DNA of 50,968 nt from an uncultured Bacteroidota bacterium. GTDB taxonomy: Bacteria > Bacteroidota > Bacteroidia > UKL13-3. The stretch's first letter is position 1, and every line of letters begins with the position of its first letter. The translations under genes and the position numbers were made by a program. Under the pieces are notes generated by a model, which was given only the letters and a program-made list of their open reading frames with translations, was not told the DNA's origin and did not search any database. Location of the stretch: NCBI GenBank assembly GCA_903901345.1, contig CAIUQQ010000335.1, positions 1 to 50,968 of the forward strand, given 5' to 3'. This document shows positions 1-50,968 of this stretch, one piece after another.

Positions 1-45
1 ATTTTCCCAAAAATGGACTTAATTTGCAGTATTAAATAAGTATAA

Positions 46-1893
46 ATGAATAAAGTTTTTAGTTTAGTAGTTATATTGTTTTCCATTCAAAGTTTTGCTC
101 AATCTGTAGTACCTTGTTTTACCGATGAATTATATGTTAAAGCCGTTCGTGAAAATCCACTTTTAAAAATAGAAGAAGACCGTGGCAATCAAATTGCCCG
201 GGAATATGCCAGTAAATTTAGTTTAGCAAAAGCAGGAACGGTAATTTATATTCCAGTAGTTTTTCACATTATTCATAAAAACTCGTCAGAAAATATCACT
301 CAAGCACAAATCAATGATTGTATTCGTGTTTTAAACGAAGATTTTAGAAAAAAAGCCGGAACCAATGGTGGTACAAGTACTGATACCAAAGCGGTAGATG
401 CCGAAATAGAATTCAGATTAGCACAAGTTGATCCAAGTGGAAATCCTACAGATGGTGTGAATAGAATTTATAATGCATCGGAAACAATTAATGGAACTGA
501 CGTAACTAAAACGTTAAGTTATTGGGATAGCAACAAATATTTTAATATTTGGGTGGTAAATATAATTAATAGTTCAAGCGTTCCTGCTGGTTCTATCATT
601 CTTGGATATGCTCAGTTTCCCTCATCTCGTAATTCAAGACCGTCAACAGATGGAATTATTGTAAGAGCAGATCAAGTTGGAAATATTGGAATGGGTCAAA
701 CTGGTCAAGCAGGTAGAACTGTTACCCACGAATCGGGCCATTGGTGTGGTTTATATCATCCGTTTCAAGGTGGTTGCGTAGGCGGAACTTCAAGTAATTG
801 TTTATCTCAAGGCGACCAAGTTTGCGATACTCCTCCTGTGGCTGTTTCTACAAGTGGTTGTCCTACTTCTCAAAATTCTTGCTCAAATGATGCTCCCAAT
901 TTACCCGATAATATTAAAAATTATATGGATTATGCCGATGGAACTTGCATGGATATGTACACTGCAGGTCAATCTGTAAGAATGAAAAGTCAAATGAGTA
1001 CTTATAGAGCTAATATTTATTCAACTGCTAATTTAAGTGCTGCTGGAGTTAATGCCGATGGAACATATAAGCCATTGACTTCTGCTGTAATTAAAGCGCC
1101 AGTTTTGATAGATTTTAACGAACAAGTTAATCGCTTTGAAATTGAAAATTTTATGAATCCCAACACGGGTTGGAAAGCCAATTATCAAGTTGGTTATAAC
1201 GATAATTCTAGCATGCGTTTTAATGCTTACGATAATGGTGCTAACAGTGTTTTAAATACTCGCGATGAATTTCATACAAGTAATATTGACATTACTGCTT
1301 TAACTAAACCAATATTGACTTTTCAAATTGCACATGCAAAAAGATTAAGTGGTTCAAGTGATCAAATAAATATGTTTGTTTCTAATAACTTCGGAAGAAC
1401 AGAGGTTTTAGCAAAAGTTTTTACAGTTACAGACATTGAAACTGCACCTACAAAAGGGGATTCTGCTTTTGTGCCAAATAGTTCTCAATGGAAAAAATTA
1501 AGTTTAGACCTTACTGATTATAAAACGTATAATAATTTTAGGGTTCGTTTTGAATTACAAGCCCGCAGAGGTAACAATACTTATATTGATAATATTCAAA
1601 TTGGAGAATTTGTAAGTGCAATAAATGAAGCAAATAATGCAATTAAAATTTCAATCAATCCTAATCCTACTAATGGAATTTCAAACTTAGTTTTTACCAG
1701 TGTTTCTAAGTCAAATGTCAACATAAATTTATATGATAGGACGGGTAAATTTGTAAAAAATATTTCTAACGATACTTATTCAGCTGGTGAACATAGTATT
1801 GAATTAAATTCAGCAGAATTAATAAAAGGAATTTATTTTATTAAAGTGCAACAAAACGAACAAACATTTACAAATAAGTGGATGGTAAATTAA
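46..1893 (+). CDS. Secreted M43-family (pappalysin/cytophagalysin-like) zinc metalloprotease with T9SS type A sorting domain
   Basis: HESGHWCGLYHPFQGGC zinc-binding motif, downstream NYMDYADGTCMDMYTAGQ Met-turn region, N-terminal signal peptide, C-terminal INPNPTNG...GIYFIKV sorting domain. Confidence 0.9.
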   Translation: MNKVFSLVVILFSIQSFAQSVVPCFTDELYVKAVRENPLLKIEEDRGNQIAREYASKFSLAKAGTVIYIPVVFHIIHKNSSENITQAQINDCIRVLNEDFRKKAGTNGGTSTDTKAVDAEIEFRLAQVDPSGNPTDGVNRIYNASETINGTDVTKTLSYWDSNKYFNIWVVNIINSSSVPAGSIILGYAQFPSSRNSRPSTDGIIVRADQVGNIGMGQTGQAGRTVTHESGHWCGLYHPFQGGCVGGTSSNCLSQGDQVCDTPPVAVSTSGCPTSQNSCSNDAPNLPDNIKNYMDYADGTCMDMYTAGQSVRMKSQMSTYRANIYSTANLSAAGVNADGTYKPLTSAVIKAPVLIDFNEQVNRFEIENFMNPNTGWKANYQVGYNDNSSMRFNAYDNGANSVLNTRDEFHTSNIDITALTKPILTFQIAHAKRLSGSSDQINMFVSNNFGRTEVLAKVFTVTDIETAPTKGDSAFVPNSSQWKKLSLDLTDYKTYNNFRVRFELQARRGNNTYIDNIQIGEFVSAINEANNAIKISINPNPTNGISNLVFTSVSKSNVNINLYDRTGKFVKNISNDTYSAGEHSIELNSAELIKGIYFIKVQQNEQTFTNKWMVN

Positions 1894-2152
1894 TTTACAA
1901 TTTGCAATAAGCAAAAGACAAATATTAATTAAAAAAAGGAGGAAATGGCTTTGGCTTTTTCCTCTTTTTTTTTCTCTTTTACCTTTAATAACTATGTACC
2001 TATGTGAAAGTTTATAGCTTTGTTTTCTGAGTTCCAATGTGGTTGTTTTTTTCTTTCAATATTCAACAATTTAGCAATTCAACAATTCAACAATCAAATA
2101 AATATATAACAAATATTCTTGTTCATTCACTAAAATTGTAATTAATTGCAAC

Positions 2153-3703
2153 ATGAATAAGCGCGTTATACTTTTGATACTTGATGGTTGGGGACAAGGA
2201 ACCAAATACCCTGGGAATGCCATTGAATTAGCCAATACTCCTAATTTTGATCATTTAATAAAAAACAATCCGCATTGCTTGTTACATACCTGTGGCGAAT
2301 GGGTTGGATTGCCCAGCGGGCAAATGGGTAACAGCGAAGTTGGCCACATGAATATTGGTGCAGGAAGAGTGGTTTATCAGCAATTGGTTTTAATTGATAA
2401 AATGTTTCGTGAAAATAAAGTAGCGGAAATTGCTGTGCTGAAAAATGCCATTGAATACGCCAAAACTAATAACAAAAAAATTCATTTAATGGGTTTGTTA
2501 AGTGATGGTGGCGTGCATAGCAGTTTGAATCATTTAAAAGGATTATGCGCTATTTTTAAAGATAATAACTTCAATAATTTTTACCTACATGCCTTTACCG
2601 ATGGTCGCGACACAGACCCAAATAATGGTGTAAAATATTTAAAAGACACGCTTGATCATTTACAAAAAACTGATGGTAAATTAGCCAGTGTTATTGGCCG
2701 TTATTATGCCATGGACCGTGATAAACGCTGGGATAGAGTTAAACTAGCTTACGATTTATTGGTAAATGGAACTGGTGAAAAAACCAACGATATTTTAGCA
2801 ACCATTCAGCAAAAATATGATGTTGGCGAAACCGATGAATTTTTAAAACCATTGGTTTGTGTGGATGAAAACAACAATGCCTTAGCCACCATGAGCCCTG
2901 ATGATGTGGTAATTTGTTTTAACTTTAGAACCGATAGAGGCCGCGAAATTACACAAGCTTTAACGCAAGAAGATTTTGCTGAACAGCAAATGAAAAAATT
3001 GCCTTTAAAATACATTTCGCTAACTGCTTACGATAAAAATTTTAAAAATGTTGAAGTCATGTTTGCCGACATTGAGTTGAATAATACTTTAGGCGAAGTA
3101 TTAGAAACCCATAATAAAAAACAAGTGCGCATAGCCGAAACTGAAAAATATCCGCATGTAACTTTCTTTTTTAGTGGCGGACAAGAAAAGGAATTTAATG
3201 GTGAAACACGCCACATGGCTCCATCGCCAAAGGATGTTCCCACTTACGATTTTAAACCCGAAATGAATGCGGAAGGTGTTTGCCAATTTACATTGGACGA
3301 AATAGCGAAAAATGAAGCTGACTTTATGGTGGTAAATTTTGCAAACCCCGATATGGTGGGACATACAGGAATAATTAGTGCCGAAATAAAAGCAGTAGAA
3401 AAAGTAGATGAATGTTTGGGACGCATTGTTCCTGAAGGTTTAAAAAATGGCTACTCGTTTTTAATTACTGCCGACCATGGCAATGGTGAATTTATGCTAA
3501 ACGATGATGGCTCTGCCAATACAGCACATACCACCAACGAAGTGCCGTGTATACTAGTAGAAACCGAACATACACACCATTTGAATAATGGAAAATTAGC
3601 CGATTTAGCACCTACCATTTTAGCATTAATGGGCGTTGAAGAACCCAAAGAAATGGATGGAATTTGCTTAATAAATAGAAATGTAGAGCCTTTGGCTTTG
3701 TAG
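2153..3703 (+). CDS. gpmI: 2,3-bisphosphoglycerate-independent phosphoglycerate mutase
   Basis: Full-length protein with LLILDGWG, GNSEVGHMNIGAGRVVYQ, FTDGRDTDP and TADHGNGE motifs. Confidence 0.97.
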   Translation: MNKRVILLILDGWGQGTKYPGNAIELANTPNFDHLIKNNPHCLLHTCGEWVGLPSGQMGNSEVGHMNIGAGRVVYQQLVLIDKMFRENKVAEIAVLKNAIEYAKTNNKKIHLMGLLSDGGVHSSLNHLKGLCAIFKDNNFNNFYLHAFTDGRDTDPNNGVKYLKDTLDHLQKTDGKLASVIGRYYAMDRDKRWDRVKLAYDLLVNGTGEKTNDILATIQQKYDVGETDEFLKPLVCVDENNNALATMSPDDVVICFNFRTDRGREITQALTQEDFAEQQMKKLPLKYISLTAYDKNFKNVEVMFADIELNNTLGEVLETHNKKQVRIAETEKYPHVTFFFSGGQEKEFNGETRHMAPSPKDVPTYDFKPEMNAEGVCQFTLDEIAKNEADFMVVNFANPDMVGHTGIISAEIKAVEKVDECLGRIVPEGLKNGYSFLITADHGNGEFMLNDDGSANTAHTTNEVPCILVETEHTHHLNNGKLADLAPTILALMGVEEPKEMDGICLINRNVEPLAL

Positions 3704-3760
3704 TTTAAATAATTGTTTTATTAGCACTATTTTTTGAAAAAGGTTTGTAATTGATATAAC

Positions 3761-4045
3761 TTGAAAAACACAAATATGAACTTAGAAGATTGTAGAAAAA
3801 TTTTGCTAGAACCGATTGAGTCTAATAATAAAGTACTTGTATTTACCTTTTCATTTTCAACCAACTTTAGTGGTATTGTTAACGCTTTTGATAGACTAAT
3901 TGAAGTTAATATACAAGCAAAATGGGAATTAATTCAACTCGAAAATGAAACATTAATTACTATTCAAGGCTTTAACATCACTAAATTTGGCGAAGCTGGT
4001 TTAAAATGTAATATTATTGAACTTAAGAAAGAACTAAATTTTTAG
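3761..4045 (+). CDS. Hypothetical protein (94 aa)
   Basis: Intact ORF between gpmI and a repeat cluster; no recognised family. Confidence 0.5.
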   Translation: MKNTNMNLEDCRKILLEPIESNNKVLVFTFSFSTNFSGIVNAFDRLIEVNIQAKWELIQLENETLITIQGFNITKFGEAGLKCNIIELKKELNF

Positions 4046-4091
4046 AAACTGCTTACAATCTTTGTTTTGATAGTTAAGATTTAGCTAGCGC

Positions 4092-4129
4092 AAGCTTCCG
4101 CTTATCATTTTAACTATAAGCGGAAGCTT
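4092..4129. repeat. Perfect 14-bp inverted repeat AAGCTTCCGCTTAT / ATAAGCGGAAGCTT with 10-nt loop
   Basis: Direct reading: left arm 4092-4105, right arm 4116-4129; no T-tract follows. Confidence 0.85.
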
Positions 4130-4162
4130 TAACAAGCAGTATGAGTTGTAATTTTTAAAATA

Positions 4163-4197
4163 CCAGAAGCTAGTCGCCAGAAGCCAGCTGCCAATTA
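4163..4197. repeat. Heptamer-periodic tract ccagaag/ctagtcg/ccagaag/ccagctg/ccaatta
   Basis: 7-bp phasing read directly. Confidence 0.75.
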
Positions 4198-4266
4198 CAA
4201 ACCAAAAATCATTCAAATATTTGACTATATAAACTTATTATTGCGGGAATTTTTCGATTGAAATAT

Positions 4267-4369
4267 CCTGTCAGACGATTAATAGGCCATTGCGTTGGAA
4301 AGGCGTCAGACAGGTAAACATCCTGTCAGACGATTAAAAGGCCTAAGCGTTGGAAAGGCGTCAGACAGG
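4267..4369. repeat. Two tandem copies (55-bp period) of a 48-bp imperfect palindrome CCTGTCAGACG...CGTCAGACAGG
   Basis: Copies 4267-4314 and 4322-4369 differ at 4 positions, all in the loop region; arms identical between copies. Confidence 0.9.
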
Positions 4370-4403
4370 TAAAAGTAAATTACTAATATTCTAAAATAAG
4401 CCA

Positions 4404-5408
4404 ATGAAAATAGACGTTCACGCACATATTTTACCCGAATTTATGCCAAACCTTAAAGACAAATATGGTTATGGCGATGAGTTTATTTACCTCGATCATT
4501 TTCAGCCAGGACGGGCAAATATGATGAAAGCGGATGGCACTTTTTTTAGAACCATTGACGATTTATGTTGGGATCCAAAACGTATTATTGCCCACATGGA
4601 CGAACATGGCGTTGATATGATGGCACTTTCACCCATTCCAGTTTTGTTTTATTATTGGGCTAAGCCCGAACATACCCACGATTGGGCTAAATATTACAAC
4701 AATTATTTAGCAAAAATTTGTGAAGATAATCCAACTCGTTTATTAGGCTTGGCTACTTTACCCATGCAAGATGTGAACTTGGCCATTGAAGAATTATTGC
4801 GTTGCAAATACGAATTAAATTTAGCTGGAGTAGAAATAGGAACACATATAGAACACCGCAATTTAGACGATGAATATTATCATCCGTTTTTTGCTGCTGC
4901 CGAAAAAGCTGAAATGCCCATTTTTATTCATCCTTGGGATATGATGGGTCAGGATAGAATGCCTAACTATTTTTTACCTTGGTTAATAGGTATGCCAGCC
5001 GAAACAAGTTTGGCCATTTGCAGCTTAATTTTTGGTGGAATTTTCGATAAATTTCCAAAATTACGTGTGTTATTTGCACATGGTGGCGGTTGCTTTCCGC
5101 AAACTTTAGGACGAATTAGTCACGCTTTTCATGCGCGTCCAGATTTGTGTAACGTGCATAAAATAAGCGATCCAAGAACTTATATCGACAAGTTTTATAT
5201 TGATAGCTTGGTGCATGATGACGAAACATTTAGATTTTTAATAAAAATGTTTGGAGCAAATAAAATTGCATTAGGCAGCGATTTTCCGTTTCCACTTGGC
5301 GATTTGGAACATGGAAAATTTATAGAAGAAATGAAGGAACTAACCCCCGAACAGAAAGAACAAGTTTTGTATAAAACGGCTAAAGAATGGTTAGGTTTAA
5401 AAATATAA
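4404..5408 (+). CDS. Amidohydrolase-family protein, aminocarboxymuconate-semialdehyde decarboxylase (ACMSD)-like
   Basis: MKIDVHAHILPE metal-binding start, FIHPWDMMG, LFAHGGGCFPQTLGRISHA, LGSDFPFPLGD. Confidence 0.85.
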   Translation: MKIDVHAHILPEFMPNLKDKYGYGDEFIYLDHFQPGRANMMKADGTFFRTIDDLCWDPKRIIAHMDEHGVDMMALSPIPVLFYYWAKPEHTHDWAKYYNNYLAKICEDNPTRLLGLATLPMQDVNLAIEELLRCKYELNLAGVEIGTHIEHRNLDDEYYHPFFAAAEKAEMPIFIHPWDMMGQDRMPNYFLPWLIGMPAETSLAICSLIFGGIFDKFPKLRVLFAHGGGCFPQTLGRISHAFHARPDLCNVHKISDPRTYIDKFYIDSLVHDDETFRFLIKMFGANKIALGSDFPFPLGDLEHGKFIEEMKELTPEQKEQVLYKTAKEWLGLKI

Positions 5409-5523
5409 ATAACGATTGAATGTTAAATTTTGGTTACTAATCGCTATAATTTAACAAAACATTGCCTTATGGCATATTTATTGAGTAGAAAATATTTAAT
5501 TTACAAACAAAAAAAAAACAAAC

Positions 5524-7158
5524 ATGAAACGACTGGTTTTATTACTACAAATTTTAATAGTAAGTGTGTCTTTAAAAGCGCAACTTTTAAACGATGGTTT
5601 AAAAGCATTGGATTTTGAAAAATATGAAAGTGCAAGAAATATTTTCACAACATTAACTCAAAAAGACCCTGCTTATGGTGAGGCATATTATTATTTAGGA
5701 CAAGCTTATAATAATTTATTTAAGGCTGATTCAGCTTTTATAATTTATAATTCAGGAATTGCGGCAGCACCAAAAACTCCTCAATTATATGCTGGATTAG
5801 GCGAATTGTTATTAGAAGAAGAAAAAACTGCTGAAGCACAAGTTCAATTCGATAAAGCGTTAGCATTATGCAAGGACAAATATGGCGATTATAATAATGC
5901 TAAAGGTTTAGTGGCCATTGCTAGTGGAATGATAGCTGGTGAAACTAAGTTATTGGCACAAGCATCTGCATTAATGGAAGAAGCCTATAAAATTACTAAA
6001 GATGACTATGACGTTCTTACCACTGCTGGAGATGTTTATTTAGAAATGGCTGACGGAAGTAAAGCGGCTACTTTTTATAATAGGGCCACTGTTTTAGACC
6101 CTAATAGACCAAAAGCTTTTGCTAAAATTGCATTGATTTGGATAAGGATAAAAAATTTGCAAGTAGCTAAGGAAGCTTTAGACACTGCATTTTCTAAAGA
6201 TCCTAATTATGCAACAGCATTTAAAAATCAAGCAGAATTTTATTCAGTTCAACGCAAATTTGCTTTAGCTAAAGAGTCATATAAAAACTACTTAAAAAAC
6301 TCGGAAGTGAGTTCTGCTAATCAAATGCGTTTTGCCATTATTTTGTTTAGAGCAAAAGAATATGCAGAAGCTTTAGTGAATATTGAAGAAGCTAAAAATA
6401 CAGATAAAACTAACAATATTTACCTAAACAGATTATATGCTTACGCAAGTTATGAAGCCAGTAATTTAAAAAATGATCAAGAAGGATTTAAAAAAGGACT
6501 ACTAGCTTTAGAAAACTTGATGAGTAAAATAGCTGCTGATAAAATAACTGAAACTGATTTTGAATATTTAGGTAAATTACAATCGAAAATACCAGGAAAA
6601 GATAGTTTGGCATTGATTAATTTAAACAAAGCATTGTCGATGAATGCTGTTAAAACTGAAATAAAAATTGAAATAGCTAAAATATATGATAAGCAGAAAA
6701 AGTATGACTTGGCTGCAATTACTTTTGAAGATTACTTAAATACAGCAAAAAAAATTACAGTAACTGACAATTATAACATGGGTAATTATTACAGTAAGGC
6801 TAAAATGTATGAAAAAGCTGATACTGCATTTTTAAAAGTAAATAATGCGCTACCAACTTATGGCGATGCTTGGTTTCAAAGAGCTGTGGTAAATGCTTCA
6901 ATTGATTCATTATGGAAGAAAACCACTGCCAAAGAATTGTTTGAAAAGTACATAGAAATTTCAACTACTGATACTGTAAAATTTAATCAATTTAAGGCAA
7001 GTTTATCTAAAAACATTGCATTAGCTTACGATTATTTAGGTTCATATTATTACCAAAAAGACATGAAACCTGAATATAAAGCTATGTATAAAAAAGCTTT
7101 GGAGTACAATCCAAATAACCAAAACGCAATAAATGTTTTGAAAAGTATAGAAAAATAA
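5524..7158 (+). CDS. Tetratricopeptide repeat protein, secreted
   Basis: Signal peptide plus multiple TPR-like helices (AYYYLGQAYNNLFKADSA, AFAKIALIWIRIKNLQVAKEAL). Confidence 0.8.
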   Translation: MKRLVLLLQILIVSVSLKAQLLNDGLKALDFEKYESARNIFTTLTQKDPAYGEAYYYLGQAYNNLFKADSAFIIYNSGIAAAPKTPQLYAGLGELLLEEEKTAEAQVQFDKALALCKDKYGDYNNAKGLVAIASGMIAGETKLLAQASALMEEAYKITKDDYDVLTTAGDVYLEMADGSKAATFYNRATVLDPNRPKAFAKIALIWIRIKNLQVAKEALDTAFSKDPNYATAFKNQAEFYSVQRKFALAKESYKNYLKNSEVSSANQMRFAIILFRAKEYAEALVNIEEAKNTDKTNNIYLNRLYAYASYEASNLKNDQEGFKKGLLALENLMSKIAADKITETDFEYLGKLQSKIPGKDSLALINLNKALSMNAVKTEIKIEIAKIYDKQKKYDLAAITFEDYLNTAKKITVTDNYNMGNYYSKAKMYEKADTAFLKVNNALPTYGDAWFQRAVVNASIDSLWKKTTAKELFEKYIEISTTDTVKFNQFKASLSKNIALAYDYLGSYYYQKDMKPEYKAMYKKALEYNPNNQNAINVLKSIEK

Positions 7159-7177
7159 GTTTACTATAATATTTTAT

Positions 7178-7209
7178 CAAAAACCACTTAGCAATAAGTG
7201 GTTTTTTTT
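7178..7209 (+). terminator. Rho-independent terminator after TPR gene
   Basis: aaaccactta-gcaa-taagtggttttttttt stem-loop with T-tract. Confidence 0.8.
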
Positions 7210-7257
7210 ATGGCCGATTTTAAATGAAATATAATAATATTACAATGCCAATTAAAT

Positions 7258-7286
7258 TTGTGGTTTTAAAAACTATTGTATATTCG
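7258..7286 (+). promoter_or_regulatory. Bacteroidota-type promoter candidate (TTG-N18-TATATTCG)
   Basis: TTG 7258-7260 and TAnnTTTG-like box 7279-7286; the same TATATTCGCA string occurs upstream of rplU. Confidence 0.5.
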
Positions 7287-8496
7287 CAATGTGTTCACTA
7301 ACAATTTTAAAATAAAAAAAAACAGTAATCAGGGTTTAAAAAATGCAGTAATTTTTATTGTGTTTTTTTGTTTGGTGCAGGTCTCTTTTTCTCAAAATGT
7401 GGTAGTAAGTGAATATTTTAACGGAACAGACACAAGAGATGAATGGACTGAATTGTTAGTAATAAATGACAATACTGATTTAAGGGGCAATAGTATTAGA
7501 GACAATAATAGTTCTCAAACTGGGTGGCAAACTGAAGTTGTTTTTTCAAACAATAATTTTTTGAATAATTTAAGAGCAGGAACTATAATTGTAATTTGGC
7601 ATAGAATACGTTCAACTGCTTCAACTGCAAATAGAATAGTTGACACAATTAAATCTGATGGATACATAGAAGTTCATGCACAATTAAGTGGTTATTTTAG
7701 TGGAGGCGATTTTGGTACGGCTCCATCTTGGTCAGGAGCTTCTTTATCTATAAGTGCAAGTGCTGATATTGTACAAATAAGAGACAATAGTAATAATCAT
7801 ATTCATGCACTTGGTCATAAATATACCGACAGTACAGACTTTATAGGCATAGTATCAACTAATAAATTAAATCATGCTAGTTCATTGGCCTCAGGTGAAA
7901 ATGTTTATATTTGTCCTGGAAGTAGTTTAAGTGAATTTATTGGTGCTTATAGTGGAACTACATGGACTTCCAAAGGCAATACAAATATTACTCAAGGTTT
8001 ACCCAATTATAATTCCTCTTCACCTACTTTTCCTAATCGAAATTATTGGCGTAGTTTAAGACAACCAATTTATAATAGTCCAACTTTAAATACCATTACA
8101 ACTAATATCGGATTTACTCAAGCAAATTTAACATGGAATGCTTGTACAGATGTTTATCCAAGTGATTCAACTATTGGTTATATTATTTTAAGAGATACAA
8201 TTAATTCGTTTACCAATCCATCAGATAGTATAGTTTATGCAGTTGGATCCTCAATTGGAACTGCTAAAGTTATTGCAAATATTAATTATTCTTCCACTCT
8301 TACCTATACTGATAATTATGCTTTTGCTTGTGGTGAAACTTATTATTATAGAATATATGCTTTTAGATTTGGGAATGATAATTTAAATGGAAATTCATAT
8401 AACGCAGCAAGGGGTAGGGCTTATAATGAAATTGGAACAAATATTCAAAGTATTTTAAAAACTATTCCTATATCTCAACCAATAATAGCGAATTGA
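7276..8496 (+). CDS. Secreted protein with lamin-tail-like N-terminal segment and fibronectin-III-like segment; start uncertain (probably downstream of 7276)
   Basis: Signal-like AVIFIVFFCLVQVSFSQ; VVSEYFNGTDTRDEWTELLV; ITTNIGFTQANLTWNAC...GYIILRDT. Confidence 0.65.
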   Translation: MYIRNVFTNNFKIKKNSNQGLKNAVIFIVFFCLVQVSFSQNVVVSEYFNGTDTRDEWTELLVINDNTDLRGNSIRDNNSSQTGWQTEVVFSNNNFLNNLRAGTIIVIWHRIRSTASTANRIVDTIKSDGYIEVHAQLSGYFSGGDFGTAPSWSGASLSISASADIVQIRDNSNNHIHALGHKYTDSTDFIGIVSTNKLNHASSLASGENVYICPGSSLSEFIGAYSGTTWTSKGNTNITQGLPNYNSSSPTFPNRNYWRSLRQPIYNSPTLNTITTNIGFTQANLTWNACTDVYPSDSTIGYIILRDTINSFTNPSDSIVYAVGSSIGTAKVIANINYSSTLTYTDNYAFACGETYYYRIYAFRFGNDNLNGNSYNAARGRAYNEIGTNIQSILKTIPISQPIIAN

Positions 8497-9278
8497 TAAA
8501 AATAAAATTCATGTCTAGGTTTAAAATTAAATTCACTTCAATCATATTAATAATGATTTTCATTATTGGTGTTACAGTTAATTTAAATGCTCAAAATCAA
8601 AAAGTTTGGAATGGAAATACCAGTGTATTTAGAATTGATACTACTGTAAATTTAACATCTGTGGTAAATTGGAGTTATACTTTAGGATTTCCAAGTACCT
8701 CTTCAAGAATAGATGGGGGTGGAGCAAGAAAAGGCACTACTACAATTACATGGGGAAATACAACTGCTGCAATGTTCAGGGATACAATAAAATCATTTGA
8801 AACAGTAAATGGATGTTCGGGAAATATAGTTAATAAACCAATTGATGTTTACCCAAAACCAATTGTTTCGTTGGGTGTAAATGATACAATTTGTTTGGGA
8901 GCAACTCTTGGAACTAAAATACTTACTGTTTCAAATTTTTCAGTTATAGGCGGTGCTAGTAATTTAGGCGAATTTGCCATTACTTTTGAGCTAAGAAGTG
9001 GCTCTACTGCTGGTATAAATGTTCTTGGTTTTCCAGTAACTTTAAACACCACATCTGGAATTATTTCTATTGCTTCTATTCCAACTTCAGGTCTTCCCGC
9101 TGGAACTTATTATTTGGTTATTACAGGTTTTGCTTCCAATTTAAGTGCTACTTTGAATAATCCTGCACCTGGAAGTTATGCTAGGGGAAATGCAGCTGCA
9201 ACTTTAGCCGCTATTCCAACAAATTATCTTATATATATTAGACCAAATTTTTCAACTCCTGCTATTCAACCTTACTAA
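8493..9278 (+). CDS. Small secreted PKD/Ig-like protein, divergent member of the adjacent paralog cluster
   Basis: Signal peptide; WSYTLGF...TTTITWG...RDTIKSFETVNGCSGN...VYPKP; C-term IYIRPNFSTPAIQPY. Likely start at the internal Met near 8511. Confidence 0.6.
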   Translation: MIKIKFMSRFKIKFTSIILIMIFIIGVTVNLNAQNQKVWNGNTSVFRIDTTVNLTSVVNWSYTLGFPSTSSRIDGGGARKGTTTITWGNTTAAMFRDTIKSFETVNGCSGNIVNKPIDVYPKPIVSLGVNDTICLGATLGTKILTVSNFSVIGGASNLGEFAITFELRSGSTAGINVLGFPVTLNTTSGIISIASIPTSGLPAGTYYLVITGFASNLSATLNNPAPGSYARGNAAATLAAIPTNYLIYIRPNFSTPAIQPY

Positions 9279-9287
9279 TTAAATTTT

Positions 9288-9905
9288 ATGAAAAAATATA
9301 TTTTCTTTTTTATTGTTTTTATTGCCTTGGGCAATACTAAAACATTTGCACAGGCAGATACTGCTTGTGTTGGCTCAAGTGGTAACGTTTATGATGTGGT
9401 GCCAAGTGCTGGCTCTACTTTTTCATGGTCGCTAAAAAACAGTTTAGGAACAATTGTTCCCATTGCTGGCAGAACAGATAGTATTTTGATAACATATGGT
9501 ACAGTTTCTGGAATTGATACTTTACGTTTAGTTGAAACTGGTCCTTCTGGTTGTAAAGGAGATACAATGAAACTAGCAGTAATTATTTTACCAAATATTT
9601 CTGCTGTGATTAGCGGATCAGATTCTATTTGTGTAAATAATTTAAGTTTAAACAAATTACGTATAACATTTACTGGCAATAGCCCATGGAATGCCACTTA
9701 TACCGATGGTGTAACACCAGTTTCAATTTCTGGTGTAACTTCAAATCCATACATTTTCAATTCTCCATTATATTTATCAGCAGGAATACGAACTTTTAGC
9801 CTATTAAGTGCAGGCGCTTCTGGCAGTTGCCCTGCAGTAATTAGTGGAAATGGAAGTATTACAGTTTTTCCTAAACCTGTTTCATCTGGTATAAGCCATT
9901 ATTAA
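9288..9905 (+). CDS. Small secreted PKD/Ig-like protein, paralog A
   Basis: Signal peptide; CVGSSGNVYDVVPSAGSTFSWSL...; C-term ITVFPKPVSSGISHY; aligns with 9977-10639 over its whole length. Confidence 0.7.
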   Translation: MKKYIFFFIVFIALGNTKTFAQADTACVGSSGNVYDVVPSAGSTFSWSLKNSLGTIVPIAGRTDSILITYGTVSGIDTLRLVETGPSGCKGDTMKLAVIILPNISAVISGSDSICVNNLSLNKLRITFTGNSPWNATYTDGVTPVSISGVTSNPYIFNSPLYLSAGIRTFSLLSAGASGSCPAVISGNGSITVFPKPVSSGISHY

Positions 9906-9976
9906 TAAATTCAGTTCAAAAAAAAGCAAAAAAATAAGTCTCAAAAAAAAAATATTTGATAATTCAATTTTATTAA

Positions 9977-10639
9977 GTGACATTGCATTATCAAAACCAA
10001 CAATTTAATCCCCTTATAATGAAAAAGATAGTACTATTATTAATTTTAATTTTGACAGTTAGTATCGTTAAAATAAATGCACAAACCCAAACAGTTTGTA
10101 CCAATTCAACTAACATGAAATATGATGTTAACCCAAGTGTCGGCTCTACTTATAGCTGGTCTTTAAAATACGGTTTGGGTACAATTACTACCATTAGTGG
10201 CCGTTCCGATAGTATAATTATAAACTATGGAAGTATTACAGGAACAGATACTTTAAGGGTAGTTGAAATTGGTCCAACGGGTTGTATTGGTGATACAGCA
10301 AAATACAGAATTTTGGTTTTACCAAATTTAATTGCTACCATTAGTGGTACTGATTCTATTTGTATAAATAGTGCTAGTATTGGTAAATTAAGAGTTACTT
10401 TTACTGGAAATGCAGGCCCTTGGAACATGACTTATTCCGATGGTGTTACTCCTGTAACTGTTAATGGGATATTAACAAGTCCTTACTTTTTCAATAGTTC
10501 TGTTTATAGTTCTGTTGGAATAAGAACTTTTACTATCACTTCTTTAACATCAGCTAATATATGCGCTGCAACTATTGTTGGTTCAGCTACTGTTAGAGTA
10601 TTTCCTAAACCCGGAATTATTACAATAAATACTTACTAA
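9977..10639 (+). CDS. Small secreted PKD/Ig-like protein, paralog B (likely start at MKKIVLLL, 10019)
   Basis: CTNSTNMKYDVNPSVGSTYSWSL...; C-term VRVFPKPGIITINTY; paralogous to 9288-9905. Confidence 0.7.
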   Translation: MTLHYQNQQFNPLIMKKIVLLLILILTVSIVKINAQTQTVCTNSTNMKYDVNPSVGSTYSWSLKYGLGTITTISGRSDSIIINYGSITGTDTLRVVEIGPTGCIGDTAKYRILVLPNLIATISGTDSICINSASIGKLRVTFTGNAGPWNMTYSDGVTPVTVNGILTSPYFFNSSVYSSVGIRTFTITSLTSANICAATIVGSATVRVFPKPGIITINTY

Positions 10640-10673
10640 AAATTTTAGAATCACAATAATAAATGTCATAACC

Positions 10674-10717
10674 AAAAAAAGTTCCTGTTGAATCATTTTC
10701 AACAGGAACTTTTTTAT
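10674..10717. terminator. Bidirectional terminator between paralog B and lon
   Basis: A-tract, gttcctgttgaa-tcatt-ttcaacaggaac, T-tract. Confidence 0.9.
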
Positions 10718-10734
10718 TTATTTATCGTTATTTT

Positions 10735-13212
10735 TTATTTAATAGCAGGTTTTACTTCCACTATTTCCATGTTTACTGGATTTGCAACTTTTTCGTCTAA
10801 TAACGCAAAGTCAATAACCTCCAACATGTTTTTTACATAATGAAAACTCACATCTTTCAAATAGTTTTTGCTAATTTCTTCTACATCTTTTTTATTAGTT
10901 TCACATAACAAAATGGTGGTAATTCCAGCACGTTTAGCCGCCAATATTTTTTCTTTTACTCCACCAATTGGCAATACTTTTCCGCGCAAAGTAATTTCGC
11001 CTGTCATCGCTAATTGAGGTTTTACTTTTCTTTGGGTAAATAAACTTGCCAATGAAGTAAGCATGGTAACTCCAGCTGATGGTCCATCTTTTGGAACTGC
11101 GCCCGCAGGCACGTGTATATGCACATCAAATTGGTTAAATACTTTTGGATTTATTCCCAAATATTCGCAATGTGATTTTAAAAATGTAAGCGCTGTAATG
11201 GCTGATTCCTTCATTACATCGCCTAACTGACCAGTCAATTGTAGTTTTCCAGTTCCTTGCGTTAAGCTACTTTCTATAAATAATATTTCGCCACCTACAC
11301 TTGTCCAAGCCAAACCTGTAACCACACCAGCCACATCATTTCCTTGATACATTTCTTTTTCACCACGCTCCACTCCTAAAATAGTTGGTAAATAGGCAAG
11401 GTCAATTTTTTTTAAATTTTTCTTGAACATTACCTTTTGCATGGCCACGTGACGAGCTACAGAAGCAATTTGTTTTTCTAATCCACGAACACCACTTTCA
11501 CGGGTGTAACCATCAATTATTTTTTCTAAAACTTCATTGCCTAACTCAAAACTATTTAGTTTCAAACCATGGTTCTTTTCTTGTTTTGGAATCAAATATT
11601 TTTTAGCAATTTCTATTTTATCTTCCAACGTATAACCGTTAATTTCAATAATTTCCATCCTGTCTAATAAAGCAGGTTGAATGGCATCTAAATTATTGGC
11701 GGTAGCAATGAACATTACATTCGATAAATCGTAATCTATTTCTACAAAATTATCGTAAAATGTTCCATTTTGTTCAGGATCTAAAACCTCTAACAATGCA
11801 CTAGAAGGATCACCACGGTAGCTGTTTTGAATTTTATCAATTTCGTCCAATACAAAAACAGGATTACTGCTTTTTACTTTTTTTAGGTTTTGAATAATTC
11901 TGCCTGGCATAGCGCCAATATAAGTTCTGCGATGTCCTCTAACTTCACTTTCATCGTGCAATCCACCTAATGAAATACGCGCATATTTTCTGTCTAATGC
12001 TTTTGCAATTGATTTACCCAAACTTGTTTTTCCTACTCCCGGGGGGCCATACAAACAAAGAATTGGACTTTTCATATCGCCTTTTAACTTTAAAACAGCT
12101 AAGTATTCAAGAATACGTTTCTTTACTTTTTCTAATCCAAAATGATCTTCATTTAAAATTTCTTCTGCACGTTTCAAATCAAAATTATCAGTAGTAGTTT
12201 CATCCCAAGGTAAGTCTAAAAGCGTGTTCAAATAATTGATTTGAATACTATAATCAGGCGCCATAGGATTGATTCTACGCAATCTTTCCAATTCTTTGTT
12301 AAATGCTTCTGCAATTTCTGGCTTCCATTTTTTATCCTTTGCTTTAGCTTTTAAAGTTTCTACTTCTTGCTCAGGACTTTCAGAACCTAGTTCTTCGTTA
12401 ATGGCTTTTATTTGCTGATGCAAAAAGAATTCACGGTGTTGTTTATCCATGTCGCCACGAACTTTATCTTGAATTTTGTTTTTTAGAATTAACAACTCTT
12501 TTTCAGTCATCATTAATTCTACCAAAACATTTGCCATTTCACCCGCTGTAATGTTTTCTAATATTTTTTGCTTTGCAATAATGTCAACGCTTAAATTTGT
12601 AGAAACCAAAGCCATTAACAAAAACGGATTATCAATTCGTTTAACACCGCTAATTAATTCAGGCGAAAAAGTGCCTTGTAATTTCATTAATTCAGCAGCT
12701 ACTGTTTTAATAGTTTTTAGTAAATCTTTTGTTTTTACATCTTTTGAATCGTCTACTTGTTCATTTACAGTAAAAGTACCCTTTAAAAAAGGATCAGTAT
12801 TGGTAATGCCAGTAAGCGAAATTTGTTTAATTCCTTGTAAAAATACCGTTTCTTGATTATTGGGTAGTTTAATAATTCGAAGCACTTTAGCTAAAGTTCC
12901 AGTATGGTATAAATCTTCCATGTTAGGCTCTTCAGCATTAATATTTTTTTGAGCAACTACTAAAATAAACGATTTGTTTTTCTTAGCATCTTTAATTAAT
13001 TTATTCGATTTTACTCTGCCAATACTTACTGGCAATGCCATCATTGGAAAAAGTACGGTGTTTCTTAATGGTAATATTGACAGCACTTCGGGCAAATCTT
13101 CCACTTTTACTTCTAAATCTTTGTCGTTTAAAGTAATTGGAATTGTTTCAAAATTTGCATCATCGTTTTCTGTCCACTCCTCAAAAGTAACATCTTCAGG
13201 TATATCTATCAT
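10735..13212 (-). CDS. lon: ATP-dependent Lon endopeptidase
   Basis: LCLYGPPGVGKTSLGKSIA Walker A; VPKDGPSAGVTMLTSL catalytic Ser region; full length. Confidence 0.97.
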   Translation of the reverse strand: MIDIPEDVTFEEWTENDDANFETIPITLNDKDLEVKVEDLPEVLSILPLRNTVLFPMMALPVSIGRVKSNKLIKDAKKNKSFILVVAQKNINAEEPNMEDLYHTGTLAKVLRIIKLPNNQETVFLQGIKQISLTGITNTDPFLKGTFTVNEQVDDSKDVKTKDLLKTIKTVAAELMKLQGTFSPELISGVKRIDNPFLLMALVSTNLSVDIIAKQKILENITAGEMANVLVELMMTEKELLILKNKIQDKVRGDMDKQHREFFLHQQIKAINEELGSESPEQEVETLKAKAKDKKWKPEIAEAFNKELERLRRINPMAPDYSIQINYLNTLLDLPWDETTTDNFDLKRAEEILNEDHFGLEKVKKRILEYLAVLKLKGDMKSPILCLYGPPGVGKTSLGKSIAKALDRKYARISLGGLHDESEVRGHRRTYIGAMPGRIIQNLKKVKSSNPVFVLDEIDKIQNSYRGDPSSALLEVLDPEQNGTFYDNFVEIDYDLSNVMFIATANNLDAIQPALLDRMEIIEINGYTLEDKIEIAKKYLIPKQEKNHGLKLNSFELGNEVLEKIIDGYTRESGVRGLEKQIASVARHVAMQKVMFKKNLKKIDLAYLPTILGVERGEKEMYQGNDVAGVVTGLAWTSVGGEILFIESSLTQGTGKLQLTGQLGDVMKESAITALTFLKSHCEYLGINPKVFNQFDVHIHVPAGAVPKDGPSAGVTMLTSLASLFTQRKVKPQLAMTGEITLRGKVLPIGGVKEKILAAKRAGITTILLCETNKKDVEEISKNYLKDVSFHYVKNMLEVIDFALLDEKVANPVNMEIVEVKPAIK

Positions 13213-13415
13213 TTATAAAAGTAAATTGTATGGTTAAAAACCATTATATTTACAATATAAATGCCAAATAACATAACTATGATTTTTGATTTAGAATTTT
13301 TGAGTGGTTGAATAGAATATTTTCTTTTATAAAATAGTTTAATGTATATAACTTCAAATGTAAATAGAAAATTGAAAAATAAATATAGCGGTTTTGAAAA
13401 TTTTTATTTCAAGTA

Positions 13416-13446
13416 TTTGTATTTAAATAAGATTGGCATATATTCG
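13416..13446 (+). promoter_or_regulatory. Promoter candidate for rplU-rpmA (TTTG-N19-TATATTCG)
   Basis: TTTG 13416-13419, TATATTCG 13439-13446. Confidence 0.55.
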
Positions 13447-13477
13447 CAGCCCTTAAAAATTAAAAAAAATACAAATT

Positions 13478-13789
13478 ATGTACGCAATCGTAGAAATTGC
13501 TGGCCAACAATTTAAAGTTGAAAAAGACCAAAAAGTGTATGTACACCGCTTACAACACGAAGAAGGCGCCAGTATTGAATTCGACAGAGTACTGCTATTA
13601 CAAGATGGCAGTTCAATTTCAGTTGGAGCACCAACTGTAGCAGGCGCTATAGTTAAAGCTACCGTTTTATCTCACTTAAAAGGCGATAAAGTTATCGTAT
13701 TTAAGAAAAAACGTAGAAAAGGTTACAGAAAATTAAATGGCCATCGCCAATGTTTCACTCAAATCAAAATTGAAGCTATCAACGCTTAA
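13478..13789 (+). CDS. rplU: 50S ribosomal protein L21
   Basis: [41 protein letters not shown]. Confidence 0.97.
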
Positions 13790-13824
13790 ATTTATTGTTT
13801 AACTAAAAAAAAAGATTAAAGACC

Positions 13825-14109
13825 ATGGCTCACAAAAAAGGTGCAGGTAGTTCGAAAAACGGACGTGAATCACATAGCAAACGCCTAGGCGTTAAAATTT
13901 TTGGTGGACAAAGAGCTGACGCTGGCAATATTATTATTCGTCAACGCGGCACTAAGCATCACCCAGGCGATAATGTTGGAATTGGAAAAGACCATACATT
14001 ATTTGCTTTAATTGATGGAACTGTTGTGTTCCGTAAAAAAGCAAACGATCGCAGTTATGTATCGGTTACTCCTTTGGTTGCAAAACCAGAAGTTGTTGCT
14101 GAAGCATAA
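13825..14109 (+). CDS. rpmA: 50S ribosomal protein L27
   Basis: [47 protein letters not shown]. Confidence 0.98.
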
Positions 14110-14124
14110 TTCAAAATTATTTCA

Positions 14125-14164
14125 TAAAAAAGCCCGATTTCTTTTAGAATTCGGGCTTTTTTGT
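14125..14164. terminator. Terminator after rpmA
   Basis: aaaaaagcccga...tcgggctttttt. Confidence 0.85.
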
Positions 14165-14199
14165 TTTCAATGCTTTTTGAATTATTGAAAAAATAAAAA

Positions 14200-14544
14200 C
14201 TACATAGTTTCTAATAAAGTACGAATGTTATTGGTTAATTCTCCAGTTTTTACTTTTACTTCGTTTATTGTATTTGGAAAAGTTTCAATGTTTGTTCTGT
14301 TTTTCCCGTTTTGCTCTATAGTTCTAAGAATTTCGAACAAATTATTAGCGCCAAGCATTTGAATTGGAGCTTTCATTTTATGCGCTAATTGTCCTATTGC
14401 CTCGTAATTTGCTGTGGCTAGCAATTGGTCAAATTCAATTACTTCTACTGCTGTTGTAATTATAAATAAATTAAGCATTTCTTTTATAAATGAATTATCT
14501 CCACCCGATATTTCATTCAAATATGTTAAATCTATATTTTTCAT
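14200..14544 (-). CDS. Histidine phosphotransfer (Hpt) domain protein
   Basis: AIGQLAHKMKAPIQMLG matches Hpt active-site helix pattern (AHxLK). Confidence 0.8.
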   Translation of the reverse strand: MKNIDLTYLNEISGGDNSFIKEMLNLFIITTAVEVIEFDQLLATANYEAIGQLAHKMKAPIQMLGANNLFEILRTIEQNGKNRTNIETFPNTINEVKVKTGELTNNIRTLLETM

Positions 14545-14598
14545 CTTTTTGCTTAGCTTTGACGCAAATTAACAATAATAATTAAGTTTGACAAAATA

Positions 14599-15345
14599 AT
14601 GTTTGGTATTACGTTACTTCCAATAATTCCTTTGCGTGGGGAACCCAATAGCAAAAGTGAAATGGTTAGCCAGTTGTTGTTTGGCGAGAAATATAAAGTG
14701 CTTCATCAACAACCAAGTTGGGTGAAAATTGAAACTATTGATGACAATTACATTGGTTGGATTAATGAAAAACAAATCAATTTAATTGGTGAAAATGAAT
14801 GGAATAATTTAATGAATCCCATTGTTGTTATGGAATATCCGCACTTAAAAATAATGGTGAATAATGTGCCAATGTATATTGCCACAGGTAGCCAAATATA
14901 TTCCAAAGTGAATATTAAAATAAGTGGTTTTGAATTTGATTTTGAAAACTTGAATATTGATTTGAATTTGGAACAAGTTGCTAAGCAATATTTGAATTCT
15001 CCTTACTTATGGGGCGGTAAAACTCCTTGGGGAATTGATTGTAGCGGATTTACTCAAATGGTTTTTAAGCAAAAAAAATTGAATATAAAACGAGATGCTT
15101 TTCAACAGGCTGAACAAGGAGAAGCAGTTGCTTTTTTGGCTGAAAGCAAACTTGGTGACTTGGCTTTTTTTGACAATGAAGATGGTAAAATTACCCATGT
15201 TGGTATATTATTAAATAATGAAACTATTATTCACGCTAGTGGAAAAGTGAGAATAGATCAGATTGATAATTACGGAATTATGAATTCAGATTCAAAAAAA
15301 TACAGCCACAAATTAAGATTTGTTAAAAGATTTAATTTTGAATAG
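14599..15345 (+). CDS. NlpC/P60 (C40) peptidase with SH3-like N-terminal region
   Basis: YLWGGKTPWGIDCSGFTQMVF catalytic Cys; ITHVGILLNNETIIHASGKVR His. Confidence 0.9.
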   Translation: MFGITLLPIIPLRGEPNSKSEMVSQLLFGEKYKVLHQQPSWVKIETIDDNYIGWINEKQINLIGENEWNNLMNPIVVMEYPHLKIMVNNVPMYIATGSQIYSKVNIKISGFEFDFENLNIDLNLEQVAKQYLNSPYLWGGKTPWGIDCSGFTQMVFKQKKLNIKRDAFQQAEQGEAVAFLAESKLGDLAFFDNEDGKITHVGILLNNETIIHASGKVRIDQIDNYGIMNSDSKKYSHKLRFVKRFNFE

Positions 15346-15409
15346 TTAAATTACGAAAACAATTTTATAACATTGCACTGAACAAATAAATAACTAAAAA
15401 ATAATAATT

Positions 15410-15883
15410 ATGACATTACAAAAAGGCGATAAAGCACCAGATTTTACTTTGTTTAACACCGAAAAAAACCCAGTAAGTTTAGCTGATTTTAAAGGTAAAA
15501 ACTTAATTGTACATTTCTTTCCATTAGCATTTACTGGTGTTTGCACCAAACAATTATGCACGGTTAGAGATGCAATTTCAATGTACAAAAACGATAATGC
15601 AGATGTTGTTGCAATTTCAGTTGATACTGTTTTTACTTTAGGTAAATTCAAAGAAGAACAAAATCTTTCTTTTGATTTACTTTCAGATTTTAACAAAGAA
15701 GTTTCAGCTGCTTATGGTTCATTATTCGAAACTTTTCCTGCTTTAGGTATGAAAGGCGTTGCAAAACGTTCGGCTTTTGTAATTGATAAAGAAGGTGTAA
15801 TTCAATATGCTGAAGTTTTAGAATCACCAGGTGATTTACCAAACTTTGATGCAATCAATGTTACTTTAGCTGAATTAAACTAA
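15410..15883 (+). CDS. Peroxiredoxin / redoxin-domain protein (AhpC/TSA family)
   Basis: GDKAPDFTLFNTEKNPVSLADFKGKNLIVHFFPLAFTGVCTKQLC. Confidence 0.9.
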   Translation: MTLQKGDKAPDFTLFNTEKNPVSLADFKGKNLIVHFFPLAFTGVCTKQLCTVRDAISMYKNDNADVVAISVDTVFTLGKFKEEQNLSFDLLSDFNKEVSAAYGSLFETFPALGMKGVAKRSAFVIDKEGVIQYAEVLESPGDLPNFDAINVTLAELN

Positions 15884-15897
15884 TTCAATAAATAAAA

Positions 15898-15938
15898 TAA
15901 AAAAAACGCAAGTACTGAAAAGTGCTTGCGTTTTTTTG
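15898..15938. terminator. Terminator after peroxiredoxin gene
   Basis: aaaaaacgcaagtact-gaaa-agtgcttgcgttttttt. Confidence 0.85.
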
Positions 15939-15962
15939 TTTGCAATAATATTTAAGTAAAAA

Positions 15963-17279
15963 CTAATAAACCATTTGCAGTAACTTGCATTTCGCAACCA
16001 TATCATTTGTATCAATGGCGGTAATTTCTACATCTATAATTTCATTTACCAACATTGGGTCATACTTGGTTTTTACTTTTATATAATTACTCGTAAAACC
16101 ATACATTACATCATGGTCGTTTTCTGCTTCCCAAAGCACAGGATAAGTGTTTCCAACATGTTCGTTATAATATGCCAAACGTTTTTTATCGCTTAATATA
16201 TGCAGCATTTTGCTTCTATCAGCACGTTCACTTAAATTTACTTTGCCAGGCATTTTATAAGCAGTGGTGTTCACCCTTTCGCTATAAGTAAAAACATGTA
16301 AATACGAAATATTCAGCTCATTTAAGTAATTATAAGTATCAATAAAATCTGCATGTTCCTCACCTGGATAACCAACTATTACATCAACTCCAATGCAACA
16401 ATGAGGCATTAATTCTTTTATTTTTTCAACCCTCGAAGTATATAATTCAGTTAAATATCTTCTGCGCATGGATTGTAAAATTTTATCACTTCCGCTTTGT
16501 AATGGAATATGAAAATGCGGAACTATATTTTTTGATTGAGCTACCAGCTCAATAATTTCATTAGTAAGTAAATTTGGTTCTATCGATGAAATTCTGATGC
16601 GTTCCAAACCTTCCACTTTTTCTAGTGCTTGCAGCAATTGATAAAAGTTTTCGTCAGTTTCTACGCCAAAATCACCAGTATTTACGCCTGTTAAAACAAT
16701 CTCTTTTATTCCTTGACTAACTATTTCAGCAGCTTGTTTTACAATGTTTTCAATATTATCACTTCTACTTTTTCCTCTGGCCAAAGGAATGGTACAAAAC
16801 GAACAAAAATAATCACAACCATCTTGCACTTTCAAAAACGAACGTGTTCTGTCGCCAATGGAGTAACTGGCATGATAATCTAAAACTTCTTTTATTTTTC
16901 CTTCTTTCACAACCGCCACTTCACGTTTACTAATGTCGTCTAAGTAGTTTTCAATATTGAACTTTTCGGCTGCGCCAAGCACCATATCAACGCCAGGAAT
17001 TTTTGCAATTTCGTTTGGTTTTAATTGTGCATAACAACCCACAATAGCCACAAAAGCATTCGGATTATGGCGCAAAGCTTCTTTCACTATTTTCTTACAC
17101 TTTTTGTCGGCATTATCGGTAACGGAGCAAGTGTTTACTACATACACATCGGCACCAGCCTCAAAAGCAACCTTTTGCATTCCAGCCTCCGTTAATTGGC
17201 GACCAATAGAACTTGTTTCTGAAAAATTTAATTTACAACCTAACGTATAAAACGCAACTGTTTTTTGCATAGCGCACAA
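15963..17279 (-). CDS. mtaB: tRNA threonylcarbamoyladenosine methylthiotransferase MtaB (likely start at 17270)
   Basis: Radical SAM CDYFCSFCTIP; GCKLNFSETSSIGRQL; TCSVTDNADKKCKKIV. Confidence 0.92.
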   Translation of the reverse strand: MCAMQKTVAFYTLGCKLNFSETSSIGRQLTEAGMQKVAFEAGADVYVVNTCSVTDNADKKCKKIVKEALRHNPNAFVAIVGCYAQLKPNEIAKIPGVDMVLGAAEKFNIENYLDDISKREVAVVKEGKIKEVLDYHASYSIGDRTRSFLKVQDGCDYFCSFCTIPLARGKSRSDNIENIVKQAAEIVSQGIKEIVLTGVNTGDFGVETDENFYQLLQALEKVEGLERIRISSIEPNLLTNEIIELVAQSKNIVPHFHIPLQSGSDKILQSMRRRYLTELYTSRVEKIKELMPHCCIGVDVIVGYPGEEHADFIDTYNYLNELNISYLHVFTYSERVNTTAYKMPGKVNLSERADRSKMLHILSDKKRLAYYNEHVGNTYPVLWEAENDHDVMYGFTSNYIKVKTKYDPMLVNEIIDVEITAIDTNDMVAKCKLLQMVY

Positions 17280-17353
17280 AAATAGGAAAGATTATTGGTT
17301 TTGAAGAAAAAACTGACATTGATTAAAAAAATAGCCACAGATTACACAGATTA
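17226..17353. repeat. Direct duplication copy 1 (5' end of mtaB plus upstream region)
   Basis: Near-identical to 18521-18646 (atttaatttacaacctaacgtataaaacgcaactgttttttgcatag...gccacagattacacagatta). Confidence 0.92.
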
Positions 17354-17411
17354 CGCAGAAAATTGGCGAAAATTATTTATTGCTAGAAATTCTGATTCTA
17401 AATAAAAAATC

Positions 17412-18449
17412 TTATTTATCATTTATTGTACATTCTACGCGTCTGTTTATTTTTCTGCCATCTTCTTTGTCGTTACTTGCTATTGGTTTCGAACTTCCCA
17501 AGCCCTTGTATTTAATAAAGGCCGTATTTATACCTTGTTCAATTAAATAATCTGCAACTGCTTTTGCTCTATCTTTTGATAGTTTTAAATTATCGACTTC
17601 ATTACCAATATTATCTGTATGTCCTACCACATTAATTTTAAAAGTAGGATTACGCTTTAAATAGGTTACTAACTTGTTTAATTCTGCATAAGATTCTTTT
17701 AATAAAATGCTTTTATTTGTTTCAAATACAATATTTTTAAGGATTAAAGGTGCTCCTAATTTGGGAGCAAAAACAGTATCAACATCTATTTGAAGGTTTC
17801 TTGTTCCTCCTCTAATATCATCTATATACAACGAATATCCTCTAAAAGCAATGCCTCCAGGCAGTAAATCAGGAATTTCAACTGTAACGGAGTTTAGCAT
17901 GGTTTTACCATCGGCTGAATAAAGCTTTCCTGTAATATTGGTAGAGGTATTAAATATTACTTCAACCCTATACCATGTATGTAATTTATATGTTTGGCTT
18001 ACTGTTTTTAAAGGTGGATATGTGTAATTTGGGGTCTTCGAAAAGTTTAATGTATTGGTGCTTGCATCAATACATAAGAAATAACCGCTTTCAGTGTTGT
18101 TCATACCAATTCCAAAATAAAGCCTAGTATTTTGATTAAAACGCATCCACCAACTAATGGCTTCATCAGTAAAACCAATAGTTTTATCAATTCTTTTATA
18201 AAAACCTCCAGCGCTTTGGCAGTATAATCCAAAATTACCTGAATGAGCAGCACCTTTAGTTTTTAACGAAAATCCTTCTCCTACTTTAATCCAAGGTTTC
18301 CAATGCCAAACAGTATCTTTTTCAAAATCTTCAATTTTTGGTAAATCATTTCCAGTTTGACCGTAAGTGGCAGAGCTGAAGGTTAAAACCAAGCAAATAA
18401 ATGTAAAGTATTTACTTAAGGTTTTTATATTTTGTTTAAATAACATCAT
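17412..18449 (-). CDS. OmpA-family protein with N-terminal LamG-like/carbohydrate-binding-like domain
   Basis: C-terminal INVVGHTDNIGNEVDNLKLSKDRAKAVADYLIEQGI...GRKINRRVECTI; signal peptide. Confidence 0.88.
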   Translation of the reverse strand: MMLFKQNIKTLSKYFTFICLVLTFSSATYGQTGNDLPKIEDFEKDTVWHWKPWIKVGEGFSLKTKGAAHSGNFGLYCQSAGGFYKRIDKTIGFTDEAISWWMRFNQNTRLYFGIGMNNTESGYFLCIDASTNTLNFSKTPNYTYPPLKTVSQTYKLHTWYRVEVIFNTSTNITGKLYSADGKTMLNSVTVEIPDLLPGGIAFRGYSLYIDDIRGGTRNLQIDVDTVFAPKLGAPLILKNIVFETNKSILLKESYAELNKLVTYLKRNPTFKINVVGHTDNIGNEVDNLKLSKDRAKAVADYLIEQGINTAFIKYKGLGSSKPIASNDKEDGRKINRRVECTINDK

Positions 18450-18520
18450 TTAATTTTAATGAATAAATATTTGAAAAAGAGTGAATTGTTTTAATCTTTA
18501 ACGTAAAAGCAAAAAAGATT

Positions 18521-18646
18521 ATTTAATTTACAACCTAACGTATAAAACGCAACTGTTTTTTGCATAGCCTACAAAAATATAAAAGATTATTGGTTTTGAA
18601 GAAAAAAAACCATTGAAAATAAAATAGCCACAGATTACACAGATTA
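18521..18646. repeat. Direct duplication copy 2, containing a truncated mtaB 5' end (minus strand MQKTVAFYTLGCKLN)
   Basis: See copy 1; offset about 1295 bp. Confidence 0.92.
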
Positions 18647-18737
18647 TACAAAAAAAAGTCTCTGTATTCAGTGGTAAAGCCTCTGTAAATTCTGCGAACG
18701 ATGAACAAAAATAAGTGTTATCTGTGGCTTTAATTCA

Positions 18738-20366
18738 CTAAAATCTTTTTCTCAAAAACACATTCATACTCAAATTGTACGGATACTGTTTCAACCAATT
18801 TTCATCATTTACTATATTGGTCAAACTTGTTTTTATAATTGGCATCAATCCAACTGAAACACCAGGACTATTTAAGTTATAAGTAAACTGAGGTTGAAAA
18901 CTAAAAAATAGCGTGTTCTTAAATGCAGGGAAATCATCTTTATTGGTAACTTCATAAACACCAATATTATTGGTATTAATTATATAAGTATTTATTCCGG
19001 TTACAAACCCAATTCCTAATCCAGTTTGAAGTGCCAATTCAAACTTTTGTGTTTCTATGGCTTTGTAGGTTATAAATAAAGGTATTTCGGTAAATGAATA
19101 TTTTAAAGTAGTAGAGTTAGTATTTCCGGTTGTAATGGTATCGTTATAATAAATCAAATTTTCTTCAAAATTACCCGTTGGATTTTTAGCTTTTTCTTTA
19201 CTAAAATTCATGGTTTGTTTAAAGTTTGCAAGTATCAATCCTGAACTGACGGTAAAACGTTTTGTTAAATCGTAGCCAATTAAAAAACCACCAGTAATTT
19301 CCGACTCACTGCTTTCAGTTTGTTCTCTTAATAGTTGGTTTGTTGTGCTATTTCCTTTGTCATTTCCTGCTGCATAACGCATGTAACTATAACCCAAACC
19401 GGCATAAGCTATGATGGTTAATTTTTCTTTTTTAAGTGATGGTCCAGTATAATTTTCATCACTTACTTGTTGTGCTAAAACATTTGTATTTTTTGGAGTT
19501 GTAACAATTTTTTCAGTTTTAGTTAAATTGGTGTTTTCTGCAACGGAATCTTTATTGGGTTCAGGTAAAGTTTTTTTAGTAAATATAGGCGGAATTTCAG
19601 TGTTAGTTGGTAAATTATTTTCAGCAAATGAAGATGAGTTTGTAGACTCTTTATTTTCATTTTTTCGAATTGGTAAATTTGCTGAAACAATAGTGCCTGT
19701 AGTCATTAATCCTTCAACAGTAACAACTGAATTTTGCGAAGTTACTTGATTTGCTAAAATAGGGGGTTGATTAACTGCAACCGAGTTAGTATGACGATTA
19801 TTTTTAGCGCGATTATTTACTTTAACTTTTTGACTATTTGTATTTTGAACTAAAAGATTATTAGGTGTTTTGCTTGAATTTAACGCATGATTTTCATTTT
19901 CAACAGTAACATTTCCAATTTTGCTTCCTTCTACAAGCTCAGGATGACTAATTGCTAATTGCTTATTGCTAAATGCCTCCCGATTTATCGGGAGCTCATT
20001 CTCTTCTAACCAAACAAATGCATTTGGATGACTTAAAGCGCCACTAGTTTTTGAATCAGTAACAAATTTATTGATAAATATTCCTGCAAAAACGCCAAAT
20101 GAAAGCACCACAAAAGTCCATAAATAAATCAATTTTTTATTTACCTGAACTATAAATGGCAAGCGTTTTTCTATTGCTAACCAAATGTTTTCGTTGGGTT
20201 CGTATTTGAGTGTATTTAATTTTATAGCAACCGTTTTTTCAAAATTATCGGTTGGTATATTTTGGGCAATATTTTCCCATAAGGCATCATTTGGTTTAGC
20301 CTCAAAATTGTCAAATTGCGCTCTTAGCTTTTGCTCAAATTTATCTTGGTTGTTCAAATGGTTCAT
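18738..20366 (-). CDS. Membrane-anchored protein with C-terminal outer-membrane beta-barrel-like domain, encoded downstream of an ECF sigma gene
   Basis: Single TM (LIYLWTFVVLSFGVFAGIFIN), low-complexity linker, YAGLGYSYMRYAAG...C-terminal NVFLRKRF; start overlaps the sigma gene by 26 bp. Confidence 0.7.
   Translation of the reverse strand: MNHLNNQDKFEQKLRAQFDNFEAKPNDALWENIAQNIPTDNFEKTVAIKLNTLKYEPNENIWLAIEKRLPFIVQVNKKLIYLWTFVVLSFGVFAGIFINKFVTDSKTSGALSHPNAFVWLEENELPINREAFSNKQLAISHPELVEGSKIGNVTVENENHALNSSKTPNNLLVQNTNSQKVKVNNRAKNNRHTNSVAVNQPPILANQVTSQNSVVTVEGLMTTGTIVSANLPIRKNENKESTNSSSFAENNLPTNTEIPPIFTKKTLPEPNKDSVAENTNLTKTEKIVTTPKNTNVLAQQVSDENYTGPSLKKEKLTIIAYAGLGYSYMRYAAGNDKGNSTTNQLLREQTESSESEITGGFLIGYDLTKRFTVSSGLILANFKQTMNFSKEKAKNPTGNFEENLIYYNDTITTGNTNSTTLKYSFTEIPLFITYKAIETQKFELALQTGLGIGFVTGINTYIINTNNIGVYEVTNKDDFPAFKNTLFFSFQPQFTYNLNSPGVSVGLMPIIKTSLTNIVNDENWLKQYPYNLSMNVFLRKRF
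19927..19994. repeat. Dispersed-repeat material inside a CDS: CCTTCTACAAGCTCAGGATGA, heptamer tract and CTCCCGATTTATCGGGAG palindrome
   Basis: Encodes ELPINREAFSNKQLAISHPELVEGSK on the minus strand. Confidence 0.8.
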
Positions 20367-20904
20367 TTAAAATATGATAGTGCTTGCTTAAAGCTTTTTT
20401 CATCCAATCTCTCGCACGTGAATACTGCGATTTACTGGTTCCAATGGCTATTCCAAGCTGTTCTCCAATTTCTTTATGTGTAAATCCTTCTACTGCATAC
20501 AAGTTAAAAATTAACCTATAACCGTCAGGCATTTGTTGCACAAAAGCTAAAATTTCTTTCACCGATATTTTCGAAATAATATCATCATCGTATTTAGCAT
20601 CATAATCTTGCACATCTAAGTCTTCTTTAAAATGACGAAGTCTATGCTTGTATAAATTAATAGCATTAAATACAACTACTCGCCTTACCCAACCTTCAAA
20701 ATTACCTTCGCCACGGTAAGTATGCATGCTTTGATATAATTTAATAAAACTTTCTTGAAGCATATCTTCTGCTTCTGCGCGGTCTTTGGCATAACGCATA
20801 CAAACGCCTAGCATTTTTGAAGCAAAGTAATCGTAGAAAGCTTTTTGTGCTTTTCTGTCGCCTTCCTTGCAACCTTGAATCATATCTTCAAACGATAAAT
20901 GCAA
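20341..20904 (-). CDS. ECF RNA polymerase sigma factor (sigma-70 family)
   Basis: AEDMLQESFIKLYQSMHTYRGEGNFEGWVRRVV; EGFTHKEIGEQLGIAIGTSKSQYSRAR. Confidence 0.93.
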   Translation of the reverse strand: MHLSFEDMIQGCKEGDRKAQKAFYDYFASKMLGVCMRYAKDRAEAEDMLQESFIKLYQSMHTYRGEGNFEGWVRRVVVFNAINLYKHRLRHFKEDLDVQDYDAKYDDDIISKISVKEILAFVQQMPDGYRLIFNLYAVEGFTHKEIGEQLGIAIGTSKSQYSRARDWMKKALSKHYHILNEPFEQPR

Positions 20905-21058
20905 AATGTGTTTGTGGGTTTAATTAAAAATCAAAAATAGTGATTTATTATATTTACAGTCAAAAAAACAGTGAAAGCAGTTGCATGGCTTACATTTTGA
21001 CAAATCAATTATCAGTTCAAATTATTTGTTATCAGTGGTTTAAACCAATAAATAAATT

Positions 21059-21085
21059 TTATTATCATACATGTTTTGATAATAA
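21059..21085. promoter_or_regulatory. 9-bp inverted repeat TTATTATCA-N9-TGATAATAA upstream of groES
   Basis: Arms 21059-21067 and 21077-21085. Confidence 0.35.
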
Positions 21086-21173
21086 ATGTAAATGTGTCAG
21101 CATATTGGCGCTTGGCATAATGTTAGTTAAATGCAGAGTATCATTTAAAAATCAATAATTAAAACAAACATAC

Positions 21174-21467
21174 ATGGCAATTAACTTAAAACCATTGGCA
21201 GACAGAGTTCTAGTAGAACCTGCTCCAGCAGAAGAAAAAACAGTTGGTGGAATTATTACTCCTGATACTGCTAAAGAAAAACCACAACGCGGAACTGTAG
21301 TAGCTGCAGGTCCCGGAAAAAATGCTGAAACTTCAGGTAATTTAATTCCATTAACAGTTAAAAATGGCGACACTATTCTATATGGTAAATACGCAGGAAC
21401 TGAAATTACTGTGGAAGGCAAAGAATACTTAATCATGCGTGAAAGCGATATTTTTGCAATAGTTTAA
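21174..21467 (+). CDS. groES: Co-chaperonin GroES
   Basis: [43 protein letters not shown]. Confidence 0.97.
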
Positions 21468-21473
21468 ATTCAG

Positions 21474-21575
21474 CAACTGGCAGCTGGCTTATTGCCGCTG
21501 GCAAATGCGGAAAATACAAAAATCAATTATTAAAAATCAAATTTTAGCTAACGGCCAAAAGTCAACAGCTAAAAG
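21474..21575. repeat. Two heptamer-periodic tracts in the groES-groEL intergenic region (21474-21508 and 21548-21575)
   Basis: caactgg/cagctgg/cttattg/ccgctgg/caaatgc and ctaacgg/ccaaaag/tcaacag/ctaaaag. Confidence 0.7.
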
Positions 21576-21589
21576 TAAAACAAAAAATT

Positions 21590-23227
21590 ATGTCAAAAAA
21601 AATATTATATGGTGTAGAAGCGCGTGACGGTTTAAAACGCGGTGTAGATGCTTTAGCTAATGCAGTTAAAGCTACTTTAGGTCCAAAAGGTAGAAACGTA
21701 GTAATCGATAAAAAATTCGGTTCTCCAACTATTACTAAAGATGGTGTTTCTGTGGCTAAAGAAATTGAATTGAAAGATCCAATTGAAAACATGGGTGCAC
21801 AAATGGTAAAAGAAGTAGCTTCAAAAACTGCTGATATTGCTGGTGATGGAACAACTACTGCTACTGTTTTAGCGCAAGCTATTGTAGCTGGTGGAACTAA
21901 AAACGTGGCTGCTGGTGCAAATCCAATGGATTTGAAACGTGGTATTGAAAAAGCGGTTGAAGTAGTAATTTCTAGTTTAAAAGCTCAAAGTCAAAAAGTA
22001 GGTGACGATAACAAAAAAATTCAACAAGTGGCTTCTATTTCAGCTAATAACGATGAAGTTATTGGTACTTTAATTGCTAACGCAATGGCTAAAGTTGGAA
22101 AAGAAGGTGTAATCACTGTAGAAGAAGCTAAAGGTACTGAAACTGATGTAAAAACAGTAGAAGGAATGCAATTTGATAGAGGTTATTTATCTCCTTATTT
22201 TGTTACCAATGCTGAGAAAATGGAAGTTGATTTAGAAGCTCCTTACATTTTAATTTACGACAAAAAAGTAAGTAACATGAAAGAATTATTGCCTATTTTA
22301 GAGCAAGTAGTTCAAACTGGAAAACCTTTAGTTATTATTTCTGAAGACGTAGAAGGTGAGGCTTTAGCTACTTTAGTGGTAAATAAAATTAGAGGTTCTT
22401 TGAAAATTGCTGCTGTTAAAGCTCCTGGTTTTGGCGATAGAAGAAAAGCAATGTTAGAAGATTTAGCTATTTTAACTGGTGGAACTGTTATAAGTGAAGA
22501 ACGTGGTTTCAAATTAGAAAATGCTGATATTACTATGCTTGGAAGAGCAGAAAAAATCAATATTGATAAAGACAACACTACTATTATTAATGGTGCTGGA
22601 ACTAAAGAAGATATTGCTGCTAGAGTTGGACAAATTAAAGCACAAATTGAAAACACAACAAGCGATTACGATAAAGAAAAATTACAAGAACGTTTGGCTA
22701 AATTAGCTGGCGGTGTTGCTGTTCTTTATATTGGTGCTGCTACTGAAGTGGAAATGAAAGAAAAGAAAGACCGTGTTGATGATGCATTACATGCTACTCG
22801 CGCTGCGGTTGAAGAAGGTATAGTTGCTGGTGGTGGAGTTGCTTATATCAGAGCAATTGAAGCATTAGAAAACTTAAAAGGTGCTAACGAAGATGAGAAT
22901 ACTGGTATTCAAATTATTCGTAGAGCTTTAGAAGAACCATTAAGAACAATAGTTGCAAATGCAGGTGGTGAAGGTTCAGTAGTAGTAAACAAAGTACGTG
23001 AAGGTAAAGACGATTTTGGTTACAATGCTAGAACTGAAGTTTACGAAAACCTAATTGCTGCTGGTGTTATTGATCCTACTAAAGTAGCTCGCGTAGCATT
23101 ACAAAATGCTGCAAGTGCTGCTGCCATGATTTTAACTACTGAATGTGCTTTAGTAGAAGAAAAAGAAGCTAACGCTCCAGCAATGGGTGGCGGTATGCCA
23201 GGCGGAATGGACGGAATGGGATACTAA
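21590..23227 (+). CDS. groEL: Chaperonin GroEL
   Basis: [34 protein letters not shown]-terminal [12 protein letters not shown]. Confidence 0.98.
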
Positions 23228-23256
23228 ATAAGTGCGAAATTCTAAGTAAATAAAGT

Positions 23257-23280
23257 AGAGACGTTGCATGCAACGTCTCT
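23257..23280. repeat. Perfect 24-bp palindrome AGAGACGTTGCATGCAACGTCTCT
   Basis: Direct reading. Confidence 0.9.
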
Positions 23281-23289
23281 ATAAATAAT

Positions 23290-23332
23290 CAAAAACCCGA
23301 ATCATCTTTTATAGATTGATTCGGGTTTTTTG
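23290..23332. terminator. Terminator after groEL
   Basis: aaaaacccgaatca...tgattcgggttttttg. Confidence 0.85.
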
Positions 23333-23469
23333 TTTTTTTATTTGAAAAACATTTAGATTTGTTTTAAATATTCCAACCTATCCAACTGAACTTAATAAAA
23401 TCAATTAAAGTTAATTTGTAATCAAGATTCCTTATTTATGTTTTTATATCAATTTTAAAAAATCTGATA

Positions 23470-24297
23470 TTATTTTTTCTTTGGATAATGTAAATCAAAC
23501 TGATTTTCTAAGTACCATAAAATATAATCATCTCTATAATTATTAATGGTTACATAGTTTTTTAAGTATGATTTTCTTGGAATTACCTTAGCTAATTTTG
23601 TATTTAAAAGTGGGTTTATTAATCCAAATACCCTGGTATCTGTATTTTTATTATAAACACTCATTGGTTGACCTGAATTATATAAAAAATCCTGATGAAT
23701 AGTTACATAGTTCGAAGCATTTTCAATTGTTATAAAAAGTGAATTCCAAACATCAGTTGTATAATATTTTCCAATATTTTTCAAATAGATAATATATTCA
23801 TTTAGGTAAGCAAAATTTTGAATTTCCTTCAAATAATTACCATCAAAATTCAGGTAAAGTTTTCCTTTTTTAGTTGGTTTTTTAATAGCGGTTCTAATGT
23901 GTTTTCTCTTTATTTTCCCTACCATATTTATAAATTCTTGAGAGGTAAAGTTATTGTTGGTAGTTTCCATTTCTTTCTTTATTCCAGAAATAAAATCAGT
24001 ATCTAGCTTGATTATATCTGTTTTAAATAAGGTATCGAAACTAATAATAAGTTTTTGCGACTTTTTATCAATTTTTGAATGTTTGATAAATTTATATAGA
24101 TTTCTTTGGAAATTATTATTTCCTATGTAAGTTATTACTAATGATTCTTTATGAGCATATTTTGGATTCGAGTTCCAGTAACTATCTTTAGAACAAAAAA
24201 TTATTAAAGTATCACCAAAATTCTGAGCTTTTAATAGAATTATTTTACAAAAAAGAAAAAAGAAGAGTATTTTAAATCGAATCATAGTTTGTAACAA
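23470..24297 (-). CDS. Hypothetical secreted protein
   Basis: Signal-peptide-like N-terminus, intact 275-aa ORF. Confidence 0.55.
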   Translation of the reverse strand: MLQTMIRFKILFFFLFCKIILLKAQNFGDTLIIFCSKDSYWNSNPKYAHKESLVITYIGNNNFQRNLYKFIKHSKIDKKSQKLIISFDTLFKTDIIKLDTDFISGIKKEMETTNNNFTSQEFINMVGKIKRKHIRTAIKKPTKKGKLYLNFDGNYLKEIQNFAYLNEYIIYLKNIGKYYTTDVWNSLFITIENASNYVTIHQDFLYNSGQPMSVYNKNTDTRVFGLINPLLNTKLAKVIPRKSYLKNYVTINNYRDDYILWYLENQFDLHYPKKK

Positions 24298-24560
24298 TTA
24301 TAACTAATTTACTAGTAAACAAAAAAAGAAACTTATTTGCAAAAGTTCCGAGTAATCGGAAGAAGATTCTTATGGAATGATCGCCTGATCGTTTTTTGTA
24401 AAAAACTTACATTCTTCTATTCATTCACACTTTGCAATTTCAACCAATCAACTCATTCAACCCAATTCCCCAAACCTAGTATTAATCAAATTTGCAAATG
24501 GCAATTTTTTAAAGTATTTTATTACTTTCGCCTTTACAAAAACTAAAAAAAATATACTAA

Positions 24561-25637
24561 ATGAAATACGTAGCTTTAAATGATTTGCATGCTGCATTAG
24601 GCGCAAAAATGATTGAGTTTGCAGGATATAACATGCCTGTTTTATACACTAATTTAATTCAAGAACATTTAGCTGTTCGAAATTCAGTTGGCGTATTTGA
24701 TGTAAGCCACATGGGCGAGTTTTTGCTAAAAGGTGAAAAAGCTTTAGATTTAATTCAATTGGTTACAAGCAATGATGCTTCAAAACTAATTGATGGTAAA
24801 ATTCAATATAGTTGTTTACCAAACGATAAAGGTGGAATTGTAGATGATTTATTGGTGTATCGTTGGAATGAAAACGAATATTATTTAGTAGTAAACGCGT
24901 CTAACATTGAAAAAGATTGGAATTGGATTAGCCAACATAATACTTTTGGTGTAGAAATGAAAAATCTGAGTGACGATATGAGTTTGTTTGCTGTTCAAGG
25001 TCCTAATGCAATTAAGGCTTTACAAAAATTAACTGAAGTTGACTTAAGTGCAATGGAATATTACTCATTTTGTGGTGGAACTATGGCAGGTTGCGATGAT
25101 GTAATTATTTCGAATACTGGTTACACCGGTGCTGGTGGATTTGAAATTTATGTTGGAAATAAAGATGCACAAAAAATGTGGGATGCCATATTTGAAGCAG
25201 GAAAAGAATTTGATATTAAACCTGTAGGATTAGGCGCTCGCGATACTTTGCGATTAGAAAAAGGTTTCTGTTTATACGGACATGATATTAACGATGAAAC
25301 TAGTCCAATAGAAGCTGGTTTAGGATGGATTACCAAATTTACAAAACCATTTATTATGAGCGAGCATCACAAAGCAATTAAAGAAAATGGTGCTACTAAA
25401 AAATTAGTAGGTTTTGAATTAATTGACCGTGGAATTCCTCGCCAACATTATATTATTAACGATGCCAGTGGCAATGCAATTGGTGAAGTAACTTCAGGAA
25501 CACAATCGCCAAGCTTAAACAAAGCAATTGGTATGGGTTATGTTGCTGCTTCGCATAGCAAAGTAGATTCTGAAATTTATATTGAAATTCGCGAAAAACA
25601 AATAAAAGCTAAAGTAGTAAAAATGCCTTTTTTGTAG
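24561..25637 (+). CDS. gcvT: Aminomethyltransferase (glycine cleavage T protein)
   Basis: [67 protein letters not shown]. Confidence 0.96.
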
Positions 25638-25653
25638 TAGTTAATTTGCAGTA

Positions 25654-25691
25654 AAAAAGCCCGTAATCACAATTGATTACGGGCTTTTTTA
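25654..25691. terminator. Bidirectional terminator between gcvT and the DUF2911 gene
   Basis: aaaaaagcccgtaatca-caat-tgattacgggctttttt. Confidence 0.88.
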
Positions 25692-25715
25692 ATGAATTTC
25701 AGTTAAAATATATTA

Positions 25716-26567
25716 TTATTGTTTTGCTGATGCAATAAGTTTTTCTGCTTGCTTTACAAATGAATCATCTTTTTCAAGTGTTGCCATATATATTACCAAA
25801 TTTGCAGTGGTAATAGCACCTTTTTTGTCGTTTAATTTCAATTGTATTTTAGCTTTTAATAAAACAACCCAAAATGCTTTTGGATTTGCAATAATTGCTT
25901 TTTCTGCCCACTCCAACGCTTGCTTTAAATCTTTATTGTTTTCATAATAATAACTTGCAGCTTGATAAAACGGACGAGTATCTAAAACAATAGTATTTTC
26001 TATTGATTTCATTATTTTACTGTCAATTTCTGTTTCTACTGAAACTGCAACTTTAGTATTTTCCCATGTTAATTCAATGTTCGTACTAGTAAATGTTACA
26101 TCAGCCAAACCAATTGTAAACGTTTCTACTTTATTAGCTAAAACTGTTGGTTTTACTTTAACTCTTATTACTTCATTTTCTGTTTTGTAATTAGCTACAT
26201 TTCCACCTAAAGTTAAATCTTTGTACAACATTATTTCCCATGAATCAGCATTAGGAATGGTGTAAAAACCATAAGTACCAGCTTTTACATCTACACCTTC
26301 TATTTTTACATCATCACCAAAAGTAATTTTTGTAGTACTATTTGCGCCTGTTCTCCAAATTTTTCCAAAGGGAACTACGTCACCAAAAATAACTCTTCCT
26401 TTTACACCAGGTCGAGAATATTCAATAGTAATTTCCGAAATTCCAAAAGCTTGTTTTACTGTTTGTGACGGACTTGCTGCAGGCACTTTTAGTTGCTGTG
26501 CAATGGCATTGCTACCTAAAAAAATAATAAGTGCTAGCGTAAGTGATTTGATTGTGTTGAATGACAT
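25716..26567 (-). CDS. DUF2911 domain-containing secreted protein
   Basis: ISEITIEYSRPGVKGRVIFGDVVPFGKIWRTGANSTTKITF. Confidence 0.88.
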   Translation of the reverse strand: MSFNTIKSLTLALIIFLGSNAIAQQLKVPAASPSQTVKQAFGISEITIEYSRPGVKGRVIFGDVVPFGKIWRTGANSTTKITFGDDVKIEGVDVKAGTYGFYTIPNADSWEIMLYKDLTLGGNVANYKTENEVIRVKVKPTVLANKVETFTIGLADVTFTSTNIELTWENTKVAVSVETEIDSKIMKSIENTIVLDTRPFYQAASYYYENNKDLKQALEWAEKAIIANPKAFWVVLLKAKIQLKLNDKKGAITTANLVIYMATLEKDDSFVKQAEKLIASAKQ

Positions 26568-26759
26568 AATTTAATTGTTTTTAGTTTTAAAATCTTTAAT
26601 TTATTTTGCTTTATAAAACTCCAAAATTATCATTTTGTTTTCAGTTTAATGTTACATCTAAAAAAAACTCAACTTTTCTTTCAAACACTAAATACTTTTA
26701 CTAATAATAACTATTTTGCACCCAATATTTAGGATAAAAACTCCTTTTATTATTTAAAA

Positions 26760-27761
26760 ATGAATATTTATAAATCAACAACAGCTTACTTTATTTACCT
26801 ACTAACTTCTTTGTTTTTTATGGCTGCCTGTGGCAATGATCAGCCAAAAACAAATACTGAAACAGTTATAAATGCTCCCCCAGTAGCTACATATAAATTA
26901 GTAAGTCCAAGTTTTAATGCTGATTCAGCATATTATTTTTTACAAAAACAAGTTGATTTTGGTCCTCGCGTTACAGCAAGTTCAGCAAGTATAAAATGTG
27001 CTAAATGGATTAGCTCACAATTTAAAAAATATGGAGCAACTGTTATTGAACAAAAAGGAACTGTAACAAATTGGGATAAAAAGAAGTATGATATCATAAA
27101 TATAATTGCTCAAATAAATCCTAAAGCATCCAAAAGAATATTAATTACCGCCCATTGGGACAGCCGCCCTTATGCAGATAACGACCCAATTGAAGCAAAT
27201 AAAGATAAGCCTGTTTTAGCTGCCGATGACGGTGCAAGTGGTATTGGTGTAATGATTGAAATGGCTAGAGCAATTCAATTAAACAAGTTGGATATTGGAG
27301 TAGATTTTATGTGTTTTGATGCGGAAGATTTAGGTAAACCTGACTTTGAAGATTCTTATTGTTTAGGAACTCAATATTGGGGTCAACATCAAATTCCTCA
27401 AAATTATAAAGCTGAATTTGCTGTAAATTTGGATATGGTAGGAGGGAAAGGAGCTAGTTTTGTTTGGGAGAATAATAGCATTACACAAGGCGAAAGTATT
27501 CTAAGAAAAGTTTGGGAAAAAGCCGCAGTATTGGGTTATTCTAATTTATTTCTTTATGCACAAAATGGACAAATTACTGATGACCATGTTTATATATATA
27601 AATATACCAAAATACCTGCAATTGATATCATACATTTTAACCAACAAACAGGTTTTCCATCTTGGTGGCATACTGTAAATGATAACATGAATAATATTGA
27701 TCCAGCTACTTTAAAGGCAGTTGGGCAAACGCTTTTGGAAGTAGTTTATACTGAAAAATAG
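26760..27761 (+). CDS. M28-family peptidase, glutaminyl-peptide cyclotransferase-like lipoprotein
   Basis: Lipobox FFMAACGN; ILITAHWDSRPYADND, AADDGASGIGVMIEMAR, DFMCFDAEDLG. Confidence 0.88.
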   Translation: MNIYKSTTAYFIYLLTSLFFMAACGNDQPKTNTETVINAPPVATYKLVSPSFNADSAYYFLQKQVDFGPRVTASSASIKCAKWISSQFKKYGATVIEQKGTVTNWDKKKYDIINIIAQINPKASKRILITAHWDSRPYADNDPIEANKDKPVLAADDGASGIGVMIEMARAIQLNKLDIGVDFMCFDAEDLGKPDFEDSYCLGTQYWGQHQIPQNYKAEFAVNLDMVGGKGASFVWENNSITQGESILRKVWEKAAVLGYSNLFLYAQNGQITDDHVYIYKYTKIPAIDIIHFNQQTGFPSWWHTVNDNMNNIDPATLKAVGQTLLEVVYTEK

Positions 27762-27799
27762 TTGTCAGTTGTTATACAATTTTAGTTAAATTTTGAAAT

Positions 27800-27848
27800 A
27801 AAAAAAGCACAACCAATACAAAATATGTTTGCATTAATTGTGCTTTTT
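27800..27848. terminator. Terminator between the M28 gene and katG
   Basis: aaaaaagcacaa...ttgtgcttttt. Confidence 0.7.
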
Positions 27849-27906
27849 AACTGATAAGAAATTATTGAAAATTATTTCACTTTGTGGTTTTTACAATGCG
27901 TACAAT

Positions 27907-30180
<2,274 letters not shown>

Positions 30181-30184
30181 TTAT

Positions 30185-30598
30185 TTATTTATTGAACTTC
30201 CCAGTTATTTGCAGTTTAATATCTTGTACTTTGAAGTTTTTTATTTTTTTATTTTTAAAATAATTACTAATCAATACGTTTAAATTTTCATCTTCATAAT
30301 CTTCAATTCTTTCAGTTTCTATGCAATATAAATGATGGTGATTTGATAAAATTGCATCGTAACGCATGATGTCTTTTTCTGTTTTCACTTTTTTTAAAAG
30401 CTCGTTTTCAACCAATGAATCTAACACTTTATATACTGTACCAACCGATATATTTGGATGATTCGTTTTTATATACTCGATTACATTTTCTGCAGTTGGG
30501 TGGTTTTTTAAATTAACAATTGCCTCATATATGGCAACTCGCTGCGGAGTCACTTTAAGTCCTCTTTCTTTTAATTTTTCTCTAAAAAAATGTGTCAT
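30185..30598 (-). CDS. Fur-family regulator (PerR-like placement next to katG)
   Basis: LKVTPQRVAIYEAIVNLKNHPTAENVIEYIKTNHPNISVGTVYKVLDSL; SNHHHLYC. Confidence 0.9.
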   Translation of the reverse strand: MTHFFREKLKERGLKVTPQRVAIYEAIVNLKNHPTAENVIEYIKTNHPNISVGTVYKVLDSLVENELLKKVKTEKDIMRYDAILSNHHHLYCIETERIEDYEDENLNVLISNYFKNKKIKNFKVQDIKLQITGKFNK

Positions 30599-30855
30599 TT
30601 AATTTATAAATTATTAAAACTAATATCCAAAAGATAATCATTCTTATTTAGGAACAAATAATTTTTGTAAAAGTTTTTATATTTTTAAAGAAAGTAAAAT
30701 TGAACTCATTTAGTTTGTTTCCTCCTTGTCGTTATTGTTTTGCCGTTTTTTTTGAAATAGACTTTATTATTTCTTCAGTTGATTAATAACTAAAAATTGA
30801 TAAACTATTTAACCAATTTTCCAATTTTTCTTATTTTCTAAAACTTATTTAATTT

Positions 30856-31500
30856 TTGTTTGTCAATAATTACATGAACAACGATTTAATAAAACAATAT
30901 ATTAATCACACATTGGAGCATAATAAAACTCCAGAAAGTGTTTACCTGTTTGCCAAAGCTGTTGGCATGGAAGAAAAAGAATTTTACAATCATTATTCAA
31001 GTTTGGAAAGTTTAGAAGCAGATATTTATAAAATTTGGTTCGAAAATGCTTATAAAGCATGTGCTGATTCAGCTCCTTGGTCTAATTATTCCTCACGTGA
31101 AAAAGTTTTAGCAGTGTTTTTTGCCTATATTGAAGAAGCTAAAAACTACCGCAGCTTTGCTGTTTTCTTAAAAAATAGAGATTTAGTAAAATTACCCCGT
31201 TGGCCCAAATATTTAAATGAATTACATGCGGTTTTCACCGATAAAATGAAACCAATTTTATCAGAAGGTATAGGTACCAATGAAATTCAAGAACGCAAAT
31301 ATTTAGACGAAAAATATGTAAGTGGTTTATGGTTAAACTTTTTGTTTGTGTTTGCTTTTTGGTTAAATGACAATAGCAAAAGTTTCGAAAAAACCGATGA
31401 ATCTATAGAACGCTCTGTAAACTTGGCTTTCGATTTAATGGGTAAATCAGCTTTAGACGCTGCCCTAGATTTTGGAAAATTTTTATTCCAAAACAGGTAA
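30856..31500 (+). CDS. TetR-family regulator (likely start 30874, MNNDLIKQYI)
   Basis: N-terminal region FAKAVGMEEKEFYNHYSSLESLEADIYKIWF resembles TetR HTH. Confidence 0.75.
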   Translation: MFVNNYMNNDLIKQYINHTLEHNKTPESVYLFAKAVGMEEKEFYNHYSSLESLEADIYKIWFENAYKACADSAPWSNYSSREKVLAVFFAYIEEAKNYRSFAVFLKNRDLVKLPRWPKYLNELHAVFTDKMKPILSEGIGTNEIQERKYLDEKYVSGLWLNFLFVFAFWLNDNSKSFEKTDESIERSVNLAFDLMGKSALDAALDFGKFLFQNR

Positions 31501-31577
31501 GTTTCCCGCACATGGCGTTGATAATCGCTGATTAATCATTTACAAACTTTAAAAATATTCAATTCGTAATTCTGCAG

Positions 31578-31593
31578 TCCCGATTCATCGGGA
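31578..31593. repeat. Palindrome TCCCGATTCATCGGGA
   Basis: Same class as 19977-19994. Confidence 0.8.
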
Positions 31594-31608
31594 AGCGGGA
31601 ACAAAAAA

Positions 31609-32946
31609 ATGGAACAACATTCAATTCCTTCTACTAAGGTAGAACGTGCCATGCGCTTTGTGAAAACAGGTGCACAAATAGGTGGAAATTATATTAAGCA
31701 TTACTCTAAAAAAATGGTCGATCCAAGCATTAGCAAAGATAGATTACATGAAGATAATGCCGAAGATGTTTATAATGCTTTGAGTGAACTGAAAGGCTCA
31801 GCTTTAAAAGTAGCGCAAATGTTAAGCATGGAAAAAAATGTTTTGCCAAGAGCTTATACTAATAAATTTGCCTTGGCACAATATTCTGCTCCACCGCTTT
31901 CGGGTCCGTTAATTGTGCAAACTTTTGTAAAGCAATTTGGTAAAACACCGCAACAAATTTTCGATACTTTTAACATGCAATCAACTCGTGCGGCAAGCAT
32001 TGGACAAGTGCATGAAGCATCAAAAGATGGCAAAAAATTAGCTGTAAAAATTCAATATCCTGGCGTTGCTGAAAGCATCAAAAGCGATTTGAAAATGGTA
32101 AAACCCATTGCTTTTAGACTGATTGGTTTAAGTGAAAAAGAGTTTGAAAAATACATTATAGAAGTAGAAAGCAAACTGTTGGAAGAAACAAATTATGATT
32201 TAGAATTACAACGCAGCCAAGAAATTTCGATGCTTTGCAAGCACATTCCTAACGTAGAATTCACTAGATATTACCCCGAATATTCAAGCAATAAAGTGTT
32301 GGTAATGGATTGGCTAAAAGGCGAACACATGGAAGAGTTTTTGAAAACTAATCCAAGCCAAGAAATTCGAAATAAAATTGGACAAGCCATGTGGGATTTT
32401 TACGATATTCAAGTGCATGAGCAAAAAGCGGTGCATGCCGATCCACATCCAGGAAATTTTTTGATGAATGCAAATGGAACTTTAGGAATCATTGATTTTG
32501 GTTGTGTGAAGGAAATCCCTGAAGATTTTTACTACAATTATTTTGCACTTTTAGTTCCTGAAATTTTGAAAAGCGATGAAAGTGTAAATCGCATCATGAT
32601 TCAACAACAAATAGTGAGTGATAAAGACGATAAGCGCACGCAAGATGTAATTACTGATGCATTTATTAGAATGACAACATTGTTAAGCAAACCTTTTGCC
32701 ACCGATGAATTTGATTTTAGTAACAACGATTATATTGATAGCATTTACGCCTTAGGCGAAGAAGTTACCAATATGAAAGAACTGCGTGAAAGCAAGGAAG
32801 GACGAGGTTCACAACATGCTTTATATATTAACAGAACCTATTTTGGTATTTATAGTATTTTAAATGTATTGGGTGCGAAAGTAAAAACTGGTCAAAGAAA
32901 TTGGAAGCAAACACTGATGGATTACCATTTAAAAGCAGAAGCTTAA
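31609..32946 (+). CDS. AarF/ABC1/UbiB-family kinase-like protein
   Basis: LKGSALKVAQMLSMEKNVLPRAY; AASIGQVHEA; VHADPHPGNFLMNANGTLGIIDFGCVKEI. Confidence 0.93.
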   Translation: MEQHSIPSTKVERAMRFVKTGAQIGGNYIKHYSKKMVDPSISKDRLHEDNAEDVYNALSELKGSALKVAQMLSMEKNVLPRAYTNKFALAQYSAPPLSGPLIVQTFVKQFGKTPQQIFDTFNMQSTRAASIGQVHEASKDGKKLAVKIQYPGVAESIKSDLKMVKPIAFRLIGLSEKEFEKYIIEVESKLLEETNYDLELQRSQEISMLCKHIPNVEFTRYYPEYSSNKVLVMDWLKGEHMEEFLKTNPSQEIRNKIGQAMWDFYDIQVHEQKAVHADPHPGNFLMNANGTLGIIDFGCVKEIPEDFYYNYFALLVPEILKSDESVNRIMIQQQIVSDKDDKRTQDVITDAFIRMTTLLSKPFATDEFDFSNNDYIDSIYALGEEVTNMKELRESKEGRGSQHALYINRTYFGIYSILNVLGAKVKTGQRNWKQTLMDYHLKAEA

Positions 32947-33033
32947 AATTTAATTTAAATGTGCAGCTGAAATAACTAAACAAGTTATCAAAAAGTTATT
33001 CATTTATTTCAAATCAGCTTAAATTTCTTTCAA

Positions 33034-33061
33034 CCAGCAACTGTCAACTAGCAACTAATTT
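33034..33061. repeat. Heptamer-periodic tract overlapping the 3' end of rpiB
   Basis: ccagcaa/ctgtcaa/ctagcaa/ctaattt. Confidence 0.65.
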
Positions 33062-33476
33062 TATCAACTCTATTTTGGTGACGACCGCCTTCAAAATGTG
33101 TAGTTAAGAAAGTTAAAACAATTTTTTTAGCCAATTCAATATCAATAAAACGAGCGGGTAAAGCCACCACATTTGCATCGTTATGCGTACGTGCTAATGA
33201 ACTAATTTCTTCGGTCCAGCAAAGTGCGCTTCTAATTCCTTGGTGCTTGTTAGCAGCCATATTCACACCATTCCCACTTCCACAAATTAGTATTCCTAAT
33301 TCATTTTCTTTGTTTTCAACACTTAATGAAAGAGTATGCGAAACATCGGGATAATCCATTGATGCAGTAGAATGAGTGCCAAAATCAGTTACTGTATAAT
33401 TTAAATCTACAAGCATGGCTTTAATTATTTCTTTGTATTCAAATCCTGCGTGGTCGGCTGCTATTGCTATTTTCAT
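33048..33476 (-). CDS. rpiB: Ribose 5-phosphate isomerase B
   Basis: MKIAIAADHAGFEYKE; GILICGSGNGVNMAANKHQGIRSALC. Confidence 0.95.
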   Translation of the reverse strand: MKIAIAADHAGFEYKEIIKAMLVDLNYTVTDFGTHSTASMDYPDVSHTLSLSVENKENELGILICGSGNGVNMAANKHQGIRSALCWTEEISSLARTHNDANVVALPARFIDIELAKKIVLTFLTTHFEGGRHQNRVDKISC

Positions 33477-33486
33477 AATATTGATT

Positions 33487-34329
33487 TTATATTTTTGATT
33501 TCAATTTGTTTTTTTCTACTCTTCTTGCCACAAAAATACTAGATTCAAATAAAGCATAAAGTGGAATAGCCATTAATATTTGACTTGCCATATCGGGTGA
33601 AGGAGTTAATATACCCGCAACAATTAAAATAATTACCAAAGCATGTTTGCGGTATTTGCTCATTATTTTTGCACTTAATATACCAATTTTAACTAAAAAA
33701 TAAACCAATATTGGCATTTCAAACATTAAACCGCAAGCCATGGTAATAGTAGATATAAATGAAATATATGATTCTAAATTAATTTCATTATTTACCAATT
33801 CACTTACTTGGTATGAACCCATAAATGTAATAGAAACTGGCGATAAAAAGAAGTATCCAAAACCTATTCCTGCAAAAAATAACATAGAGCTAAAAAACAC
33901 TAAACCTCTAGCATAACTAATTTCTTTTTTACTTAAAGCGGGTTTTATAAAACTCCATAATTGCCATAAAATATAAGGAAAAGCAATGATTATACCTGCA
34001 ATAAATGCAATCCATAAATGTTGCGTAAATTGCCCTGTCATGTCAATATTTTTTAACTCAAAGTTGATGCTTTTCATACAAAATTCATCAGTTCCTTTTG
34101 CCCAATATGACAATTTGCAGAGCACACGATAACTCAAAAAATCAATCCGCATTGGACCAAAAATGATGATATCGAATAATATCTGTTTATTTAAAAATGC
34201 GGCAATTCCTGCAATTAATATTGCTACAACTGAGCGAAATAAATGGCCTCTTAACTCATCAATATGGTCAAAAAAAGTCATTTCTTTTTTTTCTGTTGAA
34301 TCGTTATCTTTTGGTTGATCTAGTGACAT
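33487..34329 (-). CDS. tatC: Sec-independent protein translocase TatC
   Basis: MTFFDHIDELRGHLFRS; multiple TM segments; ILTPSPDMASQILMAIPLYALFE. Confidence 0.95.
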   Translation of the reverse strand: MSLDQPKDNDSTEKKEMTFFDHIDELRGHLFRSVVAILIAGIAAFLNKQILFDIIIFGPMRIDFLSYRVLCKLSYWAKGTDEFCMKSINFELKNIDMTGQFTQHLWIAFIAGIIIAFPYILWQLWSFIKPALSKKEISYARGLVFFSSMLFFAGIGFGYFFLSPVSITFMGSYQVSELVNNEINLESYISFISTITMACGLMFEMPILVYFLVKIGILSAKIMSKYRKHALVIILIVAGILTPSPDMASQILMAIPLYALFESSIFVARRVEKNKLKSKI

Positions 34330-34362
34330 ATAATTTAAAAACGAACGCGAAAGTAATTATTT

Positions 34363-34475
34363 TAGTTGATAGTTGTTGGTTGATAGTTGATAGGTAAATG
34401 CAGAAGTGTGATTTTTGATTTTTGATTTGGGAAGAAGGATAAATTATGAAATGGGAGTTGAGAGTTGGGCATTGA
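34363..34475. repeat. Cluster of heptamer-periodic tracts (34363-34397, 34410-34430, 34455-34475)
   Basis: tagttga/tagttgt/tggttga/tagttga/taggtaa; gattttt/gattttt/gatttgg; gagttga/gagttgg/gcattga. Confidence 0.7.
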
Positions 34476-34488
34476 GAATATACTGCCT

Positions 34489-35049
34489 TTATTTTTTATC
34501 AATGTTTAAAATTAATTCTTTAGGCTTTGGATAATTTATTGGTAAAAGGTCTATTCTAAATGGAAGTTTCATTTCTTTTAATTCATTAATTTCTTTGTCT
34601 AAAAGTCCATTTTCATTGCAGTAATTAAAAGTTAATTTTAAATAACGTCTTATAACCATTAACGGGAGAAAATTCCCCCGAAAAGCCATCCATTCCATCA
34701 AGTCCTTTTTTCCTTTTGAACTATTACAAGTCCGACAAGCAAAAATTAAGTTTTCGGCATCATCTTTTCCTCCGAGTTTTTGTGGGAAAATATGGTCTAA
34801 GGCTAATCTATCTGACGAACCACAATAGTTGCAAATTTGTCCCGTTTGCAATTTTATTTTTTCATCATCAAAAATTGTCCGCATATTCATTGTTCCTTCT
34901 TTAAGCCCTTTGAATAATTTGGCTCTAATCATAAAGTTAAACATCTCATATTTTTCTTGTTGCTTGTCAATAGCAGTATGAGCCATAGCCAAGTTTGCAT
35001 ATGAATAGTAAATTAAATGTCTAACTATTTCTATTTTTTGTTTTGCCAT
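34489..35049 (-). CDS. HNH endonuclease family protein
   Basis: ICNYCGSSDRLALDHIFPQKLGGKDDAENLIFACRTCNSSKGKKDL. Confidence 0.92.
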   Translation of the reverse strand: MAKQKIEIVRHLIYYSYANLAMAHTAIDKQQEKYEMFNFMIRAKLFKGLKEGTMNMRTIFDDEKIKLQTGQICNYCGSSDRLALDHIFPQKLGGKDDAENLIFACRTCNSSKGKKDLMEWMAFRGNFLPLMVIRRYLKLTFNYCNENGLLDKEINELKEMKLPFRIDLLPINYPKPKELILNIDKK

Positions 35050-35100
35050 TTTCCATGAATGTTGTTAATTTTATTGTAGTATTAAAACACATTCTAACTG

Positions 35101-35156
35101 CCAGTAGCTAGAGGCCAGAAGCCAGTTGCCAGCAGCTAGAAGCTAGAAGCCAACTC
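35101..35156. repeat. Heptamer-periodic tract, eight consecutive C[CT]A... units, abutting the relA/spoT stop codon
   Basis: ccagtag/ctagagg/ccagaag/ccagttg/ccagcag/ctagaag/ctagaag/ccaactc. Confidence 0.9.
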
Positions 35157-37366
35157 TATCCAATATCAACCCTTGTTACAGATATTAATTGACTAGCTTG
35201 TTTAATTTTATTCATTAAATCTTCCAAATGTTTGGTATCATTTACTTGAAGTGTAATATTTCCTTCAAACATTCCTTCGTTTGCAGTTACATTTATCGAC
35301 TTCATGTTTATTTGTAATTGAGTAGAAATAATGTTGGTAATGGCACTCACAATTCCTACACTATCAATTCCTTGGATTTTAATTGAAGTAAGGAACGATT
35401 TATTACTATTTAAACTACCATCGGCCCATCTTGATTTTATAATTCGATAGCCATAATTACTCATTAAACTTATACCGTTTGTACAGTTTGTTCTATGAAT
35501 TTTCACACCTTCTCCAACTGTTACAAAACCAAAAATATCATCTCCCGGAATTGGGCTGCAACATTTTGCAAAACTATATTCCATTGGTTCGCCATCGCCA
35601 ATAATAACAGCATCTTTACTAGCTAATTTATTATTGTTTTTAATAACTTTTGGTTCAAAATTTTGAGTTTGTTTTATAGGCTCTGCTTCTAAAATTAAGT
35701 TTAAATCTATTTTTGTTCTATCTATTTTTTCAATTACTAATTGATAATATAGTTCAGTTACACTTGGTAATTTATAGTATTTTATTATTAGGCCTAAAGC
35801 ATCGCTTGTAAATGGGATTTTGGCATTTTTAAACTTCCGCTCTAATATTTCTTTTCCCATTGCTACTGAATGGTTGCGCTCTTGTTTAAAATAATCCCTA
35901 ATTTTAGATTTTGCTTTTGCAGTAGCAACCCATGAAAGCCAATCTTCACTTGGTTTTTGTTTGGTTGAAGATAGAATTTCTACTTGATCTCCATTACCTA
36001 GCACATAATTTATTGAAACTAATTTATTATTCACTTTAGCTCCAATACACTTTGCCCCTAAACCTGAGTGAATTTCAAAAGCAAAATCTAGCACAGTTGA
36101 TTGTGCTGGCATTTTTTTTAAATCACCTTTTGGGGTAAAAACAAATATTTCTTCGGCAAATAAGTTTAGTTTAAAATCGTCTAAAAACTCTACAGCCGAA
36201 CCATCAGTATTTTCAAGCATATCACGAACCCTAGCAAGCCATTGTTCCAAACCATTATCGTTTACTTGAGTTCCATCTTTATATTTCCAATGTGCGGCAT
36301 AACCTTTTTCAGCTATTTCGTCCATTCGTTTGCTTCTAATTTGAACTTCTACCCATTTGCCTCCAGGTCCCATAACGGTGGTGTGCAAACTTTCATAACC
36401 ATTGGCTTTTGGAATGCTCACCCAATCTCGTAACCTGTCAGGATTTGGAGTATAAAAATCAGTTACTGTTGAATATACTTTCCAACAATCACTTTTTTCG
36501 TTTTCATATTCATCATCAATAATAATTCTAATAGCAAATAAATCAAAAACTTCGTCAAACGAAACTTCCTGTTTTTTCATTTTGGTCAAAATGCTATGTA
36601 TGCTTTTTGGCCTTCCTTTTATTTCATAATTTGAATCTGTTTCATCTAATGCTTTTTGAATGGGTTCAATAAATTTTTTGATATATTTATTTCTTTCTGC
36701 TTTAGTTTCTTGAAGTTTATTTTTTACAATATTATAACTATCAGGATCCAAAAACTTTGTAGCCAAATCTTCCAATTCAGTTTTCATAGCATACAAACCT
36801 AATCTGTGGGCCAAAGGAGCATAAACATAAGCAGTTTCACTTGCTATTTTAAGCTGACTTTTGGCACTCATGCTTTCCAAAGTTCGCATGTTGTGCAATC
36901 TATCAGCTAATTTTATTAAAATAACCCTAACATCTTCACTTAAAGTTAGAAGCATTTTTTTAAAATTTTCAGCTTGCATCGATTTGTCTTGCTGATCAAA
37001 TGCGTCAGAAATTTTTGTTAATCCATCAATAATTTGCGATACTTTTTTACCAAACTTCATGTCAATTAAGTCAAGCGTAATATCAGTATCTTCAACTGTA
37101 TCGTGAAGTAATGCACATATAATAGAGGTAGATCCTAAGCCAATTTCTTCGGCACAAATTTGTGCAACTGCAATAGGATGTAAAATATAAGGTTCGCCAC
37201 TTTTTCGCCTCATACTTTTGTGTGCATCTAAACTAATATTAAATGCCTCACGAATCTTTAATCTGTCAGTTTTACTTAATGTAACCTTGCATGAACGCAA
37301 TAAATGCCTGTAAGCTTTTACTATTTCTTCGTTTTCTTTTTCTTGAATAAGGGAGGTGCTAAGCAT
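35156..37366 (-). CDS. RelA/SpoT-family bifunctional (p)ppGpp synthetase/hydrolase
   Basis: GEPYILHPIAVAQICAE and LLHDTVEDTD HD region; GRPKSIHSILTKM; VFTPKGDLKKMPAQSTVLDFAFEIH TGS; C-terminal ACT. Confidence 0.96.
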   Translation of the reverse strand: MLSTSLIQEKENEEIVKAYRHLLRSCKVTLSKTDRLKIREAFNISLDAHKSMRRKSGEPYILHPIAVAQICAEEIGLGSTSIICALLHDTVEDTDITLDLIDMKFGKKVSQIIDGLTKISDAFDQQDKSMQAENFKKMLLTLSEDVRVILIKLADRLHNMRTLESMSAKSQLKIASETAYVYAPLAHRLGLYAMKTELEDLATKFLDPDSYNIVKNKLQETKAERNKYIKKFIEPIQKALDETDSNYEIKGRPKSIHSILTKMKKQEVSFDEVFDLFAIRIIIDDEYENEKSDCWKVYSTVTDFYTPNPDRLRDWVSIPKANGYESLHTTVMGPGGKWVEVQIRSKRMDEIAEKGYAAHWKYKDGTQVNDNGLEQWLARVRDMLENTDGSAVEFLDDFKLNLFAEEIFVFTPKGDLKKMPAQSTVLDFAFEIHSGLGAKCIGAKVNNKLVSINYVLGNGDQVEILSSTKQKPSEDWLSWVATAKAKSKIRDYFKQERNHSVAMGKEILERKFKNAKIPFTSDALGLIIKYYKLPSVTELYYQLVIEKIDRTKIDLNLILEAEPIKQTQNFEPKVIKNNNKLASKDAVIIGDGEPMEYSFAKCCSPIPGDDIFGFVTVGEGVKIHRTNCTNGISLMSNYGYRIIKSRWADGSLNSNKSFLTSIKIQGIDSVGIVSAITNIISTQLQINMKSINVTANEGMFEGNITLQVNDTKHLEDLMNKIKQASQLISVTRVDIG

Positions 37367-37474
37367 AATTGAAGCAAAAATTCATTGGCAATTTAAATAT
37401 AAAATTTAACTTTTGTTTCTATGATTTAAACAAATTGCACATCCTATTGTGAATTAGGATATTTGAATATAAAT

Positions 37475-38050
37475 TTAAAAAATAGTTCCTGTTCCATACA
37501 GTAAACCTAGTGAATTTAATCCAACTGCGTATGTGCCTCCTATGTACATTACAAAATTTTCATTTTTCATTACTCGCACTCTTGTTGCTAAAATTGGAGC
37601 AAACCACATATTGCTTTTTTTATCTATACCAAAACTTGCCATGGGTCCAATTTCCATTTCTAAAGTAGATTTAGCATCAATATTAATTTTGAATAATCTA
37701 AATTGTATTCCCGTTCCAAATGAGGAAGAAGCTTCTTCGTGAACTATTGCATTGTTAATTATAAATTGCTTAGCACCAGTTGGTAAATTATAAAACAATG
37801 GAATTCTAACTTTTCTAAGTGTTCTTAATTCTACAAAAAACAATATAGAAGTTGTGGGTAAAACTACAGCCGAATTAGTCAATAAATCTATTTGGTCGCT
37901 GTTTGAAATAAATAAAACTGATTGCCCAAAACTTACCTCAAAGTTTTTACTTTTTTTCTTCTCTTTTATTAGTTCTTGCCCTGAAATATTATTGATTACA
38001 GTAAACAAAAAGCATAATAATATTATAAATGGAGTAAAGTTTAATTTCAT
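37475..38050 (-). CDS. Hypothetical outer-membrane beta-barrel-like protein
   Basis: Signal peptide, alternating beta-strand pattern, intact ORF. Confidence 0.55.
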   Translation of the reverse strand: MKLNFTPFIILLCFLFTVINNISGQELIKEKKKSKNFEVSFGQSVLFISNSDQIDLLTNSAVVLPTTSILFFVELRTLRKVRIPLFYNLPTGAKQFIINNAIVHEEASSSFGTGIQFRLFKINIDAKSTLEMEIGPMASFGIDKKSNMWFAPILATRVRVMKNENFVMYIGGTYAVGLNSLGLLYGTGTIF

Positions 38051-38229
38051 ATTTTTTCTTTATTTTCTATAATCAAATATAAGCATTTATTGCATAAACA
38101 ATCTTCAAATGTTGTTTTAATGTTCTGGCTATCAGTTTCGCTTAATTTTAATAGATAACAATGACATTCAGTTATATTTTCCATATTGCACTCAAATGCT
38201 TGCTGACATTTTTGACAGATTTTTTGCAT
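38047..38229 (-). CDS. Small cysteine-rich protein, CWC-family-like
   Basis: CQKCQQAFECNMENITECHC...CLCNKCL spacing. Confidence 0.7.
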   Translation of the reverse strand: MQKICQKCQQAFECNMENITECHCYLLKLSETDSQNIKTTFEDCLCNKCLYLIIENKEKI

Positions 38230-38420
38230 ATTTTCTTTAATTGTCTCTTTTAACTAGTAAAAAATATTTATTTGCCTATAGCAATATTAATTATATTAAC
38301 CACAATCTAGTTTAATGCTTTCATTTCACAAGTTTATTTAAATATTTTTTTTCCTAAATTGCACCAATAAATAAAACAATTTTGTTTTATTATTATTGTT
38401 AATTATAAAACAAATATAAA

Positions 38421-40811
38421 GTGCCATATCCGCAGTCCATTGAACTCAAATTAGAGTTCAACCAAATAAAAGAATTAGTTGCCAAAAAATGTATCTCTAA
38501 GCTTGGTCAGCAATATATTGATAAAATAAAGTTCAATAACCGTCACGATATTATTGAAAAAATGCTTTGGCAAGTAAAGGATTTTAAAAATTTGCTTGAA
38601 ACAGATTTACCTTTTCCAAATGAACATTTTCATGATGTATTTCCTTATTTTAGAAAAGCAAAAATTGAGGGAATGTGGCTGTTAGAAGAAGAATTACATA
38701 AACTAAAATTAACAATTCAATCATTTTTACAAATAGCAAAATATTTTAGGGATAGACCTGAAAAATACCAATATTTACATGCACTTTTAGAAGGATTATT
38801 ATACAATGATTTAATAGTTAGGCGCATTGATCGAATATTAGACAATGAAGGTGTTTTGAAGCCAAACGCTTCGCCTGAATTAGCTAAAATTTCAGCTAAA
38901 ATTACTGATAAAGAAAAGGAAGTACGCAGACGTATTCAAAGTATTTACGACAAAGGAGCTAAAAACAACCATATAGCCGAAGACTTAGAAATTACCATTA
39001 GAGATGGACGTTTGGTTTTACCTGTTTTGGCTGAATTTAAACGCAGTATTCCTGGTTTTGTGCACGATGAAAGTAATACAGGACAAACAGTTTACATAGA
39101 ACCTACTGAATGTTTTGAAATGAATAATGTAATTCGTGAACTTCAAATTGCTTATCGCAGGGAACGTGAACGAATTTTATTGGAAATAACAGATCAAATT
39201 AGACCTGAAATTCCCGAGTTGGAAAAGAATATTCAACGCATGGGTTTGTTCGATTTTATTAGAGCAAAAGCACTTTTTGCAATGGATTTAGATGCCGATT
39301 TGCCAGCAATTTCAAAACAACCTAATATGGTTTTACGCACTGCTTTTCATCCTCTGCTAAAACTGAATCACCAAAAAAGTAAATTGAGCATTGTTCCGCT
39401 TAATATTGAACTGAATTTAGAAAATAGAATTGCAGTAATTTCGGGTCCAAATGCAGGAGGTAAATCGGTTTGCTTAAAAACAGTTGGCTTGTTACAATTT
39501 ATGTTTCAAAGTGGGTTTTTAGTGCCAGCTAGTCCCGATAGCGAAATGTGTGTTTTTAAAGATATAATGGTTGATATTGGCGATGAACAAAGCATTGAAA
39601 ACGACTTGAGCACATACAGTAGTCATTTACTTCGCATGAAATATTTTACCGATTTTGCCGATGGAAAAACCCTTTTCTTAATTGATGAATTTGGAATGGG
39701 AACTGATCCTCAATTTGGTGGTCCTTTGGCCGAAGCCATTTTGAACCATATTAACCGAAAAAATAGCTTTGGAGTTGTTACCACTCACTTTAGTAACTTA
39801 AAGAATTTTGCCAATAACACCAAAGGTTTAATCAATGCAAGTATGCTTTTTGATAACGAAAAATTGCAACCACTTTATCAGTTAGAAATGGGTAAGCCAG
39901 GAAGTAGTTATGCATTTGAAATAGCTACTAAAACTGGGCTTGCACAAAGTATAATTAACTATGCAAAAGATAGGGTAGGAGTGAAGCAAAAGCGAGTGGA
40001 TGATTTGTTAATTGAAGTAGAAAAAGAACAAAAACAAGTAGTAGATTTACGCCAACGTTTTGCTGAAAAGGAAGCCAAAGCAAATGCTTTATTGGAAAAA
40101 TATTCAGCTTTAAAAGAAGAAATTGAACTAAATAAAAAAATGCTGATTAAGCAAGCCAAACAAGAAGCATTAGCAATAATAAGCGAAGCCAATAGTAAAA
40201 TTGAAGCAACTATCAGAGAAATAAAGCAAAATCAAGCCGATACCGAGACACAGCGAAAAGCAAGAACAGAAATTAAAGAAACTATTCAAGAGCTGAAGGA
40301 TTTTGCAAAGCAAGAAAAAATAAAAGAAGAAAAGCATGCTCCAAAACCTATAAAAGGTGATATAAATATAGGCTCATCGGTAATGGTAATTGGTCAGCAA
40401 AGTATTGGTGAAGTTTTAGAAATTAATAAAACCAAAGCGCTAGTTGCCTTTGGCAATTTGCATACAACTGTAGATTTAAAAAAGCTTCAAATAGTAGCTA
40501 AATCAGCTGAAAAAGAATTGAAAAAAATGTCGGAAGGAGTTAATCTGAATGATAAAATGAAAGATTTTAGTCCTGAATTAAACATCATTGGAACGCGAGG
40601 CGATGAAGCCATGAGAAGGTTAGATTTATTTATAGACGATGCTTATTTGTTAGGTGTTAAACAAGTAAGAATTGTTCATGGAAAAGGTTACGGAATTTTA
40701 CGCACTTTGGTTCGCGATTCATTGAATAGAAATCCTTTAGTTTCTAGCGTTCAAAACGAACAAATAGGTTTTGGTGGCGATGGAGCGAGTATAGTGATGA
40801 TGAAAATGTAA
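38421..40811 (+). CDS. MutS2-family protein with C-terminal Smr domain (GTG start)
   Basis: VISGPNAGGKSVCLKTVGL Walker A; FLIDEFGMGTDPQFGG; Smr LNIIGTRGDEAMRRLDLFIDDA...VRIVHGKGYGILR. Confidence 0.94.
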   Translation: MPYPQSIELKLEFNQIKELVAKKCISKLGQQYIDKIKFNNRHDIIEKMLWQVKDFKNLLETDLPFPNEHFHDVFPYFRKAKIEGMWLLEEELHKLKLTIQSFLQIAKYFRDRPEKYQYLHALLEGLLYNDLIVRRIDRILDNEGVLKPNASPELAKISAKITDKEKEVRRRIQSIYDKGAKNNHIAEDLEITIRDGRLVLPVLAEFKRSIPGFVHDESNTGQTVYIEPTECFEMNNVIRELQIAYRRERERILLEITDQIRPEIPELEKNIQRMGLFDFIRAKALFAMDLDADLPAISKQPNMVLRTAFHPLLKLNHQKSKLSIVPLNIELNLENRIAVISGPNAGGKSVCLKTVGLLQFMFQSGFLVPASPDSEMCVFKDIMVDIGDEQSIENDLSTYSSHLLRMKYFTDFADGKTLFLIDEFGMGTDPQFGGPLAEAILNHINRKNSFGVVTTHFSNLKNFANNTKGLINASMLFDNEKLQPLYQLEMGKPGSSYAFEIATKTGLAQSIINYAKDRVGVKQKRVDDLLIEVEKEQKQVVDLRQRFAEKEAKANALLEKYSALKEEIELNKKMLIKQAKQEALAIISEANSKIEATIREIKQNQADTETQRKARTEIKETIQELKDFAKQEKIKEEKHAPKPIKGDINIGSSVMVIGQQSIGEVLEINKTKALVAFGNLHTTVDLKKLQIVAKSAEKELKKMSEGVNLNDKMKDFSPELNIIGTRGDEAMRRLDLFIDDAYLLGVKQVRIVHGKGYGILRTLVRDSLNRNPLVSSVQNEQIGFGGDGASIVMMKM

Positions 40812-40925
40812 ATATTTTTGCACTTCATTGCGAACTTAGTTAAGCAATCTCTCAAATATTAAACAATGATTGATTCGTTCATAACGTTGACATTTTTATA
40901 TAAAATACTATTTAGTAAAATAAAA

Positions 40926-40987
40926 AACCACATAGATACATAGTTTAAATAGTTTATAGGCTATGTTTTCTATGTTCCTATGTGGTT
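40926..40987. repeat. Inverted repeat AACCACATAG...CTATGTGGTT with additional CTATGTT words
   Basis: Arms 40926-40935 and 40978-40987. Confidence 0.8.
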
Positions 40988-41052
40988 CATGTTTTGTTTA
41001 TTTAATAATTACTCATAGCATTGTCACTAATTTTATATTAATTTTTTTAATA

Positions 41053-41089
41053 CAAAAAAGAGGCTGTCCTTTTGAGACAACCTCTTCAA
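41053..41089 (-). terminator. Terminator downstream of porX
   Basis: aagaggttgtctcaaaaggacagcctcttttttg on the minus strand. Confidence 0.8.
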
Positions 41090-41110
41090 TGATTTCAATT
41101 TGATATATTT

Positions 41111-42664
41111 TTATTTTGTTTCCAAAACAATAAAAGGAACGATCATCTCTTCTAAACTAATTCCTCCATGTTGGAACGAATCGTTGTAAAAATTTACATG
41201 GTAATTATAGTTATTTGGATAAACCATAAAATCATCGCCTTTAGCAAAAACCCAACTCGTACTCATGTTTTGCTTTGGTAAAAACACATCTGCAGGATTT
41301 TTAACTCCAAATAATTCATTGGCATTATAGCTTAAGTTTCTACCTTGTTTGTAACGTAAATTGGTACTTGTGTTTTTATCACCAATAATTTTTACCGGAT
41401 TTTTAACCCTTATTGAACCATGATCGGTGGTAATAATAATTCTTACTTTCTTTTGAGCTATTTTTTTAATGGCTTCAAATAATGGCGAATGTTCAAACCA
41501 ACTTGCGGTAATACTTCTATAAGCTGCTTCATCTTCGGCTAGCTCTTTCATTACATTCATTTCAGTTCGCACATGGCTTAGCATATCTACAAAATTATAT
41601 ACAATAACATTGAATTTATTGCTCATCAAATTAGAAACTGTATCGGCTAAATTTTTACCTGCTTGCAAATTGGTAACTTTGGTATAAGTAATTTTTTCTT
41701 TGTAACCCAAGCGCTGCATTTGCTTGTTTATAAACTCTTCTTCATATATATTTTTTCCTTCATCTTCCTCCTCATTTACCCAAAGATTTGGATACAATCT
41801 TTCAATTTCACTTGGTAACATTCCCGCAAAAAAACTGTTCCTAGCATAATGAGTGGTGGTAGGTAAAATGGTTAAATAAGTATCTTCACTAATTATATTG
41901 AAGTATTCAGTTAATTGGCTTTGAACCATTTTCCATTGATCGTACCTGAAATTATCAATTAAAATTAAAAAAGTAGGAATGTCTTTATCAATTACTGGCA
42001 TCAATTTTTTATTGATAACAGTATGGCTCATGGCTGGTGTTTTAGCATCAGGTTTTTTCAAGAAATTCACAAAGTTTTTCTCTATAAATTTCACCCAATC
42101 GTTATTGGCATCGCGTTTTTGCATCGCCAATATTTCGTCCATTCCTGTATCGCCACTTTTGGCTAGTTCCAGTTCCCAATACACTAATTTTTTGTATAAA
42201 TTTACCCAACTTTCATAGTCGTTTACATCATACAATTCCATGGCTATTTGCCTAAATTCTTGTTGATAATTTTGAGCCGTTTTTTCGGTAACCAATTGCT
42301 TGCTATCCAAAATACGTTTAAGCGATAATAAAATTTGGCTTGAGTTAACAGGTTTAATCAAATAATCAGCAATTTGATTGCCAATGGCATCTTCCATAAT
42401 ATGCTCTTCTTCACTTTTGGTAATCATTACTATTGGCACTTCAGGAGTAATAGCCTTTATTTGAACCAATGCTTCTAAACCACTGATTCCGGGCATGTTT
42501 TCATCTAAGAAAATAACATCATATCTCTTTAGTTTTACTGCTTCTACTGCATCTACGCCACTGGTAACTTTATCTACGGTATAACCTTTATTGGTCAGGT
42601 AAATAATATGTGGCTTTAATAAATCTATCTCATCATCGGCCCAAAGAATACTTGTATTGCTCAT
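41111..42664 (-). CDS. porX: PorX-type response regulator with PglZ (alkaline phosphatase superfamily) effector domain
   Basis: N-terminal receiver ILWADDEIDLLKPHIIYL...FLDENMPGISGLEAL; C-terminal PglZ region with FLILIDNFRYDQW and ITTDHGSIRV. Confidence 0.93.
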   Translation of the reverse strand: MSNTSILWADDEIDLLKPHIIYLTNKGYTVDKVTSGVDAVEAVKLKRYDVIFLDENMPGISGLEALVQIKAITPEVPIVMITKSEEEHIMEDAIGNQIADYLIKPVNSSQILLSLKRILDSKQLVTEKTAQNYQQEFRQIAMELYDVNDYESWVNLYKKLVYWELELAKSGDTGMDEILAMQKRDANNDWVKFIEKNFVNFLKKPDAKTPAMSHTVINKKLMPVIDKDIPTFLILIDNFRYDQWKMVQSQLTEYFNIISEDTYLTILPTTTHYARNSFFAGMLPSEIERLYPNLWVNEEEDEGKNIYEEEFINKQMQRLGYKEKITYTKVTNLQAGKNLADTVSNLMSNKFNVIVYNFVDMLSHVRTEMNVMKELAEDEAAYRSITASWFEHSPLFEAIKKIAQKKVRIIITTDHGSIRVKNPVKIIGDKNTSTNLRYKQGRNLSYNANELFGVKNPADVFLPKQNMSTSWVFAKGDDFMVYPNNYNYHVNFYNDSFQHGGISLEEMIVPFIVLETK

Positions 42665-42840
42665 TTATGTTTTTATTGTTTTTGCAAAGATTACTTGTTT
42701 ACTTGAATTTAAAAATTGTTTGTGATTTATTTACTGTTATGTTTATAAATGGTAATTATAACGTGGTTCTTGGTGTTTTAGTTTAATAATAATTGGAAAT
42801 AGACAATTGGCAATTAGTAAAGGGTGGATTTTATTTTGGT

Positions 42841-43008
42841 AACTTGTGCGCACAAGTTATGGTAAAACATGACAAACTATACAACTTGCGCATGCAAGTA
42901 ATGATATTCAAAGATATTTATCAGTACTTGCGGGCGCAAGAAGGGATAAACAACATTATTTATTACCATTTGCATATGCAAGGAGCTATAAAATTACAAA
43001 ACCAATTA
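42841..43008. repeat. Array of four palindromic sites with exact 42-bp period
   Basis: aacttgtgcgcacaagtt (42841), aacttgcgcatgcaagta (42883), tacttgcgggcgcaagaa (42925), catttgcatatgcaagga (42967). Confidence 0.92.
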
Positions 43009-43016
43009 ATACGTAG

Positions 43017-43038
43017 GGGCGGACCTTTGTGTCTGCCC
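43017..43038. repeat. Stem-loop GGGCGGAC-ctttgt-GTCTGCCC
   Basis: 8-bp stem with one G-T wobble. Confidence 0.8.
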
Positions 43039-43096
43039 TTAATTTTGAAACCAAAACAAATTCTCCAACAAATAAAATCAATTATTCAATTTTTAT

Positions 43097-43128
43097 AATC
43101 TTCCAATCTTGTAATCTTCCAATCTTCC
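43097..43128. repeat. Octamer-periodic tract aatcttcc
   Basis: aatcttcc/aatcttgt/aatcttcc/aatcttcc. Confidence 0.85.
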
Positions 43129-43185
43129 AAATCAACTAAATCTTCCAATTAACAATTCAACTCAAAAATAACCTATTTTTGAACC

Positions 43186-44412
43186 GTGAATTTATCCAAT
43201 AAAAAGAAAATAATCAACGATCCTGTTTATGGATTTGTAAATATACCTTTTGAACTTATTTACGATTTAATAGAACATTCGTGGTTTCAGCGTTTGCGCA
43301 GAATTAAGCAGTTAGGGCTTTCATATTTGGTTTATCCTGGCGCGCAACATACGCGTTTTCAGCATGTAATTGGTGCCATGAGTTTAACTTTTCAAGCGGT
43401 AGAAATTTTAAAAAGTAAGGGAATTGAAATTACAAATCATGAAGCCGAATCGGTTTGTGCAGCCATTTTATTGCACGACATGGGTCATGGTCCATTTAGC
43501 CATACTTTAGAAGGATTAATTATTGAAGATGTTCCTCATGAAGAAATTTCTTTGCGTTTTATGGAATTATTGAATGAACAATTTGAAGGTAAATTATCTA
43601 CTGCTATTGAAATATTCACCAATAAATATTCAAAAAAATTCTTACACCAATTGGTCTCTAGTCAGTTAGATATGGACAGATTGGATTATTTACGCAGAGA
43701 TAGTTTTTATTCTGGTGTACAAGAAGGAACAATTGGCCACGATAGAATAATAAATATGCTAAATGTGGTAAATGATGAATTGGTAATAGAAGAAAAAGGA
43801 ATTTATTCAGTTGAAAAGTTTTTAATAGCCCGCAGACTCATGTATTGGCAAGTTTATTTACACAAAACTGTGGTGGCTGCAGAGCAATTATTAATTAAAA
43901 TTATGGAGCGAGCAAAATTATTGGCTTATCAAAATGAGGAATTATTTGCTACTCCAGCTTTGCATTATTTTTTATATAATAAAATTGATAAAAAAACATT
44001 TTATAATAGCAATGAAGCCATAGAAAATTATGCTCTTTTGGATGATGATGATATTTTTACTTCCATAAAAGTTTGGTGTAATCATCATGATAAAATACTA
44101 AGCACGCTTTGCAAGATGCTTCGCAATAGAAAATTACCTAAAATAGTATTGCAAAATGCACCTTTTAATAAAACCACAGTTGAAAGTTACAAATTCATGG
44201 TTGCCGATAATTTAGAAATTACAATGGATGAAGCTAATTATTTTGTATACACCGATTCTGTTCAAAATAAAGCTTACAGCGCCAACAATTTCCATATAAA
44301 TATTTTATTCAAAAATGGTCAAGTGCTTGATATTGCTGATGCCAGCGACCAATACAATATTGATTCATTAACTAAATTAGTTACCAAATATTTTTTGTGT
44401 TTTATAAGATAA
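43186..44412 (+). CDS. HD-domain phosphohydrolase (dNTPase-like), GTG start
   Basis: FQRLRRIKQLGLSYLVYPGAQHTRFQHVIGAMSLT; LLHDMGHGPFSHTLE; DMDRLDYLRRDSF. Confidence 0.93.
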   Translation: MNLSNKKKIINDPVYGFVNIPFELIYDLIEHSWFQRLRRIKQLGLSYLVYPGAQHTRFQHVIGAMSLTFQAVEILKSKGIEITNHEAESVCAAILLHDMGHGPFSHTLEGLIIEDVPHEEISLRFMELLNEQFEGKLSTAIEIFTNKYSKKFLHQLVSSQLDMDRLDYLRRDSFYSGVQEGTIGHDRIINMLNVVNDELVIEEKGIYSVEKFLIARRLMYWQVYLHKTVVAAEQLLIKIMERAKLLAYQNEELFATPALHYFLYNKIDKKTFYNSNEAIENYALLDDDDIFTSIKVWCNHHDKILSTLCKMLRNRKLPKIVLQNAPFNKTTVESYKFMVADNLEITMDEANYFVYTDSVQNKAYSANNFHINILFKNGQVLDIADASDQYNIDSLTKLVTKYFLCFIR

Positions 44413-44513
44413 ACAATCAATTTTTTTGTATAAACAAATTGAATTTTATAAATAATTAGAAATTAAGAAATTAAGAAATTAGAATTTTTCTGTGTAATTT
44501 TTGTAATCTGTGA

Positions 44514-45602
44514 ATGTTAACATTGCCATTTGTAAATCAATCGTATATATTTGTGCATTATTTAAATTTAAAAATGCAAATTAGTGTAGCGCAATTGGCG
44601 CAATTATTAAACGGAACCATAGTCGGTAATCCAGATATTTTACTTCATACCGTGGCTAAAATTGAAGAAGGGCAGGAGGGTGCGCTTTCATTCTTAGCCA
44701 ACATGAAATATGAAGCACATTTGTATAATACTTTATCGAGTGCAGTATTGGTAAATAACGATTTTGAACCAAATGGAATAGTGGAAGCCACTTTAATAAA
44801 AGTAGAAAATGCATACGCTTCGTTTACTTTTTTATTAGAACAATTTGCAGCGCAAGCCAATAAAAAAGAAGGAATTGAAGAAGGTTCTGTAATAAATAAA
44901 ACTGCTGAATTAGGAACAAATATTTATGTTGGTGCTTTAGCTTACATTGCCAAAGGCGTAAAAATTGGAAATAACACACAAATTTATCCAACTAGTTATG
45001 TTGGCGATAATGTAAAAATTGGCTCAAATTGCATAATTTATGCTGGAGTAAAAATTTATAATGATTGTGTAATTGGAAACAATGTAATTATTCATTCTGG
45101 AACTGTTATTGGCAGCGATGGATTTGGATTTGCTCCTTTAGCAGATCGGTCATACAAAAAAATTCCTCAAATTGGTAATGTAATCATTGAAGATGATGTG
45201 GAAATTGGTAGTAATAGCAGCATAGATAGAGCTACAATGGGAAGTACAATTTTACGAAAAGGAGTAAAATTAGATAATTTAGTTCAAATTGCTCATAATG
45301 TTGTAATTGACGAACATACTGTAATTGCTGCTCAAAGTGGTGTTGCAGGTAGTTCCAAAGTTGGAAAATATTGTGTTATAGGTGCACAAGTTGGAATTGT
45401 TGGACATATTTCTATTGCAAATGGTTCTATAATTGCGGGACAAAGTGGAATAAGTGGAACAATTAAAGATGAAGATAAAAAGTGGTTTGGTTCTCCTGCA
45501 TTTGATTATTCTGATTCTATTAAATCTTCAATTATTTACAAAAAATTACCTCAACTATATAAAACCATTTCTTCCCTTGAAAAAATAATGAATGAAAAAT
45601 AA
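44514..45602 (+). CDS. lpxD: UDP-3-O-acylglucosamine N-acyltransferase (likely true start 44574, MQISVAQLAQLL)
   Basis: Left-handed beta-helix hexapeptides; VIGSDGFGFAP; IGSNSSIDRATMGSTIL; LVQIAHNVVID. Confidence 0.95.
   Translation: MLTLPFVNQSYIFVHYLNLKMQISVAQLAQLLNGTIVGNPDILLHTVAKIEEGQEGALSFLANMKYEAHLYNTLSSAVLVNNDFEPNGIVEATLIKVENAYASFTFLLEQFAAQANKKEGIEEGSVINKTAELGTNIYVGALAYIAKGVKIGNNTQIYPTSYVGDNVKIGSNCIIYAGVKIYNDCVIGNNVIIHSGTVIGSDGFGFAPLADRSYKKIPQIGNVIIEDDVEIGSNSSIDRATMGSTILRKGVKLDNLVQIAHNVVIDEHTVIAAQSGVAGSSKVGKYCVIGAQVGIVGHISIANGSIIAGQSGISGTIKDEDKKWFGSPAFDYSDSIKSSIIYKKLPQLYKTISSLEKIMNEK
44523..44553 (+). promoter_or_regulatory. Consensus Bacteroidota promoter for lpxD (TTG-N20-TATATTTG)
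   Basis: TTG 44523-44525, TATATTTG 44546-44553, ATG at 44574. Confidence 0.6.
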
Positions 45603-45673
45603 TTTTTATCAACTGTAACATTTTTAACAAGAATTCGTTTTAGTTGTAATTTTATTATAAATGTACTTAATGA

Positions 45674-46159
45674 ATGACTGTTACAGAATACAATACATGT
45701 GTTAAAAATTATGCTGATCCGGTTTTTCGATTCATTTATAAAAACATAAAAGATGAAGAAAAAGCCAAAGATATAGTGCAAGATACATTTGTTAAAATGT
45801 GGGTTAAAGTTGATGTTATAATTGCAGAAAAAGCAAAGTCATACTTGTTTACTGCTGCATATAACACCATGATTGATGCTATAAGAAAAGACAAATACAA
45901 AGTAAATTATGAAGACCATTATGATGATTATTTAACTATAAATAACTCGTTTAATGATTTGAAAGAAATAATAAATTTGGCTTTTAGTAAATTAAATGAA
46001 ACCCAAAGAAGTGTAGTTATGTTACGTGATTATGAAGGCTATTCTTATGATGAAATTGGGAAAATTACAGGTTTAAACGAAAGCCAAGTAAAAGTATATA
46101 TTTATAGAGCAAGATTAAGTATGAAAAAATTTATTGGTTCATACGAAAACGTAGTTTAA
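45674..46159 (+). CDS. ECF RNA polymerase sigma factor
   Basis: DEEKAKDIVQDTFVKMWVKVD; YDEIGKITGLNESQVKVYIYRARLSMKKFI. Confidence 0.93.
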   Translation: MTVTEYNTCVKNYADPVFRFIYKNIKDEEKAKDIVQDTFVKMWVKVDVIIAEKAKSYLFTAAYNTMIDAIRKDKYKVNYEDHYDDYLTINNSFNDLKEIINLAFSKLNETQRSVVMLRDYEGYSYDEIGKITGLNESQVKVYIYRARLSMKKFIGSYENVV

Positions 46160-46218
46160 ATATTAAAAATGTAACTGTAAGGCTTTATAGGATGTCATAA
46201 GGGAAATAAAAAAGTAAA

Positions 46219-47400
46219 ATGGAAATAAATATTAATAATTATGAAGTATACGTAATTGATTTTATTGACGGTAAGTTAAATGAAATCGATACCGCTAATT
46301 TATTAATTTTTTTAGACCAAAATTTAGATTTAAAAGAAGAATTTGAAATACTAAATAATTCATCAAAATTTATTCCTGTAGAACACTTTTCATTTGATAG
46401 TTCATCGTTGCTTAAGCCAATAAATATTAATGTAAACAACTATTCTGAAAAACTTATTGCTTTAATTGAAAACGATTTATCTCAAACTGAAAAGGATGTT
46501 TTATTAAGTGAAATAAAAAGATATCCTGAACTGAAAAAAGTACATGAATTATTTTTAAAAACCAAGCTGATTCCTGATTTAAAAATCATATTCAAGAACA
46601 AAGAAAGTTTAATCAAAACTCCTTTTAAAATTATTCCTTTATTTACCAAACTATCTGCCATTGCAGCATTATTTATAGCTGTAATAATTACATTTTATTT
46701 TGTAAATAATTTCAATTTAAAAAATCAGTTAGTTAATAATGAATCCATTGTTAAAGCAAAACAAGATTCAATTTCAAAGGTTTTAAAATCTAAAAATAAT
46801 ATTCCTAATCTATTACAACGTGAAACCGAAAAAGAAATGTTGGCATTTGGTGGTGTAAATGCTGCTTTAGTTAAAAAAAACGGTAAAAAACCAATGGTTT
46901 CTCCAGCAATTCCTTTAAATAAAAACAACAAAAATTTATTTAAAGAAAATCCATTAAACAATAACAATAATCAATCAGTTACTCCAATTCCATTGCCTAA
47001 AAAAGTAATATCAGAAAATGGCTTAGTTAATAATAATATTGCTCAATTAGAACTACCAAAAGTGGAAGAAAAACTAGTTTTAAAAGAGAATGATATTTTA
47101 ACTTATTTGACAAATAATAATGAAATTGCCTTTCAAAATATTGAAAAAGCTAATTTTGAAAACAAAGATAGAAGTTTAACTAATTACGTAAAACAACAGC
47201 TTCAAATTACTGCACAATCGGAAGTAATAGCAGTAAATAAACCAACTAATTCAACTGAAAAAATTACTTTAGCTGAATCAATTGGGTTAAATGTTTTGTC
47301 TATTTATAATATGGTTTCAAACCACGATGTAAAAGTTAAAAAAACCTACAATAATGATGGCGAAATAGAAAAAGTTAGTTTAGTTGCCACTGGCTGGTAA
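46219..47400 (+). CDS. Membrane protein downstream of ECF sigma, probable anti-sigma factor
   Basis: Cytoplasmic N-terminal region, single TM (LSAIAALFIAVIITFYFV), Asn/Lys-rich periplasmic part; operon position. Confidence 0.65.
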   Translation: MEININNYEVYVIDFIDGKLNEIDTANLLIFLDQNLDLKEEFEILNNSSKFIPVEHFSFDSSSLLKPININVNNYSEKLIALIENDLSQTEKDVLLSEIKRYPELKKVHELFLKTKLIPDLKIIFKNKESLIKTPFKIIPLFTKLSAIAALFIAVIITFYFVNNFNLKNQLVNNESIVKAKQDSISKVLKSKNNIPNLLQRETEKEMLAFGGVNAALVKKNGKKPMVSPAIPLNKNNKNLFKENPLNNNNNQSVTPIPLPKKVISENGLVNNNIAQLELPKVEEKLVLKENDILTYLTNNNEIAFQNIEKANFENKDRSLTNYVKQQLQITAQSEVIAVNKPTNSTEKITLAESIGLNVLSIYNMVSNHDVKVKKTYNNDGEIEKVSLVATGW

Positions 47401-47428
47401 ATCAATAAAATTTATTAAAATTCCAATC

Positions 47429-48019
47429 TTAATTACTCATAACAGCAATTTTTATCTTTACCAATCCCTCGTCAAATTGTAATTCAGTTTGTGTAGTTTT
47501 TGAAGGAATTTGATACCTGTGAAAAGGGTTATAACCTACATCTTTATAATCTCTCCAACTTAGTTTAGTTTTATCTGGTCCAATAGATTCAAAATAAAAT
47601 GTACTTCCCGAAGTTAGTTCACCATCGTTAATATTTAATACTGTTTCTAGTTTTTCATTTGGAACAAAATCTGCTATTTTTAAATAACCTTTGCCTAATA
47701 AATCTCCTTTGAAATAATAGCTAGCATTTTTTCCGGAAATATTTTGCGAATAGAACCACGACATTGTACTATCTATTTTTTTATCCCAGGGACTTAACTT
47801 TGCTATATTTTGAATATTGTTTAAATATGCAAATGTTTCATAAACAGGTTTGTCTATAACAATACTTCTATCCACTTTAAACTCTCTTGGAAATAATAAC
47901 GAAACTCCAAAAAATACGCCTATTAATAACCAAAAACCTATAAATATTTTAAATAATTTCATGTACTTATCTTTATTTTTATGTAATAATTTACACTTAA
48001 AATTTAAATGCTTTTTCAA
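47429..48019 (-). CDS. SRPBCC / polyketide-cyclase-like protein (likely start 47962, MKLFKIFIG)
   Basis: REFKVDRSIVIDKPVYETFAYLNNIQNIAKLSPWDKKID. Confidence 0.85.
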   Translation of the reverse strand: MKKHLNFKCKLLHKNKDKYMKLFKIFIGFWLLIGVFFGVSLLFPREFKVDRSIVIDKPVYETFAYLNNIQNIAKLSPWDKKIDSTMSWFYSQNISGKNASYYFKGDLLGKGYLKIADFVPNEKLETVLNINDGELTSGSTFYFESIGPDKTKLSWRDYKDVGYNPFHRYQIPSKTTQTELQFDEGLVKIKIAVMSN

Positions 48020-50753
48020 TAATTAATGCCTGCTCTGCAGCATGAACTTTACTATATCCAGTTGCCGTTGATGCACTGCTTTCTCTACTTATTCTTTTTA
48101 AATGTAAGTTATTGTCCCAACGCATTAAATATAACCATGTACCCATATTTTTAGGTTCTTCTTGAACCCAATAAAATTCAGCACCTTCATACTTTTTATA
48201 TATTGCAGAAAGTTGTTTTACAGGCATTGGATATAATTGTTCCATTCTTACTATTGCCACATCTTTTCTATCATTTTTTTGTTGAAATTCCAATAATTCA
48301 TAATAAATTTTACCTGAACAAATCAATACTCTTTTTACTGATTTTTTATCTGTAAAATTATCATCAATTACTTCTTGAAATCCACCTGTTGTAAACTCTT
48401 CTAATTTACTTACACATTTTGGATGACGCAATAAGCTTTTTGGTGTCATTACTACCAATGGTAATCTAAAATCACGTTTCAATTGTCTGCGTAATGCATG
48501 AAAATAATTAGCAGGAGTGGTAATATTGCAAACTTGCATATTCCAATTTGCACAAAGTTGTAAAAATCGCTCAATCCTTGCTGATGAATGTTCTGGACCT
48601 TGACCTTCATAACCATGAGGAAGCATTAAAGTTAAACCACTATAAGTTTTCCATTTTGTTTCAGCACTTGCCAAATATTGATCAATTACAATTTGTGCGC
48701 CATTACCAAAATCACCAAATTGTGCTTCCCAAATTGTTAAATCATTAGGTGTAAACATGCTATATCCATATTCAAATCCTAACACGGCATATTCACTTAA
48801 TAATGAATTATAAAACGCAACATTTCCTTTTTTTAATTCACCTAAATTATCTAAAATATTATGTGCTCGTTCACTGTCTTCTTGTTTTATAATTGCGTGT
48901 CTATGGCTAAATGTTCCTCTTTCGCAATCTTGTCCGCTCATTCTTACTCCATGACCTTCATTCGATAGAGATGCATAAGCCATTAATTCTCCCATTGCCC
49001 AATCAAAACTTTCGTTTTTGATCATGTTTTTTCTATCGTTAAATAGTTTTTCTATTTTACTAAATGCTTTAAAATCTTTAGGAATATCAGTAATTTTTGA
49101 GGCTAACTCAACAAATAATTTACTGTCAATACTTGTATTTGGTGAATGGTCAAAATCTTCCATTTTTGCAGATCGGAAACCTTCCCAATTTTCTGCTAAA
49201 AAATTCTTAGCCTTCGAAACTTCTGCTGCTTTTGCACTTTCTAATTTTTCCTGTAATTCTTTTCTGAAATCAGCATCCATTTCCTTCGCCAAATCAGCTT
49301 CTACACTTCCTGCACTTAGTAGTTTTTGGTTGTATATTTCTCTTGGATTTGGATGCGCTGCAATGGCTTTGTATAATAATGGTTGGGTAAATCTCGGTTC
49401 ATCACCTTCATTATGACCATATTTTCTGTAACCTAATAAGTCAATAAATACATCACTATTAAATTCTTGACGGTATTCCATTGCCAATTTTACAGTATAA
49501 ACTACTGCTTCTGCATCATCTGCATTCACGTGAAATACTGGACATAATGTAGTTTTTGCCACATCGGTACAGTAAGTAGATGTCCTAGCATCTGTATAAT
49601 TAGTAGTAAATCCAATTTGATTATTAGTAACAATATGAATACATCCTCCTACAGAATACGCTTTCAAACCAGCCATTTGTAATACTTCATATACAACACC
49701 TTGACCTGCAATAGAGGCATCACCATGTAATAAAATAGGTGCAACTTTATCTATATCACCTTTATAATCTTTATCTAATTTAGCCCTTGTTAATCCCTTA
49801 ACTACTGGGTTTACAGTTTCCAAGTGCGATGGATTTGGAGCTAAAACTAATTTTACATTTTTATTAGTTCTTGTAGTTATATCCGATGAAAAACCTAAAT
49901 GATATTTTACATCTCCTTCAAATATCCCTTCGTCTTCAGCACTTTTTCCTTCAAATTCCTTAAATATATCTTCATATGATTTACCTAAAATATTTGCCAA
50001 TACATTCAATCTTCCTCTGTGAGCCATTCCTAGTACAAACTCTTCTACTCCTAACTCCGCGCCATATTGAATTACTTCATCTAAGGCAGGAATCAATGTT
50101 TCTAAACCTTCTAATGAAAAGCGTTTTTGTCCAACAAATTTTGTGTGAATAAAATTTTCAAAAACTGAAGCTTTGTTTAACTTCGATAGTATGTGTCTTT
50201 TCTCTTCTATTTTTAATTTAGGTGTGTTTTTACAGCTTTCCATTTTAGCTTGTAACCAAGCAATTTTTTCAGGTGTTCTTATATATATGTATTCCGCACC
50301 TATGCTTTTGCAATATGTTTGTTCCAAATGCGCAATAATATCTTTCAGTTTAGTCGCCCCAATTCCAATTTCTACTCCAGCGTTAAATGTTTTTTCTAAA
50401 TCACTTTTGTTTAAATCAAATGTTTCAATAGCTAAATCTGGGAAATATTGCCTTCTTTCTCTTACTGGGTTTGTATCTGTAAATAAATGACCACGTGATC
50501 TGTAACCTTTTATTAAATTTAGTACGTTTATTTCTTTTAAAATATCTTCTGATAAAGCAGAGGTATTTGCTGTTTTACTATTACCATTAAATTTTTGTTG
50601 GCCCATTTCAAAGCCTTCAAAAAACTTTTGCCATCCAAAATCAACCGATTCTGCATTGATCAAATATTGTTCGTAAATATTTTCTAATGCAGTTATATCT
50701 GCATTAGATATATATGATAGTTTATCCATTATTATTTTTAAAATCAGCTGCAA
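47997..50753 (-). CDS. sucA: 2-oxoglutarate dehydrogenase E1 component (likely start 50729, MDKLSYISN)
   Basis: GMAHRGRLNVLANILGK; HGDASIAGQGVVYE; NNQIGFTT; QFGDFGNGAQ; LMLPHGYEGQGPEHSSARIERFLQL. Confidence 0.97.
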   Translation of the reverse strand: MQLILKIIMDKLSYISNADITALENIYEQYLINAESVDFGWQKFFEGFEMGQQKFNGNSKTANTSALSEDILKEINVLNLIKGYRSRGHLFTDTNPVRERRQYFPDLAIETFDLNKSDLEKTFNAGVEIGIGATKLKDIIAHLEQTYCKSIGAEYIYIRTPEKIAWLQAKMESCKNTPKLKIEEKRHILSKLNKASVFENFIHTKFVGQKRFSLEGLETLIPALDEVIQYGAELGVEEFVLGMAHRGRLNVLANILGKSYEDIFKEFEGKSAEDEGIFEGDVKYHLGFSSDITTRTNKNVKLVLAPNPSHLETVNPVVKGLTRAKLDKDYKGDIDKVAPILLHGDASIAGQGVVYEVLQMAGLKAYSVGGCIHIVTNNQIGFTTNYTDARTSTYCTDVAKTTLCPVFHVNADDAEAVVYTVKLAMEYRQEFNSDVFIDLLGYRKYGHNEGDEPRFTQPLLYKAIAAHPNPREIYNQKLLSAGSVEADLAKEMDADFRKELQEKLESAKAAEVSKAKNFLAENWEGFRSAKMEDFDHSPNTSIDSKLFVELASKITDIPKDFKAFSKIEKLFNDRKNMIKNESFDWAMGELMAYASLSNEGHGVRMSGQDCERGTFSHRHAIIKQEDSERAHNILDNLGELKKGNVAFYNSLLSEYAVLGFEYGYSMFTPNDLTIWEAQFGDFGNGAQIVIDQYLASAETKWKTYSGLTLMLPHGYEGQGPEHSSARIERFLQLCANWNMQVCNITTPANYFHALRRQLKRDFRLPLVVMTPKSLLRHPKCVSKLEEFTTGGFQEVIDDNFTDKKSVKRVLICSGKIYYELLEFQQKNDRKDVAIVRMEQLYPMPVKQLSAIYKKYEGAEFYWVQEEPKNMGTWLYLMRWDNNLHLKRISRESSASTATGYSKVHAAEQALIIEKAFKF

Positions 50754-50968
50754 ATATAACCAGATGATTTTAAGTTTTTAAAACCTTTCAATAATAATTG
50801 ATGAAATAATCACAAATAAATTTATCAAATAAGCTTAAATAGAAACTACAACACTTTATATATACAATAAAACATATTTAAAGTCTATATACATATATAT
50901 ATGCTTATTTGGTTTTACCAAAACTAGTAAATTCAAATTACTAACGGTATATAATATTTCGTTGTATG

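Follow-up and report, generated by a model that had tools for sequence, protein, structure and literature searches.

On the F plasmid, the sopC repeats lie beside sopAB and are near-identical, spacers included, and the palindrome in each of them is bound by SopB, a ParB-type protein. In E. coli, the REP/BIME elements are bound by gyrase, IHF or Pol I. The former make up the centromere of the plasmid, with twelve repeats of 43 bp (PMC9178275), and the latter are short extragenic palindromes (PMC3733652). In Porphyromonas gingivalis, tandem direct repeats of 22, 23 and 41 nt have been described (BrickBuilt, MITE464/PgRS), and at least two kinds of these, the ones of 23 and 41 nt, form part of MITE-like elements (PMC4596501). 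Our search of open-licence papers for palindromic tandem repeats with a period of 21 or 42 bp in the Bacteroidota found none before BrickBuilt.

The array described here lies in an intergenic region of the window (the whole stretch of DNA analysed, 50,968 nucleotides) and resembles each of these systems in part. Like sopC, it is a tandem array in which each unit spans about four helix turns and contains a single palindrome of roughly 16 bp, but its spacers have diverged and no adjacent par genes were found: when frames between 38 and 47 kb were scanned against Pfam, the genes identified (mutS2, porX, HD and an ECF sigma gene) included nothing par-like, the remaining frames there being read by eye only. 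Like REP/BIME, it consists of short extragenic palindromes in a cluster; REPs, however, are dispersed multi-copy sequence families, whereas the window array occurs once in its genome. The likeness to the P. gingivalis repeats is that of intergenic tandem arrays in the Bacteroidota with periods of about two or four helix turns, with long stem-loops predicted and with no established function (PMC4596501). BrickBuilt and PgRS differ from the window array in being multi-copy and MITE-like, with IS5-type terminal inverted repeats, whereas the window array is single-copy, has diverged spacers and has no such termini that could be found. CRISPR was set aside on anatomy (palindromes of 14–18 bp and diverged cores).

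Table 1. Features of the array and of its surroundings (positions in the window).
Feature	Position	Strand	Description
Palindrome 1	42841-42858	.	AACTTGTGCGCACAAGTT, 18-bp, perfect; dyad 42849.5
Palindrome 2	42884-42899	.	ACTTGCGCATGCAAGT; central 4 bp asymmetric; dyad 42891.5
Palindrome 3	42927-42940	.	CTTGCGGGCGCAAG; central 2 bp asymmetric; dyad 42933.5
Palindrome 4	42970-42981	.	TTGCATATGCAA, perfect; dyad 42975.5
Larger inverted repeat, sites 2 and 3 joined	42885-42940	.	22-nt arms, 86% complementary; mid-spacer dyad 42912.5
Spacer 3	42942-42966	.	Outer arms GATAAA / TTTAT around mid-spacer point 42954.5
Lineage-specific segment holding the array	42784-43009	.	226 bp between conserved ...TTTTAGT and ACGTAGGGG...
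porX-type gene (receiver and PglZ domains)	41111-42664	-	Pfam; start-proximal region kept in congeners without the array
HD hydrolase gene (HD and HD_assoc_2)	43186-44412	+	Pfam

The initial annotation had reported four palindromes with dyads exactly 42 bp apart; their sequence and coordinates were confirmed, all three dyad-to-dyad intervals being exactly 42 bp, i.e., four helix turns. Its description of the sites as symmetric holds fully for sites 1 and 4 but not for the centres of sites 2 and 3, which are mismatched (Table 1). The main dyad of the 42-bp unit is CTTGN6CAAG. A weaker dyad symmetry exists at the mid-spacer points, at an offset of 21 bp, where 21/45 pairs are complementary over the three spacers against 13.6 ± 2.9 (P = 0.01); this symmetry is carried by two of the three, spacers 2 and 3, and is strongest in the 22-nt inverted repeat between sites 2 and 3. 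TTTAT / ATAAA is mirrored about sites 3 and 4 as well.

Arrays were scored by the number of complementary pairs, at eight pairs per site over four sites, for any constant period between 18 and 100 bp. The window array is the top scorer of the 51-kb window, with 26/32 pairs against 23 for the runner-up, and the maximum reached in shuffled sequences was 25, both for the whole window (60 dinucleotide shuffles) and for the intergenic region (500 shuffles). When similarity between the cores was required too, an equal array occurred in 0/200 first-order Markov windows at any period between 20 and 120 bp. The window array is not a chance product.

The idea that helically phased dyads keep their cores and their spacing but not their spacers was borne out by these Markov windows and by the comparison between units: the cores are identical at 66/96 positions (69%, a mean of 11/16) as against 65/156 (42%) for the flanks (Fisher P = 3e-5). 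The flanks had been called unrelated, and this stands insofar as spacer identity is near random (a mean of 10.8/26 versus the 8.6 expected from composition), but not for units 3 and 4, which have 15/26 flank bases in common, nor for the weak mid-spacer symmetry in spacers 2 and 3. The affinity between units 3 and 4 speaks for a decayed minisatellite, in which a dyad-symmetric 42-bp unit was duplicated in tandem in this lineage and then drifted without function, its phase simply being inherited. However, because the cores are far better kept than the flanks, decay has not been uniform along the units; a symmetric T-A / C-G exchange in the stems of the cores (CTTGT..ACAAG vs CTTGC..GCAAG) also speaks against such drift.

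The array sits between two divergent genes, a position that had led to the suggestion that it regulates porX and that would suit an operator array for porX and/or the HD gene. It is, however, some 180–200 bp away from either start codon. The equivalent region in relatives was located via the HD protein and aligned using MAFFT with that of four congeners (G001, G002, G008 and G009) in which this protein is 93–96% identical. All four have kept the same gene-proximal ends of the intergenic region, including the conserved CCTATTTTTG directly before the HD start codon, which does not depend on the presence of the array, while a short T-rich run replaces the 226-bp segment and the array is absent. 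The alignment thus indicates that the segment with the array is either a gain in this lineage or was lost by all four congeners. Consequently, a conserved porX operator is unlikely, the proposal of porX regulation loses its footing, and an operator for either neighbour is improbable. PorX footprints on porT have been published (PMC8050853), without a consensus for comparison, and a PorX binding site was not retained as a candidate.

The 226-bp segment has no terminal inverted repeats beyond chance (the best 12-mer matches at 8/12, P = 0.50), and no copies of it were found among 57 relatives except for short low-complexity matches. Its lineage-specific character, together with the low-complexity repeats that adjoin it, fits the decayed minisatellite. 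Two further repeats occur nearby in the window: an imperfect palindrome, ACGTAGGGGCGGACCTTTGTGTCTGCCC, at 43010–43038, which is found at the equivalent site in the congeners, and a low-complexity intergenic repeat, AATCTTCCAAT in four copies, at 43097–43149, which varies among the congeners. A 27-bp tandem form of the former, AGACCTATGTGTCTGCCCAATACAAAA, is present in four copies elsewhere in the same genome (L346, 9065–9170).

A period of 42 bp also corresponds to 14 codons, and a 101-codon frame with a TTG start (42793–43098) is open through the array, so that the array might lie within a 14-residue protein repeat (LCAQV.., LRMQV.., LRAQE.., LHMQG..). This frame corresponds to no Pfam family, and none of its phage matches is above chance level. 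Moreover, the differences between the cores are not clustered at third positions, and stops occur within the Parabacteroides arrays described below; a coding origin is very improbable indeed. Another possibility is a run of transcribed RNA hairpins with a role in processing, termination or as a small RNA. Both strands fold better than shuffled sequences (z of −5.3 and −3.7), and one terminator-like stem is present on the − strand. Good folding is, however, expected of any palindrome array, and an RNA would have no evident use for an exact phase of 42 bp. A search of Rfam gave three hits, at chance level only, and promoters are not in excess over shuffles in a scan that does not cover Bacteroidota promoters. 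We consider such hairpins quite unlikely.

Another interpretation given in the initial annotation, that of a mobile dispersed repeat, found no support in a search for further copies. A pattern search across the whole genome found no second array of the window motif, and a motif-free scan of 663 kb of this 3.8-Mb genome found no other 42-bp palindrome array. Outside the array, the cores have no exact copies in the genome, where the few matches have 2 mismatches each. Tandem arrays number 27 in 336 kb of the genome, none of them with a period of 40–46 bp, and the window array is therefore isolated within its own genome, which again suits the decayed minisatellite. A perfect palindrome, TCCGTTAGCTAACGGA, is repeated at 77 bp near position 52 of another contig of this genome (L410, contig C35), at the contig end.

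The search was extended to the remaining 63 genomes of the order (one per species), and the gaps between sites were left free from 12 to 42 bp; the window motif array is absent from all of them. In 395 genomes of the class, the triple TTG-N6-CAA pattern has matches in 14 genomes. Among the matches listed, together with two further loci that were viewed (L251 and L253), only the window array looked like palindromes with diverged spacers, and the remaining matches among those listed had the look of coding repeats or of tandem repeats with near-identical units. Phage and plasmid collections contain no DNA match to the segment. In viral contigs, the window motif at 42 bp has two matches, on two contigs, which are apparently coding or exact repeats, and the Parabacteroides motif pair has none.

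This Parabacteroides motif was obtained by scanning GTDB species genomes for three TTG-N6-CAA sites spaced at 42 bp and then filtering for palindromic cores and dissimilar spacers. Among the matches listed, the clear parallel is Parabacteroides sp. An277 (L145). When gaps of 20–40 bp were allowed in An277, pairs of TTGANTACTCAA were found solely at 30-bp gaps, i.e., at the 42-bp period, at three loci, and a looser search at this fixed gap revealed additional units in register. Arranged in lines of 42 bp, the Parabacteroides arrays have five units each, with the core TTGASTASTCAA and a period of exactly 42 bp. Among the 39 genomes available for the genus, such arrays occur in one more, G464, where they are orthologous to those at a sigma-factor locus and at a hypothetical-gene locus (MAKQIRLFGM...) of An277. 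When 25 units of the two genomes are combined into a profile, each half reads approximately TGYRTTTATANNNATTGASTA, and a second dyad appears at an offset of 21 bp.

In a unit-by-unit comparison of An277 with G464, the cores are identical at 52/60 and 49/60 positions (82–87%) and the spacers at 84/150 and 80/150 (53–56%), and both 210-bp arrays align without gaps. The retention of the 42-bp phase between Parabacteroides species is suggestive of selection on the phasing itself but does not prove it, because the sequence outside the arrays is likewise almost ungapped in these alignments. The two arrays lie upstream of genes, the same ones in both species, as operators might; the arrays of An277 are, however, found between convergent as well as divergent and co-directed genes, and with all these orientations they are not the operators of one regulon, which also weighs against an operator at the porX/HD locus.

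The An277 arrays (L145, L304, L305 and L308) share with the window array the TTG-N6-CAA dyads, the exact 42-bp period, the diverged spacers and the intergenic location. They have five units, against four in the window, and a second dyad at 21 bp, which the window units show in part. They differ in their core, TTGASTASTCAA, in that one core is common to three loci of a single genome, and in a clear shared spacer profile. The window flanks are slightly closer to the Parabacteroides flank profile than shuffles are (P = 0.027, with a one-base shift allowed), a weak resemblance. Given this weakness, the different cores and the fact that a period of 42 bp was preset in the search, the kinship of the window array with those of Parabacteroides would be one of architecture only, and in this architectural sense the two appear to be of the same kind.

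In An277 (L369–L388, G437), Tandem Repeats Finder identified 60 distinct arrays over 361 kb, the contigs having in part been picked because they contain arrays. Their periods are concentrated at 20–23 bp (26 arrays) and 40–46 bp (28 arrays), which together account for 54/60, and the 28 arrays of 40–46 bp are dyad-symmetric, with a median z of 2.8. Most are intergenic according to approximate gene calls. Their units are locus-specific in sequence and are near-identical in some arrays and diverged in others (examples are L386 14654–14965, L371 8806–9033 and L388 18910–19100). Elsewhere, a congener of the window's genome (G005) has 8 tandem arrays in 400 kb and a family member (G029) 14 in 400 kb, with none at 40–46 bp in either. 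Other repeats were seen in passing. In Hymenobacter, TTGCATGTGCAA-like palindromes occur at 21-bp steps in intergenic DNA (L194 1000–1190 and L227 4280–4440); an Odoribacteraceae MAG has TTGGAGCTACAA / TTGTAGCTCCAA units in both orientations, again at 21-bp steps (L191 2752–3000); and G029 has an 80-bp tandem repeat of 11 near-identical copies, each with the perfect palindrome CCCGATAGCTATCGGG (L357 14092–14992).

That the units of the An277 arrays range through all degrees of divergence, beginning with near-identity, is a further point in favour of the decayed minisatellite. Set against the retention of the cores, it leaves this explanation somewhat doubtful, but the window array may be a relic that has decayed and no longer has a function. 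The initial annotation had regarded a lack of other phased copies and of conservation in sister strains as the mark of a chance or decayed repeat. The array is indeed species-specific; it is nevertheless not dismissed as chance, because of the statistics and because the architecture recurs elsewhere.

Our preferred reading, to which we give a probability of about 0.45, is that the array is a non-coding, lineage-specific array of phased dyads, of an intergenic kind found in some Bacteroidota, and that it most likely serves as a platform for a dimeric protein or is what is left of one. Each 42-bp unit would offer the main dyad CTTGN6CAAG and a partial second dyad 21 bp away, and a symmetric protein at each dyad would be presented on the same face of the helix every four turns. 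Such a platform, acting at the level of DNA and specific to neither neighbouring gene, might be used by a dimeric, self-associating DNA-binding protein of a nucleoid-associated, partition-like or topology-related type; both the binding and the type of protein are what we infer from the geometry.

A broader proposal is that some Bacteroidota possess locus-specific, sequence-diverse but geometrically uniform arrays of dyads, every 21 or 42 bp, which would constitute a general platform on the chromosome, recognised chiefly through symmetry and helical phase and less through sequence, with the window array as an outlying member from another family. As it stands, this proposal is unlikely to be correct. 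By itself, the single array in the window is a curiosity, and its worth is as a pointer to a wider pattern. If dyads that are unrelated in sequence have been kept at 21 or 42 bp throughout the Bacteroidota, a phylum that dominates the gut, this would mean an unrecognised geometric DNA code along with a protein that reads it. The P. gingivalis repeats described above (22, 23 and 41 nt), which so far have no established function, would, if this were true, be part of the same question.
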